Origin: Bacillus marasmi
GTDB lineage: Bacteria; Bacillota; Bacilli; Bacillales; Cytobacillaceae
Length of the DNA: 64,000 nucleotides
Reading direction: 5' to 3'
Assembly (NCBI RefSeq): GCF_902168435.1
Contig: NZ_LR656176.1
Coordinates: forward strand, 1 to 64,000
A program made the position numbers and the translations under genes. Under the pieces are notes generated by a model. The model was not told the DNA's origin. It saw only the letters and a list, made by a program, of their open reading frames with translations, and ran no database searches. This document shows, one piece after another, positions 1 through 64,000 of this stretch. Within the stretch, counting starts at the first letter, position 1. Each line of letters begins with the position of its first letter.

Positions 1-4
1 CCAT
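1..4 (-). CDS. Start of a gene running off the left edge
   Basis: On the minus strand an AAGGAGG ribosome-binding site (13-19) is followed, 8 bases later, by an ATG at 4-2. Only the start codon lies in the window, so nothing can be said about the product. The spacing is ideal for a Bacillus start. A hairpin lies directly upstream. Confidence 0.45.
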
Positions 5-31
5 TATGGAGTCCTCCTTGGTTACAAATTA

Positions 32-61
32 GGGGTCAATTTCTGCAGATTTTGACACCCC
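32..61 (-). promoter_or_regulatory. Hairpin in the leader of the edge gene
   Basis: GGGGTCAA at 32-39 can pair with TTGACACCCC at 52-61 (one bulged base) around a loop containing CTGCAG. In the minus-strand transcript the hairpin sits a few bases upstream of the ribosome-binding site of the gene that leaves the window. It could affect mRNA stability or translation, or it could be the end of an upstream signal. No T-run follows, so it is not a typical terminator. Confidence 0.3.
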
Positions 62-209
62 GTATCATACCAAGAGGGCTCTTTGTTGTTCAAGTCCCCG
101 AAAATCCTTCTAACAGGAATGCTCCTAAATGAGCTTTTCACTTCTGATTATTAATAGAATAGTATTAATTAAAATTCTTTATGATGCCAAGAATTACACA
201 AAAAGAAAA

Positions 210-230
210 CACCCCAACGCTTGTGGGGTG
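210..230 (-). terminator. Rho-independent terminator after the DUF6241 gene
   Basis: CACCCCA and TGGGGTG form a tight stem around a short loop. On the minus strand the stem is followed by TTTTCTTTTTG. It lies about 20 bases after the stop of the DUF6241-type gene. Confidence 0.8.
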
Positions 231-251
231 CATGTAATAATCCAAAAATTC

Positions 252-737
252 CTATTCTTCATTTTCAGCTAGCAATCTGGTAGCTTCACCAATTGTTCCT
301 CCTTGAAGATTCCAGATCATATTATGATCAGACACAGCATGGCTAAAATCACCAGCTTGCCAATTTTTTAAAATATCCAAATAGAGCTCTGCGTGATTGT
401 ACTGATCGCGATTTTCCTCGACCACGATGATTAACCGATCAATCCGCTCTTGTGTAGGTTTCAAACTTCCCCACTTTTCTTCAGCATAAACCTTAGTATG
501 ACTCATATGATGAATAGCCGATTGCACTTGATCTTCACGCAAATCTGCAGGAAACTCCAACAAGCGCTTAGAAATTTCAAACTTTCCATCTTCGATTATT
601 CGTTTTATAGGATTACCTTGTTTCCTCTCTTCACTTGAAGAATTACCAGTCAATTGATTTGAAGAAATGAAGGATATATAAACAAAAAATAAAACAATTA
701 AAATAGAAAAAAGTATAATAAACCTCTTTTTATTCAT
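252..737 (-). CDS. DUF6241-type membrane-anchored protein
   Basis: A protein of about 161 residues with one N-terminal hydrophobic segment (about residues 6-26) after a Lys/Arg-rich start, so it is probably anchored in the membrane with the rest outside. The C-terminal half has the pattern I know from DUF6241 proteins of Bacillus: MSHTKV, EKWG, a helical stretch, then HNMIWNLQGGTIG. No enzymatic motif is visible and the function is unknown. Two ATGs follow the AGGAGG; I chose the second (737) because its 6-base spacing is better than 3 bases for the ATG at 740. It begins 15 bases after the UDG-fold gene stops, so the two are probably co-transcribed. Confidence 0.7.
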   Translation of the reverse strand: MNKKRFIILFSILIVLFFVYISFISSNQLTGNSSSEERKQGNPIKRIIEDGKFEISKRLLEFPADLREDQVQSAIHHMSHTKVYAEEKWGSLKPTQERIDRLIIVVEENRDQYNHAELYLDILKNWQAGDFSHAVSDHNMIWNLQGGTIGEATRLLAENEE

Positions 738-752
738 CATCTCCCTCCTATT

Positions 753-1493
753 CTAGTTATGATCCTTCAAATGCTTCCGTCTTTTTAATTGTTCTACGAA
801 TAAATCCTTATTACTTTCATAGTGCTTTTTACGGTGACCATTCGCGCCTGATGGATGCGGAAAATTAAATAGAATCGTCTCATGGTTGATTTTTCTAGCT
901 TCAACTAAATATTTCAACACTTCGGACACCGCCTTGCCTGTCGGAATAATAATGGCATCGTTTAATCGATTTAACTCAGGAACCAATAGCTCGTCAATCA
1001 TATTTTTAAATAATCGATGTCTTAACATTTTTGGTTTACTACCTGTGTAATTTTCTCCTTCAATAAAGGTAGGGTAACGCAGTACTGAAGATGTATGTAA
1101 CAAATCATGTTTTTCGTTAAATAGCTGTTCACAACTATCAATCTCTAAATAATGTTGTAGGTCTATTCCATCCAACATATCAATTAAATTCTTTCGCATT
1201 GTCGTTCCACCAAAGCTTGCATTGTCCTTCGCATGACAAATCAGTTGTTGGTAAGGCTCATTGTTGAGGTGATGTCGGACATAATTAAACGCCAGTTCCA
1301 TTTGTGTCCACCCAGGTGTTATTCCTAAAATAATCACTTTTGCGTCCTCATTTATGTATTCAAACGGAGCCCAGAAAACCTCGACATCCCCTTCTTTTGC
1401 GTACAAAAATTTCTCCGTCCTTAATTCCGTTTTATCGTATGTATCTTTTACCGGTAATTCTGTTAACGCCTTTTCATACTGCTTAAAATACAT
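753..1493 (-). CDS. Uracil-DNA-glycosylase-fold protein
   Basis: A 246-residue protein with features of the UDG superfamily. An N-terminal strand leads into ILGITPGW (about 55-62), at the position of the GxDPG or GEAPG motif 1. A C-terminal FPHPSG (about 211-216) resembles the HPS motif 2. It is clearly different from the canonical Ung encoded at 6721. Glycosylase activity is uncertain because the usual motif 1 acid is replaced by Thr (GITPG). The ATG has an AGGGGG site 7 bases upstream. It is divergent from an XRE/ImmA-like regulator and precedes the DUF6241 gene, which suggests one regulated unit. The family is supported by motifs only. Confidence 0.6.
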   Translation of the reverse strand: MYFKQYEKALTELPVKDTYDKTELRTEKFLYAKEGDVEVFWAPFEYINEDAKVIILGITPGWTQMELAFNYVRHHLNNEPYQQLICHAKDNASFGGTTMRKNLIDMLDGIDLQHYLEIDSCEQLFNEKHDLLHTSSVLRYPTFIEGENYTGSKPKMLRHRLFKNMIDELLVPELNRLNDAIIIPTGKAVSEVLKYLVEARKINHETILFNFPHPSGANGHRKKHYESNKDLFVEQLKRRKHLKDHN

Positions 1494-1617
1494 GCCAATT
1501 CCCCCTATTAGTTACATCTCTATAATCTTTGCTATCAGTTAACAAATAAAATTGCCTAAGTGTTAAGTCTTGTAAATAATATAACCAATTTTCTCGATTA
1601 TTGTCAACCACTTTCCC

Positions 1618-1644
1618 ATATGTTATTGTTATTTTATAACATAT
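1618..1644. promoter_or_regulatory. Inverted repeat, probable operator of the XRE regulator
   Basis: ATATGTTAT (1618-1626) and ATAACATAT (1636-1644) are perfect 9-base inverted repeats separated by 9 bases. They lie 20 bases before the start of the XRE gene, in the divergent region shared with the UDG-fold gene. This is the expected place for an autoregulatory operator. Binding by the adjacent regulator is inferred. Confidence 0.5.
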
Positions 1645-1664
1645 AGTTAAAAGAGGATTATAAA

Positions 1665-2810
1665 ATGCCCAATTCAATCGGAGAAAGAATAAAAAATAGA
1701 AGAAAAGAATTAAAAATGTCTCAGACTGAATTAGCGAAAATGGTTGGACTGCAACCACCTGCTATTAGCCAATATGAATCCGGGGCACGAAGACCTTCAT
1801 ATGAGGCATTAAGAAAATTAGCATTTGCGCTTACCACCACAACTGAATATTTAATGAACGGAGAACAAATTGTCGGAGAAGAAAACACACTGTTAATGTC
1901 CGACCGTGTTTTCCTAAAAATCCTTCATTCCCTACCAGTATCTGAACAGGAAAAACTTGTTGAATATGCTGCATTTTTGGCATCAGGGCGAAAAATCAAG
2001 CTTAATGAACTATTTGAAAATCCAGCAGATTACGCCAATCATTTATTGACGGAAAAATCAAGTCATAGCATACCTGTTGATGTGTTTATCATTGCAAAAG
2101 AATTAGGAGTTAAGGTTGTCGAGGAAGAATTAGCTGAAGCCGAAGGACTGCTCATTCAAGGAGATTACCCCATTATTGTTTTGGATAGTAAAGTCCCACA
2201 TTTAGAGCGAAGAAAATTTACTTTAGCAGCATTAATTGGACATTATTTGATACCTTGGCATTTAAAACCTAACTATTTAAAGAGAAAATATATACATTCC
2301 GATAATATAAAAATCAAAACGAAAAAGTCAGACATTCAGCTAGGTGCTTCTACCATTCTTATTGAGGACTTTGAAGAAATCGAAGCAAACCAATTTGCTT
2401 CAAATCTCCTTGTTCCTCATCGTGAACTAAAAAATGATATAACCAACCAAGCTGTAAATTTTGAAACACTAAAAAACCTTGCACAAAAATATGAAGTATC
2501 ATTATTTTTCCTATTAAACCGAATCGTTGAGATTGATAATAAAAAGTTTGCAGTAGTTCAATCAGAAAATAACGAAGTGAAAAAAGTTTTCCAGGGAGAG
2601 CGACAAATCAAAAAAGGGGTTGTAGATTCAAGTAGTATTGCGGCAACCTTTTTTAGTAATCCAAGTACTATAGAGGAAATACGAATTGGACACGTTCCCG
2701 CATCCTGCTGGGTCCAAGATGCTGAAAAACATGAAACGGTTTACGAACAATCCATTTTCAATCCAGAAAAACTCAGTAGTGTTTTAACATTATTAACCTT
2801 TGATGATTGA
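1665..2810 (+). CDS. XRE regulator fused to a degenerate ImmA/IrrE (M78) domain
   Basis: A 381-residue protein. Residues about 5-62 form a classic XRE helix-turn-helix (MSQTELAKMVG, then ISQYESGARRPS). Residues about 130-290 resemble the ImmA/IrrE metalloprotease domain, including ANQFASNLLVP (241-251). The zinc-binding HExxH expected in TLA-HELGHYL reads ALIGH (189-193). The first His and the catalytic Glu are therefore lost, and protease activity is unlikely. A C-terminal part of about 90 residues is unassigned. XRE-ImmA fusions usually repress a neighbouring gene and respond to stress or phage; here the divergent UDG-fold/DUF6241 pair is the obvious target. The ATG follows AAGAGGA. Confidence 0.8.
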   Translation: MPNSIGERIKNRRKELKMSQTELAKMVGLQPPAISQYESGARRPSYEALRKLAFALTTTTEYLMNGEQIVGEENTLLMSDRVFLKILHSLPVSEQEKLVEYAAFLASGRKIKLNELFENPADYANHLLTEKSSHSIPVDVFIIAKELGVKVVEEELAEAEGLLIQGDYPIIVLDSKVPHLERRKFTLAALIGHYLIPWHLKPNYLKRKYIHSDNIKIKTKKSDIQLGASTILIEDFEEIEANQFASNLLVPHRELKNDITNQAVNFETLKNLAQKYEVSLFFLLNRIVEIDNKKFAVVQSENNEVKKVFQGERQIKKGVVDSSSIAATFFSNPSTIEEIRIGHVPASCWVQDAEKHETVYEQSIFNPEKLSSVLTLLTFDD

Positions 2811-2837
2811 GTTTAGGCAAGCTTGTAAAAATAACAC

Positions 2838-3305
2838 AAAAGAGGCTGGGACATAAATATTTCAGAAAAAAAACCGAACTGCCATGCGAAATTCTAACTT
2901 AGAATTTCGCATGGCAGTTCGATTTTTTATATTGATTCCTTTTTAATTGACACTACCGTAAAATAACTGTGGATAAATTTTTTCACATGTGGGTCTGTTA
3001 ACCCAAATTTTGATTTCCTTGTGTCTGTAAATAAGCAGAAGAATTCCGCTTATATTGGGAAATACCCATATTTCCCTAATAATAACAGGAGTTTTTCCGC
3101 TTATTTCATAAAAATCACAGGATTTTGTCCTTTTGGGAGTGGTTAAGCGGAAATTCTCCGCTTATTTCAGCTCAATTAGCCCTCCTTATATACAATAACG
3201 GGAAAATCTCCGCTTATTTATTATCAAACCTAGATGAAAATCAACACTGATCTTTAATCATTTAGTTTTAATAGCGGACAATTTAGTTTTGTTCCAGCTT
3301 CTTTT
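2838..3305 (+). repeat. Repeat element copy A (about 468 bp), AGGCTGGGACA ends
   Basis: This gene-free stretch is a single repeat element. It starts AAAAGAGGCTGGGACATAA and ends with the near-inverse TGTTCCAGCTTCTTTT. Near the left end is a long perfect hairpin (GAACTGCCATGCGAAATTCTAA with its complement, about 2877-2923). The interior holds several short palindromes of the type AAGCGGA..TCCGCTT. A second copy, inverted and collinear over its whole length, lies at 51755-52203. AGGCTGGGACA-ended repeats are common between genes in Firmicutes. There is no coding capacity. It follows the stop of the TRM11-like gene and may terminate its transcript. Confidence 0.8.
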
Positions 3306-3322
3306 CATCCTTAAAAATCTCT

Positions 3323-4273
3323 TTACTGACATACAATCACTTCTCGTGAAAATGTCCCCTTTTTTACAACAGCTCTGTCTACTACTGAAAAACCAGCTTC
3401 AGCGAGGATTTTATCTATAGGCTCCACGGTAACCACAACAACTTTAGTTGCGAAACTTCGAGCACATTGGATCATTTCTAGCTGCTCTTCTTCGGTAATG
3501 ACCGAGCATAAATTATATGGTAAATCAATAATTGCCACATCATACTGCTCGTCAATATCGCGGATATCCATCTTTTTCACCTCACATGAGTAACCGAAAT
3601 GAGCGATGTTTTCTCGAGTTCCTTTTAATATTAACGGGTTTCTATCACTACCGACAATATCGATTCCCATCGATAAGGCTTCAACGAGGACAGTTCCTAT
3701 CCCACAGCAAGGATCAATGGCCTTAATACCCTTCGAATTCGGAATCGCTATATTCACAACTGCTCTCGCCACGCGTGTATTAAGCGCAGTCGAGTAACTG
3801 TGTGGCTTCTGTTGGTGCCGAAACCAAACGGATTCACTTTTTTCATACTTTCCGAACAGCCACCTATCCCCAATGGTTATCACACCGTACACTTGCTTTG
3901 GATTATGTATGTCCGCAACACCCTTTAGCTTTAAACCGATTTCCTTCTCTATTCTCCGGCGCCTTGCAGCTTCATCTGCCTTTCCAGTGCTTCCTCTTTT
4001 TATATACTTGACTTTATATGTTTCAGTAATCGGTGTTAGTTCTTGTACTTTGCTTACCAGTTCCTCTAAGCTTAATGCCTCTAAAATTATCTCAAGTCTT
4101 TCCTTAATAAAGGGGCTTCTACTCGGATTAATTTTCACAGCACTTTCAATGACTCCTGTTTGCGAATCTTTTCCGAAAAGCGAGCGCATTTCTAAACTCA
4201 CTAAATCTCGCTCATCTTCATAGCTTGCATAAGTATATAAATAGTTTACATTTTGATTATTGATTATATCCAA
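3323..4273 (-). CDS. TRM11-like RNA (guanine-N2) methyltransferase family protein
   Basis: A 316-residue protein. The N-terminal half (about 1-150) looks like a THUMP/ferredoxin-like RNA-binding region. The C-terminal half is a Rossmann methyltransferase with motif I DPCCGIGT (187-194), an acidic SAM loop GSDRN (208-212) and motif IV DLPYN (250-254), the (N/D)PPY-type motif of base N-methyltransferases. This is the UPF0020/TRM11 architecture that modifies tRNA or rRNA guanines; the precise site is unknown. It is a single gene with its own upstream region, and repeat element A follows its stop. DLPYN instead of DPPY is a conservative change. Confident in class, not substrate. Confidence 0.8.
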   Translation of the reverse strand: MDIINNQNVNYLYTYASYEDERDLVSLEMRSLFGKDSQTGVIESAVKINPSRSPFIKERLEIILEALSLEELVSKVQELTPITETYKVKYIKRGSTGKADEAARRRRIEKEIGLKLKGVADIHNPKQVYGVITIGDRWLFGKYEKSESVWFRHQQKPHSYSTALNTRVARAVVNIAIPNSKGIKAIDPCCGIGTVLVEALSMGIDIVGSDRNPLILKGTRENIAHFGYSCEVKKMDIRDIDEQYDVAIIDLPYNLCSVITEEEQLEMIQCARSFATKVVVVTVEPIDKILAEAGFSVVDRAVVKKGTFSREVIVCQ

Positions 4274-4345
4274 ATACGTTCATCCTTTGTGTTCTTAATT
4301 ATGCTGATAACAATATTTAACTATTATTTCGGATAGTCCAAAATT

Positions 4346-4843
4346 TTAACCCCCTGAATAGGATGAACTACTTCCAAATCCGGAGCTCCCTTTGGCTACA
4401 GTCCCATTCGATACTGTACTACTAGATGTCGTTAAGTTGGTAGAGTTAGTCGAGCCTTTTGTCCCTTTATACTCAGCACTATTTTGATAATCTATGTATG
4501 CAGAACTGTTATACAGATTGGATTTGTTGTTGTAGTAGGTACCCGCATAAAAGTAATGACCAAAAAAGGATGAGTTGCTATCTTCACATTCCCAAACACC
4601 GTCATCATAGTCCCACTCCCATTCGGCGCAAGCTTCGTCCTCAGGAATTGGAAGTAAATCGTCTTGGTCATCATTAAGAGTTACTGCATTACCTTCATTT
4701 TCTAGCGTTGTTTCTGATGAGTATGTATCACCGTATTCCTCTTCTTCAAAACTTTCTTCCTGAATCGCACTACCGCAACTAGCAGCTGCTAGCAACAACG
4801 CTGTCGATACAATTCCAGCAATCACTTTTTTTGTTTTCTCCAT
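4346..4843 (-). CDS. Acidic lipoprotein with Ser/Gly-rich tail
   Basis: A 165-residue protein with a lipoprotein signal: KTKK, a hydrophobic core, and a lipobox LAAASC with Cys23 as the likely lipidated residue. The mature part begins with a Glu/Asp-rich linker (about 28-70), then a Trp/Asp/Cys segment (CAEWEWDYDDGVWEC, about 72-86), a Tyr-rich segment and a Ser/Thr/Gly tail (about 128-165). Similar proteins in Bacillus carry a misleading aminotransferase name; no enzyme fold is visible. It is probably an exported surface or spore-associated lipoprotein of unknown role. A GGGGTGAG site precedes the ATG. Confidence 0.7.
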   Translation of the reverse strand: MEKTKKVIAGIVSTALLLAAASCGSAIQEESFEEEEYGDTYSSETTLENEGNAVTLNDDQDDLLPIPEDEACAEWEWDYDDGVWECEDSNSSFFGHYFYAGTYYNNKSNLYNSSAYIDYQNSAEYKGTKGSTNSTNLTTSSSTVSNGTVAKGSSGFGSSSSYSGG

Positions 4844-5165
4844 AGACTCACCCCGTTACTTTAACTTAACATACTATACGACTCATTTTTACAATAGTTT
4901 CAGAATATCCTATTTTTGTAAAATACATAAATACATTTATGCTAGACCAATACATTCTTCTTTTTCCAACAAGATACAGCAGATTTCCGTATTTATTGCT
5001 AACTATTAATGGTTTCTTTATGCAGTAATTATAGATTTTGCTTGAATTCTATAAGAAAATGACGATTGAAACAAAGGTTAATTGTAAAGGAAATATGAAT
5101 AAAGAGTTGAATTATTAAGTATACAGGGATTGCACCCTAACTCTTTTCGGAAAGGTAGTGATTGT
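4844..5165. other. Gene-free stretch, no recognisable element
   Basis: These 322 bases between the lipoprotein gene and a weak ORF are AT-rich. They should contain the promoter of the lipoprotein gene on the minus strand. I see no strong inverted repeats, tandem repeats, riboswitch-like structure or convincing small gene. Confidence 0.5.
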
Positions 5166-5456
5166 ATGAGAGTATTTTTGCTACATCGAAAGGTTCCTAG
5201 TCTTACGAAGAGTGTGAAAGAAATTGATGCCAAGGAGCTTGTCCGGAAAGTTCTATCAACGGTTAAAGTCATGACCATGTTGAGAATGACTGAGAAAGTG
5301 AAGAGTGCAACCAGGAAGCTGGCGATACAAGGAAGGTTAAGCCTTAAACAGGCTGGTCCGCTTCCAAGTCTAATCCGAATTCATTTGGAGGAAGTGAAGA
5401 GAAAAGTTAGAGTCCGTTCTCCGGAATCGAAATTGTTCATAGGTCCAGGTGATTAA
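5166..5456 (+). CDS. Small basic hypothetical protein (doubtful gene)
   Basis: An open frame of 96 residues from the ATG at 5166, preceded by a moderate GGAAAGG site; an in-frame ATG 36 bases upstream has a worse context. The product is very rich in Lys and Arg (about one residue in four) and mostly helical, with no recognisable domain, signal or cysteine. It is the only open frame of any length here, and a very strong SD with a 16-codon frame follows directly. It could be a lineage-specific small protein, a decayed gene, or chance. Confidence 0.3.
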   Translation: MRVFLLHRKVPSLTKSVKEIDAKELVRKVLSTVKVMTMLRMTEKVKSATRKLAIQGRLSLKQAGPLPSLIRIHLEEVKRKVRVRSPESKLFIGPGD

Positions 5457-5487
5457 TATAAAACTCCAAATAAGGAAGGAGGGATAG

Positions 5488-5538
5488 ATGAACTCATTTT
5501 TGATGGAAACACATTTTGCAAAGTTAAACTTCATATAA
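5488..5538 (+). CDS. Possible 16-residue micro-ORF with strong SD
   Basis: AAGGAGGG (5476-5483) is followed by ATG at 5488 and a 16-codon frame ending TAA at 5538, 31 bases after the preceding ORF. Such a perfect ribosome-binding site is unlikely to be kept by chance. The peptide has no recognisable motif, and the site might belong to a decayed longer gene. Confidence 0.25.
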   Translation: MNSFLMETHFAKLNFI

Positions 5539-5567
5539 TTCCTCAATACTGCAGCCGCCTTCTGCAG

Positions 5568-5606
5568 AAATACAGCGCTCCTTTGGATCCGAGGAGCGCT
5601 GTATTT
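5568..5606. terminator. Hairpin between the small ORFs and degV
   Basis: A perfect 14-base stem, AAATACAGCGCTCC with GGAGCGCTGTATTT, around an 11-base loop. It lies 22 bases after the degV-family stop and on the other side closes the small-ORF region. The T-runs are modest, but the stem strength and position suggest a bidirectional terminator. Confidence 0.6.
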
Positions 5607-5628
5607 AATATACATATACTTATGTTGC

Positions 5629-6501
5629 CTAGTCTTTTTTCTTTTCAACAAAAAACATTGATATGGCCCCTAAGCCAACATGAGTTCCAACTGACACTCC
5701 CATTTGCATAATATGAATCTCGCCAGAAAAATCAGTTTCAGTTTGAATTTTTTCTTTTAACGTTTGTGCAACTAAGCGATCAGAGGTATACCCAATGATA
5801 ACGAAATCGGTAATACTTTTATCAATTCGGCTAACAAATTCATTTACATAATGCTTTAACACTTTGTTCCGGCCACGTTCTTTTGCTACGATTGCCCCTT
5901 TACCGTTTTTCATCGTCATAATCGGTTTTAGCATGAGTACCTTACCAATAAAAGCGCTTGCATTTGTCAGTCTACCACTTTTAATTAAATGGTTTAAATC
6001 ATCTACAGATAAAAAGTGTTTTACATTTGTTTTATACTGTTCGTTGAATCGGATGATTTCGTCAAAGCTTGCTCCCGCTTCACGAAGCATCGCACTTTTC
6101 AATATCAACCAACCACTTCCATGACTCATTGATTTTGAATCGACTATATAAATTTTCACAGAGGAGTCTCGATTTTCCTCATAAAAATACTCCTTCGCTA
6201 ATTCCGCAGATTGGTAGGCTCCACTCGTTCCACTCGACATGCAGATACAAAGAATTTCCTTATAACCGTCATGAACGGCTTTATTCATAATAGCTAAATA
6301 TTCTGAGGGACTCGGCATACCTGTTGTCGGAAATTCGGATAATCCTTTCATCATTTGATAGAACTCATCTGGCTGGATATCGATGCGATCTCTATATGTT
6401 TTCCCCTCAATATTTATCGTTAATGGCGCTAGGCTTATATTATATTGTTTTAAAATCTCCGTTGATAAATCACAGGTAGAGTCAGCTAAGATTTTGATCA
6501 T
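5629..6501 (-). CDS. DegV family fatty-acid-binding protein
   Basis: A 290-residue, full-length DegV protein. It begins with the hallmark ADSTCDLS (6-13), has the fatty-acid-pocket region PTTGMPSPSEY (about 58-68), the SSGTSGAYQSA segment (about 89-99), and the second-domain KSGRLTNA. Family members bind a fatty acid, and in Firmicutes FakB-type members present it to the kinase FakA for acyl-phosphate synthesis. Whether this one acts as FakB is not shown, and no fakA is nearby. It appears monocistronic, with an AT-rich upstream region shared with the divergent ung gene. Confidence 0.92.
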   Translation of the reverse strand: MIKILADSTCDLSTEILKQYNISLAPLTINIEGKTYRDRIDIQPDEFYQMMKGLSEFPTTGMPSPSEYLAIMNKAVHDGYKEILCICMSSGTSGAYQSAELAKEYFYEENRDSSVKIYIVDSKSMSHGSGWLILKSAMLREAGASFDEIIRFNEQYKTNVKHFLSVDDLNHLIKSGRLTNASAFIGKVLMLKPIMTMKNGKGAIVAKERGRNKVLKHYVNEFVSRIDKSITDFVIIGYTSDRLVAQTLKEKIQTETDFSGEIHIMQMGVSVGTHVGLGAISMFFVEKKKD

Positions 6502-6720
6502 TTATTTCCTCCATTTAGTACATCAAATAACTTGCACTCCTTTCATCTTAATACAGATGTTAAATAATTTACTGTGACATTTTCTACATATTTAGCAATA
6601 ATGATCTTCGTGAGATTAATAGGCATATTTTCTGATACCCTTTCAACAATTGATAGCTAATACATCTACAACTATAATAATAGGTATTCACTTTGAAATG
6701 AAAAGAAAGAGTGTGTGAAC

Positions 6721-7398
6721 ATGGAGATTCTAAGAAATGATTGGGATAGCTTGCTAGAAGAGGAATATAGTAAGCCTTATTATCAGCAATTACGAGAAAG
6801 TTTGAAGAAAGAATATGTTTCAAGCGTAATTTACCCAGCGCAACATGATATTTTCAATGCACTAAAACATACTTCTTACAATGATACAAAAGTGGTCATC
6901 ATCGGCCAAGATCCATATCATGGAGCTGGTCAAGCCCACGGACTTAGCTTTTCGGTTAAACCAGGTATTGCCATTCCCCCATCATTGAAAAATATTTACA
7001 AAGAACTTCACGCTGATGCTGGATGTCCAATGCCTAACCATGGCTATTTGGGGGAATGGTCGCAGCGAGGTGTATTGCTGCTTAACGCAGTGTTAACAGT
7101 TCGAGCGGGGAAACCAAATTCACATAAAGCACTTGGTTGGGAGAATTTCACTAACAGAGTTATCGAAACCTTGAATAACCGTGAAAAACCTGTAGTGTTT
7201 ATCCTTTGGGGCAATTTTGCTCAAAAAAAAGAAAACCTGATTACGGCACCACAGCATCTAATTATTAAATCTCCACACCCAAGCCCCTTGTCAGCAAACA
7301 AAGGTTTTTTTGGCAGCAAACCGTTTTCAAAAGCTAATTCCTTTTTACGAGAGATGGGTTGTGGGGAGATAGATTGGGAAATTACCAATCATCTTTAA
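6721..7398 (+). CDS. ung: Uracil-DNA glycosylase, family 1
   Basis: A 225-residue protein, the usual size for Ung. It removes uracil from DNA to start base-excision repair. It has the water-activating loop GQDPYH (62-67, Asp64 catalytic), the proline-rich loop GIAIPPSL, the uracil-binding LLLNAVLTV stretch with Asn122, and the leucine loop HPSPLSA (186-192, His186 catalytic). I start at ATG 6721, 9 bases after AGAAAGAG; an in-frame GTG at 6715 would add two residues but sits too close to that site. It stands alone between divergent degV and the acyl-CoA ligase gene. Confidence 0.97.
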
Positions 7399-7443
7399 TA
7401 TAAAAATAAGACATCTTTATTTTTACATAATATTCAAAATATA

Positions 7444-7472
7444 TTGACAATTAGACTATAGTCTGCGAAAAT
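7444..7472 (+). promoter_or_regulatory. Candidate promoter with palindrome upstream of the ligase gene
   Basis: TTGACA (7444-7449) is followed 17 bases later by a GAAAAT -10-like element. A perfect 12-base palindrome AGACTATAGTCT (7453-7464) fills the spacer. A palindrome between -35 and -10 is a typical repressor site, but the regulator is not identifiable. Confidence 0.4.
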
Positions 7473-7509
7473 AAGTTTATCTGTCATATATGTTTTAGTA
7501 ACACCTAAA

Positions 7510-7523
7510 TGTAAGCGCTTTAT
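7510..7523 (+). promoter_or_regulatory. CRE-like catabolite control site
   Basis: TGTAAGCGCTTTAT matches the CcpA site consensus TGWAANCGNTNWCA at 12 of 14 positions. It lies downstream of the candidate promoter and 33 bases before the ligase start, where CcpA would block transcription when sugar is plentiful. This fits a catabolic gene. Confidence 0.55.
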
Positions 7524-7555
7524 TAGTTAATAAAATAAGAATGGAGGCTGCCGAG

Positions 7556-9085
7556 TTGATCATTACAGGCAATCGAACTCTGTACGATTTAATTAAGGAA
7601 AAAAGCACCTTACATCCAAAAAAGGTTATTCTGTACTATGAAGACCAAGCTATTACCTATGAAGAACTACTAACGCGGGTCAATCAAACAGCGCATTTCC
7701 TTAAAACGAAGGGTATAGCTAAAGGTGATAAACTGGCGATTCTCCTAAATAATACTCCTGAGTTTTATTATTTTTGGTTTGGCTGCGGCGCTATAGGAGC
7801 AGTCCTCGTACCTATAAATACAGCATCTACCTCTTTTGAAATTGAATATTTTATTGACCATTCTGACTCAGTTGGATTTATTGCTGAGGAATCTCTTCTT
7901 ACAGATCAAATTAACAACGTAATTGAAGCTAAGCCATTATCATTTACAACAATTATCAATCATAAATGGCAGGATATTTTACAAGGATATTCTAATGATA
8001 GTCATCATGATGCCGTTGATAGTCAAGATGTGTGCTGCATGATGTATACGTCTGGAACAACCTCCAAACCAAAAGGAGTCGAAATAACCCACGAAAATTA
8101 TCTTTTCGCAGGAGAAACATCTGTTAGAAATCAATGGTTAACTCCAAATGATAGATATTTAATATTCCTACCGTTATTCCATGCAAACTCACAATACTAC
8201 ACCTCAATGGCATCTCTTGTGGCTGGTTGCTCAATCATCCTTAAGCAAAGGTTTAGCTCCTCTTCCTTCTGGGACGACGTTGAGCGCTATCAACCTACCA
8301 TCACAAGTTTAGTAGCAACTGTTATTAAAATGCTCCTTCAGAATAATTACCGCCCTAACGAGATGAATCATTCACTAAAAAAGGCTGGATATGGATTGTT
8401 TGTCACTTATCAAGAATTACAGCAATTTGAAGCACGATTTGGTGTCAGACTTTTTCAATGGTATGGTATGACCGAAACGATTACTACATCAATTGTAACC
8501 CCACTATATGATGAAAGAATAATAGACGAACAAACAGGCATTGTCCCTATCGGAAAAGCTGCGGTTGGTCATGAAATAAAAATTATTAACGATGACGGTC
8601 ACGAGCTTGGGCCAGGTCAAATTGGACAAATCCTTGTTAAGTCGCCTTCATTGATGAAAGGCTATTATAAAAATCAACAAGCGACTCAAGAGACAATTAG
8701 AGATGGATGGCTCTATACAGGCGATAATGGATATTATCACGACAATGGGTATATCTGGTTTGTTGATCGCAATAAGGATATGATAAAACGCGCTGGAGAG
8801 AACATCTCCTCTATCGAAGTTGAAAATGTCATCCGAAACCACCCGAAGGTTGAAGACTGTGCAGTGATAGCTGTTCCGGATTCTTTACGTGAAGAAGCAG
8901 TAGCTGCATTCATCAAAACTCAGGATGGTATAGAACTTACAATTGAAGAACTCAACCAATATTGTAATGATCGATTATCCTACTTTAAAGTCCCGCAAAT
9001 TTATGAGTTTGTAGATGATTTTCCACGAACATCGATTGGAAAAGTTCAAAAGAATGAATTACGGAAAAAATATCAACCTAACTGA
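7556..9085 (+). CDS. Acyl-CoA ligase (AMP-forming), possible beta-keto acid:CoA ligase
   Basis: An enzyme of the ANL superfamily, about 509 residues, that activates a carboxylic acid with ATP and CoA. It has the P-loop YTSGTTSKPKG (about 164-174), the WYGMTET adenylate motif, YTGDNG before the hinge, and a C-terminal domain with the catalytic Lys context RTSIGKVQK. It resembles carnitine/crotonobetaine-type and short acyl-CoA ligases. I chose the TTG at 7556, 8 bases after GGAGG; an ATG at 7541 would overlap the ribosome-binding site. It is convergent with the carboxylase operon and shares a terminator with it. The 3-keto acid made by that carboxylase would need CoA activation, so it may serve the same pathway. 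Confidence 0.88.
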   Translation: MIITGNRTLYDLIKEKSTLHPKKVILYYEDQAITYEELLTRVNQTAHFLKTKGIAKGDKLAILLNNTPEFYYFWFGCGAIGAVLVPINTASTSFEIEYFIDHSDSVGFIAEESLLTDQINNVIEAKPLSFTTIINHKWQDILQGYSNDSHHDAVDSQDVCCMMYTSGTTSKPKGVEITHENYLFAGETSVRNQWLTPNDRYLIFLPLFHANSQYYTSMASLVAGCSIILKQRFSSSSFWDDVERYQPTITSLVATVIKMLLQNNYRPNEMNHSLKKAGYGLFVTYQELQQFEARFGVRLFQWYGMTETITTSIVTPLYDERIIDEQTGIVPIGKAAVGHEIKIINDDGHELGPGQIGQILVKSPSLMKGYYKNQQATQETIRDGWLYTGDNGYYHDNGYIWFVDRNKDMIKRAGENISSIEVENVIRNHPKVEDCAVIAVPDSLREEAVAAFIKTQDGIELTIEELNQYCNDRLSYFKVPQIYEFVDDFPRTSIGKVQKNELRKKYQPN

Positions 9086-9087
9086 AC

Positions 9088-9126
9088 AAAAAAACTGTCG
9101 TCCAATCAATTCAACGACAGTTTTTT
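9088..9126. terminator. Bidirectional terminator between ligase and carboxylase operon
   Basis: AAAAAACTGTCG and CGACAGTTTTTT form a stem with A- and T-runs on both sides, so it can end both the ligase transcript and the convergent carboxylase operon. Confidence 0.9.
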
Positions 9127-9133
9127 CTTATTT

Positions 9134-10012
9134 TTAATTACGTAAATTTTGTATTTGCGATAGTACTGTTTCTGGCTCAGCATCAGCTGGGATTTTACCA
9201 AATAATAACCCGGTTTTTGGAATAGTGCCTGTCTGAATCTGACCTTCCCAAAATCTCTGATCAAGTCCACCACCAATAGCCTGACCTTCTTCCCAAAGAG
9301 AGGTTAACTCAGGGAATGTTAGTGAAGAAATGAGACAAAAATCAACCAGCTTCCTAATTTCTGTTGGATTTAAACAAGTATCCATTTGCAATCCTAATGA
9401 CCATTTATAATGCTTTGCTACATTTGTTATCGGCTGGTACCTCTCTAGTAATTCATCATGGGTAAAAATCGTATTTTCGCTCTCTTTAATAACAATTGCA
9501 GATATATTAAGGGTTGAAAAGGAGCGCAGAAATTCCGCAATATACATGGAAGCACGTTCGATCTCATCCAAAGATAAACTAATCTCTCCTTCACCCTTTA
9601 CAGACTTTGAAGCTTCCTGTAGCCATTTTTGCGGGGAATCGATTGATATTACGACTGGTTTTTTTGACAATGACTTTAACCCATTAATAATTTCGGTTAT
9701 CAAGGATTTTGGTTTTTCCTGTGCTAATATATTTTTCATAATCACAGGAAGTCTTTTACTTTTAATGCTTTGAACAAATACTTGTTCATTTTCCAAATAC
9801 ACTTGATAAAATGAACTTACATCGATATTTAATACATCGGGATTAAGTAATCTTTCCGCTTGAGTAAAAATAGAAATAAACAGATCCGGCTTTTGATAAA
9901 GGTCCTTTTTACCATTGTTTAATAATCTGTTTGCATAATCCGTAAAATCTATTAAAGTAAGCTGTTTTTCATTAATACAAGTAAAAATAGATTCATATGA
10001 TCCTACGTTCAT
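9134..10012 (-). CDS. Unknown 33-kDa protein, last gene of the carboxylase operon (ApcE-like position)
   Basis: A 292-residue soluble protein that I cannot place in a family. It has alternating strand/helix character: VVISIDSP (about 119-126), a helical LSLDEIERASMYIAEFLRS, then ISAIVI, WSLGLQMD, and a GLLFGKIPADAEPE end. This is suggestive of a TIM-barrel or Rossmann-like fold, without clear catalytic motifs or signal peptide. It is the fifth gene after HyuA', gamma, HyuA and HyuB, separated from HyuB by 82 bases containing a hairpin. In acetophenone carboxylase, as I recall, the fifth gene apcE also encodes a protein of about 34 kDa needed for activity. The parallel is by position and size, not sequence. 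Confidence 0.65.
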   Translation of the reverse strand: MNVGSYESIFTCINEKQLTLIDFTDYANRLLNNGKKDLYQKPDLFISIFTQAERLLNPDVLNIDVSSFYQVYLENEQVFVQSIKSKRLPVIMKNILAQEKPKSLITEIINGLKSLSKKPVVISIDSPQKWLQEASKSVKGEGEISLSLDEIERASMYIAEFLRSFSTLNISAIVIKESENTIFTHDELLERYQPITNVAKHYKWSLGLQMDTCLNPTEIRKLVDFCLISSLTFPELTSLWEEGQAIGGGLDQRFWEGQIQTGTIPKTGLLFGKIPADAEPETVLSQIQNLRN

Positions 10013-10041
10013 TATTTTCCCTCCCAGTAAAATAATCTAGA

Positions 10042-10067
10042 AGAGCCAGCTCCAAAAAGCTGACTCT
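10042..10067 (-). promoter_or_regulatory. Intercistronic hairpin in the carboxylase operon
   Basis: AGAGTCAGCT and AGCTGGCTCT (minus strand) form a 10-pair stem with one G-U pair and a 6-base loop. It lies between the HyuB-type gene and the 33-kDa protein gene. No T-run follows at once, so it is more likely an mRNA processing or stabilising element, or a weak attenuator, than a full terminator. Confidence 0.5.
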
Positions 10068-10094
10068 CCTTTTATCAGAAATAGCTTATTCGAT

Positions 10095-12329
10095 TTATAT
10101 TTGCCCTTTCAACATTCTAATTTCTTCTTCTAGCTTTTGAATACGTACTTCTTTTGGATCTGGCATGAATACAGGATGCATATTATCTGCAGACATTTTA
10201 TTATTTGGTGAACCAGCATAAATAACCTGTTCATTCTTCCAACGCCCGTAAAATGGAAGATGTTCTGCTGGTTCTTCTGTTACCCAGTTCTTAATAAACT
10301 CTGAGTAAGGAACTCCGCGTTTAAGGCGTGCCTCTTTTTCTTGCGTTCTAGCCTCTTCCGTTTTTTCGATATCAAGCGCAAGTGTTTCCGAATTATAGAA
10401 CACTTTATAAATATTATTAGCAGTATCTTGCGAGATTAAGTCCTCTTCGACATCCTTCATCACCAGCTCTGGGTCTCGATCAAGTACGTCACCATATCCT
10501 CCTCCTGCACCCTGGGTAATCATATATAGCTCCCCTTCTTCAACCTTTTCATATTGAAGACCTGTGTGCTGGGTCGTATAGATTCCGTTTTCAAATGGAC
10601 GATTATTCATCACTTCCTCAACGGTAAAAACCATTTTCTCTGGTGTTTTTTCCATAATGTCAAAAATATTAATACCTTTTACCTTACTAAGCGGATAGGT
10701 TGGACACGCATAGCCACCAAACAATCCATAAGTGGTCGGATATTTAGAGCCAATTGTCGTTGTCATAAATCCGAAGAATGGCGAATCTTTTACGGTTAAG
10801 AACATTTGATATCCCTGACCGCCTCTGTATTTACCAAAGCCTTGATTATCCTTCATAATTCTTCTAGACAACTGCATTAATGGTACTTCTTCTTCGATCA
10901 ATTCCTGTTCTCCTTGCTCAGCCATTGCCGCAAAAATGGGTGCGATAGAGTGTTCTCCATCCAGTCCATCCCTTGCTCCGCCAGGCATACCGTTTAAGTC
11001 AGCTGCCAAGTTTCCAACCGTTTCACCATGTTGTGTTACCCCACCATAGATACATGTCTGAATCATGTTGTACCATGGAGCAACTACTTTAGTGGCTTTT
11101 TCGGGGCTATTATATAAAAATTTAGCTACACACATTTGCCCCGCTGTAAATGCCGGGAAGAACGTCATCATACTCTGCGCATTAGGCACATCAAAGGCAG
11201 CATTGTAAATGGAGTGGTCATCTACAACAAATTTCATCGGTGCAATTACCGCTTGGTTACGAGGTAAATCAGGCCAAACAAACGATAAGAACATTTGTCC
11301 CATCATGCCTTTCATTGCCCCTAAAACAGAGTTGTTTGGACGATTCGCAAACGCAGGTCCTGAACCACGGAAATCTAAGGTTAGCTCATCACCCTTTTTA
11401 GTCATTTTTAGACTTGTTTTAATTAAAATATTTTCACGAAGAGTACCATCGGCAATGCCCATCGTACTTACAGTACCGTCAGGCCATTGAGAAAGACGAC
11501 GTTTTACCTCTTCCACCGTATCATCTAGTGTTTTACGTAAAACTGAGATAACCGTATCTACACCATACTCAGCAATTGTTTCTTCAATTCGTTGATGAAC
11601 ACGTCTTGCAGCATGAAGCTTTGCTTTCATATCAGTAATCATCAGTTTCGGTTCACGAACAGAGTTTTGGAAGTACGTATACAAATCCTTGTGCAACTTG
11701 TTATTCGTACCTATTTTCATCGGAGAAATCATCAAGCCCTGGTCATAAACCGATTCAGCAGCTGAAGGCATACCACCAGGTTCGATGGAACCGTTCTCTC
11801 CTTCATGAACAACAGCGACAATCCAAGCAATTAATTCTCCCTTCTCAAAAACAGGTAAAATCAAGTTTTGGTCAGTATTATGAACGCCACCATAACGTGC
11901 ATCATTATAATAAAAGATGTCACCAGGTTTTACGCCAACTTCAGGATCATTAAGCCAGTTTTGAACAATATGCTTCACACCATATTGGGTACAACCAGCA
12001 AAAATGAGAACCCCTCCTGAACTAACAATTGACAGGTCGCCTTTTGCGGTAAAAATACCACAGACTAAGTCACCCCATTTTGCACCTGGTGCTGCACCAA
12101 TTTGCTCGAGCATTTCAAATGCTTCATTCGTTCCAGCCAACAACTTACTCCGAGCCACACTTAGAATGGAAGGATCATTCACCTTTTTAATCGCTTCGAT
12201 TTCTCTTTCAGTAATTTCCTCAAGCGTATGATCCTGCATATTTCTTGGATCCGGTCCTAGAAAAAGTGTAGTATCTTTTAAAAACTTTTCAACAAGCTCC
12301 TGTTCTCTTTTCAACTCATCTACAGACAT
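10095..12329 (-). CDS. HyuB-type subunit of an ATP-dependent ketone carboxylase
   Basis: A 744-residue hydantoinase B/oxoprolinase family protein, longer than plain HyuB (about 550-600) and close in size to the alpha subunit of acetone carboxylase. Recognisable segments are GDIFYYNDARYGGVHNTDQNL (split here by length), VVHEGENGSIEPGGMPS, and the glycine-rich GGARDGLDGEHS near the middle. The tail ends in a short coiled coil (RIQKLEEEIRMLKG). It should bind metal and carboxylate the activated ketone while HyuA-type partners supply ATP-driven phosphorylation. It lies 19 bases after HyuA in the same operon. The substrate (acetone, butanone, acetophenone or another) cannot be read from the sequence. 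Confidence 0.88.
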   Translation of the reverse strand: MSVDELKREQELVEKFLKDTTLFLGPDPRNMQDHTLEEITEREIEAIKKVNDPSILSVARSKLLAGTNEAFEMLEQIGAAPGAKWGDLVCGIFTAKGDLSIVSSGGVLIFAGCTQYGVKHIVQNWLNDPEVGVKPGDIFYYNDARYGGVHNTDQNLILPVFEKGELIAWIVAVVHEGENGSIEPGGMPSAAESVYDQGLMISPMKIGTNNKLHKDLYTYFQNSVREPKLMITDMKAKLHAARRVHQRIEETIAEYGVDTVISVLRKTLDDTVEEVKRRLSQWPDGTVSTMGIADGTLRENILIKTSLKMTKKGDELTLDFRGSGPAFANRPNNSVLGAMKGMMGQMFLSFVWPDLPRNQAVIAPMKFVVDDHSIYNAAFDVPNAQSMMTFFPAFTAGQMCVAKFLYNSPEKATKVVAPWYNMIQTCIYGGVTQHGETVGNLAADLNGMPGGARDGLDGEHSIAPIFAAMAEQGEQELIEEEVPLMQLSRRIMKDNQGFGKYRGGQGYQMFLTVKDSPFFGFMTTTIGSKYPTTYGLFGGYACPTYPLSKVKGINIFDIMEKTPEKMVFTVEEVMNNRPFENGIYTTQHTGLQYEKVEEGELYMITQGAGGGYGDVLDRDPELVMKDVEEDLISQDTANNIYKVFYNSETLALDIEKTEEARTQEKEARLKRGVPYSEFIKNWVTEEPAEHLPFYGRWKNEQVIYAGSPNNKMSADNMHPVFMPDPKEVRIQKLEEEIRMLKGQI

Positions 12330-12348
12330 TATGCCCCACTCCTTTATA

Positions 12349-14523
12349 TTAGGCTTTCGCTTGTGTTTCAGCTTTATTGACGATTTTCGTACCCGTTTTT
12401 TCAGTATTTAAAATCCATGCTGAACGTTGTTCTCCCATTACCAGCTTCCACCCAGGTTCAATTAAATAACTAGTTCGCGGAGATTCAACAATTGCAGGTC
12501 CCTGAATTTCTACTCCGGACTGTAATTGTTCAGAACGGTATACAGCAGTTTCCAACGGCTGTTCAAAATCAACAAAGTAGCAATCTCTAACACTATTAGG
12601 TGCAGGAGCTTCGAGAACGACATCTGCTGCTTTCTTGAATCTTACTTGTTCCAACTCAACATAAGACAGAACGCGAATTGTATTAATCCGAATTCCAGCC
12701 TCCGGTTGTTGACTTCCCTCTCCGAAACGTTCCCCATAGTTTTCGCTAAACGAGTTAACAAGTTTCATAACAGCAGCTAAGTTTGTTAAGCGATTGACAG
12801 GAGAAATAACAGAAGTTTGAGTTAACTGGTTTCCATAGCGCATATCTAGCTCTAACCGGAATAAGATTTGATCCTCGGAAATACCTTGGCGCATTAACTC
12901 TTCCTTACCCTCTTGTTCAAGCTCTTCGACAATCTTATTAAAACGATTAAAATCGTTAAATAAACTGCGCGTGTTGGAGTCATAAATATTCATAAATACT
13001 GATCGTTCATGAATATTTACCTGATTCATAATGCCCGCTCCAACAGCAGAGAAAATCGGTGCAAACGGAGGGACTAAAATCTTATCAATTTCGAGTACCT
13101 TTGCGATGCCGCAGCAATGTAAAGGGCCATTTCCGCCATATGCTAGCAATGTAAAGTTCTTTGGATCATATCCTTTAACACCTAATTCTTTAAAAATGGC
13201 GTGTGCCATGTTAGAATCTACTTTCTTCTTAATTTGAAGCGCAGCTTCGACGATAGACAAATCCATTTCATCGCAAATTGCCTCTTCGATGGCAAACTCT
13301 GAGCGTTTTTTATTTAAGTTAATATGACCCTCGGCATAGTAACCTGGATCGAGGTAACCGAGCACTAAATCAGCATCCGTAACTGTAGGGTCAAGTCCAC
13401 CTCGGTCAAAACATGCAGGACCAGGTTCAGAACCAGCACTTGAAGGTCCTACTTCAATATGGTTTAACGTTTGATCATATCGAGCAATCGAACCACCGCC
13501 TGCTCCAATGACTCCAAGGTGTAACATCGGAACACTGACAAGCCAGCGGTCAATGATTGGATTGAAGTCATAGAATCTGATTCCGCCACCAACAACAACC
13601 CCAATATCACAGCTTGTTCCACCCATATCCATCGCAACTAAGTGTCCTACATTAAACTCCTCAGACAAATGCTCTGAGGCATTAATCCCCGACGTTGGTC
13701 CTGAATGAATAGTCTGTAAAGCGTGTGTTGAATTTAGTTGTGCCATTCCACCAATATTATGAACAACTAGCATCGGTTTTTTATAGCCATAATCTTTGAG
13801 AGTCATCTCGAGTGAGCTTAAAGCATGATACATTTGGTCATGCAAATAGGCATCTAGTATGGAAGAAGTAATACGTACGTATTCTCCTTTTCGCTCTGCT
13901 ACTTGGTGTGATAGAATAACCGGCATGGACCCAAGCATATGGGTAGGATATTCGTTAAGGATGATTTCCTCAACTCTTCGCTCATGAACGGGATTAACAA
14001 CTGAATTCACTAAGCCGACAACAAACGCTTGAGCACCACGGTCGACAAGCTTGCGAATTTGTTTTCTTAAATGTACTTCATCTAAAGGCATATTAATTTT
14101 GCCGTTATAGTCAATTCTTTCTCGAACACCCGCAATCATATTTGGAGGAACTAATGGTTCAGGTCTTTGTCCAGCAGGAAGGTCCATCTGTTCCTCTGGA
14201 ATCAAACCGTCCCCATAACCACGACCACGGCTTAAAGGAACTTGACTCTCATAACCCGCTGTAGTTAATAGACCAATTTTTGGTCCTTTTCGCTCAATTA
14301 AGGCATTCGTACCAAGCGTGGTTGCATAACGGACTGAGTCCAGCTGGGACAAGACTTCGCGGATAGTTTTTCCCAACTCGGCACAAGCTTGTTCCAGAGC
14401 ATCCATAAAACCAAGAGCTAAATTATGATGCGTTGTTAATGCTTTAGTTTCAATTAGAGTTTCATCCCAAACTAAAAAGCAATCAGTAAAAGTACCACCA
14501 ATATCAACACTTACCTGTTTCAT
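12349..14523 (-). CDS. HyuA-type ATPase subunit of the carboxylase (large paralogue)
   Basis: A 724-residue hydantoinase A/oxoprolinase protein of the ASKHA (actin-like ATPase) fold. The first phosphate-binding motif DIGGTFTDCFLV is at 7-18, the second is around AMDMGGTSCDIGV (about 290-302), followed by GVIGAGGGSIA. This subunit would phosphorylate the ketone enolate and/or bicarbonate for carboxylation. Its ATG overlaps the stop of the gamma gene by 4 bases (ATGA), showing translational coupling. It differs clearly from the second HyuA-type gene at 14880-16814. Acetone carboxylase has one HyuA-type subunit; two in one operon favours the acetophenone-carboxylase arrangement. Confidence 0.9.
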   Translation of the reverse strand: MKQVSVDIGGTFTDCFLVWDETLIETKALTTHHNLALGFMDALEQACAELGKTIREVLSQLDSVRYATTLGTNALIERKGPKIGLLTTAGYESQVPLSRGRGYGDGLIPEEQMDLPAGQRPEPLVPPNMIAGVRERIDYNGKINMPLDEVHLRKQIRKLVDRGAQAFVVGLVNSVVNPVHERRVEEIILNEYPTHMLGSMPVILSHQVAERKGEYVRITSSILDAYLHDQMYHALSSLEMTLKDYGYKKPMLVVHNIGGMAQLNSTHALQTIHSGPTSGINASEHLSEEFNVGHLVAMDMGGTSCDIGVVVGGGIRFYDFNPIIDRWLVSVPMLHLGVIGAGGGSIARYDQTLNHIEVGPSSAGSEPGPACFDRGGLDPTVTDADLVLGYLDPGYYAEGHINLNKKRSEFAIEEAICDEMDLSIVEAALQIKKKVDSNMAHAIFKELGVKGYDPKNFTLLAYGGNGPLHCCGIAKVLEIDKILVPPFAPIFSAVGAGIMNQVNIHERSVFMNIYDSNTRSLFNDFNRFNKIVEELEQEGKEELMRQGISEDQILFRLELDMRYGNQLTQTSVISPVNRLTNLAAVMKLVNSFSENYGERFGEGSQQPEAGIRINTIRVLSYVELEQVRFKKAADVVLEAPAPNSVRDCYFVDFEQPLETAVYRSEQLQSGVEIQGPAIVESPRTSYLIEPGWKLVMGEQRSAWILNTEKTGTKIVNKAETQAKA

Positions 14524-14873
14524 ACATTTTGCCCCTTTCTATTTTTGTATCGTGCTTTTAATGCATCAATATCAAAATCCATATCTCTAATCGGTGGATG
14601 TCCAGGAGGTAAATATTCGACTTCTACCTGTGTAGCGCAGTTAGGGCAATAGTATTCAATGATTCGGAGCCAATTTGGATCCGGTGAATAGGTATATTCA
14701 TATAAATCAGGATTAATAATCGGTTTATGGATTTCGCGAGGATCGCGAATGTGGACTAGTAGTCCTTCTTTATAGTTCTCACGGGCTGGACCAATGTTAT
14801 GCTCGCATTTCCGACAAACCCATTTTTCAGTTTCCAGATCAATGGCCAGATATTCTGTCATATTTTCCTTCAT
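14520..14873 (-). CDS. Zinc-ribbon gamma subunit of the carboxylase (AcxC/ApcB-like)
   Basis: A 117-residue protein matching the C-terminal two thirds of the acetone carboxylase gamma subunit. CRKC (about 20-23) and YYCPNC (about 72-77) make a four-Cys zinc site. Between them lie LLVHIRDPREIH and NWLRIIEYYC, as in AcxC (VHVRD, then WQVIREYFCPEC). Acetone carboxylase gamma is about 168 residues; this shorter form agrees better with the small ApcB subunit of about 15 kDa. It starts 6 bases after the HyuA' stop and overlaps HyuA by 4 bases. Confidence 0.87.
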   Translation of the reverse strand: MKENMTEYLAIDLETEKWVCRKCEHNIGPARENYKEGLLVHIRDPREIHKPIINPDLYEYTYSPDPNWLRIIEYYCPNCATQVEVEYLPPGHPPIRDMDFDIDALKARYKNRKGQNV

Positions 14874-14879
14874 CTGTTT

Positions 14880-16814
14880 TCACTCCCCTTTTTTCGATAA
14901 AAAGATATCTTTAAAGTTATTTACTTCAAACTCCCAACCTTCCAACACCCGACAAGTAAAGTATTCGTCTTCAATTAACGCAGGACCAACGCCTTTAGTT
15001 CCAGGTGAAATCTCTTCAAAGGAATAAACTGGAACGTCCTCCCATTTGATATTCTCATTAATAATTTGTTGGTGACGAATAGGGGTTAACTCTTTCGTTT
15101 CATTTGATTGACTTTCCTCAAACTTAAAGTGAACAATCGGCTTTTCAACTTTAAGATGTAAGCGAATATCCGCTTGTCCAGCAATTTCCCGAATCGCGTC
15201 TTTAAGATTTGTTAGTTTCACAATCTTTTCTTCATCCTCTGAAAAATAACTAACATAGGAGATTCGACGGCACTCAGAAATATTAAAGCCTTCCGCAAAC
15301 ATATCTCGTTCTGCTTTTTCAGTTAACTCGATTAATTTTTCATTTATTACTTGTTCGGTAGTCTCAGTTAAATAGGTTTGATATTCATGAGCGATGTCAC
15401 TAAACCCAATTCCAAACGCACTGAATACTGCAGCTAAGCGTGGTACGATAATGTTAGAAATACCCGCTGCTTCAGCAACGCCACAAGCACTCATCGGTCC
15501 TGCCCCACCGAATGCGAGTAAAGTAACTTCATCAACCTGTTTTTGATAGACTGATAATCCGTCTGCAATTTTTTGGCAATATTGCTTTTCCATATGAATT
15601 AATGCGTTTTCAAGGCCAATACCTAGTGGTCTTGCTACTTTGTCAATGACTGCTTTTTTCGCACGTTCTTCATCTAAAGTCATGCTGCCACGGAAATAGG
15701 AGCTAGAATCAAGAACCCCCATTAAGAAGTAAGCATCGGTAACCGTCGCTTCCTGACCTCCTCTTCCAAAACATGCAGGACCTGGAACAGCGCCAACACT
15801 CTCCGGACCAACCTGAAGTTCTTGGTTTTTAACCGAGAACACTGAGCTTCCACCAGCTCCAATACTGATCAAATCACTCAAGGAGAACGAGGTTGGAATT
15901 CCTTCAATATGTCCGTAGCGATCCACCTTGATTTTTTCTTCTTTTACTAGCCCAATATCGGATGTTGTCCCACCAATATCTAAAGTTAATAAAGCTGGAA
16001 TTTGGTATTGTTGCGCAATCGCTTTTGTCCCTTCCATACCACCACGTGGGCCAGATCCATATGTCTTAATGGCAGTTGTCTTAGCCACCCTTGCTGAGTT
16101 TCCATCATTATGAAAAATAAGTAATGGATTTTTCATCCGATGTTCTCGGAGGAAGTTTTCAGAGTTGTATAGGAATCTCTCCATTTCCATATGAAGAAAA
16201 GAATTGATTAACGCTGTCCATGTTCTTTGACTATCATTTTTATCCTCGGCTACCTCGTGCGAAAAAATCATTGGAATAGCACCTAATAAATGGCGAGGAT
16301 ACTTCCGTAAAATGATATTTTTCACTTTTATTTCGTCTTCTGAAAGGGTATTTCCAGTAAAACTAATAGCAAGTCGGTTGACCCCTTGAGATAATAATGT
16401 ATTTACTGCTTTAACAATTTCAGCTTCAAGATTTTCCTGTTCCTTATCTGGATCGATTTCAACGATTCGTCCATCGACCATAGCTTTAAACATTTCTTGT
16501 TTTTCCTTTGAATCCACTAAAGAGGAGGTATCTGTCCCCTTTCGGATGATTAACCCAATCCGCGGACCTCTTTTTTGAACAATTGCGTTTGTGCCTGCTG
16601 TAGTTGAATAGCGAAGATATTCTGTTTCCTGGAGGAGTTTTCGAATATTTGGCTCACCATATAATTCCTCTGATATTCGGCTAATCACGTCGATAAAACA
16701 TTTTGTTAAATCATAGGGTGTTGTTAATGTTTTGGCGCGGACAATTTTGTCTCCTTTAATTAAACATGCATCCGTGAATGTTCCGCCGTTGTCAATTGTC
16801 ATTAATACGCTCAT
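14880..16814 (-). CDS. HyuA-type ATPase subunit of the carboxylase (short paralogue)
   Basis: A 644-residue hydantoinase A family protein, first gene of the operon. Phosphate motif 1 is DNGGTFTDACLI (8-19) and phosphate motif 2 is TLDIGGTTSDIGLV (about 283-296), followed by SIGAGGSS. Asn at position 9 (DNGG rather than DIGG or DAGG) is unusual. It is only distantly similar to the longer HyuA in this operon. In acetophenone carboxylase two HyuA-like subunits carry separate ATPase activities, in line with the use of two ATP per carboxylation; the same may hold here. The start codon lies 57 bases after a sigma-54 promoter. Confidence 0.87.
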   Translation of the reverse strand: MSVLMTIDNGGTFTDACLIKGDKIVRAKTLTTPYDLTKCFIDVISRISEELYGEPNIRKLLQETEYLRYSTTAGTNAIVQKRGPRIGLIIRKGTDTSSLVDSKEKQEMFKAMVDGRIVEIDPDKEQENLEAEIVKAVNTLLSQGVNRLAISFTGNTLSEDEIKVKNIILRKYPRHLLGAIPMIFSHEVAEDKNDSQRTWTALINSFLHMEMERFLYNSENFLREHRMKNPLLIFHNDGNSARVAKTTAIKTYGSGPRGGMEGTKAIAQQYQIPALLTLDIGGTTSDIGLVKEEKIKVDRYGHIEGIPTSFSLSDLISIGAGGSSVFSVKNQELQVGPESVGAVPGPACFGRGGQEATVTDAYFLMGVLDSSSYFRGSMTLDEERAKKAVIDKVARPLGIGLENALIHMEKQYCQKIADGLSVYQKQVDEVTLLAFGGAGPMSACGVAEAAGISNIIVPRLAAVFSAFGIGFSDIAHEYQTYLTETTEQVINEKLIELTEKAERDMFAEGFNISECRRISYVSYFSEDEEKIVKLTNLKDAIREIAGQADIRLHLKVEKPIVHFKFEESQSNETKELTPIRHQQIINENIKWEDVPVYSFEEISPGTKGVGPALIEDEYFTCRVLEGWEFEVNNFKDIFLSKKGE

Positions 16815-16870
16815 CTGCTTTCCCCTTTCAAAATAAGTGATTGTTTTTTATCCTCCTCGCTTTTTATATA

Positions 16871-16886
16871 TGCAATATCCATGCCA
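16871..16886 (-). promoter_or_regulatory. Sigma-54 (-24/-12) promoter of the carboxylase operon
   Basis: On the minus strand the sequence reads TGGCAT-GGATA-TTGCA. The consensus is TGGCAC-N5-TTGCW, so the invariant GG and GC are present with exact 10-base spacing. It sits 57 bases upstream of the first carboxylase gene. The gene just upstream encodes a sigma-54 activator, which makes the call strong. Confidence 0.85.
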
Positions 16887-16960
16887 AAACTTAAAATGGC
16901 TATATTTCAAGCTTTACCGAAAGATTCTCATTATCTTTTTGTATCATTGCGACAATTTCT

Positions 16961-17000
16961 GTCTCATTTGTCTCAAAAGTCTCATTTGTCTCGCCTGTCT
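16961..17000 (-). promoter_or_regulatory. Five GTCTC repeats with 9-base period, probable activator binding array
   Basis: GTCTC or GTCT occurs at 16961, 16970, 16979, 16988 and 16997, always 9 bases apart, with TCATTT-type sequence between units. The array lies 75-115 bases upstream of the sigma-54 promoter, where the upstream activator sequence of an AcoR-type regulator is expected. The period is shorter than a helical turn, which is odd for a row of identical contacts. Confidence 0.5.
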
Positions 17001-17006
17001 TTACGC

Positions 17007-17036
17007 AAAAAAAATCCGCCTCTTGGTGAGAGGCAG
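17007..17036 (-). terminator. Terminator of the sigma-54 activator gene
   Basis: GCCTCT and AGAGGC pair around a 5-base loop. On the minus strand the stem is followed by GGATTTTTTTT. It directly follows the activator stop and separates that gene from the operon control region. Confidence 0.85.
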
Positions 17037-17041
17037 AATTT

Positions 17042-19024
17042 TTAGAAATGATTAATATTAATACCATTTTTAACATGGCTACTTTTAATTCCGAATTTTT
17101 TCATTTTTCGATAAAGAGTTGCTCTTGAGATGCCCAGTTTTTTTGCAATCTCACCCATGTTTCCATTCGTTTCTTGAATCACTTGAATAAAATCTTCTTT
17201 TTCACTAGTTATTTTCTCCCTAACAATTTCATCAGGTAAATCACTGACGGAGATCATATTACCTTCCATATTAAACAACATTTGTTCGACAACATTTTTT
17301 AGCTCTCGGATATTTCCCGGCCACGTGTACTCTTGTAATACTTCAATAACCTTTGGCTCAATGTGAATCTGTTCATTTCTAAACTGATCCCCTAATTTCC
17401 TGATAAAATGATGAACGAGTTGCGGAATATCTGATTTTCTCTCTTTTAAAGAAGGAATTTCGATATTAATCACCTTCAAGCGATAAAATAAATCCTCTCT
17501 AAATTCGCCATTTTTGATAGCATCACGAAGATTTTTATTCGTCGCAGCGATGACTCTTACATTAATTGGAATGGCTTGGTCACCACCGATTCTTTGTATC
17601 TTTCTTTCTTCTAGAACCCTGAGTAGATGGACTTGAACATCTATCGGCATATCTCCTATTTCATCGAGAAAAATAGTACCGTTATGTGCGAGCTCAAATT
17701 TACCCTTTTTACCTTTTTGATGTGCTCCGGTAAAAGAGCCTGTTTCATATCCGAAAAGTTCACTTTCGATTAAATTTCTGGGAATAGCGCCACAATTTAC
17801 TGCGACGAAAGGATGTTCACTCCGGTCGCTTTGACTATGGACTACTTGGGCCAACACTTCTTTACCCACACCTGTTTCACCTGTAATGAGTAGGGTAGAA
17901 TCAACTTTTGCCGCTTTTTGCGCTCTATGTACTGCAAGTTGAAATTGGTGAGAGGAACCTATCATATCCTCAAGATTATAGTCAGTTTTCTGAATAATTG
18001 TTTGATTGGTAGTTTTTTCTGCTTGTTTCGATTTCAGCTTTGATTCATTTAAGCGGACGATTACACCACCAATATTTTCGCCATCGACGTTAACTGGATA
18101 AATGGATACAATATATTTCTTCTGATTAATGTTTATTTCCTTTTTAAAAAATTTTTCATTGCCGTGCATTACTTTTTCAATAAGAATTTCTAAGTATGGA
18201 TAACCCGTTAAATTTTGAACCTTTTTTCCAAAAATACGATTAGTCACTTCATTTGTTTTTATGACGTTTTTATTTAAGTCGACCGCCATTAGACCTTCAT
18301 CGATAGAACAAATTGCCGTTACTAGAAAGGGATTTAACTGATTCACTTCATCTAAAAACTTTCTCTCAATTCTTTGAGAAATGATGCTCGACATACTAAT
18401 GGCCATGCCAAGTGTGTGTTGAGGGAAACCCTTCCATTTACCAGATAAATCTATTACGCCCATCAACTCGTTTGTAAGCGGATTCAAAATAGGAGAAGAC
18501 ACACACGTCCAATCATGCCAACCTGTGCAAAAGTGCTCTGTGTGGACAATCTGTATTGGTTTTTTCTCCTTTAACACTGTGCCAATTGCATTTGTTCCTG
18601 CCTCTTCCTCACTCCATGGAGCGCCAGGATAGAAATTTATTTTCGAAGCTTCCTTTAGCGTATATTTATCACCGTACATTTCAAGAACATATCCATTTTT
18701 GTCAGATATCGTTAGCACTGAATTAGAACCCTCGATGGCTTGTTGGAGCTGTTTCATAACAGGGTGTGCATACTTTAGCATTTTTTCATTTTTTTCACGT
18801 TCAATTTTTAAGTCTTGATCTCTTAAACTTTTGGAGATACAGCTTTGAAAAGGGTCGACTCCATATTCCAAGGAACGTTCCCAGGAGGATAAAATATCAG
18901 ATGAAAGAATTTTTTTCGGCCTATCACCGTTATTAATAAACCCATTCCACGAATCTTTAATAGAATTAATAAATTCATCAAATGGAATCGAGATTTGCGG
19001 TTTTTGAAACAACACCTCTGACAA
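17042..19024 (-). CDS. Sigma-54-dependent activator of AcoR/AcxR type
   Basis: A 660-residue enhancer-binding protein. Order of parts: N-terminal GAF-type sensor (about 60-225, with GAPWSEEEAGTNAIGT and HEFCTGWHDW-like segment), a PAS domain (about 235-330), the AAA+ core and a C-terminal Fis-type helix-turn-helix (NMGEIAKKLGISRATLYRK). The core has Walker A GETGVGKE, Walker B GTIFLDEIGD and the sigma-54 contact loop as GSFTGA, a known variant of GAFTGA. It begins at a TTG 7 bases after an AGGAGG; a TTG start may keep the level low. Upstream of, and in line with, the carboxylase operon, it most likely activates that operon in response to the substrate. Confidence 0.93.
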   Translation of the reverse strand: MSEVLFQKPQISIPFDEFINSIKDSWNGFINNGDRPKKILSSDILSSWERSLEYGVDPFQSCISKSLRDQDLKIEREKNEKMLKYAHPVMKQLQQAIEGSNSVLTISDKNGYVLEMYGDKYTLKEASKINFYPGAPWSEEEAGTNAIGTVLKEKKPIQIVHTEHFCTGWHDWTCVSSPILNPLTNELMGVIDLSGKWKGFPQHTLGMAISMSSIISQRIERKFLDEVNQLNPFLVTAICSIDEGLMAVDLNKNVIKTNEVTNRIFGKKVQNLTGYPYLEILIEKVMHGNEKFFKKEININQKKYIVSIYPVNVDGENIGGVIVRLNESKLKSKQAEKTTNQTIIQKTDYNLEDMIGSSHQFQLAVHRAQKAAKVDSTLLITGETGVGKEVLAQVVHSQSDRSEHPFVAVNCGAIPRNLIESELFGYETGSFTGAHQKGKKGKFELAHNGTIFLDEIGDMPIDVQVHLLRVLEERKIQRIGGDQAIPINVRVIAATNKNLRDAIKNGEFREDLFYRLKVINIEIPSLKERKSDIPQLVHHFIRKLGDQFRNEQIHIEPKVIEVLQEYTWPGNIRELKNVVEQMLFNMEGNMISVSDLPDEIVREKITSEKEDFIQVIQETNGNMGEIAKKLGISRATLYRKMKKFGIKSSHVKNGININHF

Positions 19025-20009
19025 ATAAATACCTCCTCGTTTATCAATTATTCATATCAAGTGGAATTAAAAGGAAGTAGCCAAACGGAGTATTATTCTG
19101 ACTTTTTTGATTATTCAAAATATATCATATTGGTTGGCAAAATACAAGATATGCTAGTAATAGTTAGCAATGTAAACTTCTTTTAAAAATAATGATTGAC
19201 AGAGATTGCGATACGTCTTATCGTTATTTTTTGGAGAAGAACAGATTTTGAAATAACAATTGGTGGCCAAAAATGAAAGAAATAGTTATCACACAAACTA
19301 AAAACAGATTTAATGTAAATTTTAATTTTTTAAAAAAAGATATGGTATTTACAATTTCCCTATTATTGGCAATTTCAACCAGCTTTGTAAATACTCCTAA
19401 ACTTGAATATATTAATCTAGAAGTGATGGTCAGTCTATTTAATTTAATGATTGTGATTAAAGCACTTGAAGAACTAAAGGTATTAGATAAGTTTGCTATC
19501 GACATATTAAACAAAAGTAGTCATAGTAGAACAGTTTCAGCTGTACTTATCTTTTTGTCATTCGTAAGTTCAATGTTCGTGACAAACGATGTGGCATTGC
19601 TTACGTTTGTACCATTAACGCTAATTATTAGTAAAAAGACCAGCTTGAATATGATGGAGACAGTAATTCTACAAACAATTGCAGCGAATATTGGTAGTAG
19701 CTTAACACCGATGGGAAATCCACAAAATCTATTTATTTATTCTTATTTTGAATTAAAGGCAATGCCGTTTTTTTCAGCCATCCTACTCATAGCAGTTGTT
19801 GGAATTGGTATGCTTTTATTTTCATTAAAACGACTTCCGAAAACCGAACTGGACGTTGATCTTTCAGCCATTATTATTGATAATCGAAATCAAGCACTCA
19901 TTTGGGGAATATTGCTTATTGTGATTATTGCATCCATTTTTGGCGTGATTAACCATTTGTTTGCTTTTTTTGTTACCCTATTTATTATCACATGGTTGAA
20001 TCGGAGTCT

Positions 20010-20017
20010 ATTATATA
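20010..20017. repeat. 8-bp target-site duplication, left copy
   Basis: ATTATATA precedes the left IS end; the same eight bases follow the right end at 21510-21517. An 8-base duplication is typical of the IS1595 family. Confidence 0.93.
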
Positions 20018-20098
20018 GGCTGTTTTCGTATAGATTGTTGCTTTCTTGACCATATTAATAGAGTGTTGATATAATACGGTTTCAGGAGGCGTTCAACT

Positions 20099-21109
20099 AT
20101 GTGGTTAGACATCTATGAAGAGTTCGGTGAACTATCAAAATCAGAACAAATTGCATTGTTCAATGCTATGAAAGAAGACTTATTTCCGGATGAACCAGAC
20201 AAAATTACAGAGTTGCTTAAAACTATTAGAGAATCTCGTTTTGCTTCAGGTATAGGTTGTGTTCATTGTGGAAGTTCATCGGTAAAGCGAAATGGTAAAT
20301 ACCGTACAAGACAACGCTATTTTTGTAATGATTGTGGGAAAACATTCAATGATATGACGAACACGCCATTTTCAGGTTCTCGTTACCCAGAAAAATGGGT
20401 GAAATATATTGAAATGATGGTAGAAGGATATACACTTCCTAAAATTGCTGAACGTCTTAAAATCCACATCTCTACTGCATTCTACTGGAGACACAAAATT
20501 TTGAACTCATTAGGTAGTCTTGGGTTTGAACAGCTCAAAGGAATTGTTGAAAGCGATGAAACATTCTTTAAAGAGTCGATGAAAGGGAAGCGAAAAATTA
20601 CCCATAGAGACCCCAAAAAACGTGGTGGTAAAGACTCCAAAAGAGGGGTTTCAAACCTTAAAATTGCAGTTGTTGTAGCCCAAGACCGTAATGGTAATGC
20701 AGTTGCTCGAAAAGCTGGTACAGGGCGTGTTAGAGCAGAAGAAATAGACCTTGTGATTGGCGGGTATATTAACCCGTCTGCTTTGCTATGCACAGATACA
20801 GCAACGAATTACAAGAAGTTTGCCAAAATAAAAGGCTTGAAACACGAAGCTATAAACGAGAGACAAAAACAACGCGTAAAGAAGGGAATATTTCATATCC
20901 AGCACGTAAATAACTTTCATCATCGTTTAAAAGATTGGATGGACCGTTTTCAAGGTGTGGCAACTAAATACTTGGATAACTACCTTTACTGGTTCCGTTG
21001 GCTTCAATTAGGGAAGAATTTAGCATTCGAAAAACAAGTAGAACAAATGCTTATTTCAGCGTGTCAAAAATCCAATTATACAACAGTCAATGTTTTAAGA
21101 AGTATTTAA
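20099..21109 (+). CDS. IS1595-family (ISXO2-like) transposase
   Basis: A 336-residue, apparently intact transposase. The N-terminal zinc ribbon is CVHCGSSSVKRNG.. followed by YFCNDCGKTF (about 56-85). A helical DNA-binding region (KIAERLKIHISTAFYWRHK) follows, then the DDE domain with VESDETFF (first Asp), LLCTDTATNY (second Asp) and the HVNNFHHRLKDWM region that carries the third catalytic residue. AGGAGG lies 9 bases before the ATG. No frameshift is seen, so the element may still be active. Confidence 0.95.
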   Translation: MWLDIYEEFGELSKSEQIALFNAMKEDLFPDEPDKITELLKTIRESRFASGIGCVHCGSSSVKRNGKYRTRQRYFCNDCGKTFNDMTNTPFSGSRYPEKWVKYIEMMVEGYTLPKIAERLKIHISTAFYWRHKILNSLGSLGFEQLKGIVESDETFFKESMKGKRKITHRDPKKRGGKDSKRGVSNLKIAVVVAQDRNGNAVARKAGTGRVRAEEIDLVIGGYINPSALLCTDTATNYKKFAKIKGLKHEAINERQKQRVKKGIFHIQHVNNFHHRLKDWMDRFQGVATKYLDNYLYWFRWLQLGKNLAFEKQVEQMLISACQKSNYTTVNVLRSI

Positions 21110-21137
21110 TAAAAGGGAAAAAGCCGTCAATTGACGA

Positions 21138-21389
21138 CTATTTTGTTGGAATGATTTTTCTTTTTCGCTGAATAACCAGAACAATTATTACAATTAAAAA
21201 CCAAAGTAAAAACACACTAGCATAATAAGGATAGGAAGATGAATCAAAGGCATAAATAGTTTTGTCTAATATTGAGGGGTGTTTCTTGTTTTCAATTGCG
21301 TAGCTTCCCACAATCCCACTAAAGAATGAAAATAATAAAAAGCCCAATGAACTTATAACAAGTTGAATGATATAAATAATTTTTTTCAT
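21138..21389 (-). CDS. IS passenger: small two-helix membrane protein
   Basis: An 83-residue protein inside the insertion sequence, convergent to the transposase. It has a first hydrophobic helix (about 4-30), a polar middle (ENKKHPSILDKTIYAFDSSS) and a second helix (about 55-74) ending in a basic RKRKIIPTK tail, so both ends should face the cytoplasm. No family is recognised. It reads towards the transposase end and has its own upstream region containing a GTGTAA-TT-TTACAC palindrome. An AGGGAGGGT site precedes the ATG. It is a cargo gene of unknown benefit. Confidence 0.7.
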   Translation of the reverse strand: MKKIIYIIQLVISSLGFLLFSFFSGIVGSYAIENKKHPSILDKTIYAFDSSSYPYYASVFLLWFLIVIIVLVIQRKRKIIPTK

Positions 21390-21423
21390 TTGGTATACCC
21401 TCCCTTAAAAAATAATTTTCTTT

Positions 21424-21440
21424 TAGTGTAATTTTACACC
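21424..21440. promoter_or_regulatory. Palindromic operator upstream of the IS passenger
   Basis: TAGTGTAATTTTACACC contains GTGTAA-TT-TTACAC, perfectly dyadic at the arms. An almost identical 18-base palindrome occurs at 29775-29792 before a chromosomal gene. It lies 35 bases upstream of the passenger start. Confidence 0.45.
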
Positions 21441-21509
21441 AAAGGGGAAAATTGTCAATTCTCAGTTATTTTTTTATATCCAAAAACCACAAACTTTACG
21501 AAAACAGCC

Positions 21510-21517
21510 ATTATATA
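21510..21517. repeat. 8-bp target-site duplication, right copy
   Basis: ATTATATA directly after the right IS end, identical to 20010-20017. Confidence 0.93.
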
Positions 21518-21914
21518 AAATTGACTACTTGTTATTAATCACTTTTATCTGCTTCTTTATTACTATCGGAAATTTATCAAATTTACATTCTGTTCAAACC
21601 TATGCTAGCGCAGGTTTGAAGGACAGCACATCGGTATACTTCAGTTCCATTATATTGAGTCAATTTATTAGCAATGTGCCTGCTTCAATTTTATTATCAA
21701 GCTTTACTGACGATTGGAAACCTTTATTAGTGGGTGTTAATATAGGCGGTCTTGGTACGATTGTCGCTTCATTAGCAAGCGTGATTTCCTACAAGCTCTT
21801 CAGCCAAGCTAACCCTGCTCAGAGCAAGTTATACTTTGTGAAATTCAGCATCTACAACTTTGCATTTCTAGTTATTTTAGCATTGGTTCAATACATGATT
21901 GGTATCTTATAAAA

Positions 21915-21948
21915 AAAGAGGACACTGCATTATTGCTGTGTCCTCTTT
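21915..21948. terminator. Bidirectional terminator between permease remnant and CBS-HEPN gene
   Basis: AAAGAGGACAC and GTGTCCTCTTT form an 11-base stem with A/T runs on both sides. It serves the permease gene on the plus strand and the CBS-HEPN gene on the minus strand. Confidence 0.85.
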
Positions 21949-21965
21949 ACAAGTCTTGTTTTTGT

Positions 21966-22766
21966 CTATATTAAATTCAATATTTCCTCAATCCGATTGA
22001 TATTTTCCAGAAATTCATTAAAATCTTCATACACATATTCTTGTGAGTGAGCAGTATTATTCCGTAATTCTTCAATTGACCTAAAAAACCGCCCCACTTC
22101 TGTCTTTGAAACAAAACCTAATTGCTCACTAAGTTGGGGAGTTTTCTTAATAATTGTACCTTTGTCTGATAATTGCAGACATTCAATCAGTGCTAAGCCC
22201 TCGTTTTTCTCTTTCCTCATTTCATGTACTTCTTTTACCTTCGCTATTCTTCCTTCACTTAAGCAGTTTTTCCATTGTTCATCAGGATAAGTGCGTTTAA
22301 TCAACTGCACCAATTCCATTTCTAACAAAGATATCAAACCAAACACTAACATTCGGATCGGCTGTTTTTGTAAATCAGCAACCGTGATTAATTTACTGAC
22401 TTGATTTTTTTCTAAAATAAAGACGGGATGCTGTTCTTTCAAAATATGTAATAGTTCGAGTAAAGGAGTTGATTCTGACACAAGATTTGCCATTGTAAAA
22501 GTGTGTACATGGTCTGAGATAGAATTATCTGTGAGTTCATCTTTAATTATATAACCAACCAACTTTCCACCGGACTCCACTCCTAAATAATCAAAATCAA
22601 GCTCTTGCATTTTGTTTTTAATGTTTGTTGCGTCATCTGTGATCGAGCAATAAATGATGTCCTCTGCTATCAAAGTGACCGACAGATTATCGGAATAGAT
22701 TTTACGGAGCGTATGTAAGCTTTTGTTAAAATTGTAATTGGGCAAAAGTTGATCCCCTCGATTCAT
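21966..22766 (-). CDS. CBS-domain protein with C-terminal HEPN-like RNase motif
   Basis: A 266-residue protein. Residues about 25-140 look like a degenerate CBS pair: DYLGVESGGKLVGYIIKDEL and later PVFILEKNQVSKLITVADLQ, each with the strand-turn-strand pattern of CBS units that bind adenine nucleotides. The C-terminal helical part ends with ELRNNTAHSQ, where R235-N-N-T-A-H240 is the Rx4H motif of HEPN ribonucleases, followed by a typical closing helix. I take the ATG at 22766, which follows the SEC-C gene stop after one base, so the genes are translationally coupled. A longer frame into that gene exists but overlaps it by 77 bases. The model is nucleotide sensing controlling RNA cleavage; activity is inferred. 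Confidence 0.65.
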   Translation of the reverse strand: MNRGDQLLPNYNFNKSLHTLRKIYSDNLSVTLIAEDIIYCSITDDATNIKNKMQELDFDYLGVESGGKLVGYIIKDELTDNSISDHVHTFTMANLVSESTPLLELLHILKEQHPVFILEKNQVSKLITVADLQKQPIRMLVFGLISLLEMELVQLIKRTYPDEQWKNCLSEGRIAKVKEVHEMRKEKNEGLALIECLQLSDKGTIIKKTPQLSEQLGFVSKTEVGRFFRSIEELRNNTAHSQEYVYEDFNEFLENINRIEEILNLI

Positions 22767-22767
22767 T

Positions 22768-23931
22768 CTAATTCCCACAGCACTTTTTATATTTTTTCCC
22801 ACTGCCACACGGACAAGGGTCATTTCGACCAATTTTCTCATCATTACGAACTGGCGGTGTAAAAATAAAGCTTTCTTTGTTGCTCGTTTTTCTATAATAC
22901 ATTTCTCTCTCCAACGCCTGATTTCTCCATGATCCCAACTCAGGATGGCTCAAATTTAAAATAGAAAAATAGCCATAAGCAGTCTGCTCGATATCAATCA
23001 AACTTGAGAATTCCTCTTTTTCCATGTGGCTGCTAATTTCAGGGAGTGCTGCTTCTGATAATTGATGGCAAAGTGCTTCAAATATTAAATCTTGATCTTC
23101 AAGTTCCACTACATGGAGGTATGCATCCCTTAACACCGCAACAGCAAGGTCCGTTTTAATATTTTCAACGATGGATGCTGCGTAAATAAGAGATTCAGAA
23201 CGCTTTAAATATGGAGCAATCGCTTCAACTACTTTATCTGATTGGAATCCAATTAAAGCTGCAGAAACTTCTTCCAATAAAATATCATCATCGCGCTCCA
23301 ACAAACTTGCTAATGTTGGGATATACTTTTCTAATTTCATTAAACCGAGCATATACACATTCATGATTCTATTTAACGAGAACCAATCTTCATTCATTTC
23401 TTCAAGAATGACAGAACTAATCTCATTTTCAGTAATCCAGCCATTTCTAACGATACGTGCTGCTAGCATTTTTGCCTTTATGTATAAGGTGTGTTGAAAA
23501 GAATCCACATGTTCCAAGGAAGCTAGGGTTTCCCCGTATTCAGTGTATACTTCTTCCTCTGTTCCATTAATAAGTAGTTCGTATAAATTCCACCTGTCTT
23601 TTGGAAGATATTTCTCCAATTGGACTCGATACTTAAGTGCCAGATCAGGCTCTACATTGTCAAATAATCTTATTGCTAAATGAGCATTGGACTTGTCCAT
23701 TGTTGGTATACTTTCGATAAGAACATTAACTGCATCTTCGTTAATTGGTTGATGATCTATGTAAATCAATATCGCATCTTGCGTTTCGTTATTTTTGAAT
23801 GCATCCTCTATTAAATGTTTAGTCCAGTCTTCTGGGAAGAATGGATAATCGTGTATCGTATGCAATACTGTTTCTTGAATTAAAAAGTCATTACTAGTTA
23901 GGTGCGGTTTAATTTTGTCTAGAAATGTCAT
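22768..23931 (-). CDS. HEAT-like repeat protein with C-terminal SEC-C zinc motif
   Basis: A 387-residue protein. Most of it is alpha-helical and repetitive (about 10-330), consistent with HEAT/PBS-lyase-like repeats (for example [21 protein letters not shown]). The last 20 residues are a SEC-C motif with [15 protein letters not shown], a zinc-binding tail first known from SecA and found in many stand-alone proteins. It likely binds a protein or nucleic-acid partner. The next gene encodes a CBS-HEPN protein that starts one base after this stop, so this protein may regulate or guide it. GAGAGGA precedes the ATG. Confidence 0.78.
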
Positions 23932-24028
23932 ATTAACATCCTCTCGATTAGGTTCCAGGTAAATGCAAAGTTATTTTAATTTTACCATAAAGCGCCTTAA
24001 TGAATTCCACAAATACAAACTTCGCCAG

Positions 24029-24059
24029 TTGACCTTTACCTTACGTAAACGTTTATACT
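24029..24059 (+). promoter_or_regulatory. MerR-type promoter with 19-base spacer
   Basis: TTGACC (24029-24034) and TATACT (24054-24059) are separated by 19 bases, the over-long spacing that needs a MerR-family activator. Inside lies the dyad TTTAC-CTTAC-GTAAA. It is 34 bases upstream of the DUF5946 gene. No MerR-family gene is in the window, so the regulator acts from elsewhere. Confidence 0.65.
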
Positions 24060-24093
24060 AAATATAAAAATATTCATATAGGGAGGCTTAAGT

Positions 24094-24561
24094 ATGGTCC
24101 AATTTCATACCGTAATGGAGAAAGGACGATGTTCTGAATGTGGGGCGAGGGAAATTGACGGACATTCCTGTCACGAAATGTTCCAATACCCTCTTGTTTG
24201 GGAGCATAACGATCCAAAATTATATGATTTGCACTTTTGGCTAGTATCTTGTTATATGCTGCAACATCCTTCTAATTTTACAAAGGAAGGATACGATCTT
24301 ATGAAGACCTTATTTATTGAAGCCTATGAAAATAATTGGGAAACAAGCTATATATTAAAGAAAAATCGAGAACTTGTTGCCAAAATCGGTAAAATAACCA
24401 ATCCCCTACCGAGCACCAAAAGACAACGAAACACTAGAAAATGGGCTATGACAATAGAAGATGTCTTTCTTTGTGGCGAAGAAAATGCGATTAATAAAAT
24501 AAATCAATGGAAGGATTCTGTAAGGGTAAACTTAAATGGATTTTTACAGGAGCCATACTAA
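24094..24561 (+). CDS. DUF5946 family protein
   Basis: A 155-residue protein beginning with a zinc-knuckle-like CSECG...HSCHEMF (Cys13, Cys16, Cys26), followed by the DUF5946 hallmark: a DLHFWLVSCYMLQHPS segment (about 47-62). The rest is helical, with a basic KRQRNTRKW stretch. Function is unknown; Cys/His content suggests metal binding. The ATG is preceded by AGGGAGG. Its promoter is of MerR type, so expression is probably induced by a small molecule, metal or oxidant. Confidence 0.8.
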   Translation: MVQFHTVMEKGRCSECGAREIDGHSCHEMFQYPLVWEHNDPKLYDLHFWLVSCYMLQHPSNFTKEGYDLMKTLFIEAYENNWETSYILKKNRELVAKIGKITNPLPSTKRQRNTRKWAMTIEDVFLCGEENAINKINQWKDSVRVNLNGFLQEPY

Positions 24562-24627
24562 ACAATGGGGGACCCACAACAAAAAGTGCATGGGCCCTCT
24601 ATTTTTTGTAAGAATGTATGGATTTAT

Positions 24628-26970
24628 TTAACGAAGAGTCACACTTAAACAATCTGTTCCGAGATTTTGAAGAAAAGGACTTGGTTCACCAACACTATAA
24701 AGCTTCAAGTAGTGCATGGCCCGTGTACATGCAGTATAGAACAATCTACGCAGACTTTCATCCCCATAAGTTTCCGCGGATGCATTGTAAATAATCACTG
24801 CATCAAATTCAATTCCTTTTGCTAAATATGATGGAATAACCACAATCCCTTGTTCATATTCTATAGAGCCACTTTTTACTAACTTGATATCCTCGATGTG
24901 ACTTAAAGCTTCGTACGCATTCAAACTTTCGGAAGCAGATTTACAAATAATTGCAATTGTATTGTAGCTTCGCCCCATTAACTCGTTTACTTTAGAAGTA
25001 ATATCGCTGTGTAAGTCATCATAATTGGACAATTTTGTCAGCTCGGGCTTCTCCCCGCCACGGTCAAAAGCAATAATTCTGTTTCCGTCTGGCAAGAGAG
25101 CCCGAGTAAATTCCGTAATTTGTTTTGTAGATCGATAGCTTTGAGTCAATTGAATGATGTCTGTTTCTTCCTGACCATATAACCTTGTTAGTGTATGAAA
25201 ATCAACCATATCACTGGCATGCATGAAGATTGCCTGATTAAAGTCTCCAAGCACCGTCATCTTTGCTGCAGGAAATAACCGTTTCAAAAACTCAAATTGA
25301 AATGGCGAATAATCCTGGGCCTCGTCTATCAATATATGTTTAATAGAAGTATTCGTTTGGAACCCTAGTATTAGTTCTTTTAAAAGTAAAAACGGGGTCG
25401 CGTCCTCATATAATAAATTTCCTTCATTAATCATATTTGTCGTCAAGAGACAGATTTCATTCCACGCCTTAGGTTTATTTCCAATATTCCAGTTTCGGAA
25501 TGTATCAGAGGTCGAAAATAACTGCTTGTAAATTCCTGTAACATCGATAAAGCTTAAGGATTTAACCCATTTTCGATGCGGCTTTAGCTTTTTTCGAACA
25601 ATCATTTTCCCAAGCATTTTGCTCTCTTTTTCATAGTCCTCGAAAGAGTTTTCTGTAAATACCTCTTTTTCTTGTAGTATTTTGTAAACCTTCTGGTACT
25701 CATCCTTGCTAAGCAACTGAATTTCCTCTTCAACCCAGGACTTTTTCAACTCAAGCTTTTCGGTTTCATCTAATAATGTGTTTAACCAATCGGTTAGCTT
25801 CTCAATGCGACTATGGAAGCTATAAGAAGAGTCATATTGATAAAATTTTTCTTCGAGTTGTTTAGAAGTGACTATCGGTTTTCCTCTAAATTTTAAACCT
25901 TTGAATAACATACCGTTATCTTCCAGAGATTTTCTGTAAGTTTGAACAACCTCATAAAAATCAATGGAGGCTTTATACTTGATGCTTCCAATTCTCGTCT
26001 TGTATGAAGGAGTATTCATTCCAGTCAGCACATATTCCAATTGCTGATATGGATTTTCTACTTGAAACGATTTACTCAAGCGGTGGTCCAAGTATTCCTG
26101 AAAAGTGACTTGCTCCATATTTTCTTCACCTAACTCAGGCAACACTCTCGATACATAATGATTAAACATGGCATTTGGGGAAAATAGTATAATTTGATCT
26201 GCTTTAATCCATTCTCGATATTTGTAAAGCAAATATGCGATTCTCTGCAATGCTGCTGATGTTTTCCCGCTACCAGCTGCCCCTTGAACAATCAGCAAAC
26301 GCCCACGATCATGCCTAATAATTTTATTTTGCTCCTGTTGAATCGAAGCAACAATGCTATGCATATGTTTATCTGTACCTTTTCCAAGCACCTGCTGTAA
26401 TATCTCATCTCCAATGGTAACAGTCGTATCAAACATCGATTCAATAACACCATCACGAATGATATATTGCCATTTTTCTTCTAACTCTCCACTTATTTCT
26501 CCACCAGGTGTTGAGTAATCTGCTGGACCTGGTGGATAGTCATAGTAAACGCTCGAGATTGGCGCTCTCCAGTCGTAGACCAAAAAATTTTCTCCACTTT
26601 TATCCGTTAGTGTTGAGATGCCGATATATATTTTTTCTGTTATGCTTTCTCCTTCTTCCTTAAAATCAATTCGACCAAAATAGGGCGAAGCATGCATCCG
26701 GCGCAATGCAGATAGTTTATTAAAGGAGTGCCTGTGTGTGCTCTGACTCACGGACAGTGCTTGAGCTTGTTGTCTAAGTCCAATAATAGTCTCAAGATAA
26801 TCGTCAAACGTATCGATGTTAACCTTAACGTCGTCCCAAAAGTGCTTTCGAATATTTACGACTTCTTTCCGAAGTTTACCTGTATCATCTTCAAGATGAT
26901 TGATTTGTTCAGAGATCGTTTCAATTACTTTTAACAAACGTTCTTGTTCATGGCTTAGTTCACTACTCAT
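24628..26970 (-). CDS. helD: RNA-polymerase-recycling helicase-like ATPase HelD
   Basis: A protein of 780 residues, the size of Bacillus HelD (YvgS). An N-terminal coiled-coil arm (about 5-75) inserts into the RNA polymerase secondary channel. Superfamily 1 motor motifs follow: Walker A GAAGSGKTSAALQR, the DEAQDYSPFQ Walker B box, the GDFNQAIF and QLTQSYRST motifs, and the C-terminal FYTACTRAMHYL motif. HelD removes stalled RNA polymerase from DNA using ATP. Of two in-frame ATGs I chose 26970, 8 bases after AAGGAG; the first ATG (26979) is only 3 bases away. It is monocistronic. Confidence 0.93.
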   Translation of the reverse strand: MSSELSHEQERLLKVIETISEQINHLEDDTGKLRKEVVNIRKHFWDDVKVNIDTFDDYLETIIGLRQQAQALSVSQSTHRHSFNKLSALRRMHASPYFGRIDFKEEGESITEKIYIGISTLTDKSGENFLVYDWRAPISSVYYDYPPGPADYSTPGGEISGELEEKWQYIIRDGVIESMFDTTVTIGDEILQQVLGKGTDKHMHSIVASIQQEQNKIIRHDRGRLLIVQGAAGSGKTSAALQRIAYLLYKYREWIKADQIILFSPNAMFNHYVSRVLPELGEENMEQVTFQEYLDHRLSKSFQVENPYQQLEYVLTGMNTPSYKTRIGSIKYKASIDFYEVVQTYRKSLEDNGMLFKGLKFRGKPIVTSKQLEEKFYQYDSSYSFHSRIEKLTDWLNTLLDETEKLELKKSWVEEEIQLLSKDEYQKVYKILQEKEVFTENSFEDYEKESKMLGKMIVRKKLKPHRKWVKSLSFIDVTGIYKQLFSTSDTFRNWNIGNKPKAWNEICLLTTNMINEGNLLYEDATPFLLLKELILGFQTNTSIKHILIDEAQDYSPFQFEFLKRLFPAAKMTVLGDFNQAIFMHASDMVDFHTLTRLYGQEETDIIQLTQSYRSTKQITEFTRALLPDGNRIIAFDRGGEKPELTKLSNYDDLHSDITSKVNELMGRSYNTIAIICKSASESLNAYEALSHIEDIKLVKSGSIEYEQGIVVIPSYLAKGIEFDAVIIYNASAETYGDESLRRLFYTACTRAMHYLKLYSVGEPSPFLQNLGTDCLSVTLR

Positions 26971-27134
26971 TGCATGCACTCCTTAAAAAAATTTGATATT
27001 AGAGTTGACATTTTGAAAAAAATGCTGTAAAATTAAAATTGGGAAGGTTTGATTTGTTTAAGTGTAATCAAGCGTTTCTATACTACTTTATCACAAACTT
27101 GATATTTACACAATCCATTTCGACCAAAATAAAG

Positions 27135-27163
27135 AAACGACATTCTATTCTTGAATGTCGTTT
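27135..27163. terminator. Bidirectional-type hairpin after the VWA gene
   Basis: AAACGACATTC and GAATGTCGTTT form an 11-base stem with a 7-base loop and A/T flanks. It lies 41 bases past the VWA-gene stop. Confidence 0.8.
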
Positions 27164-27203
27164 TATTATTTATATTTTTAAAATAGTCCACATTTTTCCT
27201 TAT

Positions 27204-27854
27204 TTAGTTTCTAGATCGGTTGTTATAATCTTGCTCAATATTTTCCTTCCAACTTCGATCAATTTTTTTACCGCTTCGAAACTTCATGACAACCTCGTTT
27301 ACTGCTTCATAGTTTAATTGAGTGCCAATGTTGTCCGCACGATAATCAACTGCGAAATCCTCATCTATTCCAAATTGTGCAGCAGTTGTAACCGCATCGA
27401 TGTTTGCGCCTAGGAAAATGAATTCCCAACCAAATTTTACTTTTTGATGCTCTACCATTTCTTTGATTTTTTTCGCAGTAAATTCACGACTGGCGTTTTC
27501 CATTCCATCAGTAGTGATGACGAAAAGGACTTTATCTGCACGTTCTGTTTCACTCGTTCTTTTTTGGACATTCACGATTTTTTGGATTGTAAAACCGATT
27601 GCATCGAACAATGCGGTTGTCCCACCAACTTGATATTCCTCATCAGAAATAGGCGCTATTCCTCTTACATTAATACGGTCATGCAATAATTCGTAACCAT
27701 GGTCGAATAATACGGTGGTGACAATTGCTTCCCCTTCTGCATCTTGCTGCTTTTTCAACATGGAATTGTATCCGCCAATCGTATCTGCCTCAAGCCCTGC
27801 CATAGATCCACTTTTGTCTAAAATAAACACTAATTCGGTCAAATTCTTTTTCAT
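27204..27854 (-). CDS. Von Willebrand factor A domain protein
   Basis: A 216-residue single-domain VWA protein with no signal peptide or membrane segment, hence cytoplasmic. The MIDAS metal site is visible: DKSGSM (13-18), GGTTALFDAI (about 77-86, conserved Thr) and ITTDGMEN (about 112-119). Such small VWA proteins bind partners through the metal ion; some are linked to tellurite-resistance-type or phage-related clusters, but no such genes lie nearby. The function is unknown. It stands alone between helD and a DinB gene. Confidence 0.85.
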   Translation of the reverse strand: MKKNLTELVFILDKSGSMAGLEADTIGGYNSMLKKQQDAEGEAIVTTVLFDHGYELLHDRINVRGIAPISDEEYQVGGTTALFDAIGFTIQKIVNVQKRTSETERADKVLFVITTDGMENASREFTAKKIKEMVEHQKVKFGWEFIFLGANIDAVTTAAQFGIDEDFAVDYRADNIGTQLNYEAVNEVVMKFRSGKKIDRSWKENIEQDYNNRSRN

Positions 27855-27966
27855 TGTTTATCATCCTCCGTTCCTTTATGAACTAAGGATAACAAAGCAT
27901 AGAAAACAATTGGTCGCTTTGGAAGCGACATTTCTGCACAGGTGATATTTTGTTGCTTCTTTATTT

Positions 27967-27995
27967 TTGAACTACAGTTTGGTAAACATTATAAT
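27967..27995 (+). promoter_or_regulatory. Sigma-A promoter of the DinB-family gene
   Basis: TTGAAC (27967-27972), a 17-base spacer, and TATAAT (27990-27995). The TTG start of the gene follows 35 bases later. Confidence 0.7.
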
Positions 27996-28030
27996 GGTAG
28001 TGTTATCAATAACTTACCGGAGGGATTACT

Positions 28031-28495
28031 TTGTCTAAAGCAAAACAATTTGTAGACAGTTGGATGGTACATCGTGCAGTTACTGAAGAATTGATTGAAT
28101 TTGTATCAGATAAGGATTTAGACTTTAAACCTTGGGCAGATGCAATGTCTTTGAAAAAGCTCATTCTACATATGATTACATCTGCGGACTTATTTGCAAC
28201 TGCTGCCAAAGAAGGAGCCATTATCGATCAATCTGGAGCAGGTTCTGAAATTCAAACAGCCGAAGCTCTTAAGCAGTTTGCTCGAGAAGTATCGTCTAAA
28301 ACAACAGCGACATTCGAAAACTTATCAGACAACCAGTTTGATGAACTCATCGACTTAACAAGCTTTTTCGGAACAAAATTACCTGGACATGTATTATTAC
28401 AAATGACAAGAGATCATGAAATTCATCATAAAGGTCAGTTATTCACCTATTTGCGTATGATTGGTAAAGAGAATCTACCGATGTTTAAAAAATAA
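28031..28495 (+). CDS. DinB/YfiT-fold four-helix-bundle protein
   Basis: A 154-residue DinB-like protein. The metal-binding histidines of the fold are visible at LILHMI (His near 47) and in DHEIHHKGQLFTYLR (about 129-143). Family members include thiol-dependent transferases (bacillithiol S-transferases) and damage-induced proteins of unknown activity. The start is a TTG 6 bases after GGAGGG, preceded by a good sigma-A promoter. A strong terminator follows. Another DinB-fold gene lies at 54480. Confidence 0.88.
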   Translation: MSKAKQFVDSWMVHRAVTEELIEFVSDKDLDFKPWADAMSLKKLILHMITSADLFATAAKEGAIIDQSGAGSEIQTAEALKQFAREVSSKTTATFENLSDNQFDELIDLTSFFGTKLPGHVLLQMTRDHEIHHKGQLFTYLRMIGKENLPMFKK

Positions 28496-28546
28496 CTTTC
28501 CAAGGGTATATAAGTAAACAAAGAGAGAAATCCAGGAATCAATTTT

Positions 28547-28577
28547 TAAGGGAACCTCTATTATAGAGGTTCCCTTA
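28547..28577. terminator. Bidirectional terminator between DinB and macro-domain genes
   Basis: TAAGGGAACCTCTA pairs with TAGAGGTTCCCTTA in a long perfect stem, with T-rich and A-rich flanks on opposite sides. It serves both convergent genes. Confidence 0.9.
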
Positions 28578-28581
28578 AACT

Positions 28582-29604
28582 TTATGCCCCAAGCAACGGC
28601 TGCTCAAAAGCAAACAAGGCTTCGTTAATTTCATAGATGTCGTAGTTGGTTTCCCGGATAAAATACTCAATAATGACATCAAATTTACTACTATGTGAGA
28701 GCGTATATCCTGCTGTGCCCAATAAATCGATTGTTTCATCCAGGTTTAACTGTAAGGCAATAGCAAAAGCAATAGCTGTTTTCTTTTTAGGAGAATAATG
28801 GATATCGTTGCGGATTTTCGAGAATAAGCGTCGATCAATGTTAGCACGATGATACGTTTCAGCATCAGTCAAACCTTTTTCATCGATAAGACGTAGCAAT
28901 CTTTCAGAAAATGACTCATCCAACTGGTTTAGGAGGTCAACCAAACTCCGTTGCTTTGGAGCATGCTCCGCTTCTTCTAGTACATCTTGCACCATTAAAT
29001 CTTCATTATAAAGCGGTTCCTCCATTAACCGCTCTTCAATTCTATTAAGATTAAAACTCATCGTTTTTACTTCTTCAACATAATGCTCATCGATGAATTG
29101 ATGAATTGATGTGAATAATTTTTTACTTATTCCAAAGGACTTCTTATCAAAAACAACGAGATACACGAGCATGTCATGTTCCAGCAAAAATGAACTTATC
29201 GTCGAAACGGCTATTTGCAAAGCTTCCTCTTTTGGATATCCATAGATGCCAGACGAAATCAATGGAAAAGCAATCGAGTCACAATGATACTCCTTGGCCA
29301 GTTTCAAGGAATTTCTGTATGAATCTTTTAATAGCTCAGCTTCATTGTTTAATCCACCTTGCCAAATGGGTCCTGGTGTATGGATAATATATTTTGCATT
29401 CAGCTTGTACCCGTCTGTTATGACCGCTTGTCCGACGGGACATCCGCCAATTTTATCGCATTCCAATTGCAGTTCGTTTGCACCAGCAGCGTGAAAAATA
29501 GCTCCACAAACTCCCCCGCCCTTTTTCAGTTCTGTGTTTGCAGCATTTACAATCACATCTACATGCATCTTTGTTATATCATTACGAACAATTTCCAATG
29601 GCAT
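28582..29604 (-). CDS. Macro-domain protein with extra C-terminal helical domain
   Basis: A 340-residue protein. The N-terminal macro domain (about 1-175) has the ADP-ribose-binding signatures VIVNAANTELKKGGGVCGAI (split by length) and PLISSGIYGYP. A linker (about 180-235) leads to a conserved helical domain (about 240-340) with ANIDRRLFSKIRN, KKTAIAFAIALQLN and LDETIDLLGTAGYTLS, which resembles an XRE-like helix-turn-helix fold. The combination is common in Firmicutes. It may remove or sense ADP-ribose or its derivatives while binding nucleic acid; the substrate is not known. It is monocistronic. Confidence 0.88.
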   Translation of the reverse strand: MPLEIVRNDITKMHVDVIVNAANTELKKGGGVCGAIFHAAGANELQLECDKIGGCPVGQAVITDGYKLNAKYIIHTPGPIWQGGLNNEAELLKDSYRNSLKLAKEYHCDSIAFPLISSGIYGYPKEEALQIAVSTISSFLLEHDMLVYLVVFDKKSFGISKKLFTSIHQFIDEHYVEEVKTMSFNLNRIEERLMEEPLYNEDLMVQDVLEEAEHAPKQRSLVDLLNQLDESFSERLLRLIDEKGLTDAETYHRANIDRRLFSKIRNDIHYSPKKKTAIAFAIALQLNLDETIDLLGTAGYTLSHSSKFDVIIEYFIRETNYDIYEINEALFAFEQPLLGA

Positions 29605-29725
29605 GATTCAATTCCCCCTTCTACATATGGGCATGCTTCAACCAATTAAAATAAGGTTTTTATTATCAATTTTACCATTTTCACAACACATTTCAGCCAT
29701 ACATGCAATTCGACAAATTTCGGGT

Positions 29726-29738
29726 GGTGACAGGCACC
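29726..29738. repeat. Short palindromic GGTGACAGGCACC unit
   Basis: GGTG-ACAGG-CACC is a short dyad that I recall as a frequent intergenic unit in Bacillus genomes. One copy is seen here, in a 220-base gap. No function is evident. Confidence 0.3.
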
Positions 29739-29774
29739 GGGAATTTTACATTTTTTAACACAGGTTGATAGAAA

Positions 29775-29792
29775 TAGTGTAATATTACACTA
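29775..29792. promoter_or_regulatory. Perfect 18-bp palindrome, probable operator
   Basis: TAGTGTAATATTACACTA is its own reverse complement over all 18 bases. It lies 33 bases before the start of the next gene, at or near its promoter. The core GTGTAA-N2-TTACAC is shared with the region before the IS passenger (21424-21440). The regulator is unknown. Confidence 0.6.
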
Positions 29793-29824
29793 TATAGAAT
29801 GATAACCAATAAGGAGTTAAAACT

Positions 29825-30541
29825 ATGAAAAAGAAGTTTCTGATTGTTTCATTGAGTATTATTTTAATTGCTGTAATTTTGTATAGTGTGAAGGGTGTTT
29901 CTAGTGTTGCGAACTCTGACATTGTCAAACAATTAAACGGAGAAATTTATTACCTTAAAAGGGTCGATGGCGCTCTAACACTGTTTAAATCAGATGCAAA
30001 TCTAAAAAATGAACAAATGCTTTATTCTCATAAAGGAAAAGGGAATGATGGTTATGGGAGTTTAAACGACAATATCATCGATTACTATTACGATAGCAAA
30101 AAAGAAAAAATCAGTTTCATTGCTATGAATGAAGGGGACTGGAGTTTATTTTCTTTAACAGTAGGAAGTAAAAATCCAACTTTAATAAAAAAAGAAGACT
30201 TTATCACTAAATCAGATTATTTGATGACTTCCACAGCCAATCTTTCTGTTAAATCAAAGAAAGGATCAATCTACATAACAGAAAATGGTAAAGAAAAATG
30301 TATAAAAAAGTTCTATGGTATGTATGATGAAAAATTTACTGGTTATGGTCCGATTGGGTTGTCCCCAGATGGTAATTATTTAATTTACCATTCAATGGAG
30401 CATCTCACTCCTTTTGGTTCGATATTAGAAGGAATCATAAGCGATTCTAGTTTCTATGGGCATAACTACGTAATGGACCTAAAAACAGGAAAAAGCACGA
30501 GATTTATAGACGCTATCAATTTTCAATGGATCGACAAATAA
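29825..30541 (+). CDS. Membrane-anchored protein with WD40/TolB-like C-terminal half
   Basis: A 238-residue protein with an N-terminal membrane helix (about 4-24) and an extracytoplasmic domain rich in beta strands. GEIYYLKRVDGALTLFKSD, KISFIAMNEGDWSLFSL and GLSPDGNYLIYH are the type of repeat seen in TolB/WD40-like propeller blades, but the chain is too short for a complete propeller. No family is recognised. AAGGAG precedes the ATG. A palindromic operator upstream implies specific control; a terminator follows, so it is monocistronic. Confidence 0.65.
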   Translation: MKKKFLIVSLSIILIAVILYSVKGVSSVANSDIVKQLNGEIYYLKRVDGALTLFKSDANLKNEQMLYSHKGKGNDGYGSLNDNIIDYYYDSKKEKISFIAMNEGDWSLFSLTVGSKNPTLIKKEDFITKSDYLMTSTANLSVKSKKGSIYITENGKEKCIKKFYGMYDEKFTGYGPIGLSPDGNYLIYHSMEHLTPFGSILEGIISDSSFYGHNYVMDLKTGKSTRFIDAINFQWIDK

Positions 30542-30567
30542 ACCGAGAAGGACAACCTTCTCGGTTT
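30540..30567. terminator. Terminator after the TolB-like gene
   Basis: AAACCGAGAAGG and CCTTCTCGGTTT form a 12-base stem with a 4-base loop, followed by TTGCTTTG. It also faces the convergent kinase gene. Confidence 0.88.
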
Positions 30568-30583
30568 TGCTTTGACAGTAACA

Positions 30584-32038
30584 TTATGGCCGCTTTCTCG
30601 AAAAAGCTTTACTTGCTTTATCAATAGGCAGCAATATTTTCACTGTGGTTCCAATATCTTCTTCACTTTCGATTTCGATTTTACCAAAATGCTCCTCGAT
30701 GATGTTGATACTTGTCATCAATCCGAGTCCAGTTCCCTTTTCTTTTGTTGAATAAAATGGCTCACCTATCTTAGACAGTCTCTCCTTAGAAATCCCACAA
30801 CCGTTATCTTGGATTATGATACACACATATCTATCCTCAATTTTGGAACTAATATGGACCGTCCCATTCTCTTCCAACGACTCCATTGCGTTACGTAATA
30901 CATTCAGTAACACCTGTTTCAAAGAGTTCTCGTCACCGATGATTCTTGGAATTTCCCCTATTCGGACTTTAAGCTCAATGTTTTGCATTAATGCTTCTGT
31001 TTGAATAAGGTTTACTACTTTCATGATGAGTTGATCAACCTCTAATACGATCATTTTGCGTATTGACGGCTTGGCCAAAGCCAAGAACTCTGTAATGATG
31101 TTTTCAATTCGTTTTATCTCATCAAGAATAATTTCGATAAAATAAGGATTGTATTCTCGTTTATCAGATAATAACGAAATAAACCCTTTAATTGGCGTAA
31201 GTGGGTTACGGATCTCATGTGCTACTGCAGCAGCCATTCTCCCTACGATTGCAAGTCTTTCTGATTTATTTAAGAGCTCGAACGTTTCCACCCTCTGCTG
31301 AATATCCCTTGATACCGAGATTATCTCCGTTAATTCACCGGTTTTTATATCGAATACTCCTTTAATATTCGTTTCTATCCAAATGTAAGAACCGTCGGCT
31401 TTTTTTATTCGATAGGAAAATAGATTACTTGTCTTTATGCCATCCATTAATTGTTGATGAAGCGCATTTATTCTTGGTTTATCCTCTGGGTGCATAAAGT
31501 CATATGGGGACGAGACACCGATTAATTTATATCTGTCATAGCCCAATATTGCTTCAAACGAGGGAGAAATGTATTGATATACTCCATTTACATCATGAAG
31601 TAAAATCATGTCTGAAGAATGTTCTGCTAATAATCGATATTTCTTTTCATTCTCGATTAATGATTGGTTCATAATGATCTTTTCAGTTGTATCGATAACC
31701 TGTGCAAACATATATTTTTCATTCGAAACTGGGTCTGTAATAAGAGAAACATTTAATGTACCATAAATGATGGCTCCAGACTTATGAAAATAGCGTTTCT
31801 CGAGTTGATAGTAGTCCCTTTCCCCACGAAATAACTCGTTCATTAATTGAGCATTTATTATATAATCTTCAGGGTGAGAAATGTCCCGAATGGTCATTGC
31901 ATTCCATTCTTCCCTTGTGTAACCGATAAAATCGTAGAAAGCTTTGTTCCCTTTCGACTTTTTCAAATCAAGGGTTATGATGATTTGTGGAACATGCGAT
32001 TGTTCAAACACCTCTCTAAACAAGTCGAACCTGTTCAT
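30584..32038 (-). CDS. PAS-PAS sensor histidine kinase, sporulation-kinase type
   Basis: A 484-residue cytoplasmic kinase with no membrane segment. There are two PAS domains (about 5-120 and 130-250), a dimerisation/phosphorylation domain with the H-box AVAHEIRNPLTPIKGF, and an ATPase domain with N-box NVLRNAMESLEENG, DNGCGIS and GTGLGLMTS. The H-box and PAS layout resemble KinA/KinE, which phosphorylate Spo0F in the sporulation phosphorelay. There is no partner response regulator next to it, as is usual for orphan Kin kinases. The exact role in sporulation is inferred. Confidence 0.85.
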   Translation of the reverse strand: MNRFDLFREVFEQSHVPQIIITLDLKKSKGNKAFYDFIGYTREEWNAMTIRDISHPEDYIINAQLMNELFRGERDYYQLEKRYFHKSGAIIYGTLNVSLITDPVSNEKYMFAQVIDTTEKIIMNQSLIENEKKYRLLAEHSSDMILLHDVNGVYQYISPSFEAILGYDRYKLIGVSSPYDFMHPEDKPRINALHQQLMDGIKTSNLFSYRIKKADGSYIWIETNIKGVFDIKTGELTEIISVSRDIQQRVETFELLNKSERLAIVGRMAAAVAHEIRNPLTPIKGFISLLSDKREYNPYFIEIILDEIKRIENIITEFLALAKPSIRKMIVLEVDQLIMKVVNLIQTEALMQNIELKVRIGEIPRIIGDENSLKQVLLNVLRNAMESLEENGTVHISSKIEDRYVCIIIQDNGCGISKERLSKIGEPFYSTKEKGTGLGLMTSINIIEEHFGKIEIESEEDIGTTVKILLPIDKASKAFSRKRP

Positions 32039-32207
32039 GATAGCCTCCTAATAAAGCGAAAAGCACTTTTACTCTATCTTGCGATAATTATTTAATTACA
32101 AAAAAATAAACTATTATTACTAACAGCTATGTTAAACCTTATACTCATTATTTTACATGTACTTAACATGTTTTAAAATCAATATTTTAATATATTTAAA
32201 TAAAAAA

Positions 32208-32244
32208 TACCAGCTTCAGCCCAATTTTGGGTGATTTCTGGCAT
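32208..32244 (-). terminator. Likely terminator after the efflux-type gene
   Basis: An imperfect stem pairs CCAG with CTGG and CCCA with TGGG around an ATTT loop. On the minus strand it is followed by TATTTTTTATTT. It lies about 40 bases past the stop. Confidence 0.55.
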
Positions 32245-32283
32245 TTGATACTACTATTGGTTATAGATAATGCTAACTTAGTA

Positions 32284-33462
32284 TTATAGAATTGATTGAT
32301 CTGTTGTGGCGAAACTCCCCTTCTTCACTGGCTTAAGAATAGATAATCCGATCATACATAAAGAAATTAGTCCCGATACACCTAATGTCACCATTCCGCT
32401 TTCAAACGGACCCTTTTTGAAAAATAATAAATCTTTAAAACTCTCTACACTAAAACGGAAGGGTATCCAAGAATATAGATAGTCCCTTGTGAATTCTGGC
32501 AGCATCTCAGGTGCCATGGTGAGAATAGGAGCAGAAAAAAAGAACAGTAAGATAATTATTGGTGCAGCAAGATAGCCAATCCACATTAACAAAGCATTCT
32601 GGATAAGGAAGAAACACAAGCCGATTAAAACCAACAACATGAACAAGTCCCCTTCATTAGGAACGCTGACACCCAATACCCTAACCGCCAAAATCAAAAT
32701 ACCCCCGCTAGATATAGATACATAGAGAGTCCCAGCAAGAATTTGACTCACCAAACTCCATGCTGTCTGATTTTCTTTCGGTCCTTTTTTACGAATGGTA
32801 AACAACATCATCGAACTAATAAAAGTAACCAACCACAATATTTGAGTAAACAGCGCTGGAGTATTCCCATTAGCGTTGTTGGTCCCAACCGGATTCCTTT
32901 TTACAGTATCGACCTTAAATGGTTCTGTAATGGTCTTTGCTAAATCAGGTGTAATAGGGATATTCAGTTCAGCCATCAGTGAAGACAATTGAATTGTAAT
33001 TTGCTTACTGAATTGAGTTACTACACCATTAGCAATTTGTAAAGCCACGCTCGCCCCAACAGGATTCATCCCTTCGTTCATGATGATTGTTGCAGTTGGT
33101 ATCGTTGGCTTGTTAGTAACCTGCGAAAGAACATCCCTTGTAAAGTCGCGCTGAATAATAATCACTGCGTAAAATTTCTTCTCATCCATTGCCGACAATG
33201 CGGACTGCTTTGATTTCAATAGCTTCCACTTAACACTTGGTGAATCTTCTTTTTGAATGTCCTTAATTAACGCCTCACCAAGATTCATTTGCTTGCCATT
33301 TGCTAGTTGGACACCCTCATCTTCCACAACAATCGCTAATGGCATTTTCTTTGGAGTTGAATTTATAGTGGAACCCATAAATGCAAAAGTTAACACGCTG
33401 GCAAGAAGTATAATCCCTCCTAGCCCAAGCCAAACCATCTTATTTTTGAAAAATCCTCCCAT
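32284..33462 (-). CDS. YhgE/Pip-like ABC-2-type membrane protein
   Basis: A protein of about 392 residues with an N-terminal membrane helix (about 8-30), a large extracytoplasmic domain (about 35-215) and five or six membrane segments in the C-terminal half. This is the layout of YhgE/Pip and ABC-2 exporters such as the DrrB/YhaP group. No ATP-binding gene is adjacent, so it may work as a Pip-like exporter or with a distant ATPase. I start at ATG 33462, 7 bases after AGGGG; a GTG three codons upstream is in a poorer context. A TetR gene is divergent and probably represses it. Confidence 0.8.
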   Translation of the reverse strand: MGGFFKNKMVWLGLGGIILLASVLTFAFMGSTINSTPKKMPLAIVVEDEGVQLANGKQMNLGEALIKDIQKEDSPSVKWKLLKSKQSALSAMDEKKFYAVIIIQRDFTRDVLSQVTNKPTIPTATIIMNEGMNPVGASVALQIANGVVTQFSKQITIQLSSLMAELNIPITPDLAKTITEPFKVDTVKRNPVGTNNANGNTPALFTQILWLVTFISSMMLFTIRKKGPKENQTAWSLVSQILAGTLYVSISSGGILILAVRVLGVSVPNEGDLFMLLVLIGLCFFLIQNALLMWIGYLAAPIIILLFFFSAPILTMAPEMLPEFTRDYLYSWIPFRFSVESFKDLLFFKKGPFESGMVTLGVSGLISLCMIGLSILKPVKKGSFATTDQSIL

Positions 33463-33506
33463 CTTACACACCCCTTTTTTGACACTATGTTGTATATTTC
33501 ATATCA

Positions 33507-33585
33507 TGTCGTTTATAATGCCATTATAGAAAATAGAGCGTACATATCAATGAGCAAAATCTATTGACCTGTTAATTAAACGACA
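33507..33585. promoter_or_regulatory. Spaced inverted repeats in the TetR/exporter divergent region
   Basis: TGTCGTTTA (33507-33515) and TAAACGACA (33577-33585) are exact reverse complements about 60 bases apart, one near each divergent promoter. They may be half-sites or separate weak operators for the TetR-family protein. Confidence 0.4.
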
Positions 33586-33638
33586 GTTATTCATAAATTG
33601 TTGATTATTTTTAAATGAGATAAAAAAGGAGTGCCAAT

Positions 33639-34244
33639 ATGGAGAAAAAGACTGACCTTAGGGTGCTACGAACAAAAAAATTAATAAAAGAAGCCTTCCT
33701 ATCACTTATTGATAAGAAAGGCTTCGAGTCCATTACGATACAGGATATTGCCGATTTGGCTTTTATCAATAGAGCAACTTTTTATTTGCATTACCAGGAC
33801 AAATACGACCTTCTAGATCAAATTTGCGACAGCTATATATTGGAGTTAATCTCTACCATCAAAAATCCCTTTCACCTTATAGATGATGGAATCGACATTA
33901 AGCAAATACAAATAACATTATTAAATGTATTTGAAAATATAGAAAAGAATATTGATTTTTATAAAATCATGATGGGACCAAACGGAAACGCTGATTTCGC
34001 TAACAAGGTAGAAAGTTTTTTATTTGAAAAGTTCACAGCAAACTTTATCACGGTCGTCGGCGATTTAAACAAATTAGAGATCTCTGCAGATTTTCTATTA
34101 AAATATTTATGTTCTGCCTATATCGGTGTAATTAGATGGTGGGTTCTTAAAGACAATCGACATTCCACACAATATATGGCTGAGCATCTGACACAAATCG
34201 TTACGAAAGGCCCGCTTAGTATGATTGGACCTAGAATTGAATAA
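33639..34244 (+). CDS. TetR/AcrR family transcriptional regulator
   Basis: A 201-residue TetR regulator. The N-terminal helix-turn-helix is RTKKLIKEAFLSLIDKKGFESITIQDIADLAFINRATFYLHYQDKYDL (about 11-58; key features are SITIQDIADLA and the RATFYLHY recognition helix). The C-terminal region is a helical ligand domain with WWVLKDNRHS, typical of the TetR_C_8 group often found next to YhgE/Pip-type genes. GGAG lies before the ATG. Divergent placement suggests that it controls itself and the exporter. Confidence 0.93.
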   Translation: MEKKTDLRVLRTKKLIKEAFLSLIDKKGFESITIQDIADLAFINRATFYLHYQDKYDLLDQICDSYILELISTIKNPFHLIDDGIDIKQIQITLLNVFENIEKNIDFYKIMMGPNGNADFANKVESFLFEKFTANFITVVGDLNKLEISADFLLKYLCSAYIGVIRWWVLKDNRHSTQYMAEHLTQIVTKGPLSMIGPRIE

Positions 34245-34276
34245 TGAAAAATGGATTACTGACTGGACACCTTAAA

Positions 34277-35053
34277 TTACATATTAAAATATTGCTTTTT
34301 CAGTTGCTGGAATTGAACATGATCAATCTCGCGCTTGTGCTCTTTTCCATCTATCCGCTCAGTAAATGCAGTCTCGGTCAAAACGATATTACCCCTATCT
34401 GTTACCTTAGTAAGAAGCGGAGCCTTATTAAACGGGGATAATGGACTTTCCACAATAATTTGCTGGACTTCATTTAATACAGTTTCCCCCACAATTGGAT
34501 GCTTTGTATCAAATATGTATCCGCTCCCCCATTCTGTATCCCGTCCTTTGAGCTTTATTTCCATCAAATAATCTCCATCCTCGCTTTTAACCCAGCAAAT
34601 CCTGAACTCACCAGTCTCCGAAGTGACTACCTCACCTGAAAGAGGAACCGGCTTCAAAGGTAAGTTTAATCCGAAGCCACTATCAACTACATAATTTTTA
34701 CCATCATGAGTTAACAAAACAACCACATGAGTTCTCCCCGTCGGACTCCAAGTTTGTGCTGCATGTATATACGTCCGACCACGAATCAACTTCACATCAA
34801 ATCCATTTTCCATTAAAAAATGGTAAAGCATCGTGTTAATTTCATAGCAGACTCCACCTTCATTATTGGACAGAATTTTTTCACTTAAATATTGCTTAGA
34901 AATGACCTTATAGCTTTTACTTAAAATGGCCAAATTTTCAAACGGAATACTTTTAGCGGTTTTTTCAAGAAGAATGTCCAATGAATCAAACGAAATAAAT
35001 TGATCCTCAGGAAAACCAATTCTCAATCGGAAAAGTTTGTTGATATTAGACAT
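34277..35053 (-). CDS. Arylamine N-acetyltransferase (NAT)
   Basis: A 258-residue NAT that transfers an acetyl or acyl group from CoA to aromatic amines, hydroxylamines or hydrazines. The catalytic triad is visible: Cys in GGVCYEIN (about 66-73), His in GRTHVVVL (about 106-113) and Asp in VVDSGFG (about 122-128). The N-terminal RIGFPEDQ and PFENL segments are family-typical. It is convergent with the TetR gene, 32 bases apart, and has no visible operon partner. Physiological substrate is unknown; detoxification is likely. Confidence 0.93.
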   Translation of the reverse strand: MSNINKLFRLRIGFPEDQFISFDSLDILLEKTAKSIPFENLAILSKSYKVISKQYLSEKILSNNEGGVCYEINTMLYHFLMENGFDVKLIRGRTYIHAAQTWSPTGRTHVVVLLTHDGKNYVVDSGFGLNLPLKPVPLSGEVVTSETGEFRICWVKSEDGDYLMEIKLKGRDTEWGSGYIFDTKHPIVGETVLNEVQQIIVESPLSPFNKAPLLTKVTDRGNIVLTETAFTERIDGKEHKREIDHVQFQQLKKQYFNM

Positions 35054-35153
35054 TTGCTGGCTCCTTTATTACTGAATTTATTATGTAAAGTTAGTCAGAA
35101 AAAATTGATATTCATAAGTAAAAATGGCTCAGGAATATTCTGAGCCCTACTAA

Positions 35154-35852
35154 TTATTTTTTTGGGATTTCACATCCGTCGTCATCACAGACTGCTCCGT
35201 CCGCGTTATTCAGAATGGTAATCTCATCCTCTGCGATAATTTTACGCAATGCCTCGATAAACATTTCAGCAGGTTGGGCACCAGTAATGGCGTATTTTTT
35301 ATTTATTAGAAAGAAAGGCACACCCGTAACACCGTATTGTTTAGCAGTTTGCTCATCATGACGAACCACTTCAGACATCTCATCACTCTCGAGCATCTTT
35401 TCCACAGCTTCATGGTCCAAACCAACTTCTACCGCCAATGCAGTTAATGTTTCGTGGTCGCCAATGTGTTTAGATTCAATAAAATGGGCACGTAAAATTC
35501 GTTCTGTCATTTCCTTCATCAAACCGTGTGTATTCGCATACATCGTCAGACGGTGAGCATCGAAGGTGTTAGTTAATATTAATGTATCCATTTGGTAGTC
35601 CAAGCCAATTTCGTTTGCCATTTGGACCAGTCTTTGATTATTTGCCTTTGCTTGCTCAACACTCATTCCATACTTTTTGGCAATTGCTTCATGAATGTTT
35701 TCTTTTATATCTTTCCCAATTGTTGGATCCAATTCGAAGCATCTATAGGTCACCTCAATCGGATGGTCAATTTGCTTAATAGCGTCCTCCAGACGCCTTT
35801 TGCCAATGTAGCAAAATGGTCACGCAAAATCAGTCCACATTTCAATATGCAC
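35154..35852 (-). CDS. DsbA/FrnE-family oxidoreductase with in-frame TGA at the first active-site Cys (candidate selenoprotein)
   Basis: A thioredoxin-fold, DsbA-like protein of the FrnE (YwbO) group. From GTG 35852 (7 bases after AGGGGG) the frame reads VHIEMWTDFA-TGA-PFCYIGKRR and continues without another stop to 35154, 232 residues if TGA is read through. The family has CPFC here, so TGA (35822-35820) replaces the nucleophilic Cys, the position where selenocysteine occurs in redox selenoproteins (U-P-F-C). Later family features are intact: FELDP, GVTGVPFFLINKKYAITGAQP. A GC-rich hairpin follows the TGA. A conventional reading would give only 199 residues from 35753, without the active site. 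Alternatives: a Cys-to-stop mutation or a base error. Confidence 0.75.
35782..35796 (-). promoter_or_regulatory. SECIS-like hairpin after the TGA
   Basis: GCGTC-TGGAG-GACGC on the minus strand forms a 5-pair stem with a 5-base loop whose second and third bases are G. The loop starts 29 bases after the in-frame TGA, within the range I recall for bacterial SECIS elements (about 16-37), which want a G at the first or second loop position. A second small stem (TTTTGC with GCAAAA) lies between. The codons here also encode a conserved protein stretch, so chance pairing is possible. Confidence 0.45.
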
Positions 35853-36065
35853 AAGTATACCCCCTAGTCGTTATTCTTATATAGTATAGGGGGAACACTG
35901 AAAATTTACACGTGATTTGACTTGAAAAGAAATCCACATACCTTTCTGTGCTTAATCATTAATAACACCCCAAACATTGCTAAAATGGTAAAATACTAAC
36001 ACTAGAAAATTGGGAGGCAATAATGAACCATTTATTAATGTTGATTGAACAGAAATAGGGGAGTT

Positions 36066-36650
36066 TTAATTATCTTTTTTTATGGATGAAACTAAAATAA
36101 CAAGTCCACCTTTTTCGCCATGATCCCACATTTTGACCCATGGATTTGTATCTTTCGGAAGGTAAAAAACTCTCTGTTCTAATGGTTGAATTGGCGCCAT
36201 ATCACATTTTGTGCCATGAGTTTCTGTAGCAGGATGAATAATCACTTTTCTATTAGTATCATTGATATAGACGAATTTTGTCGTTACTCCCTCTAATAGA
36301 TTTACTCTCTGTTCGAGATGTTTTATCTTTTCCTGGTGCTCTATTAGTTGGTCCCTTAATTCTTCATAAGCACTATTGTTAGAACGATTTGTTGATGGCT
36401 GCCGTCTCAAATCTGTTCCATCAGGATAAGAGAATACAATTTTCATGTTCTTTTCCATGACATTCTCCACAGTTTCAGAAATCAAGGTTAAATATCGTTC
36501 TTCTAACCAATCAGCTTGAAATTCATTTTGTGTTTTAACAATTAATTCATCGTCACTTAGTTCAGCTGATGTATTTTTAAGCCAAGTCTCAAAACTTGGT
36601 CTACCAATTTTTTGTTTAATTTGATCTAAAACTTCATTCCATTGTTCCAT
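36066..36650 (-). CDS. Stand-alone DnaA N-terminal-domain protein
   Basis: A 194-residue protein. Residues 1-70 match the DnaA domain I fold: a start WNEVLDQIKQKIGRPSFETWLKNT, then VKTQNEFQADWLEERYLTLI. In DnaA this domain mediates self-assembly and helicase or SirA contacts. A linker (about 80-92) and a short coiled coil (about 93-120, YEELRDQLIEHQEKIKHLEQR region) follow, then an unassigned beta-rich C-terminal domain (about 122-194). There is no AAA+ or DNA-binding domain. It could modulate DnaA or be a separate factor using the same interaction fold. Monocistronic. Confidence 0.75.
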   Translation of the reverse strand: MEQWNEVLDQIKQKIGRPSFETWLKNTSAELSDDELIVKTQNEFQADWLEERYLTLISETVENVMEKNMKIVFSYPDGTDLRRQPSTNRSNNSAYEELRDQLIEHQEKIKHLEQRVNLLEGVTTKFVYINDTNRKVIIHPATETHGTKCDMAPIQPLEQRVFYLPKDTNPWVKMWDHGEKGGLVILVSSIKKDN

Positions 36651-36880
36651 TTGAATAAATCCCCTTATTTTTCAATTTCAATTTTATCCAACGGCCATTA
36701 TAGATATCACTATTTATATTAGATCATCGCAGTATAATCAATTACCTGTCTCCTATTTTCCCTCTCCTTCCAATCAATATAAATACTATTTCCCCAACAG
36801 ACACGCATAAACATTTACCGTCAATTGATTGACCATTTTACGTCAATATTCATTTTGTTTATCAAAATGGTCTACGAAAA

Positions 36881-36906
36881 GGAGATGCTAATACCTCAGC
36901 ATCCCC
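36881..36906 (-). terminator. Terminator after the YdbC-type gene
   Basis: GGAGATGCT and AGCATCCCC pair (one mismatch). On the minus strand the stem is followed by TTTTCG. It lies 17 bases past the stop. Confidence 0.7.
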
Positions 36907-36922
36907 TTTACCATTCTTAACA

Positions 36923-37138
36923 TTAATGTTGGTTGAGTAATTCCACTAACTTTTCTATTTCATCCTTTGTTAAGGTTACACCCTTACCCATTTTTTCATG
37001 ATTTTCGGACCACTCTCGTAAATCGTACTTTGGTTCTCGACCGTTCCAGCTCACTAAGTTTAGTTCTTTTTGCCATCCCTTTGCTGATACTGAAAGGACC
37101 CCAATTTCTTGAACAATTTCATATTTTATATCTGCCAT
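36923..37138 (-). CDS. YdbC/PC4-family single-stranded DNA-binding protein
   Basis: A 71-residue protein of the YdbC family, structurally related to the eukaryotic coactivator PC4. The pattern is IKYEIVQEIGVLS, WQKELNLVSWNGREPKYDLREWS, GKGVTLTKDEIEKLVELL: a four-stranded curved sheet followed by one helix. It binds single-stranded DNA as a dimer. AGGGG precedes the ATG. It stands alone with its own terminator. Confidence 0.88.
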   Translation of the reverse strand: MADIKYEIVQEIGVLSVSAKGWQKELNLVSWNGREPKYDLREWSENHEKMGKGVTLTKDEIEKLVELLNQH

Positions 37139-37392
37139 GATAATAACCCCTATTCTTAGTTTTTTATCAATTTAAGCTAACTAACATTCTAAATTCTGTA
37201 TGATTCCTCATCCCTTAAATTTCCTATTTAGTGTATCACTAAACACACTTGGAAATCATTAATCAAGAACAAGAAAAGAGAGTCCACTTTATCCCCGTAT
37301 AGAAAAATTTATCGGAACAACCGATAAGTACGTATCATCACATCCTTTATGCTATAATTTTGATGGAGAAAAAAATATAGAGGTGACCATTC

Positions 37393-37863
37393 TTGGCAAT
37401 ACATGTTGTACTATATCAACCTGATATTCCAGCTAATACTGGAAATATTGCACTTACTTGTGCCGCTACAGGGACAGCCCTGCATCTAATCCGACCACTT
37501 GGCTTTTCAACAGATCCAGAAATGTTAAAGCGAGCAGGTATTGATTTCTGGGATTCTGTTAATATAACGTATTATGATTCATTGGATGACTTCTTTTTAA
37601 AAAATCAAGGTGAGTTTTACTATATTGAAACCTTTGGTGAAACGACGCATTCAGCTTTTGATTTTAGTGATGTCTCAAAGGAACATTATTTTATGTTTGG
37701 AAAAGAAACAACGGGGTTACCAATGGATTTACTAGAAGAAAATAAAGACCACTTTTTGAGAATACCTATGAGTGAGAATGTTCGTTCCCTCAACCTTTCG
37801 AGTACGGCTGCCATTCTAGTATATGAGGCGTTGCGCCAGCAAGGATTTCCCAATTTAAAATAA
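37393..37863 (+). CDS. trmL: tRNA (cytidine(34)-2'-O)-methyltransferase TrmL
   Basis: A 156-residue SPOUT methyltransferase that methylates the ribose at position 34 of tRNA-Leu isoacceptors. Hallmarks: VVLYQPDIPANTGNIALTC at the start, IRPLGFS, the knot motif FGKETTGLP (about 97-105), and IPMSENVRSLNLSSTAAILVYEALRQ at the end. The length is typical. The start is a TTG 7 bases after AGAGGTG, preceded by a TATAAT box at 37353-37358. A strong terminator follows. Confidence 0.95.
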   Translation: MAIHVVLYQPDIPANTGNIALTCAATGTALHLIRPLGFSTDPEMLKRAGIDFWDSVNITYYDSLDDFFLKNQGEFYYIETFGETTHSAFDFSDVSKEHYFMFGKETTGLPMDLLEENKDHFLRIPMSENVRSLNLSSTAAILVYEALRQQGFPNLK

Positions 37864-37887
37864 AAAATCTTCCGCTTGGAAGATTTT
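37864..37887 (+). terminator. Terminator after trmL
   Basis: AAAATCTTCC-GCTT-GGAAGATTTT followed by TTT; a textbook stem with a 4-base loop, starting at the trmL stop codon. Confidence 0.93.
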
Positions 37888-37926
37888 TTTCTGTTTATAT
37901 CCATAATTCCTCTGTTAATGGTAATT

Positions 37927-38439
37927 CTAATTTCTACTTTTCTTTACTTTTCCAAATGGCTTTAAATACGTAATAAAGGTCATAAAAGCCAAACATAAAA
38001 GATTAAAACTAGATGTAATGACGATTGATGTCCAAGTCGATTGGAACTGTTCGTTCTGTAAAGCCAAAAATCCGATATCTTCTATTATTACCCCTAATCC
38101 AGCAGTCCATTTATTTAAAAAGAAGATTCCAATCAAAATCGTTATTATCGTTAATACCAATTTGATAATTATCCAGTAATGCTTACTTAGCCCCCACTGT
38201 GTCCATACAGATAACAAAATACCTGAAATTAATGAAAGTAAGGCAGGATATTTGAGTAAGTTTTCATCGATTACTTCCATGCTTGCCATAGTATATAATA
38301 GCTGTTCGCCATTGGCTCCATTTGGCAAATAGAAGGCAAGGCAGAGCATTCCAAGTGTTCCGCCAATCCAAGCTGCAACAGATAAAACATGAATTGCTAC
38401 AAGTATGCTTTTTTTCCTTTGATTGAGTCGATATGCCAT
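37927..38439 (-). CDS. DUF2269-like integral membrane protein
   Basis: A 170-residue protein with four membrane segments. The first (about 15-35, VAIHVLSVAAWIGGTLGML) contains the His and Trp-Ile-Gly-Gly pattern of DUF2269/CopD-like proteins; others lie near 60-75, 85-105 and 140-160. Such proteins may bind haem through the His, but activity is unknown. I use the ATG at 38439, 9 bases after GGGAGGA; an ATG 11 codons upstream lacks a good site. It is divergent from a two-component system, so both may share a regulated intergenic region. Confidence 0.7.
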   Translation of the reverse strand: MAYRLNQRKKSILVAIHVLSVAAWIGGTLGMLCLAFYLPNGANGEQLLYTMASMEVIDENLLKYPALLSLISGILLSVWTQWGLSKHYWIIIKLVLTIITILIGIFFLNKWTAGLGVIIEDIGFLALQNEQFQSTWTSIVITSSFNLLCLAFMTFITYLKPFGKVKKSRN

Positions 38440-38607
38440 AAAGGTTATTCCTCCCGTTTCTTTTGTTGTCATATTAGGTACGTTCTAAGATTAACAAAGA
38501 AATGTTGTGAACTTGTTGCAGTCATATACGGTTTCAGTGAAATTTTTATGATTAGATAAATCGTAGTGTATAATGTGGAAAAAGCTGAAATAAAAGGAGA
38601 AAGATTC

Positions 38608-39297
38608 ATGGCCGAAAAGATTCTTTTAGTTGATGACGAGGCAAAGGTTCTAGATTTTATGGGTTCATTTCTAATAAATGAGGGCTTTGAAATCTCCACC
38701 GCACAATCAGGCAGTGAAGCTCTATCTATGATTAAAGAAGTCAATCCTGCCTTGGTTGTCCTTGATTGGATGATGCCACAAATGAACGGATTGGATGTTT
38801 GCCGCGAAATTCGAAAGACGAGTAAAGTAGGCATCATAATGGTTACAGCTAAATCTGATGAAATGGACAAGATTGTGGGGCTTGAAGTGGGTGCTGATGA
38901 TTATATTACAAAGCCCTTTTCTTTACGCGAGCTATTAGCCCGCATTCGGTGCGTGCTTCGCAGAGTGGGAGACAACTCTGCCGCATCTAATGACACAATT
39001 GAGCGAGGCGAGATTACAATATCAGTTCCGCAATATCGGGTTTGGAAAAACGGCGAGGAAATTACCATGACACCAACCGAATTCAAGCTTTTATTAACCC
39101 TTGCTGAAAAACCTGGAGTCGTTTATAGCAGGCTACAGTTATTAAAAGCTGCACTAGAGGATGAGCTATTAAATGTTGAGCGCACAGTTGATGCCCATAT
39201 CAGCAGATTACGGAAGAAAATCGAGGATGATCCAGCTAATCCAAAATACATTCATACCGTATATGGATTTGGCTATCGATTCGGTGAACAAATATGA
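38608..39297 (+). CDS. OmpR/PhoB-family response regulator
   Basis: A 229-residue regulator. The receiver has VDDEAKV (acidic pocket), phospho-acceptor Asp in LVVLDWMMPQMNG, and KPFS. The C-terminal winged helix contains TPTEFKLLLTLAEKPG, VDAHISRLRKKI and YGFGYRF. The ATG at 38608 follows AAAGGAG. Its stop overlaps the start of the downstream kinase (ATGA), a classic coupled pair. No ABC or membrane target is adjacent apart from the divergent membrane protein, so the signal is unknown. Confidence 0.94.
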   Translation: MAEKILLVDDEAKVLDFMGSFLINEGFEISTAQSGSEALSMIKEVNPALVVLDWMMPQMNGLDVCREIRKTSKVGIIMVTAKSDEMDKIVGLEVGADDYITKPFSLRELLARIRCVLRRVGDNSAASNDTIERGEITISVPQYRVWKNGEEITMTPTEFKLLLTLAEKPGVVYSRLQLLKAALEDELLNVERTVDAHISRLRKKIEDDPANPKYIHTVYGFGYRFGEQI

Positions 39298-40625
39298 GTT
39301 TTCACCGAAAGATTTTCCTTGCATTATCCTTTACAATTGTAGGAATTAGTACTGTCTTTATTTTACTAAATTATTTAATCGTAAAAAACACAATTGAAAT
39401 AGGCATCCAAGAGACCAGAGGGAATGAAATGGAATTTCTTTCTAAGGAACTAACTGACTTTTATATCGACAATCATCACTCGTGGAATCAACTTGAACAA
39501 ATAAACATTTTAAAAAAGGTTAATCAAGAAAGGTCGGAAATACTAGTTCTTGATCGTGAAAATCGAATTGTTTATCAAAAAGGTTCCTCACCACATCAAT
39601 TAGTGCGTCATTTAGGAATCAATCGTGAATTAATAGTTGAAAACGATGTCGTTGGTGAATTCTATTATTATGACCCCGAGGTTGCAAATTTCACGAAAAT
39701 CATGATTGGTATCCCAATATCAGTTGTATTTTTACTGCTTATTAGTGGTTCCGTTCTTATTTTGATCTCACTTCTTATGGCATATCGATTATCAAAATGG
39801 CTCGCTTCTCCCTTGCAACGACTATTGCCTGCCATTGACAGACTAGGAAAAGGAGAACTTGGCATACAAGTTGCGTCAACGACAAAGGATGAATATGGTA
39901 AAATTGCTGAAGCCTTTAATCATATGTCAAAGGAATTGGAGCATGCGGAAACAGTCCGAAGAAATCTTACCGCAGATGTTGCCCATGAGCTTAGAACCCC
40001 CTTGACTATTGTCAGTGGTCATTTAGATTCTATACAGCAACAAGGAAAAATGATTAAACCCGAGGAACTTTTGCCTTTACAAGATGAATTAATTAGACTA
40101 AATCAGTTAGTGGAAGATTTAAGAGTCTTGTCTTTAGCTGAAGCTGGAAAATTAACATTGCATTTAACTCCAACAGATATATTTGAACTATCATCTCAAC
40201 TCCTATTAGCGTTGGAGCCTTTGGCTGAAGAAAATAATATCCTATTGAAACTAGATAAACAAACTGAAGAAACCGTCCTAAATATTGATCGTAATCGCAT
40301 AAAACAAGTTTTATTAAATTTGCTCATGAATGCCTTACGATATACTCCTGAAGATGGTCACGTATATTTAAGACTATTGAAGGTAAAGACAAAATGTTTA
40401 ACCATTATTGTTGAAGATACCGGAGCAGGGATAACTCCTGAACATCTGCCACACCTATTTGATCGCTTCTATCGTACCGATGATGCTCGTTCTAGAGACA
40501 GTGGTGGTACTGGTCTAGGTCTCGCCATTGCAAAACAATATGTGCTCTCTCACGGTGGTAATATTGATGTCGAAAGTAAATTAAATGAAGGAACTCGTTT
40601 TGTCATTGAGTTGCCGTTAGCATAA
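39294..40625 (+). CDS. Sensor histidine kinase, partner of the upstream regulator
   Basis: A 443-residue kinase with two membrane helices (about 8-30 and 140-167) enclosing an extracellular sensor of about 110 residues. A HAMP domain follows (about 168-220), then DVAHELRTPLTIVSGHLD (H-box), NLLMNALRYTPEDG (N-box), DTGAGITPEHL and GGTGLGLAIAK. It autophosphorylates and passes phosphate to the regulator just upstream, with which it overlaps by 4 bases. The stimulus is not apparent. Confidence 0.93.
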   Translation: MSFHRKIFLALSFTIVGISTVFILLNYLIVKNTIEIGIQETRGNEMEFLSKELTDFYIDNHHSWNQLEQINILKKVNQERSEILVLDRENRIVYQKGSSPHQLVRHLGINRELIVENDVVGEFYYYDPEVANFTKIMIGIPISVVFLLLISGSVLILISLLMAYRLSKWLASPLQRLLPAIDRLGKGELGIQVASTTKDEYGKIAEAFNHMSKELEHAETVRRNLTADVAHELRTPLTIVSGHLDSIQQQGKMIKPEELLPLQDELIRLNQLVEDLRVLSLAEAGKLTLHLTPTDIFELSSQLLLALEPLAEENNILLKLDKQTEETVLNIDRNRIKQVLLNLLMNALRYTPEDGHVYLRLLKVKTKCLTIIVEDTGAGITPEHLPHLFDRFYRTDDARSRDSGGTGLGLAIAKQYVLSHGGNIDVESKLNEGTRFVIELPLA

Positions 40626-40669
40626 ACCTTCAATATTATCAGAGTTCTCTATATAATAATGTAAAATCA

Positions 40670-40710
40670 AAACACTCACGTATGTTTATAAAACTAGTTC
40701 GTGAGTGTTT
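40670..40710. terminator. Bidirectional terminator between kinase and serine-hydrolase genes
   Basis: AAACACTCACG and CGTGAGTGTTT form an 11-base stem around a 19-base loop between two convergent genes. Confidence 0.8.
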
Positions 40711-40736
40711 GTCTAATGAAAATTCCCTTTCCATCG

Positions 40737-42176
40737 TCAATTTCTTATTCGATAGTAGGACCTCAAAATTGAAAGAGCCAAACCAACGATGAACATGATT
40801 GCAAATAAAATCATCGCAGCAGGATAAAGTCCAAACGCATCAATAATAGTTGAACTGTTGTTTTGTAACGTTGGAACGATAAAAAACAGCCATCCAATCA
40901 ATAAAACAGGAAGCAATTGAGGGATTAATCGAAGGAAAAATCTCCACGTAGGATGTTGTTTTCTCTTTTTCGACCACTCTTTACTTTTCACAACCCCCTT
41001 GATTCCCAAGATCAAATATACTATCGTAATAAAGCCAAGGGATAAGTCGAGTATCATCGGTACAGAAGCTTTTATTTCAGGTTCGTTTCCCTCTGTCAAT
41101 TGGATTATCCCTGAACTAATCTCATAGGCATGTTTCAATGTAGGAGTAAAGCTATTAAGTAAAACGGAAACTGCATAGCCACTACTTGGGACAATGTCTT
41201 GTTGAGTTTGATACGTTGATAAGTCACCACTATGTGACTTGCGTGCCGGGTTAACGTTTGGGGAACTTAACTGCCAGCCAAGTCCATATTTTTCACTTCC
41301 AGGCTGAGGTGAATAGGACTCTTCCAATAGTTCTTTTGATAGTAATGCTTCACCTTTTTTATTTTTTCCATCGTTCGTGTGCATTGAGAGCCATTTGCCC
41401 ATGTCAGATGCTGTTGTTACAACTCCTCCTGCCCCCGCAAACATTTGTTCAAGCTCCGTCCATGGAATGGCTGTACCATATGCCGTTACATATCCTTTTG
41501 GTAGACCTTGTACAGGATCCCCAGTGTTGATGGCTGTAAGGGAGTCATTCATCTCAAGTGGAGAGAATATCTTTTGCTTAAGAAAATCAGAAAATTCGAT
41601 ACCGCTCACTTTTTCTACTAAGAAGGCTAACATCCAGTAATTCGGATTACTATAAGCAAATTTTTCTCCAGGTTGTGACTGAAGTTGCCAATCTTGTAAA
41701 CGCTCTACCCCTGCTTTTATAGTATTCGCTGGAGCTACAATAATTGGACTTGGTATCCCTGAAGTGTGACTTAGCAGTTGCCGTACAGTAACTTCTTTCC
41801 ATCTAGAATCATCCAGTTTGATCTCTGGTAAATATTTCGCAACTGGGTCATCCAATTTAATTTTCCCTTGATCCACCAATTGTAAAACGGCAAAAGCCGT
41901 AAAAGATTTGGATGCAGAAGCGATTCTCATTAACGACTTTTCAGTGATCGGTTTTCCTTCAGCATCATGTCCATATCCTTTTTCATAAACTAGTTTACCA
42001 TCTTTCACAACCACAATAGCTGCACCAGGTAAACGATTTTTCTTAATATATTTACTAACGAATTCATCAATATCATTTGTATTCAACGGTCCAGCAGCTT
42101 GAATTGATGAAGGGGTAATCCATAGGCTCCATATTAATATGGTTATTAGAAAAATAAATCCGAGTTTCTTGTACAT
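40737..42176 (-). CDS. Serine hydrolase of the beta-lactamase/PBP class C fold, membrane-bound
   Basis: A 479-residue protein. A signal peptide or anchor (about 5-27) is followed by a class-C beta-lactamase-like domain (about 35-345) with the SxxK nucleophile motif SASKSF and the second motif YSNPNYW. The C-terminal third has about three membrane segments. Family members are esterases, D-amino-acid peptidases or penicillin-recognising proteins. I use ATG 42176, 8 bases after GGAG; an in-frame TTG lies 2 codons upstream. It is the last gene of an operon with a response regulator, ABC transporter and kinase, which suggests a role in cell-wall or antimicrobial-peptide response. Confidence 0.88.
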   Translation of the reverse strand: MYKKLGFIFLITILIWSLWITPSSIQAAGPLNTNDIDEFVSKYIKKNRLPGAAIVVVKDGKLVYEKGYGHDAEGKPITEKSLMRIASASKSFTAFAVLQLVDQGKIKLDDPVAKYLPEIKLDDSRWKEVTVRQLLSHTSGIPSPIIVAPANTIKAGVERLQDWQLQSQPGEKFAYSNPNYWMLAFLVEKVSGIEFSDFLKQKIFSPLEMNDSLTAINTGDPVQGLPKGYVTAYGTAIPWTELEQMFAGAGGVVTTASDMGKWLSMHTNDGKNKKGEALLSKELLEESYSPQPGSEKYGLGWQLSSPNVNPARKSHSGDLSTYQTQQDIVPSSGYAVSVLLNSFTPTLKHAYEISSGIIQLTEGNEPEIKASVPMILDLSLGFITIVYLILGIKGVVKSKEWSKKRKQHPTWRFFLRLIPQLLPVLLIGWLFFIVPTLQNNSSTIIDAFGLYPAAMILFAIMFIVGLALSILRSYYRIRN

Positions 42177-42196
42177 TGACAATTCTCCATTCTAAC

Positions 42197-43114
42197 TCAC
42201 TGTTTCTTTGCTGCGTTCCATTCACATATGATAGACAATTGCCCATCATTTAGCTGCCCAGAAATTGTACCATTCATTTTTTCCATAAGACTTTTCGCAA
42301 TAGACAACCCCAGTCCGGTGCTTTTACCAGAACGCGATTGATCGGCCATATAAAATCGGTCAAACATCTGATTGACATCTTTTTCGGTTAATGAATAGGC
42401 AGCATTTTTCACAATCAATCTCGCAATTGAATCTTTTTCTTCAAGGATGATGACGATGTTTCCATCAGAATGGTTCATCGCATTCGCTACTAAATTTTCA
42501 ATTGTTCTTGTTACGGCTGAATCATCAGAGATAATGAAAACTTCATTTTCAGGTATGTTTATGATTGGTTCCCTATTCTTCTCATTGAAACGGTCATAAA
42601 AGCTCATTAATACATCAATCGTAATCTCCTTAAGATTGATTCTTTCAGATTTCAACTGATGATCTGTAGATTCTATAACGCTTAGCTCAAAGAATTCCTT
42701 TAACAATGTTTCTAATCTTTTTGCTCGGTTGTTTGCAATCGAGATTAATTCGTTCTTTTCAGCTTCAGTAATATCATCATCTTCAGCCATCTGGATGTAT
42801 CCTAGAATAGAAGTTAATGGTGTTCGTAAATCATGAGACATGTTGGCAACAGCTTGTTTGTGCTCTTCTTCAAAACGTATCCTCTTTTGATGCTCTATCA
42901 CATATAAATCGATGAGTTTATTAATATCCACACCTAAATTTTCTATGTCATAATCAATAAGGGCGATGTCCACCTTTTTGTCTGTCAATCGGTTGTTATA
43001 TTTCTGCAACTGTTTACTGATTTTCTTTATTTCTTTTTTCATTAAAAATAAACGAGTGAGCAAGCCCATTGTGATTATTGATAAAGTTATTACTATATAA
43101 AACAATGCTCTCAC
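42197..43114 (-). CDS. Sensor histidine kinase of the ABC module
   Basis: A 305-residue kinase with a single N-terminal membrane helix (about 4-24) and almost no extracellular part. This suggests sensing within the membrane or through the ABC transporter. Then come a coiled linker, the H-box VANMSHDLRTPLTSILGYIQ, N-box ENLVANAMNHSDG, and GKSTGLGLSIAK. The catalytic DxGxG box is degenerate (VKNAAYSLTEKDV), as in several small antibiotic-response kinases. It follows the permease gene by 14 bases. Its regulator is encoded at 44891-45583. Confidence 0.88.
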   Translation of the reverse strand: MRALFYIVITLSIITMGLLTRLFLMKKEIKKISKQLQKYNNRLTDKKVDIALIDYDIENLGVDINKLIDLYVIEHQKRIRFEEEHKQAVANMSHDLRTPLTSILGYIQMAEDDDITEAEKNELISIANNRAKRLETLLKEFFELSVIESTDHQLKSERINLKEITIDVLMSFYDRFNEKNREPIINIPENEVFIISDDSAVTRTIENLVANAMNHSDGNIVIILEEKDSIARLIVKNAAYSLTEKDVNQMFDRFYMADQSRSGKSTGLGLSIAKSLMEKMNGTISGQLNDGQLSIICEWNAAKKQ

Positions 43115-43128
43115 CCGCTCACCTGAAA

Positions 43129-43896
43129 TTATTTAATTTCTTTTCGGTTAATCATAAAAACACCACATGAAATAAATACAACAAATGAAATGACACCGAT
43201 GAGAATCGATACTATCAATTCACCACTCGTCATGGTATATTTGAACGCCTCATTAAATTGATAAAAGAATGTGTTCTCATAAAACAACTTGATAACTGGC
43301 TGCGTAATAAACTTCTCGATTGCAAACATCACAATCGCGAGTAATAGCGTAATAATTATCGTTTTCCCACTATCCTCTGTCGCAATTGCAATGGTGAGTA
43401 CAATCGCTGTAAAACTTAAAAATTGGAGGGAAAATAAACCGTATGCTCTAGCTAAATACATGAGGTTTGTTACGCTTAATAAATCCCCTAAACCAAATAA
43501 AAAAACTAGAATAATTGCAGTTATGAATGGGATTAAAATTGTAATGATGAAGGAACCGAGCGAAAATACAATGTACTTTGCCATAAAAATATTCGTTCTT
43601 TTATTTCCACTCATCATCTGATTTTTGATGACACCACTTTGGTTTAACTCCGTAGAAATAAAAAAACCAGCTAACGTACTAACAAGTAAGTTAAAGAATA
43701 GAAGGACAATAAATGGAGATAAACCATTAAATTCACTTATACCAGCCTTCTCAAATTCAGTTCCTGATAATAGCCACCAATCCATTAATATCAGGCAATG
43801 TAACAATGCACTTAATCCAGTGACGGAACTTACTAATACCCAAAAGGTTTTATTCCGAGTTAATTTATAGAATTCAGCCTTCAGCAAATTCGTCAT
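43129..43896 (-). CDS. ABC-2-type permease of the BcrA-like module
   Basis: A 255-residue permease with six predicted membrane segments, the size of BcrB/LanE/LanG-type permeases for lantibiotic or bacitracin self-protection. The N-terminus (LLKAEFYKLTRNKTFWVL) is typical of this group. Its start overlaps the ATPase gene by 23 bases, so the two are translationally coupled. Substrate unknown; peptide antibiotics are the usual targets. Confidence 0.87.
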   Translation of the reverse strand: MTNLLKAEFYKLTRNKTFWVLVSSVTGLSALLHCLILMDWWLLSGTEFEKAGISEFNGLSPFIVLLFFNLLVSTLAGFFISTELNQSGVIKNQMMSGNKRTNIFMAKYIVFSLGSFIITILIPFITAIILVFLFGLGDLLSVTNLMYLARAYGLFSLQFLSFTAIVLTIAIATEDSGKTIIITLLLAIVMFAIEKFITQPVIKLFYENTFFYQFNEAFKYTMTSGELIVSILIGVISFVVFISCGVFMINRKEIK

Positions 43897-44812
43897 GCTC
43901 TACACCTCCAACAAGCTTTGAAAAATAACTTTCGAGACTGTCACCTGTTTGTGAGAGATGTTCGATCACTAGACCATTATTTGTTAACGCGAGTGATACC
44001 TTTCGCATATCTTCAAACTGACTATATAGCTTAATCGTCCCATCCTGCATAACCTCAAAATCTGTTGTGAATAGATTCTTCTCAAGTACCGTTGCTCCTA
44101 AGGTTGGATCATCAACTTTGATTCGCAAATGTTGTCTGAATTTTTCATCCAGCTCTTTTGATGTGAGTTCCTCTAATAGTTTCCCTTTATGGATAATGCC
44201 AAACTTTGTTGCAAGTTGGTGGAGTTCACTTAATATATGGCTTGAGATTAAGACGGTAAGGCCTTTTTCACGATTTAATTTTTTTATTAATTCCCTCAGC
44301 TCAACAATTCCCATTGGGTCCAAACCATTTGTTGGTTCATCGAGTATAATGAATTCCGGATCACTCAATAAGGCAATACCTAGACCAAGTCTTTGCTTCA
44401 TTCCAAGTGAAAAATTTTTCGTCTTTTTCTTGCCTGTATCCGAAAGGCCAACGAGTTCAAGTGTTTTATCAATACAGTCTTTTCCTGGAATACCCTTTTG
44501 TAGCCTATGAACTTCCAAATTTTCACGCGCGGTCATATTGAGAAAAAGAGCTGGGTTTTCGATAATCCCCCCCAATCTTTTCTGTTCTTCGTGAAACTCT
44601 TTAGGATTTTTGTTTCCGAATAGTTCGATTGTTCCGCTTGTTGGAAAGATAAGGCCAGTTACCAAACGTAGAAATGTCGACTTACCTGCACCATTTTGAC
44701 CTATAAATCCATATATTTCGCTTTTTTTAATCGTGATATTGATATTTTCAATAGCGAAATCATGTTTATATTTTTTAGAAAGATTTTCAGTTCTTAAAAT
44801 GTATTCACTCAT
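43874..44812 (-). CDS. ABC transporter ATPase, BcrA-type
   Basis: A 312-residue ATP-binding subunit. Walker A GQNGAGKSTF, Q-loop region GIIENPALF, signature FSLGMKQRLGLG, Walker B EFIILDEPTNGLDP, and SSHILSEL with the switch His. A C-terminal extension of about 90 residues is typical of the BcrA/drug-resistance group. GGAGG precedes the ATG. It pairs with the permease downstream. A set of direct repeats upstream probably binds the response regulator. Confidence 0.93.
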   Translation of the reverse strand: MSEYILRTENLSKKYKHDFAIENINITIKKSEIYGFIGQNGAGKSTFLRLVTGLIFPTSGTIELFGNKNPKEFHEEQKRLGGIIENPALFLNMTARENLEVHRLQKGIPGKDCIDKTLELVGLSDTGKKKTKNFSLGMKQRLGLGIALLSDPEFIILDEPTNGLDPMGIVELRELIKKLNREKGLTVLISSHILSELHQLATKFGIIHKGKLLEELTSKELDEKFRQHLRIKVDDPTLGATVLEKNLFTTDFEVMQDGTIKLYSQFEDMRKVSLALTNNGLVIEHLSQTGDSLESYFSKLVGGVEHDEFAEG

Positions 44813-44854
44813 ATGAACAACCTCCTTCGTACAACATTCAGTATAGCGGGTAAA

Positions 44855-44895
44855 TTGTAAGAAACTCTTAAGATAAACCTTAAGAAAAGTTTAAG
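44855..44895 (-). promoter_or_regulatory. Direct repeats upstream of the ABC operon, likely response-regulator box
   Basis: TAAG occurs at 44858, 44869, 44881 and 44892, with 11, 12 and 11 bases between starts; on the minus strand this reads as four CTTA half-sites, about one per helical turn, as OmpR-type regulators prefer. A TATACT -10 box lies downstream (44845-44840, minus strand) with a poor -35 that overlaps the repeats, as in activator-dependent promoters. Confidence 0.55.
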
Positions 44896-45583
44896 ATTTT
44901 AAGCGATACCCCATACCCCAAATAGTTTCAATATACTCTTCATTTGGATTTGCCTTAGCGAGCTTGTTCCTTAAGTTACTCATATGTACATTCACTGTAT
45001 TATCATCACGGTGGAAAGCTTCATTCCATATACTTGAAAAAAGATTTGATTTTGAGAAGATTTTATTAGGAGATGACATGAGAAGACATAGGATTGCATA
45101 CTCACGGACAGTCAATGTTACCTTTTTTCCATTTACGACTACTATTTTTGCATCGGTATCTATCTGAATATCTTTATGTATCAACAGATTACTTATGGGA
45201 GTTTCCTTGTTTTGTTTGAACCTTCTTAACAGTGCATCTATACGTGCCGATACTTCTTCAACATCAAAAGGCTTCGTTATAAAATCATCCGCACCAGTAC
45301 GTAAACAATCAATTTTTGTCTGCTGTACGTCCTTTGCAGAAATAATAATGACTGGAGTTGTTCCCATTGAGGTGATTTTTTCAAGAAGCTCTTCCCCAGA
45401 CAATCCTGGAAGCATTAAATCTAACAAAACTAAATCCCATTTCTGTTTTTCCAAATAGATCAGCGCCTCTGTTCCTGAATAGACAGGTTGAGACAAGTAA
45501 TTGCTTTTTTTAATAATTCTGCATAGTAATTGATTTATATCATTATCATCTTCTATGACTAAAATGTTTATTTGTTGGTCCAC
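44891..45583 (-). CDS. OmpR-family response regulator of the ABC module
   Basis: A 230-residue regulator from GTG 45583, which lies 7 bases after AGGGAG; longer frames upstream lack a ribosome-binding site. Receiver: VIEDDNDI, phospho-Asp in LVLLDLMLPGLSG, KPFD. Winged helix: LTVREYAILCLLMSSPN, NTVNVHMSNLRNKL, IWGMGYRLKS. First gene of the group RR, ABC ATPase, permease, kinase, hydrolase, though the repeats behind it suggest a second, inducible promoter for the transporter. Confidence 0.92.
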   Translation of the reverse strand: MDQQINILVIEDDNDINQLLCRIIKKSNYLSQPVYSGTEALIYLEKQKWDLVLLDLMLPGLSGEELLEKITSMGTTPVIIISAKDVQQTKIDCLRTGADDFITKPFDVEEVSARIDALLRRFKQNKETPISNLLIHKDIQIDTDAKIVVVNGKKVTLTVREYAILCLLMSSPNKIFSKSNLFSSIWNEAFHRDDNTVNVHMSNLRNKLAKANPNEEYIETIWGMGYRLKS

Positions 45584-45762
45584 TTTTATTCTCCCTTTCG
45601 TGCTTAGCTTCAAAATTCCAACTAAAATGAAATTGAAGGCACACATCATCCTTTATGTATTTATTTTTAGTTTACCCCAATAACTCAATAGAAGAAAATC
45701 ATGGTAGAATGGAACAAATTAAACCAAAAAGTTCACTAGGTAAATAAAGGAGAATCATTAGC

Positions 45763-46464
45763 ATGACTGAATTAAAAGATTGGAAAAATGGCGCTAAGGG
45801 GCGAAAATTCATTTCCTCTTTTAGTGGAGGAAAAGATAGTGTTCTAGCTTTGTATAAAGCGTCCCAAGTAGGCGAAGCAGTTGGACTCATTGTAATGATG
45901 GAGGAAGAAGGCAAACGCTCGAGATCACATGGAATGCCACCGGAACTAATTCATGCCCAAGCAAATTCTATCGGATTACCAGTATATACGGCTGCAGCAA
46001 GCTGGACAGATTATGAAAAAGAATACATAAAACTATTAGAGACTGCTAAAGCGCACGGTGCAGAAGTGTTAGTGACTGGAGACCTGGATATGCCTGAACA
46101 TGGCTGCTGGCATGAGAAGGTTACAAATAAAGTTGAATTAAAGCTCGGGATGCCATTATGGGAAATGAATCACCGTGAAGCGGTGGAAGACTTCATCAAT
46201 CTTGGATTTGTGACGATGATTGTGACTGTAAATTTATCGTTAGGGATGAGCGAAGAAGATTTAGGTCGCACTTTAACTCGCGATTACATAAATGAGCTTG
46301 AAGCGCGTGGAATTGATCCATGTGGAGAAGGCGGCGAATTTCATACTACAGTTATTGATGGACCGATTTTTAACCATCCAATTGCGGTTCAAAAATGTGA
46401 TATTGTAAGGGATGGAGAATATGCGTTTTTACCGTTAGAGCTGAAACAAACTGCAGATATTTAA
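45763..46464 (+). CDS. Dph6-related ATP pyrophosphatase
   Basis: A 233-residue PP-loop enzyme. The ATP-binding SFSGGKDSVLALYKA is at about 19-33, followed by the diphthamide-ligase-like segments HGMPPELIHAQANSIGLP, GAEVLVTGDLDMPEH and GIDPCGEGGEFHTTVIDGP. Archaeal and eukaryotic homologues make diphthamide from diphthine with ammonia; bacteria lack diphthamide, so this homologue must act on another substrate, presumably by adenylating a carboxylate. AAAGGAG precedes the ATG. Monocistronic. Confidence 0.87.
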   Translation: MTELKDWKNGAKGRKFISSFSGGKDSVLALYKASQVGEAVGLIVMMEEEGKRSRSHGMPPELIHAQANSIGLPVYTAAASWTDYEKEYIKLLETAKAHGAEVLVTGDLDMPEHGCWHEKVTNKVELKLGMPLWEMNHREAVEDFINLGFVTMIVTVNLSLGMSEEDLGRTLTRDYINELEARGIDPCGEGGEFHTTVIDGPIFNHPIAVQKCDIVRDGEYAFLPLELKQTADI

Positions 46465-46532
46465 TTGTTATTAGGCATCGAAAAAAGTATTCACACTCTA
46501 CTCTGGATACATATTCAAATATTTTTTGCCTG

Positions 46533-46551
46533 GGCACCTATAAAGGGTGTC
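46533..46551 (+). terminator. Terminator after the Dph6-related gene
   Basis: GGCACC and GGTGTC pair (one G-U) around a loop with TATAAAG, followed by TTTTCTATTT. Confidence 0.6.
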
Positions 46552-46731
46552 TTTTCTATTTGGATCCAATATTATCTCTTTGTCTTTTTCATTTATCATA
46601 AAAAGTTCTACTAATATTGTTAACACATATAAATACATTTCCACTATAAGTACTATCACATACTAAATCACTTTTATGCTACACTAACGTTATATCAAAA
46701 TAATTAATGTGGTTTAGTTAGGAGCTTAGTG

Positions 46732-47124
46732 ATGAAAAAAACAATCATAGTAGTAACGCAATTATTATTTCTTTGGCTCTTAAATGAATTGGGGTATTTT
46801 TTAGTTTCAAGCTTTGACTTACCCATTCCTGGAAGTGTCATCGGGATGATTATTTTATTCTTGCTGTTGATTACAGGGGTAGTAAAATTAACATGGATTG
46901 ACGATGCATCGTCGTTATTGATAAAACACTTAGCTTTTTTCTTTATTCCGATTGCTGTTGGATTAATGAATTTTGGAGCTTTATTTTTAAAAAGTGGGCT
47001 GTCATTTCTAGTTGTTATGATTGGAAGTATTGTGGTTGGAATACTTGTTACAGGAGTTGTATCACAAGGATTAGTGATTAAAAAAGGTGGTGCAGAAGAT
47101 GGTCGTATTCGTCACACTGCTTAG
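46732..47124 (+). CDS. CidA/LrgA family holin-like membrane protein
   Basis: A protein of 130 residues with four membrane helices. The family motif is visible as FDLPIPGSVIGMIILFLLL (about 26-44), and FFIPIAVGLMN lies in the third helix. CidA/LrgA proteins act with LrgB in cell-death control or in pyruvate/3-carbon acid transport (PftAB in B. subtilis). I use ATG 46732, 7 bases after AGGAG; a GTG at 46729 is closer than ideal. It overlaps the lrgB-type gene. No LytST-type regulator is adjacent. Confidence 0.88.
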   Translation: MKKTIIVVTQLLFLWLLNELGYFLVSSFDLPIPGSVIGMIILFLLLITGVVKLTWIDDASSLLIKHLAFFFIPIAVGLMNFGALFLKSGLSFLVVMIGSIVVGILVTGVVSQGLVIKKGGAEDGRIRHTA

Positions 47125-47785
47125 TATTGCGATTACAGTTGGAGCGTATCTTCTCTCAAAAGTTGCAGGAAAAAGATACCCTTCTCCTTTAACAACTCCA
47201 GTATTTTTTAGTACAACATTGATCATTATCCTCTTATTAATACTTGACATCAACTATGATGAATACACGCCCGCCAAGGAGATAATGACCTTCCTATTAG
47301 GGCCAGCAACCGTTGCTTTAGCGGTTCCTTTATATAAAAATCGAGCTATTATTCAAAAACATAGTATACCTGCGATATTAGGTTTAGTTTTTGGAACGTT
47401 GTCAACCATCATTTCTGCTGTTATTTTAGCAAAATTATTAAATTTATCTCATGAAATCATTGCTTCAAGTAGTGTAAAGTCAGTGACTGTGCCAGTAGCT
47501 GTAGAGGTTTCGTCGATCATTGGTGGTGATCCTGCTCTAACTGCAGCATTCGTGGTTGCAACTGGTATTTTAGGGACCATTTTAGGTCCATGGTTAATGA
47601 ACGTCACGCGGATTACTAATCCGCTTTCAAGAGGACTAGCACTTGGAACGATTTCTCATGGTCAAGGTACTGCCCAAGCTGCCACTGAAGGTGAACTTCA
47701 AGGTGCAATTGCTGGAGTTGCTATGGGGCTCTCAGCTATCTTTACAGCAATCATTGCACCGATTATTGTGCCGTTCTTTTTATAA
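47099..47785 (+). CDS. lrgB: LrgB family membrane protein
   Basis: A protein of about 228 residues with six or more membrane helices. Signature segments are KSVTVPVAVEVSSIIGGDPALTAAFVV (in the middle) and RGLALGTISHGQGTAQAATEGE (near the end), both typical of LrgB/CidB/PftB. It functions with the upstream CidA/LrgA-type protein. The ATG at 47099 is inside the upstream gene, 26 bases before its stop, after AAGGTGG; a GTG at 47087 is an alternative. Confidence 0.92.
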   Translation: MVVFVTLLSIAITVGAYLLSKVAGKRYPSPLTTPVFFSTTLIIILLLILDINYDEYTPAKEIMTFLLGPATVALAVPLYKNRAIIQKHSIPAILGLVFGTLSTIISAVILAKLLNLSHEIIASSSVKSVTVPVAVEVSSIIGGDPALTAAFVVATGILGTILGPWLMNVTRITNPLSRGLALGTISHGQGTAQAATEGELQGAIAGVAMGLSAIFTAIIAPIIVPFFL

Positions 47786-47830
47786 ATGTGGATAATAAAT
47801 GCTTGGAAAGATGTAAAATTTTTATTTCAA

Positions 47831-47864
47831 AGGAATGGGAATAGATAGCACAATTCCCATTCCT
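47831..47864. terminator. Hairpin between lrgB and the ABC pair
   Basis: AGGAATGGGAAT and ATTCCCATTCCT form a 12-base stem with a 10-base loop. It lies between convergent genes. No long T-run, so terminator strength is uncertain. Confidence 0.65.
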
Positions 47865-47904
47865 ATAGTACTAAAACGGTACCGCGTTTACCACGATCAA
47901 ATAA

Positions 47905-48672
47905 TCAAAATCCATTCTCCACCAACCATTTCATAATACTCTCTTCTCTTTCCTTAATATCGTCATGCTCCGCATCGTGCTTTTGCATTTTTTTTTGCGC
48001 AACGATATTTCCATCTACCATAAACAATACTCTTTCGGTTTTGGCCGCTACCTTTGCATCATGGGTTACGAGCATGATGGTTGTCCCTTTTTTATTAATG
48101 TCAGAAAGTAGTGACATAATTTCTTCAGTTGATTTTGAATCTAAAGCTCCAGTCGGCTCGTCCCCAAAAATGATATCGGGATCATTAATCAGAGCTCTAC
48201 AGATGCCGACCCGCTGCAACTGTCCGCCAGAGGCTTGGGTAATCTGGTTATCTGCAAGTTTTTCTATTCCAGTAATTTCTAAGAGCTTTTTTGCCTTTTG
48301 ATGGACCGCTTCTTTATCGGTGCCTTTTTCAATCAGCGCGGGAAACATGACATTATCAATAACTGATAGATTTTTTAATAGATTAATATCTTGAAAAATA
48401 AATCCCATGTGCTTCAGACGAAGCTTCGCCAGGTCCTCTTCTTTCATCGTACCAATTTCCTGATTCTTGAATCTTACACTCCCTGATGAAATCCGATCCA
48501 TCCCACTCGCATTATATAATAGCGTTGACTTCCCGCTTCCGGACGGCCCCATGACTGAGACGAACTCACCATTTTCTATGTCTAAATTCACATCTTTTAA
48601 AATATGAAGCTCATTGTCTTCTGCTAATATTACCTTTTTGTTCATGCTTCTTGCCTCTAGAATAGGACACAC
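47905..48672 (-). CDS. ABC transporter ATPase, LolD/MacB type
   Basis: A 255-residue ATPase. Walker A GPSGSGKSTL, Q-loop GFIFQDINLL, signature ASGGQLQRVGICRAL, Walker B DIIFGDEPTGALDS and switch VTHDAKVA are the exact pattern of the LolD/MacB/BceA group that drives FtsX-type permeases. A charged 30-residue tail is extra. It starts at a GTG after GGGAGGG and lies 20 bases after the FtsX-type permease gene. Likely substrates are peptides or lipids at the membrane surface. Confidence 0.92.
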   Translation of the reverse strand: MCPILEARSMNKKVILAEDNELHILKDVNLDIENGEFVSVMGPSGSGKSTLLYNASGMDRISSGSVRFKNQEIGTMKEEDLAKLRLKHMGFIFQDINLLKNLSVIDNVMFPALIEKGTDKEAVHQKAKKLLEITGIEKLADNQITQASGGQLQRVGICRALINDPDIIFGDEPTGALDSKSTEEIMSLLSDINKKGTTIMLVTHDAKVAAKTERVLFMVDGNIVAQKKMQKHDAEHDDIKEREESIMKWLVENGF

Positions 48673-48692
48673 AACGTTCCCTCCCCTACGTT

Positions 48693-51047
48693 TTAGCTTC
48701 GTAAAACTACCGATATATCATCTTTCACTGTTACGTTACAGCACACAGAAATCGTGATTCCAACAACCACTATCAGCGCTAACGGACATAAAAACCAAGT
48801 TTGCCAAGCGTTATTGACAAATTCGATTTTGGCCGCTCCCATAAAGGACATTGCCATACTCACAAGAAACTCGCCAATATAATCTGATGCCAGCACTCCA
48901 AGAAAGATTCCCATTATCAACACCATCATAGTCCCCGCCAAATATTGATTTTTTATATCCTTTGATGTTAATCCAACACTCCTCATGATGGCAATCTGGG
49001 ACATGTCCTTTGACAATAACATCTTAAGGAATAATGCTGTTATCAATGCCACAATGATGAGAGAAATCATCATTCCTCCGATAACTACTGCATTCATCTG
49101 ATTAATGAGGTTTCCAAGAGTCTGTTGTGTATATTCTGCGATATCATTTACTTGAGCAGATTCATATGTCTGTCGGTAATAGTCCATTTTCTCACCCTTA
49201 TCAACTCCCGGGGCCACATCTAAGCTAACGATATACCAAAGTACTGCTTCTTCGTTTACACCAAAGCTTGTATCAGCCTTAGCTGTTTTTCCGCCATTGG
49301 TAATGTCTTGATATATACCGGAAACCTTCAGAGTTTTCTCGGTCCCGCCAACTTTTACAATAACATCATCACCGACCTGCTTGTTTAATCCATCTGTTGA
49401 AGCATTCGCATGGGAAAGTGAGATTTCACCTTCATGCTTCGGTGCACTTCCTTCAAGATACTTTAATGGGAAAATAGAAAAGTCTCCAGTTTCAATATAG
49501 ATATAATCCCAAGCATCTTCTGTATTTTTAACTTGGTAAGAGCATGTAACGTAAGCTGCGTGTTTGGCTATGTCTTTATCGTTCTTTAAGTCTTCCTGTA
49601 ACTGTTTGAAATCTTCCGTTATGCTATCCGTCTTACGTAAATCAATTCTCATGTCGCTTTTTCCGATACCCATATATGTAGAAAATTCCGGTGATTTCAT
49701 CGTGTTATACATATTTAAAGGCATAACTACAATAAACGTACAGACGATATATATAATCAGCACGAGACCGTATATTTTAGAACGCTTCCCAACGTCCCGA
49801 AGTCCCATGTATATATTGGTGCTAAATATTTTGTTTCTAAGTAGTGAAAATCTGTATTTTCGGCGTTTGCCTCGGTCTAGGACATCCGTGCGTAATGCTT
49901 CAACCGCTGAAATTTTATCAATTTTTTTCATTACTCTCTTACAGTCCAAAACAATCATGGCATATACAACTAATGGAGCAATAAGTGATATGCCATACTT
50001 TAAGTTTCCAGATACATCTGATGATAAATACAGTCTCATATTACTATTAAACTGATATACAACTGCGAAAGAAAGCAAATAACCAATGATTCCAGCTACC
50101 ACTGACATCAATCTGTATTTATTGAGGTAAACCTTCTTAATATTTTTTCTCGAAATTCCGATTGCCTTCATGACTCCGATTTCTTTAATATCCTCATCAA
50201 TCGTCGCAAGAAAAGTAAGTCTAATACAGAACGCTGCGATCATTACTAGCAGTAGACTGATCAGAATAATCACGATGGCAACTGCCACATCAGACATCGC
50301 ATTAAAAATCATAAACAATTTTCCTGTGACAGTAGGACCATTTGCTGGAAGACCTGCATCTATGTATGCTGTCTGGACCGTTTGAGAATCTCCATTTTCT
50401 TTCAGTTTAAATTCTATTAAATACTCAAGTTCTCCAACATGGTTCTCACGCATCTCATCATAATCCGGGTTACTTAATACAAACCGTTTCGATGAAGTAA
50501 GCGACGAGTTCATTTCGTAGTCTCGTGCATAATCTGAAATAACAAACTCTTTTTTATATCTTCCTTGGTGCACCGTTATGGTATCACCAATTTTCATGTC
50601 ATACTCTTCCATAAAATAAATAGGAACTGCCACTTCCCCTTTTTTTACATCAAGCTTTTCATTATTCAGGTCCAAAATAAAATCAAACTTCTTATTCTGC
50701 ATAACAAAAGAAATATCTTGAACAGTACCAGCCATCGTTTCGTTTTGACCAAAATGGATATTCATTCCTTCAAAATTAATAAGCTCCATCGTCTCCTGTT
50801 GGGCAATGTTCTCCTTTTGGCCTTCAGCAAATCGGTCGATGGCTACCTGATCATATTCTCCACTATGCATCACGGTAATGTCGGCTGGAACTGCACTTTT
50901 TTGAAGGTCTGATATTGACTGAATCAAGTTGGAAATGACATTTGTTGCGCTAGCGCCTAAAAGAACAGCCATAGTCAAGAATACAAACACGGTCAAAGTA
51001 ATGATTTTCTTCCGTTTACAATCATTCATTACGATTTTTAAAAACAT
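48693..51047 (-). CDS. FtsX-type ABC permease with two extracellular domains
   Basis: A 784-residue permease. An N-terminal helix (about 17-40), a large extracellular MacB-like domain (about 45-235), three helices ending near 375, then a second half with a helix near 425-445, another extracellular domain (about 450-630) and three final helices. This is the duplicated FtsX layout of bacterial mechanotransmission exporters. The motif EIGVMKAIGISRKNIKKVYL in the first half is echoed by AIMRSVGLTSKDIKNQYL in the second. The ATPase follows directly. No two-component system is adjacent, unlike Bce modules. Confidence 0.88.
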   Translation of the reverse strand: MFLKIVMNDCKRKKIITLTVFVFLTMAVLLGASATNVISNLIQSISDLQKSAVPADITVMHSGEYDQVAIDRFAEGQKENIAQQETMELINFEGMNIHFGQNETMAGTVQDISFVMQNKKFDFILDLNNEKLDVKKGEVAVPIYFMEEYDMKIGDTITVHQGRYKKEFVISDYARDYEMNSSLTSSKRFVLSNPDYDEMRENHVGELEYLIEFKLKENGDSQTVQTAYIDAGLPANGPTVTGKLFMIFNAMSDVAVAIVIILISLLLVMIAAFCIRLTFLATIDEDIKEIGVMKAIGISRKNIKKVYLNKYRLMSVVAGIIGYLLSFAVVYQFNSNMRLYLSSDVSGNLKYGISLIAPLVVYAMIVLDCKRVMKKIDKISAVEALRTDVLDRGKRRKYRFSLLRNKIFSTNIYMGLRDVGKRSKIYGLVLIIYIVCTFIVVMPLNMYNTMKSPEFSTYMGIGKSDMRIDLRKTDSITEDFKQLQEDLKNDKDIAKHAAYVTCSYQVKNTEDAWDYIYIETGDFSIFPLKYLEGSAPKHEGEISLSHANASTDGLNKQVGDDVIVKVGGTEKTLKVSGIYQDITNGGKTAKADTSFGVNEEAVLWYIVSLDVAPGVDKGEKMDYYRQTYESAQVNDIAEYTQQTLGNLINQMNAVVIGGMMISLIIVALITALFLKMLLSKDMSQIAIMRSVGLTSKDIKNQYLAGTMMVLIMGIFLGVLASDYIGEFLVSMAMSFMGAAKIEFVNNAWQTWFLCPLALIVVVGITISVCCNVTVKDDISVVLRS

Positions 51048-51328
51048 GATTGTTCCTCCTTTCTAAAGTATGTTGACAATTCTCCTATAAAAAAACAAAA
51101 AAACTTCTCACTTCCTGCAGTAAAATCTCGGTGAGGGCCCCATTAACCCAATCCCATAAGCAGACAGTGACAAGCTATATCGCATCATCAAACATATTAA
51201 ATAAATCCCTGGTCGGCTCTATTATAGCAAACACCCTCGAAAATAAAAAACGTAAACAAGCTAATTCTCAAAAACCGTCTACTTTGGTGGGATAAAGTGT
51301 ATCTTTATTGCCGACTCTATATTCGTAA
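51048..51328. other. Upstream region of the FtsX-type permease
   Basis: This 281-base gap separates the permease gene from the tandem-repeat array. A minus-strand TATAAT (51225-51220) with a weak upstream -35 may be its promoter. No gene is visible. Confidence 0.4.
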
Positions 51329-51706
51329 ATGGTGTGATTCGCTGCTATTCATTACTCTAACACGCTATATTCCGTTCTAGATGGTGTGATTCGCTGCTAT
51401 TCATTACTCTAACACGATAATTTGCGTTCTAGATGGTGTGATTATTAGCTATTCATTACTCTAACATGCTATTTTCCGTTCTAGATGGTGTGATTCGCTG
51501 CTATTCATTACTCTATCATGCTATTTTCCGTTTTAGATGGTGTGATTCGCTGCTATTCATTACTCTATCATGCTAATTTCCGTTTTAGATGGTGTGATTA
51601 TTAGCTATTCATTACTCTAACATGCTAATTTCCGTTTTAGATGGTGTGATTCGCTGCTATTCATTACTCTATCATGCTATTTTCCGTTCTAGATGGTGTG
51701 ATTCTC
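51329..51706. repeat. 52-bp tandem repeat array, seven units plus a partial
   Basis: Units of exactly 52 bases begin ATGGTGTGAT at 51329, 51381, 51433, 51485, 51537, 51589 and 51641, with a truncated unit from 51693. Each continues ..GCTATTCATTACTCTA.. and ends CCGTTCTAG or CCGTTTTAG. Units differ by a few substitutions but no indels. Units 3 and 6 carry TATTAGCTAT where the others have TCGCTGCTAT, so there is a three-unit (156-base) higher-order period. There are no spacers, so it is not a CRISPR array. Fifty-two bases equals about five helical turns. Confidence 0.95.
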
Positions 51707-51754
51707 ATTCTATCTCTCCTTTGTTTAAACACACTCACTATTTTAAATTGGACA

Positions 51755-52203
51755 GAAAAGGCTGGGACAGAACTAAATTGTCCGCTATAAAACCGAATGA
51801 TTTTTATGTAGGTATGAGAAATAAGCGGAGAATTTCCCGTTATTGAATGTAAGGGGGCTAATTGAGGTGAAATAAGAGTAGAATTTCCGCTTAACTACTC
51901 ACATAAAGACAAAATCCAGTGATTTTTATGAAATAAGCGGAAAAACTCCTTTTATTCTTAGCGAAATATGGACATTTCCCAAAATAAGCGGAATTCTTCC
52001 GCTTATTTTCAAACACAAGTAAATCAACATTCGGGTTAACAGACCCACATGCCAAAATTTTGCATTTCAAGGTAATGCACAGTTATTTCAGGGTAATGTT
52101 TTTTGTAAAAAATAAAAAAATCGAACTATTAGGAAATTCAGAGTTAGAATTTCGCATCATAGTTCGATTTTTTAGCTGAAATACTTATGTCCCAGCCCCC
52201 TTA
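51755..52203 (-). repeat. Repeat element copy B (about 449 bp), inverted relative to copy A
   Basis: Starts AAAAGGCTGGGACAGAACT and ends TGTCCCAGCCCCCTT. Read on the minus strand it is collinear with copy A (2838-3305) throughout. Shared parts are the TTCG-rich hairpin, TGTGGGTCTGTTAACCC, the AAGCGGA..TCCGCTT palindromes and the GCGGACAATTTAGTT end. Its terminal hairpin here has several mismatches. It lies directly after the stop of the next minus-strand gene and could act as its terminator. Confidence 0.8.
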
Positions 52204-52404
52204 TTTAAACAATTTCTTTATAAGCTTAAAAATATCAAAAGTTGTTCGGTTGTACACTTTGTTATAGGCATATTTCTTTGGGTTCCGGAGCCAACCATAG
52301 CCTCTTGGCATTTTTAATCCGGCACGATGAACGATTTGTCGTTTAATACTTGTTCGAGCTGAAATTCTTTTCTTCAAACTTGGCTTTCTCATTCCAAACT
52401 TCAT
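52201..52404 (-). CDS. Small basic conserved protein
   Basis: A 67-residue, strongly basic protein (KPSLKKRISARTSIKRQ, then NPKKYAYNKVYNRTTFDIFKL). The NPKK-YNKVYN-TT pattern recurs in short Bacillus proteins of unknown function; no domain name is known to me. I use ATG 52404, 8 bases after AAGGAG; a GTG three codons upstream overlaps the site. It follows the DUF2325 gene by 33 bases and may share its transcript. Repeat element B starts at its stop codon. Confidence 0.6.
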   Translation of the reverse strand: MKFGMRKPSLKKRISARTSIKRQIVHRAGLKMPRGYGWLRNPKKYAYNKVYNRTTFDIFKLIKKLFK

Positions 52405-52437
52405 AACAAGCACTCCTTACTAATTTAAATAAACAAT

Positions 52438-53598
52438 TTAACTGACTACATTAAACTGATCCATTTCCATCCCTTTTTTGATTGCTTCTTCTGCGCAAAG
52501 TAATACGGATTGAATGCCGTTTTCATATGTGGTTGCAAAGGGCTTGTTTATTTCTTTGCAGATTTTTACAGTTTGGATCGAAGCAGCGTGGCTTGTTTCA
52601 CCAATTATGATTACAATAACATCTGCGCGATTAATAGAGGGGCATAAGCGCTTTTCTCCTTCATTGCCCGTGATGGTTTCTAGTTCAAAGTTTAAAGAAT
52701 TGAAAGCATCTGCATAATCTGCATGCCTGCTCTCCCCTCCTACCACTAATACTTTTTTATTTTTAAATAAATGGAGATTTACAGGGTATTGCCTTTCATT
52801 TTTTTCATCAGCAGGTCCTTTGTGACATTTAGCATGGGATAAAAGTCGTTTTTGTTCCAATGTTTGTTCATGCGGTTCCTCTATCTCATGCTTATATATC
52901 ACCTTCATTTTCATAGGGTTCTCTTTGTAATAGGCGATATCGATTATGTCACCCTCGTGTAAATGATAGATATCCACATCCTTTTCTCGAATAATGAACG
53001 TATATGGAACTTCATCTAATTTTATCATTCTACCTTGGCTAGTCTTTACAACAAGTTCCCCTACTTCTTTTTCCACGTTGCAAAATCTAAGTTCAACTCG
53101 GCTTTTGTTGGTCTGATTGCTTTTCTTCTCGACGACAAACCGATAGGATTTATGGTCCTGTGGTCCCTTTTCAGATACGACTCGGACCAAATCTCCATCA
53201 TCCGCATTCATATCGCGGACCATCTTTTCAGGAATAATATACCCTTCATCAAGTTCAGGAATGACACCTCCACGAAGTTTCCTCTCAAATCGATAGACCG
53301 TGCCAATGATAGAATTTGCATCTTGCTCTTGCTCTAAGGATTCAGCTGATTTTTCCTCTATGTCTTCCTCATTGTGTTGGATTGCAGTTTTATCTTCGGT
53401 GGGTAGATTAGTGGTTTTTTCATCTTGATTTTTTACATTGTGGTGATTCTCAAAGGGGAGAGTGTCTAACGCTTGTAGAAAAGAAAAAAAAGTAGTGATT
53501 TCTGCCTGTTTCTTTTCTAAATTTTCAAAATTTAATAGTTCTAATTTTTCCTGTATCTCTTCTTTAATTACACTTAATATCTCATTTTTTCTTCTCAT
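52438..53598 (-). CDS. DUF2325 domain protein
   Basis: A 386-residue cytoplasmic protein. The N-terminal part is helical and acidic (about 1-95). A middle region of beta character (about 95-235) has GTVYRFERKLRGGVIPELDEGYIIPEKMVR and VDIYHLHEGDIIDIAYYKE. The DUF2325 domain is at the C-terminus (about 290-386): KVLVVGGESRHADYADAFNS, ITGNEGEKR, ADVIVIIIGETSHAA. DUF2325 is a Rossmann-like domain of unknown function. Its ATG has AAAAGGAG upstream. Confidence 0.82.
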   Translation of the reverse strand: MRRKNEILSVIKEEIQEKLELLNFENLEKKQAEITTFFSFLQALDTLPFENHHNVKNQDEKTTNLPTEDKTAIQHNEEDIEEKSAESLEQEQDANSIIGTVYRFERKLRGGVIPELDEGYIIPEKMVRDMNADDGDLVRVVSEKGPQDHKSYRFVVEKKSNQTNKSRVELRFCNVEKEVGELVVKTSQGRMIKLDEVPYTFIIREKDVDIYHLHEGDIIDIAYYKENPMKMKVIYKHEIEEPHEQTLEQKRLLSHAKCHKGPADEKNERQYPVNLHLFKNKKVLVVGGESRHADYADAFNSLNFELETITGNEGEKRLCPSINRADVIVIIIGETSHAASIQTVKICKEINKPFATTYENGIQSVLLCAEEAIKKGMEMDQFNVVS

Positions 53599-53733
53599 GC
53601 TTTTTCAGCTCCTTTTTTTCGCTCCTCCTTTAACCTAAACACTTAAATCGTTTTCCTTACTCTATCTTTAGTATAAACAACTTTGGATAGAATTTCCTGT
53701 TTCAAACCTATCAAACATAATGTATTAGAAAAA

Positions 53734-53751
53734 GACGATGGTTTCATCGCC
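53734..53751 (-). terminator. Terminator after the YfcE-type gene
   Basis: CGATG and CATCG pair around GTTT, extended by an outer G-C. On the minus strand TCTTTTTCT follows. It lies 36 bases past the phosphodiesterase stop. Confidence 0.7.
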
Positions 53752-53786
53752 TTTTTTCTATTGTTATTTTATTATTAATTACAGTT

Positions 53787-54335
53787 CTATTTTGGCAGCT
53801 TCATAGCCTGAATCAAAGTTTGCGTATTTAGATCCCATAGCTCAATCTGTCCCTGTCCATAAAGTGCGATTGAACATGAACCATCCTTTGGGATTGTCGT
53901 ACTTCCTGGGTTGAGTACAATAACACCGTCCTGTTCTTTTAATACCTTAACATGGGTATGTCCAGAAACAACCACATGGCAACTCAGTTCTTTCGCCCTT
54001 CGAATTCTTTCTTCTTCCGTTTCTTCATACCCGTGAACAAGATAAAATCGGTATCCATCACAAGTAACTACTTTTGATTTTGTTGAAAGGTCTTTGTTAA
54101 GTACCATCTCATCCACGTCTGCATCACAATTTCCACGAACATAGGTAATGTCGATCCGATGCTTTAGAACTTCAATTAATTTTTTCGGATTATACGTTGC
54201 CGGAATGTCATTTCGTGGACCGTGATAAAGCACATCTCCAATATGGCAAATTTGTTCACAATCCCGAAGCATTTCTAGAGCTTGGATTGTATTTTCATAT
54301 CCTCCATGAGTATCACTTAAAAACCCTAATCTCAT
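53787..54335 (-). CDS. yfcE: YfcE/MJ0936-type phosphodiesterase
   Basis: A 182-residue calcineurin-like metallophosphoesterase. The five metal-binding motifs are all present: GFLSDTHG (4-11), HIGDVLYHG (about 31-39), RGNCDADV (about 70-77), LVHGYE (about 97-102) and SGHTHVKV (about 123-130), followed by NPGSTTIPKD. The enzyme hydrolyses phosphodiesters such as bis-p-nitrophenyl phosphate; the natural substrate is unknown. The length equals E. coli YfcE. Monocistronic. Confidence 0.93.
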   Translation of the reverse strand: MRLGFLSDTHGGYENTIQALEMLRDCEQICHIGDVLYHGPRNDIPATYNPKKLIEVLKHRIDITYVRGNCDADVDEMVLNKDLSTKSKVVTCDGYRFYLVHGYEETEEERIRRAKELSCHVVVSGHTHVKVLKEQDGVIVLNPGSTTIPKDGSCSIALYGQGQIELWDLNTQTLIQAMKLPK

Positions 54336-54479
54336 TTGATGATTCCCTCACAATCAGCATAGGTACATACCTGTTTTTCACATTCATAATAATCCTAATT
54401 TTTATAGTTAAAACCTACTGAATTGTTAATCATTATATTGGATATTATATAGCAGATATTAGATAAGGAGGTATTTTAA

Positions 54480-54983
54480 TTGTATATATCGATTGACGAT
54501 TTCATAAGAGAATGGAATTCGGAAGGAATCCTGACGCAAAACATACTAGATGGCCTAACAAATGAATCATTACAACAGCAAGTATATCAGGAGGGGCGCA
54601 CTCTAGGAAGGATAGCGTGGCACTTAATTACCAGCATCCCGGAATATTTAAATCATTTTGGGTTGAAGCTTGATGAAGTGGAAGATGCCAATCGTGTCCC
54701 TGATTCTGCTAAAGAAATTGCTGGAACTTTTAGACGTGTATGTTCTTCTGCAGCACATACCATTAAACAACAATGGACTGACGCTTCTTTAGAGAACGTG
54801 CAAAATGCCTTTGGGAGAGAAGAAACAAATGCGCAAATATTAATGGGACTAATAAAACATATTGTACATCATCGCGGGCAAATAACTGTGCTAATGCGTC
54901 AAGCAGGGATAAAACCAGCTGGGGTTTATGGTCCTCCAAAAGAGGATTGGATTCATTTGGGGGTAGAAAATCCACCACTGTAA
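54480..54983 (+). CDS. DinB-family protein
   Basis: A 167-residue DinB-fold protein. Metal-ligand histidines appear in GRIAWHLITSIPEYL (about 44-58) and KHIVHHRGQITVLMRQ (about 126-141). It resembles the DinB group with a C-terminal GVYGPPKEDW. The role may be thiol-dependent transfer or stress response. The start is a TTG 8 bases after AAGGAGG, and the next hairpin ends the transcript. Similar in fold but not in sequence to the DinB protein at 28031. Confidence 0.9.
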   Translation: MYISIDDFIREWNSEGILTQNILDGLTNESLQQQVYQEGRTLGRIAWHLITSIPEYLNHFGLKLDEVEDANRVPDSAKEIAGTFRRVCSSAAHTIKQQWTDASLENVQNAFGREETNAQILMGLIKHIVHHRGQITVLMRQAGIKPAGVYGPPKEDWIHLGVENPPL

Positions 54984-55012
54984 AAAATCATATTTCTTCA
55001 AAAAAATAAAGA

Positions 55013-55055
55013 AGGATTCTTCCAATGGATTTACCATAGAAGAATCCTCTTTTTG
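55013..55055 (+). terminator. Terminator after the second DinB gene
   Basis: AGGATTCTTC and GAAGAATCCT form a 10-base stem followed by CTTTTTG. It lies 30 bases past the stop and faces the convergent membrane-protein gene. Confidence 0.85.
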
Positions 55056-55060
55056 TTTCC

Positions 55061-55513
55061 TTACCCCATAACAAGGCGCAATAATCCAAATTCCACAATT
55101 GCTCCCACCATGACCCAAATGATAGCAGGTTTAAGGATAGGTGTTAATTCTCCGTTATGACTCAAATGCTCTTTATATGGTTTGGTTAGTAATACCAAAT
55201 AAAGATAATAAAACAATAAACAAGCAAATTTATACAAATAGCGAATTACCTGCGCCTTAATAAGTAGCGTACCTTGGAAAACTAAGCCAAACGCCCAAAA
55301 TTTTGCAGTCAAAAGAATTAATCCAAGCGCAATTAGTGAATAGCTGTATTTTTTTGGAATTTTAAACCAATTTGCATTTTGTGTGCCCATTACCATCATC
55401 GGAATGACGCCACCTATAAACCCGATAAAAAAGAACTGATAAATATTATACGTTTTTGATTCCTTCGAACTCTGGTTTCCAGATAGTTGATAAGCATTAC
55501 TCGTTTCGTTCAA
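55061..55513 (-). CDS. Hypothetical four-helix membrane protein
   Basis: A 150-residue protein. A polar N-terminus (about 1-22) is followed by four membrane helices (about 24-43, 56-77, 84-110 and 127-147). A family name is not known to me. The short cytoplasmic loops and lack of conserved polar residues in the helices give no hint of function. Monocistronic, between convergent DinB and the GIY-YIG gene. Confidence 0.65.
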   Translation of the reverse strand: MNETSNAYQLSGNQSSKESKTYNIYQFFFIGFIGGVIPMMVMGTQNANWFKIPKKYSYSLIALGLILLTAKFWAFGLVFQGTLLIKAQVIRYLYKFACLLFYYLYLVLLTKPYKEHLSHNGELTPILKPAIIWVMVGAIVEFGLLRLVMG

Positions 55514-55624
55514 TCTAAGCTGCCCCCTTCAAATCAACATAGTTATCTTTATCGTGCCACGAAATTCAACAAAAATCGATATATTATTCCAAAAAAATAA
55601 TGACAATCTATTATTAACATAAAA

Positions 55625-55664
55625 AAGCAATGAGTATAATCCCAATCGATCACTCTCATTGCTT
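55625..55664. terminator. Hairpin after the GIY-YIG gene
   Basis: AAGCAATGAG and CTCATTGCTT form a 10-base stem with a 20-base loop. It lies 13 bases past the GIY-YIG gene stop; on the minus strand TTTTTT follows. Confidence 0.8.
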
Positions 55665-55676
55665 AGTTCATCATTT

Positions 55677-56033
55677 TTATCTAAAAAACACTTTATCAAT
55701 ATTATACTTTGATTTTAGTTCGTTAATAATATATGTTTCATAAATCTCTCTATGGACAGGATCATCGATGATACAGACAGCTATTTTAGCTACTTCATCT
55801 CTGTGCATTTTAATTGGAGAAACAGAATCCTCAAAATGCTTTTTAATTCTTGGTCTTAATTTTCTAGCTTTTCCAACGAATAATAGTTCTTTTTTATCAT
55901 TATAAAACATCATAATGCCACCCTTATCCCTAGGGATTAGGTGAAAATCAGTAAATCCATAAACATTACTTTGCTCCGGATTTTTTTGTTTTGTAATGGT
56001 CACATCTGGTTTAGGAATCGTTATGTTAATCAT
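55677..56033 (-). CDS. Orphan GIY-YIG endonuclease-fold protein
   Basis: A 118-residue protein. Residues about 30-115 match the GIY-YIG fold as in the UvrC N-terminal domain: GGIMMFYNDKKELLFVGKARKLRPRIKKHF, with GIM..FVG in place of GIY..YIG and the catalytic Arg in KLRPRI. The conserved Glu is probably in VHREIYETYIINELKSKYN. No zinc finger or DNA-binding domain is attached. It is probably an active or regulatory single-domain nuclease of unknown target. Monocistronic. Confidence 0.8.
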   Translation of the reverse strand: MINITIPKPDVTITKQKNPEQSNVYGFTDFHLIPRDKGGIMMFYNDKKELLFVGKARKLRPRIKKHFEDSVSPIKMHRDEVAKIAVCIIDDPVHREIYETYIINELKSKYNIDKVFFR

Positions 56034-56200
56034 TAAAACTCACTTCCTCATATTGTACTGCAATACATGCTATCACAATTCTGATGATATTGCGAATCAG
56101 GAACAGAAATCATTGTCGGTATACACACAGTTCACAATGATAGCCCCCAAACAATTATGCTAAAATTAATATATCAATTTTTCAGGTGATGAGGGATTAT

Positions 56201-56875
56201 ATGTATAAAATTATGATGATTGAGGACGACGTAAAGATACGTAAAATAGTCGCAGAAACACTAAAGAAATGGCAGTACGAAGTGGTGGAGGTGACCGAAT
56301 TTGATCAGGTAATGATTGAATTTGAGCAATCCGAGCCACATCTTATTCTATTAGATATTAATCTCCCAGTATTTGATGGTTATTATTGGTGCCGGCAAAT
56401 CCGCACGGTGTCTAAAGTTCCAATTATTTTTCTTTCCTCTAGAAATCAAAATATGGATATCATTATGGCAATTAATATGGGTGGGGATGATTTTATCCAA
56501 AAGCCATTTGACTTGGACATCCTTGTCGCTAAAATCAGCGCCTTAATTCGCCGCAAATATACATATGAGGAAGCTGAAAATATTCATTTCAACCACCGCG
56601 GCCTGAAATTAAACGTCACAAATTCAACAATTGAATACAACGGACAAACTACGGAATTGAGTCGAAATGAGTTTGTTTTATTACAATTCATGATGAGAAA
56701 GGTCGGGAAAATTGTTGCGCGTGAGGACTTGATGCAAGCTCTTTGGAATGAAGAGCAGTTCATCGATGATAATACTTTAACCGTAAACGTCAATCGAATG
56801 CGCCGGAAAATAACTGCCCTGGGACTCGAGGACTTCATCATTACTCGTAAAGGAATGGGGTATATAATCGAATGA
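56201..56875 (+). CDS. BceR-type response regulator
   Basis: A 224-residue OmpR-family regulator. Receiver: MIEDDVKI, phospho-Asp in LILLDINLPVFDGYYWCRQIR, and QKPFDLD. The C-terminal winged helix has ELSRNEFVLLQFMM and LTVNVNRMRRKI. The DINLPVFDGYYWCRQIR stretch is characteristic of BceR-like regulators. ATG 56201 follows GAGGG; an in-frame GTG at 56186 is a poorer choice. The stop overlaps the kinase start by 4 bases. It would activate the adjacent Bce-type ABC genes. Confidence 0.93.
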   Translation: MYKIMMIEDDVKIRKIVAETLKKWQYEVVEVTEFDQVMIEFEQSEPHLILLDINLPVFDGYYWCRQIRTVSKVPIIFLSSRNQNMDIIMAINMGGDDFIQKPFDLDILVAKISALIRRKYTYEEAENIHFNHRGLKLNVTNSTIEYNGQTTELSRNEFVLLQFMMRKVGKIVAREDLMQALWNEEQFIDDNTLTVNVNRMRRKITALGLEDFIITRKGMGYIIE

Positions 56876-57864
56876 CCTTCCTTCGATTTCTTCATTATAA
56901 AAAGCAGTATATATATTTGTATTTAACCTGCTTCTTCATTTCTGCTGTAGTTTTTTTCACCGATAGCAGTGGTAGCATGTCTTGGAGCACGTTCTTCTAC
57001 ACCTTCTCTCTTGTTTCAATCGTGTTAATCGGATTTTTGATTTTTCGCTATCAAGAGCAGTTGCGGGTTATCCGGCAGATGGAAAGTCAGGATTATGACA
57101 GCTTGTCATTGGAAGGTGAATTCGCAAAATCGTATATTGAGGAGCTAAAACGGGACCATATACGTGAAAGAAATCAAATTCAAAACAAACAAAAAGATCA
57201 TTATGATTTTATCATATCTTGGTTCCATGAAATAAAAACTCCGATTGCCGTACTTCGCCTACTGCAGCAAACGGACATGGACGCAAATAGTTTAAGGGAA
57301 GAGATTGCTAAGATTGAGAATTATGTAGATCAAGCTCTTTATTACGCCAAACTCGATAGTTTTAACCAAGATTATGATATCCAACAATGTGATATTGTCA
57401 AAATTACTAAGGAGATTATTAAGTCTCACTCAAAAACTTTTTTCTCGAAAAATTTACGGATTGAACTTCTGGCAGAGACGCTTGAGGTTCAAAGCGACCC
57501 AAAATGGCTTCTGTTTATTATCAATCAACTTATGACCAATAGTTTAAAATATACTGATGTTGGTGGAGTCATTACCATTTCAAGTTCTGAAACACCTCAA
57601 GAAAAACAGCTTTTATTTCGCGATAACGGAATCGGTATTAGTCAAAAGGATTTACCGAGAATTTTTAACCGTGGTTTCACAGGGGAAACAGGACGCACCT
57701 TTACGAAGTCGACTGGAATGGGTTTATATTTGGCTCAACAGTTAAGTAACAAATTAGGTCACTACATTAGTTGTACATCGGTTATTGAGGAGTTCACTCA
57801 GTTTATTATTCATTTTCCTAAAGACAGTGATCCGTATTTAAAACTGCAAAAACACGATGAGTAA
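56872..57864 (+). CDS. BceS-type intramembrane-sensing histidine kinase
   Basis: A 330-residue kinase with two close membrane helices (about 12-30 and 36-58) and almost no extracellular loop, the hallmark of intramembrane-sensing kinases that read the flux state of their ABC transporter. The H-box is FIISWFHEIKTPIAVLRLL, the N-box NQLMTNSLKYTD, then DNGIGISQKDLPRIFNRGFTGE and STGMGLYLAQQL. It ends 6 bases before the convergent permease stop, with a terminator overlapping both ends. Confidence 0.94.
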   Translation: MTFLRFLHYKKQYIYLYLTCFFISAVVFFTDSSGSMSWSTFFYTFSLVSIVLIGFLIFRYQEQLRVIRQMESQDYDSLSLEGEFAKSYIEELKRDHIRERNQIQNKQKDHYDFIISWFHEIKTPIAVLRLLQQTDMDANSLREEIAKIENYVDQALYYAKLDSFNQDYDIQQCDIVKITKEIIKSHSKTFFSKNLRIELLAETLEVQSDPKWLLFIINQLMTNSLKYTDVGGVITISSSETPQEKQLLFRDNGIGISQKDLPRIFNRGFTGETGRTFTKSTGMGLYLAQQLSNKLGHYISCTSVIEEFTQFIIHFPKDSDPYLKLQKHDE

Positions 57865-57878
57865 GAGAACTCATCGTG
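57853..57878. terminator. Terminator overlapping both stop codons of the Bce module
   Basis: CACGATGAGT and ACTCATCGTG form a 10-base stem with a 6-base loop; TTTTTTT follows on the plus strand. It serves the kinase and, on the other strand, the permease gene. Confidence 0.88.
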
Positions 57879-59829
57879 CATTTTTTTCATTGATAATTTT
57901 GAAATAAATAGATGTGGATGATACGTAAAAAATGATATAAGTTAACACATACATTCCCATGACTGAAAAAATAATCGTCGTTAAGGAAGGCAAGTCTTTT
58001 ATTAATGAAATAACAGTATAGTATAAAAGAAACCAGCTATGTAACAATCCTAAGATTAATGGTGGTAAGAATACGAATAGTAATTGTTTTCGGATTATCT
58101 TCTTCATTTCTTTATCTTCAACACCCATTTTTCGTAGAATCGCATAGTTTTCTCTCTCTTCAGTTGCTTCGCGCAACTGTTTGAAGTATATGACACTTCC
58201 TAAAGCAAACAAAGCAATGACTGCGTAAAACGCAACCGAGAACAATAACAAGGATGATGACTCAGTATCTAAAGAATACATATCGATAAAAGCTGAATAA
58301 TATGCTCCCTCATTTTCCATCACAATGTCATATACTTTTCGAGACACATCATTGGATGTTTTCGGATCTTCAATTTGATAGATTTCATACGATGATACTT
58401 CTTGTGTTTCCTTTAAGTTTGCAAAAGCTTCATCGGAAATAATCAGTACAGAAGGCTGGGGTTTTGTATTACCACCAGGACTTGTCGGAATACTCAACAA
58501 CGGATATCGTATTTTTTCTACTATACGGAATGTACTGTTTTCTAATACGGTCATTTCCGGCTGAGGACTTTTATATCGATATGGTTCATCTATTCCCCTT
58601 GATAAAACAATTGCTTCGTCAGCCTCAACATCTACCTTTTTACCTACTCCACGTAAATCAACAACTGCATTTAATTGCGATTCTGGAAAGAGGTAAAACT
58701 CCTCGGTGTAGTATTCGGGGTGACTATAAACCATATTTCTACTTTCAATATTTTTAGTTTGGATCCCCGTAATCGTTTCATGAGCAATAATTGGGTGTGA
58801 GTCATTGATTATTTGTTCAATTTGTTTTTGAGCTTCAACATCCTGTGTTGAAAATGCTAAATGGTTTGGAAATTCTTTTTTGACAACATCCGCTTTCACC
58901 GCATAATCAACAGCAATAAAACCTACTGCAAAGATGACAATTGCACTTATAAGGGAATTAAACGTAAAGTTTACAGTATTTCCTCGAATCGAAAACCGCA
59001 GCGAGGAAATCCATAACAACTTATCACCCATAAAGTAGTTCTTGCTTTTACACATTCTTTGTAAAATCCAACCGGAAAACTGGCGAAAAAATAAATATGT
59101 TCCAACTATCAATGTCAGTGTTGTTGCGGCAAAAGTTTCTTTAAAATGTTCCTTCCAAATAGCGGTATCTCCACCTAAAGTAATCATGTAGTAGGATGCT
59201 CCGATTAGAACAAGAGACAAAAATGCCAATCCAAAAGAAAATTTGAGTGGTTTGTCCATTTTTGCTTTTGCATGAAACAATTCAACTAGCTGGACACGAC
59301 GGACGCTAATATAGCTTTGAAAAGTGATAATGATGATTAATAAAGCAAATAACAGAATAGTTGAGACAATTGCTTCTAATGGAAATGCAAAAGAAATGTC
59401 TTCTTTGTAATGCATTAAATTCATTAACACCCTACCGAAAAACTTCGATAATAATCCACCGATTAATATTCCGCTGGATACAGCAATGGCACTTAAAAAT
59501 AGCGTTTCAAAAAAGACCATTGTTGCGACTTGCACTTCTTTCATTCCGTAAAGTAAATACATACCAAATTCTTTTTTCCGTTGCTTCATGAAAAATGAGT
59601 TAGCATACAGGATAAAAAACACTATAAACAAGAAGACGATTATCGAGGCAATGAAAATTACCGTTTTGTAGTTTTCTTTATTTTGAATAGCTGCTACTAC
59701 ATCTTCATTAAACATTAATCCAGAAAAGGTAAAGTAAATGACAACCCCAACAAGCATCGAAATAAAGTAAATGGTATACAAACGGAAATTCCGTTTCATA
59801 TTCCTCCATGATAAATCAATTAGGTTCAT
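57871..59829 (-). CDS. BceB-type ABC permease
   Basis: A 652-residue permease with ten predicted helices and a large extracellular domain of about 200 residues between helices 7 and 8 (about 310-520), the size and plan of BceB/PsdB. Such permeases, with BceA, remove peptide antibiotics such as bacitracin or lantibiotics from their lipid targets and signal to the BceS-type kinase. The N-terminus (NLIDLSWRNMKRNFRLYTIYF) is family-typical. Its start overlaps the ATPase stop by 4 bases. Confidence 0.94.
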   Translation of the reverse strand: MNLIDLSWRNMKRNFRLYTIYFISMLVGVVIYFTFSGLMFNEDVVAAIQNKENYKTVIFIASIIVFLFIVFFILYANSFFMKQRKKEFGMYLLYGMKEVQVATMVFFETLFLSAIAVSSGILIGGLLSKFFGRVLMNLMHYKEDISFAFPLEAIVSTILLFALLIIIITFQSYISVRRVQLVELFHAKAKMDKPLKFSFGLAFLSLVLIGASYYMITLGGDTAIWKEHFKETFAATTLTLIVGTYLFFRQFSGWILQRMCKSKNYFMGDKLLWISSLRFSIRGNTVNFTFNSLISAIVIFAVGFIAVDYAVKADVVKKEFPNHLAFSTQDVEAQKQIEQIINDSHPIIAHETITGIQTKNIESRNMVYSHPEYYTEEFYLFPESQLNAVVDLRGVGKKVDVEADEAIVLSRGIDEPYRYKSPQPEMTVLENSTFRIVEKIRYPLLSIPTSPGGNTKPQPSVLIISDEAFANLKETQEVSSYEIYQIEDPKTSNDVSRKVYDIVMENEGAYYSAFIDMYSLDTESSSLLLFSVAFYAVIALFALGSVIYFKQLREATEERENYAILRKMGVEDKEMKKIIRKQLLFVFLPPLILGLLHSWFLLYYTVISLIKDLPSLTTIIFSVMGMYVLTYIIFYVSSTSIYFKIINEKNAR

Positions 59830-60569
59830 CGTCGGTTGCCCCCTATGGCACTTTGAATCGTCAGGATTTTATCAAAGAATTCCTTTTCCGATTGTTCTCC
59901 TTTGTACAATTCATTGACGATTTTTCCATCACGGAGAAAAATGACACGCTTACTATAACTAGCTGCATAGGGATCATGAGTAATCATTAAAACCGTTGTA
60001 TTAAATGTTTGATTGAGTAATTGCATTTGTTCCAACAATTGAGTAGCTGAGCGGGAATCAAGTGCCCCTGTCGGTTCATCGGCAAATACTATCGCTGGAT
60101 TCGTAATCATTGCCCGAGCTGCTGCCGTACGTTGTTTCTGACCACCAGATATTTCTGATGGATATTGGTGTAGAATTGATTCAATATTTAACGCTTCAAT
60201 TACTTTCGTTAATCGTTGCTCCATTTCAGAAATTGGTGTTTTTTGCAACGAAAGTGGTAATAGAATATTTTCCTTCACCGTTAAAGTATCGAGAAGATTA
60301 TAATCTTGAAAGATAAAGCCCATTCGTTTTTGGCGGAACTCCCGCAAAGCTTTCTTTTTCATATCTAACAGGGATTTCCCCTCAATCCAAACTTCTCCAC
60401 CATCAAAGCTATCTATGGTTGATAAAGTGTTCATTAAAGTCGTCTTCCCTGATCCAGACGGCCCCATAATCGTAGTGAATTCACCTTCTTCAATGGACAT
60501 ATCAATATTTTTTAACACTTGCATTTTTCCGTAGGATTTAGATAGGTTTTTTGTTTGAATCATAATCAT
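59826..60569 (-). CDS. BceA-type ABC ATPase
   Basis: A 247-residue ATPase. Walker A GPSGSGKTTL, Q-loop GFIFQDYNLLDTL, signature ISGGQKQRTAAARAM, Walker B AIVFADEPTGALDS and MITHDPYAAS. I use the ATG at 60569 downstream of AGGAGG (11-base gap; a second ATG is 2 codons further on). A longer frame upstream crosses the operator and is not credible. The operator at 60647-60660 and the convergent kinase/regulator pair complete a stand-alone Bce module. Confidence 0.94.
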   Translation of the reverse strand: MIMIQTKNLSKSYGKMQVLKNIDMSIEEGEFTTIMGPSGSGKTTLMNTLSTIDSFDGGEVWIEGKSLLDMKKKALREFRQKRMGFIFQDYNLLDTLTVKENILLPLSLQKTPISEMEQRLTKVIEALNIESILHQYPSEISGGQKQRTAAARAMITNPAIVFADEPTGALDSRSATQLLEQMQLLNQTFNTTVLMITHDPYAASYSKRVIFLRDGKIVNELYKGEQSEKEFFDKILTIQSAIGGNRR

Positions 60570-60646
60570 TTTAGTTTCGACCTCCTTCACCACCTTACTA
60601 TACCGATTAATTTTCCGCTCAACCATCGATGTAGAAACATCTAATG

Positions 60647-60660
60647 TGACAATTTTGTCA
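60647..60660 (-). promoter_or_regulatory. BceR-type operator upstream of the ABC genes
   Basis: TGACAA-TT-TTGTCA is an inverted repeat set in TGTGACAATTTTGTCATA. This is close to the TGTGAC...GTCACA-type box bound by BceR-like regulators. It lies 78 bases upstream of the ATPase start, a normal activator distance. Confidence 0.7.
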
Positions 60661-60688
60661 TATAGGAAAAAATAATAAGGAACAACAA

Positions 60689-60723
60689 AAACAGGACAGG
60701 CTATGTATTATCCTGTCCTGTTT
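60689..60723. terminator. Terminator after the 93-residue gene
   Basis: AAACAGGACAGG and CCTGTCCTGTTT form a 12-base stem with an 11-base loop. It lies 23 bases past the stop of the minus-strand gene. Confidence 0.85.
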
Positions 60724-60746
60724 ATAAAAGTAAAATTTGACATAAT

Positions 60747-61019
60747 CTAATGTGGAAAATATAATTCAATCCTTTTTCTAAAATTATTGCTTTGTAAAAT
60801 AAAGTAATCTTGATAATCATTATCCCTTAAGAGATAGGGATAATCCTTAAATGTAATAATTAACACATTGTTACTTCTTTTTATAAAAGAAAGATTTTCT
60901 ATCGATACCTCCAATGAATCAAATTCAAATCCATCTCGCTTCCATAAAAAGTCTTCTTCATCATAATAGTTGAGAACAACCTGACGATTTTGATAATGAC
61001 TTAGATTGAATAAGTCCAT
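60747..61019 (-). CDS. Small hypothetical protein, beta-rich
   Basis: A protein of 90 residues from ATG 61019 (or 95 from ATG 61034; both have G-rich sites). It is mainly beta: YQNRQVVLNYYDEEDFLWKR, FEFDSLEVSIENLSFIKRSNNVLIITF, YQDYFILQSNNFRKRIELYFP. The even strand spacing suggests a small Sm-like or PilZ-like barrel, but no family is recognised. It has its own upstream region and a terminator, so it is likely a real gene. Confidence 0.55.
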   Translation of the reverse strand: MDLFNLSHYQNRQVVLNYYDEEDFLWKRDGFEFDSLEVSIENLSFIKRSNNVLIITFKDYPYLLRDNDYQDYFILQSNNFRKRIELYFPH

Positions 61020-61133
61020 TGTTTTTTCCCCCATACTATCCCCCCTAGTATTATTTTATATTTATCATTAGTTTGGAAAATTGATATAAATCAATTCATT
61101 CAAAAGTGCAATCAATTGACTCATATTCAATAT

Positions 61134-61176
61134 AAAATACCAGGAAACAATATAAGGATTGATTCCTGGCATTTTG
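61134..61176 (-). terminator. Terminator after the SASP-like gene
   Basis: TACCAGGAA and TTCCTGGCA pair around a 16-base loop, with an AAAAT/ATTTT continuation. On the minus strand the stem is followed by TATTTTATATTG. Confidence 0.65.
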
Positions 61177-61222
61177 AGATATCTATCAATTAAGTCGTTG
61201 CTTTGGTTTAGTTCTAAACCTA

Positions 61223-61396
61223 TTAATTTCTGTTTGGTTTTCCTTTTGCCATTCCTGTTCCTCCAGTAGTCCTAGCCAACAATTCTTTTACTTCATTATA
61301 CGAAAGTCCAGACTCTGCATTTAATCTTTTTACTTCATCAATATTTGTACCAACAATAGTATATTGAGTATCAATCTGATTTCTCTTCTCTGTCAT
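61223..61396 (-). CDS. Small SASP-like protein
   Basis: A 57-residue protein. The core GTNIDEVKRLNAESG is close to the repeated T(D/N)VQEVKxxN motif of gamma-type small acid-soluble spore proteins, followed by SYNEVKELLARTTGG. Gamma-type SASPs are larger and supply amino acids at germination; this short form may be spore-associated too, but that is only inference. I use ATG 61396, 6 bases after AGGGGG; a longer frame upstream lacks a site. A strong candidate for expression in sporulation. Confidence 0.55.
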   Translation of the reverse strand: MTEKRNQIDTQYTIVGTNIDEVKRLNAESGLSYNEVKELLARTTGGTGMAKGKPNRN

Positions 61397-61496
61397 AAAA
61401 TACCCCCTATTCGTTGATATATTTTCACCTAAATTAGGGTTTAATATTCTAGCCAAAATCGGTTAAGATTCATGTATAGTTGTACCCATAATAAAA

Positions 61497-61518
61497 AGAC
61501 ATTCCCTTAAGAATGTCT
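61497..61518 (-). terminator. Terminator after the 45-residue gene
   Basis: AGACATTC and GAATGTCT pair around a 6-base loop; on the minus strand TTTTTATTAT follows. It lies 63 bases past the small gene stop. Confidence 0.8.
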
Positions 61519-61580
61519 AATTTATTGAAGTAGTAGACAAAGAGAATCCGGAGAATGTGGTTTGATTTAATCGAGCAAAA

Positions 61581-61718
61581 CTATTTGTTGTTTTTGTAAT
61601 TATTATTTTTTTCTGCTTCCTGACGATTTTTCTTATCTTTCCATTGCTCAAAATTCAGCCCACCCCTGTCAGGGGCGTTTAGGTAACGGATATATTCAGT
61701 AGTTAATTGAAAAAACAC
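61581..61718 (-). CDS. Small 45-residue protein
   Basis: A short frame from GTG 61718, 7 bases after GGAGGT, ending TAG at 61581. The product starts MFFQLTTEYIRYLNAPDRGG, continues LNFEQWKDKKNRQEAEK and ends in an Asn/Lys-rich tail. The ideal ribosome-binding site and a terminator downstream support a real gene. It resembles very short conserved Bacillus proteins with a LNAP..LNFEEWK-type sequence but I cannot name a family. A CRE-like site lies 30 bases upstream. Confidence 0.6.
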   Translation of the reverse strand: MFFQLTTEYIRYLNAPDRGGLNFEQWKDKKNRQEAEKNNNYKNNK

Positions 61719-61747
61719 TTCAACCACCTCCATTGTCTTACTATCAA

Positions 61748-61761
61748 TGTATGCGCTTACA
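61748..61761 (-). promoter_or_regulatory. CRE-like site upstream of the small gene
   Basis: TGTATGCGCTTACA matches TGWAANCGNTNWCA at 13 of 14 positions. It lies between glnA and the small gene and may bring the latter under CcpA control. Confidence 0.55.
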
Positions 61762-61823
61762 TATACTTTGTTGAGTTCATTTGCACGTAAGTTTCGAGGC
61801 TATTTGAGCTATTCGAGCGAAAA

Positions 61824-61858
61824 AAAGGACGCTATCGATACCGTCGACTGCGTCCTTT
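61824..61858 (-). terminator. Terminator of glnA
   Basis: AAAGGACGC and GCGTCCTTT form a 9-base stem; on the minus strand TTTTTTTCG follows. It lies 20 bases past the glnA stop. Confidence 0.88.
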
Positions 61859-61877
61859 AATGCTGCTTTATATAATA

Positions 61878-63233
61878 CTAAAACTTAGAATGATAGTTTT
61901 CGATTTCCCATGAAGAAATTGCGATACGGTAGCGATCCCATTCGGATTTTTTCAAAGCTACAAATTCTGTGTAAACGTGCTCACCAAGAGTTTTTGCACC
62001 GATTTCTCCTGCTTCTAATTCCTTAATTGCTTCTTCTAGGCTACCAGGTAGGTTCGTAATTCCTTTGAATGCTCTTTCTTCATCATCCATATGGAAGATA
62101 TCTTCATTTACTGGAGCTGGAGCTTCAAGTTCCTTTTCGATTCCATCTAAACCAGCAGCTGCAATTACTGCAAAAGTTAGGTATGGATTAGCTGCTGGGT
62201 CTGGACAACGTAACTCTACACGAGTTGCAAGACCTTTTTTCGCTGGAATGCGGATAAGAGCTGAACGGTTAGAAGCAGACCAAGCTAAGTATACTGGAGC
62301 TTCATAGCCAGGTACTAAACGCTTATAAGAGTTTACTAGTGGATTTGTTACAGCTGTAAAACTCTTTACATTTTCTAGTACTCCTGCGATAAATTGGTAA
62401 GCTTCTTTAGATAATTGTAATTCATCACTAGGGTCAAAAAATGCATTTTCGTTTCCTTTGAAAAATGACATATTTACGTGCATACCAGAACCATTTATTC
62501 CAAATACAGGCTTCGGCATAAAGGTTGCATGCAGACCAAATTTTTTCGCAATAGTCTTAACTACCCATTTGTAAGTAGTTGAACGATCAGCAGCTGTTAA
62601 TGCATCACCGTATTTGAAGTTAATTTCATGCTGTCCTTCAGCAACTTCATGATGAGATGCTTCGATTGTGAAGCCCATTGCTTTTAAAGCACGGTAGATT
62701 TCTAAACGAACACGTTCACCAAGATCATGTGGCGATGGCTCGAAATAGCCTGCTTTATCAGCAAGTTCTTGTGTTGTGTATCCATTGTCATCATTTTTAA
62801 AAAGGAAGAATTCTAGCTCAGGTCCAACAGAAATGGTATAGCCTTTATCTGCCGCACGTTCCACAGTCTTCTTAAGAACATTTCTAGTATCTCCCTCATA
62901 AGGTGTCCCATCTGGATTAGCGACAGAGCAAAGGAAACGAGCCTCTGAATATCCAGCTTCAACAGTCCAAGGAAGAACAGCAAAAGTGCTTAAGTCAGGC
63001 TGAAGATATAAATCTGATTTGTTAATTGGCGAAAAACCTGTAATGGATGAACCATCGAACATCATTTTACCTTCAACAACGTCTTCTAATTGTTCAACAG
63101 TTACAGTTACATGCTTTAAGATTCCTTCGATATCAACAAATTGCAAATGTAGTAATTCAACGCTTTTTTCGTTAATAGTTTGCTTGATTTGATCTAAAGC
63201 AGTTGTTGATGCAGATAAATTCGAAACAGCCAT
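61878..63233 (-). CDS. glnA: Glutamine synthetase, type I
   Basis: A 451-residue GSI that makes glutamine from glutamate and ammonia with ATP. Typical motifs are MFDGSSITGF (58-67), GPELEFFLF, EASHHEVAEGQHEINFKYGD, HATFMPKPVFGINGSGMH and NPLVNSYKRLVPGYEAPVYLAWSASNRSALIRIP. It is diverged from the usual Bacillus enzyme. The residue after GF that in B. subtilis is VR62 (an Arg involved in feedback inhibition by glutamine/AMP) is SP69 here, so feedback sensing may differ. No glnR precedes it, but a perfect GlnR/TnrA box lies 23 bases upstream of the ATG. This may be a second glnA copy. Confidence 0.95.
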   Translation of the reverse strand: MAVSNLSASTTALDQIKQTINEKSVELLHLQFVDIEGILKHVTVTVEQLEDVVEGKMMFDGSSITGFSPINKSDLYLQPDLSTFAVLPWTVEAGYSEARFLCSVANPDGTPYEGDTRNVLKKTVERAADKGYTISVGPELEFFLFKNDDNGYTTQELADKAGYFEPSPHDLGERVRLEIYRALKAMGFTIEASHHEVAEGQHEINFKYGDALTAADRSTTYKWVVKTIAKKFGLHATFMPKPVFGINGSGMHVNMSFFKGNENAFFDPSDELQLSKEAYQFIAGVLENVKSFTAVTNPLVNSYKRLVPGYEAPVYLAWSASNRSALIRIPAKKGLATRVELRCPDPAANPYLTFAVIAAAGLDGIEKELEAPAPVNEDIFHMDDEERAFKGITNLPGSLEEAIKELEAGEIGAKTLGEHVYTEFVALKKSEWDRYRIAISSWEIENYHSKF

Positions 63234-63255
63234 GTTATATTACCTCACATTTTTA

Positions 63256-63272
63256 TGTTATATTTTATTACA
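63256..63272 (-). promoter_or_regulatory. GlnR/TnrA box upstream of glnA
   Basis: TGTTA-TATTTTA-TTACA fits the 17-base consensus TGTNA-N7-TNACA perfectly. Close to the start codon it most likely works as a repressor site, linking this gene to nitrogen status. Confidence 0.78.
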
Positions 63273-63446
63273 TCAGTTATTCAATAATTAGATTATAGTT
63301 AATTCTACATAGTTTGACAACTATTTTTTTAAACTTTTTTCTGAATATTTATACTTGATTTTTTATAATTAATACGTTTTCCCGTATCTTTATACAAAAT
63401 GATGCAAAAAAACGACATCCCCTTGGTTAGAATGCCGTTTGTACGT

Positions 63447-64000
63447 TTATTTTTTTAGAATGATGGATACTTTATCTATTGCTTGTTGAAGCTTTTTACT
63501 ATTGTCTTCGTATAGTCGCTTTGAATCTGTATTTTCTGTTGCTAGCGCAAACGACTCTAAGTCCGCTTGACATTTTTTCATGATAGAAAGGATTAAAGGT
63601 CGACCTTGAGGAGCTACAACTTGCAATTTATCGTCATAGAGGTCTATTGTTAATTCTCCATAAGAATTTACCTGCCCGAGAAACACATTTTCAAGGGTAA
63701 CATCTAATTTTTCTAGTTCTGTATGTAGCCATGACCGACTGTAACCTATTGTATTTAAAGGTTCATCACATATTTCTCCATCCATAATGACTGTTTGAGG
63801 CTCTTTGATTGAAGCAACCTTGAGATCTATATCCTTTGCTGTAAGTGGTTGTTTCTCCTTCTTTAACATTACGGATAAATCTCCCGTAGCTTCTAAAATC
63901 GCAAATTCCACATCTGCTAACTGAAAGACATCTTTTTTTCGAAGCAACTCTAATAACTCATCAGTAGTATATCTTTCTTTTTTTAAATTATCTTCCATGA
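63447..64000 (-). CDS. YetF/DUF421-family protein, C-terminal part
   Basis: The visible 183 residues are the cytoplasmic part of a YetF-type (DUF421) membrane protein. Family features: LKKERYTTDELLELLRKKDVFQLADVEFAILEATGDLSVMLKKEKQPLT, then a further domain (IMDGEICDEPL, LGQVNSYGELTIDLYDD). In full proteins this follows three membrane helices and the segment NLKKERxT. The reading frame is open to the window edge, and the ATG at 63998 is probably internal, so the gene continues beyond 64000. Some DUF421 proteins of Bacillus are linked to spore or membrane functions; the role is unknown. Confidence 0.75.
   Translation of the reverse strand, partial: MEDNLKKERYTTDELLELLRKKDVFQLADVEFAILEATGDLSVMLKKEKQPLTAKDIDLKVASIKEPQTVIMDGEICDEPLNTIGYSRSWLHTELEKLDVTLENVFLGQVNSYGELTIDLYDDKLQVVAPQGRPLILSIMKKCQADLESFALATENTDSKRLYEDNSKKLQQAIDKVSIILKK

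Follow-up and report, generated by a model that had tools for sequence, protein, structure and literature searches.

The window, that is, the whole 64,000-nucleotide stretch of Bacillus marasmi DNA analysed here, carries on its reverse strand a gene that runs from a GTG start (35852-35850) through an in-frame TGA to a TAA at 35156-35154 (Table 1). When the TGA is counted as one residue, the predicted product has 232 residues and begins with VHIEMWTDFA-U-PFCYIGKRR; the context of the TGA is FA-U-PFCYIGKRRLEDA. A preliminary description of this DNA had stated that the frame is the same on either side of the TGA, that the rest of the gene is intact and that a good GTG start with an AGGGGG site precedes it, all of which was confirmed. 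A separate reading frame at 36066-36650 on the same strand encodes a 194-residue protein with the N-terminal domain of DnaA (PF11638, 7e-16), for which no match to the ATPase domain was found in Pfam. In 81 stretches (the window and 80 related loci, some of them cut by a contig end), no neighbour recurs in more than 12, leaving aside ORFs that overlap the gene, and the surroundings therefore offer no hint of an operon.

Table 1. Features of the predicted selenoprotein gene, with positions in the window and the basis of each assignment.
Feature	Positions	Strand	Basis
Shine-Dalgarno-like AGGGGG, 7-nt spacer to GTG	35860..35865	-	read directly from the sequence
FrnE-type (DsbA family) thiol-disulfide oxidoreductase gene, predicted Sec at U11PFC14	35154..35852	-	PF01323, match to D. 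radiodurans FrnE, predicted fold
In-frame TGA, codon 11, proposed Sec codon	35820..35822	-	TGA in 138/167 loci read
UPFC redox motif (U11, C14)	35811..35822	-	sequence; residue 11 immediately precedes helix 12-26 in the model
Possible additional helix immediately 3' of the TGA (UUUUGCUA...UGGCAAAA)	35798..35816	-	frozen TGC and GGC codons
bSECIS apical hairpin GCGTC-TGGAG-GACGC	35782..35796	-	fit to published model, conservation, covariation
C-terminal C-x4-C motif CDDDGC	35172..35189	-	sequence; C-x4-C also in relatives
Intrinsic-terminator-like hairpin 3' of the gene	35126..35146	-	1 found vs 0.6 expected in shuffles

The family of the product was established by domain, structure and fold. 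The DSBA domain (PF01323) extends over residues 3-202 (2.6e-44, Pfam), and the best solved structures are those of FrnE from Deinococcus radiodurans (5cnw and relatives), which match residues 2-231 with an E value of 1.3e-50. In the sequence alignment with 5cnw, CPWC lies opposite UPFC, and the C-terminal Cys pairs are aligned as well. The predicted model has a mean pLDDT of 89.9, its last ~20 residues being poorly defined, and the PDB entry closest to it in fold is, once more, 5cnw (E 2.7e-23, TM 0.88). In this model the protein starts directly with the first strand, and residue 11 is located just before the helix formed by residues 12-26. The properties of the FrnE subfamily (COG2761, cd03024) can thus be recognised: a DSBA domain with a full-length sequence and fold match to the FrnE structure; the N-terminal CxxC, here in the form U11-P-F-C14 with Sec predicted to replace the first Cys; and the C-terminal CxxxxC of many members, present as CDDDGC. 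The assignment to COG2761 was reached through FrnE (DR0659 frnE is assigned to this COG, PMC1978522). Six NCBIfam models were listed for the protein and none scored above its own cut-off. Since the TGA aligns with a conserved functional Cys of the homologues, namely the first Cys of CPFC, the position that the preliminary description had given it was borne out in a FrnE/COG2761-type protein of the DsbA family.

The genome from which the window derives (4.64 Mb, 46 contigs) was searched for the Sec machinery, as the preliminary description had proposed, and all of its parts were found. The selA (562 bits), selB (361 bits) and selD (392 bits) genes were matched above the curated cut-offs, and a tRNA-Sec with the anticodon TCA is present, so that this cell has what it needs to read UGA as Sec. 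Three further loci of this genome (L010, L158 and L162) are selD and two formate dehydrogenase-type genes. The selD gene contains an in-frame TGA of its own with a hairpin behind it, and the same arrangement, in this case with a GGTCT loop in the hairpin, occurs both in a formate dehydrogenase gene (match above the cut-off) and in a formate-dehydrogenase-like gene (match below it).

The preliminary description had also pointed to a hairpin, GCGTC-TGGAG-GACGC, 24 bases after the TGA with G second in the loop. This hairpin was found as described: the stem, made up of GCGTC (35796-35792) and GACGC (35786-35782), begins at the 24th base after the TGA, and the loop TGGAG (35791-35787) has G at its second and third positions. 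The published bSECIS model calls for a loop of 3-9 nt that has a G at one of its first two positions, an upper stem of 4-16 bp and a spacing of 16-37 nt (PMC13188914). The hairpin in the window, with a 5-nt loop that lies 28 nt after the UGA and a 5-bp stem, agrees with this model. To estimate how often such a hairpin arises by chance, all TGAs on both strands of the window were inspected for at least five Watson-Crick pairs, at least three of them G-C, and a loop of 3-9 nt that lies 16-37 nt after the TGA and has a G among its first two bases; a comparable hairpin was found at 35 of 2626 TGAs, or 1.3%. By itself, the folding energy stands out only mildly (z -1.8 for 59 nt), and an Rfam search of 35650-35900 gave no hit for a SECIS up to an E value of 10. 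The strong evidence for the hairpin is its conservation and covariation rather than its stability.

Conservation of the codon was examined in several collections. GTDB genomes were scanned; of 123 pattern matches, 105 were relatives and 80 were kept. TGA occupies the codon in 80/80 of the loci kept, which answers the suggestion in the preliminary description that homologues be aligned at this place. By their titles, the loci come from Neobacillus, Mesobacillus, Peribacillus, Cytobacillus, Fictibacillus, Rossellomorea, Planomicrobium, Planococcus, Aquibacillus, Salipaludibacillus and Halalkalibacter, among others. The gene was also found on two contigs recorded as Pseudomonas sp. ISL-84 and Chryseobacterium sp. 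ISL-80, where its product is 74 and 73% identical to that of the window; these record names are probably wrong. Because the scan favours close relatives, genomes were also sampled without this bias. TGA was present at the codon in 21 of 61 relatives and, among the matches listed for 299 genomes of the order, in 41, all at an identity of at least 57%. One relative (G060) has TGT at the active-site codon and a TGA elsewhere, and six rows of lower identity in the order sample that contain a TGA proved to have TGT or TGC at the codon in five cases and TGA in one (G068, discussed below). In a sample of 299 genomes of the phylum, nine were matched at E <= 1e-55, five of them outside the order, and no TGA was seen besides that of the window. 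The Sec form is the sole match in the window's own genome at E <= 0.001.

The selA gene was detected above the cut-off in 47 of the 61 relatives and 139 of the 299 order genomes, and in every TGA carrier of both samples (21/21 and 41/41). The hypergeometric probability of this association, which ignores kinship, is 0.001 for the relatives and 6e-16 for the order. Over all 167 loci read, which pool two collections and include some genes twice, the codon is TGA in 138 and TGT or TGC in 29. The 137 TGA rows compared below represent 117 distinct sequences, and the 29 Cys rows represent 28. These counts are not independent events, as the relatives share descent.

All five pairs of the hairpin stem are formed in 131 of the 137 TGA rows and four in the other 6, and the loop begins with TGGA in 137/137. 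Among the distinct TGA sequences, five pairs are formed in 112/117 and four in 5, with TGGA in 117/117. Among the Cys rows, five pairs are found in 1/29 and TGGA in 7/29. The middle pair of the stem is made by codons 20 and 23, which in the TGA rows read CGT/GAC (106), CAT/GAT (18) or CGT/GAT (6, a G-U pair); the rest are CGT/GAG (4) and CGT/GGC (3), and CAT/GAC was never found. GAC makes up 32-37% of the Asp codons elsewhere, in both groups. The change from CGT to CAT replaces Arg by His, which indicates that the pair in the RNA is kept while the protein changes. Given the shared descent of the relatives, this double change may reflect few events. A shuffle test of covariation was performed on 34 rows picked by hand from 101 TGA rows, covering two helices and using 500 shuffles as well as slid versions of the helices. 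The numbers of paired cells and of double-change cells and the covariation score all beat the slid versions and 500/500 shuffles. Two other measures do not stand out: 105/500 shuffles reach the observed count of doubly changed pairs (2), and 329/500 reach that of pair types (7).

Several codons within the element are frozen. CTG is used in 137/137 TGA rows, CGT in 119/119 rows with Arg, TGC in 137/137 and GGC in 133/136 rows with Gly; elsewhere in the same genes, CTG accounts for 13% of the Leu codons, and the corresponding values are 31% for CGT, 41% for TGC and 27% for GGC. The frozen TGC and GGC codons fall in the possible further helix directly after the TGA. No compensatory change was observed in this helix, and pairs at three places in it are broken in 8, 3 and 3 of the 34 rows. 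A composite SECIS that includes this helix is for these reasons only a suggestion.

Comparison with the window gave a pN/pS of 0.045 for codons 2-10 and of 0.20 for codons 12-60 (135 comparisons, simple counting without gaps), and these low values before and after the TGA indicate selection at the protein level on both sides. The preliminary description had raised the possibility that close relatives carry further disabling mutations. In the TGA clade, every one of the 137 rows is open for at least 197 codons. G304, which belongs to the 41 order genomes with TGA, has a TAG after 217 codons, within the matched stretch. Separately, a Cys-form FrnE in another genome (L188 in G081) has a stop after 122 codons and is apparently broken. 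Of 145 distinct proteins with 180 or more residues, 94 (27 Cys and 67 TGA, the TGA rows being thinned at 85% identity) were included in a tree. In this tree, 66 of the 67 TGA rows form one clade with a support of 100/100. Two changes between Cys and TGA are needed in all, and the second concerns one gene, that of G068.

The preliminary description regarded a single-base change from Cys to stop, or a sequencing error, as the main alternative, in which case the locus would be a plain pseudogene of a Cys-FrnE. TGT or TGC does turn into TGA by one base change, and in one gene of the Cys clade (L182 of G068) a TGA does stand alone, with no typical SECIS. This explanation is contradicted by the TGA in 80/80 kept loci, by selA in 41/41 carriers of the order sample, by the covarying hairpin and by the protein-level constraint on either side of the TGA; it was rejected, and its probability is considered negligible. 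The mechanical ORF lister reports 35154..35753, which would fit a TGA that closes a 10-residue leader and a 199-residue protein that starts internally, for instance at GTG 35753. Such a product would be devoid of the UPFC motif and of the first strand and helix of the predicted model. It is also at odds with the constraint on codons 2-10 and 12-60 and with the aligned Cys homologues, which read straight through the same place without interruption. An internal start was therefore rejected as highly improbable.

Readthrough by near-cognate tRNAs is a known phenomenon, so the UGA might be passed by another route, with another amino acid inserted and the hairpin acting merely as a stimulator. The place of the TGA at the catalytic Cys and the occurrence of selA in 41/41 carriers of the order sample argue against this, as does an element that fits the bSECIS model in its 5-bp stem, its G in the loop and its distance of 28 nt from the UGA to the loop (PMC13188914). 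This route was likewise rejected and is given very little credence. With these alternatives set aside, the gene very probably encodes a selenocysteine-containing FrnE with a DsbA fold and Sec as the nucleophilic first residue of the active site (UPFC). This prediction, which upholds the preliminary reading of a selenocysteine-containing DsbA/FrnE oxidoreductase, is based on the conserved TGA, the Sec machinery, the covarying SECIS, the selection at the protein level on both sides, and the family as judged from the sequence and fold matches.

The gene of G068 (L182/L198, contig C32:45317-46024) is a FrnE gene of the Cys clade that has TGA at the same active-site codon. At the place that corresponds to the hairpin, L182 has 2/5 pairs and a TAGAA loop, and no typical GG-loop hairpin is present; the genome has selA. 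Of 25 other genomes around G068, 16 were matched at E <= 1e-60, 14 of them without a TGA inside the gene and 2 (G055 and G039) in the main clade. The gene of G068 illustrates how an isolated TGA appears; it may be due to an error, to loss of function of the gene, or to a recent, independent change from Cys to Sec.

If the predicted Sec is inserted, the UGA would be decoded by SelB with Sec-tRNA(UCA), aided by the hairpin that begins 24 nt further on. By analogy with Cys-FrnE, the selenolate of Sec-11 would attack substrate disulfides or oxidised thiols, and C14 would resolve the mixed selenosulfide. In proteins that have the C-terminal C-x4-C pair, it probably assists in regenerating the active site. 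Beyond residue 200, a C-x4-C is found in 114/137 TGA rows and 25/29 Cys rows; the 23 TGA rows that do not have it are therefore presumably recycled in some other way. The enzyme is probably cytoplasmic, and the same analogy suggests that it acts under oxidative or disulfide stress.

When the TGA is read as a stop, a gene caller will cut the gene, as the ORF lister did with its start at 35753. Together with the absence of any NCBIfam model that reaches its cut-off, this suggests that a redox enzyme may be missing from, or called broken in, the annotations of many bacilli. The clade also offers naturally occurring Sec and Cys versions of a single enzyme, for which structures of the Cys version have been solved, and the long-standing question of what is gained by Sec over Cys can therefore be tested directly. 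In addition, it provides a SECIS that has undergone compensatory changes within conserved coding sequence. A wider interpretation can be offered only tentatively, and it is more doubtful than not: that the Bacillales Sec-FrnE is an undescribed, order-wide clade with a composite SECIS (a helix after the UGA, the frozen TGC and GGC, then the GG-loop hairpin), that FrnE is selenium-dependent in many bacilli, and that G068 may represent a second, nascent change from Cys to Sec.

The UxxC arrangement, which the preliminary description called a known pattern of redox selenoproteins, has indeed been in print for DsbA/COG2761 proteins since 2005, when Zhang and Gladyshev reported DsbA-like UxxC proteins of COG2761 in nine Sargasso Sea sequences (PMC1088965). 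Four DsbA-like Sec sequences from genomes followed in 2006 (PMC1794560), then 63, 18 and 5 GOS sequences of DsbA 1, 2 and 3 in 2008 (PMC2398784) and 45 sequences from 41 organisms in 2016 (PMC5029168). Two DsbA-like UxxC selenoproteins have been described in Asgard archaea (PMC11227280), and the UxxC form of PF01323 is listed in reviews from 2022 and 2026 (PMC9312934, PMC13188914). In the main-text passages and tables of the published accounts of this family, no Bacillales member is named; the accessible text of the 2026 review (PMC13188914) contains no word beginning with 'Bacill', and a literature search of article listings and passages found no description of a Bacillales FrnE selenoprotein. 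A table from 2006 counts three families and three selenoproteins for Bacillales (PMC1794560), and since their names are not given there, one of them might be DsbA-like and already counted. Because the UxxC proteins of DsbA/COG2761 have long been in print, the Bacillales Sec-FrnE is to be seen as a new member or lineage of the DsbA-like selenoproteins.

Among the systems already known, D. radiodurans FrnE (DR_0659; PDB 5cnw and others) resembles the window protein over its full length in both sequence and fold, but has Cys where Sec is predicted here (CPWC vs UPFC). It was proposed to be a disulfide reductase in which the C-terminal CxxxxC aids regeneration of the active site, and disruption of its gene made the bacterium more sensitive to both cadmium and diamide (PMC8945050). 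The Cys-FrnE proteins of the same order (29 rows, 43-55% identical to the window protein) share the CPFC frame, whereas their codon is TGT or TGC, the hairpin is not conserved and they form a separate clade. Listeria Lmo1059, a DsbA-family protein, can be likened to the window protein by its described CPFC motif alone (PMC10715225). The published DsbA-like UxxC family, likened here by domain and motif, has the PF01323 domain, COG2761, UxxC and a bSECIS with G in the apical loop, and both the domain and the UxxC motif were found in the window protein. Taken together, the Bacillales Sec-FrnE looks like a widespread, little-noticed branch of a known kind of selenium protein.
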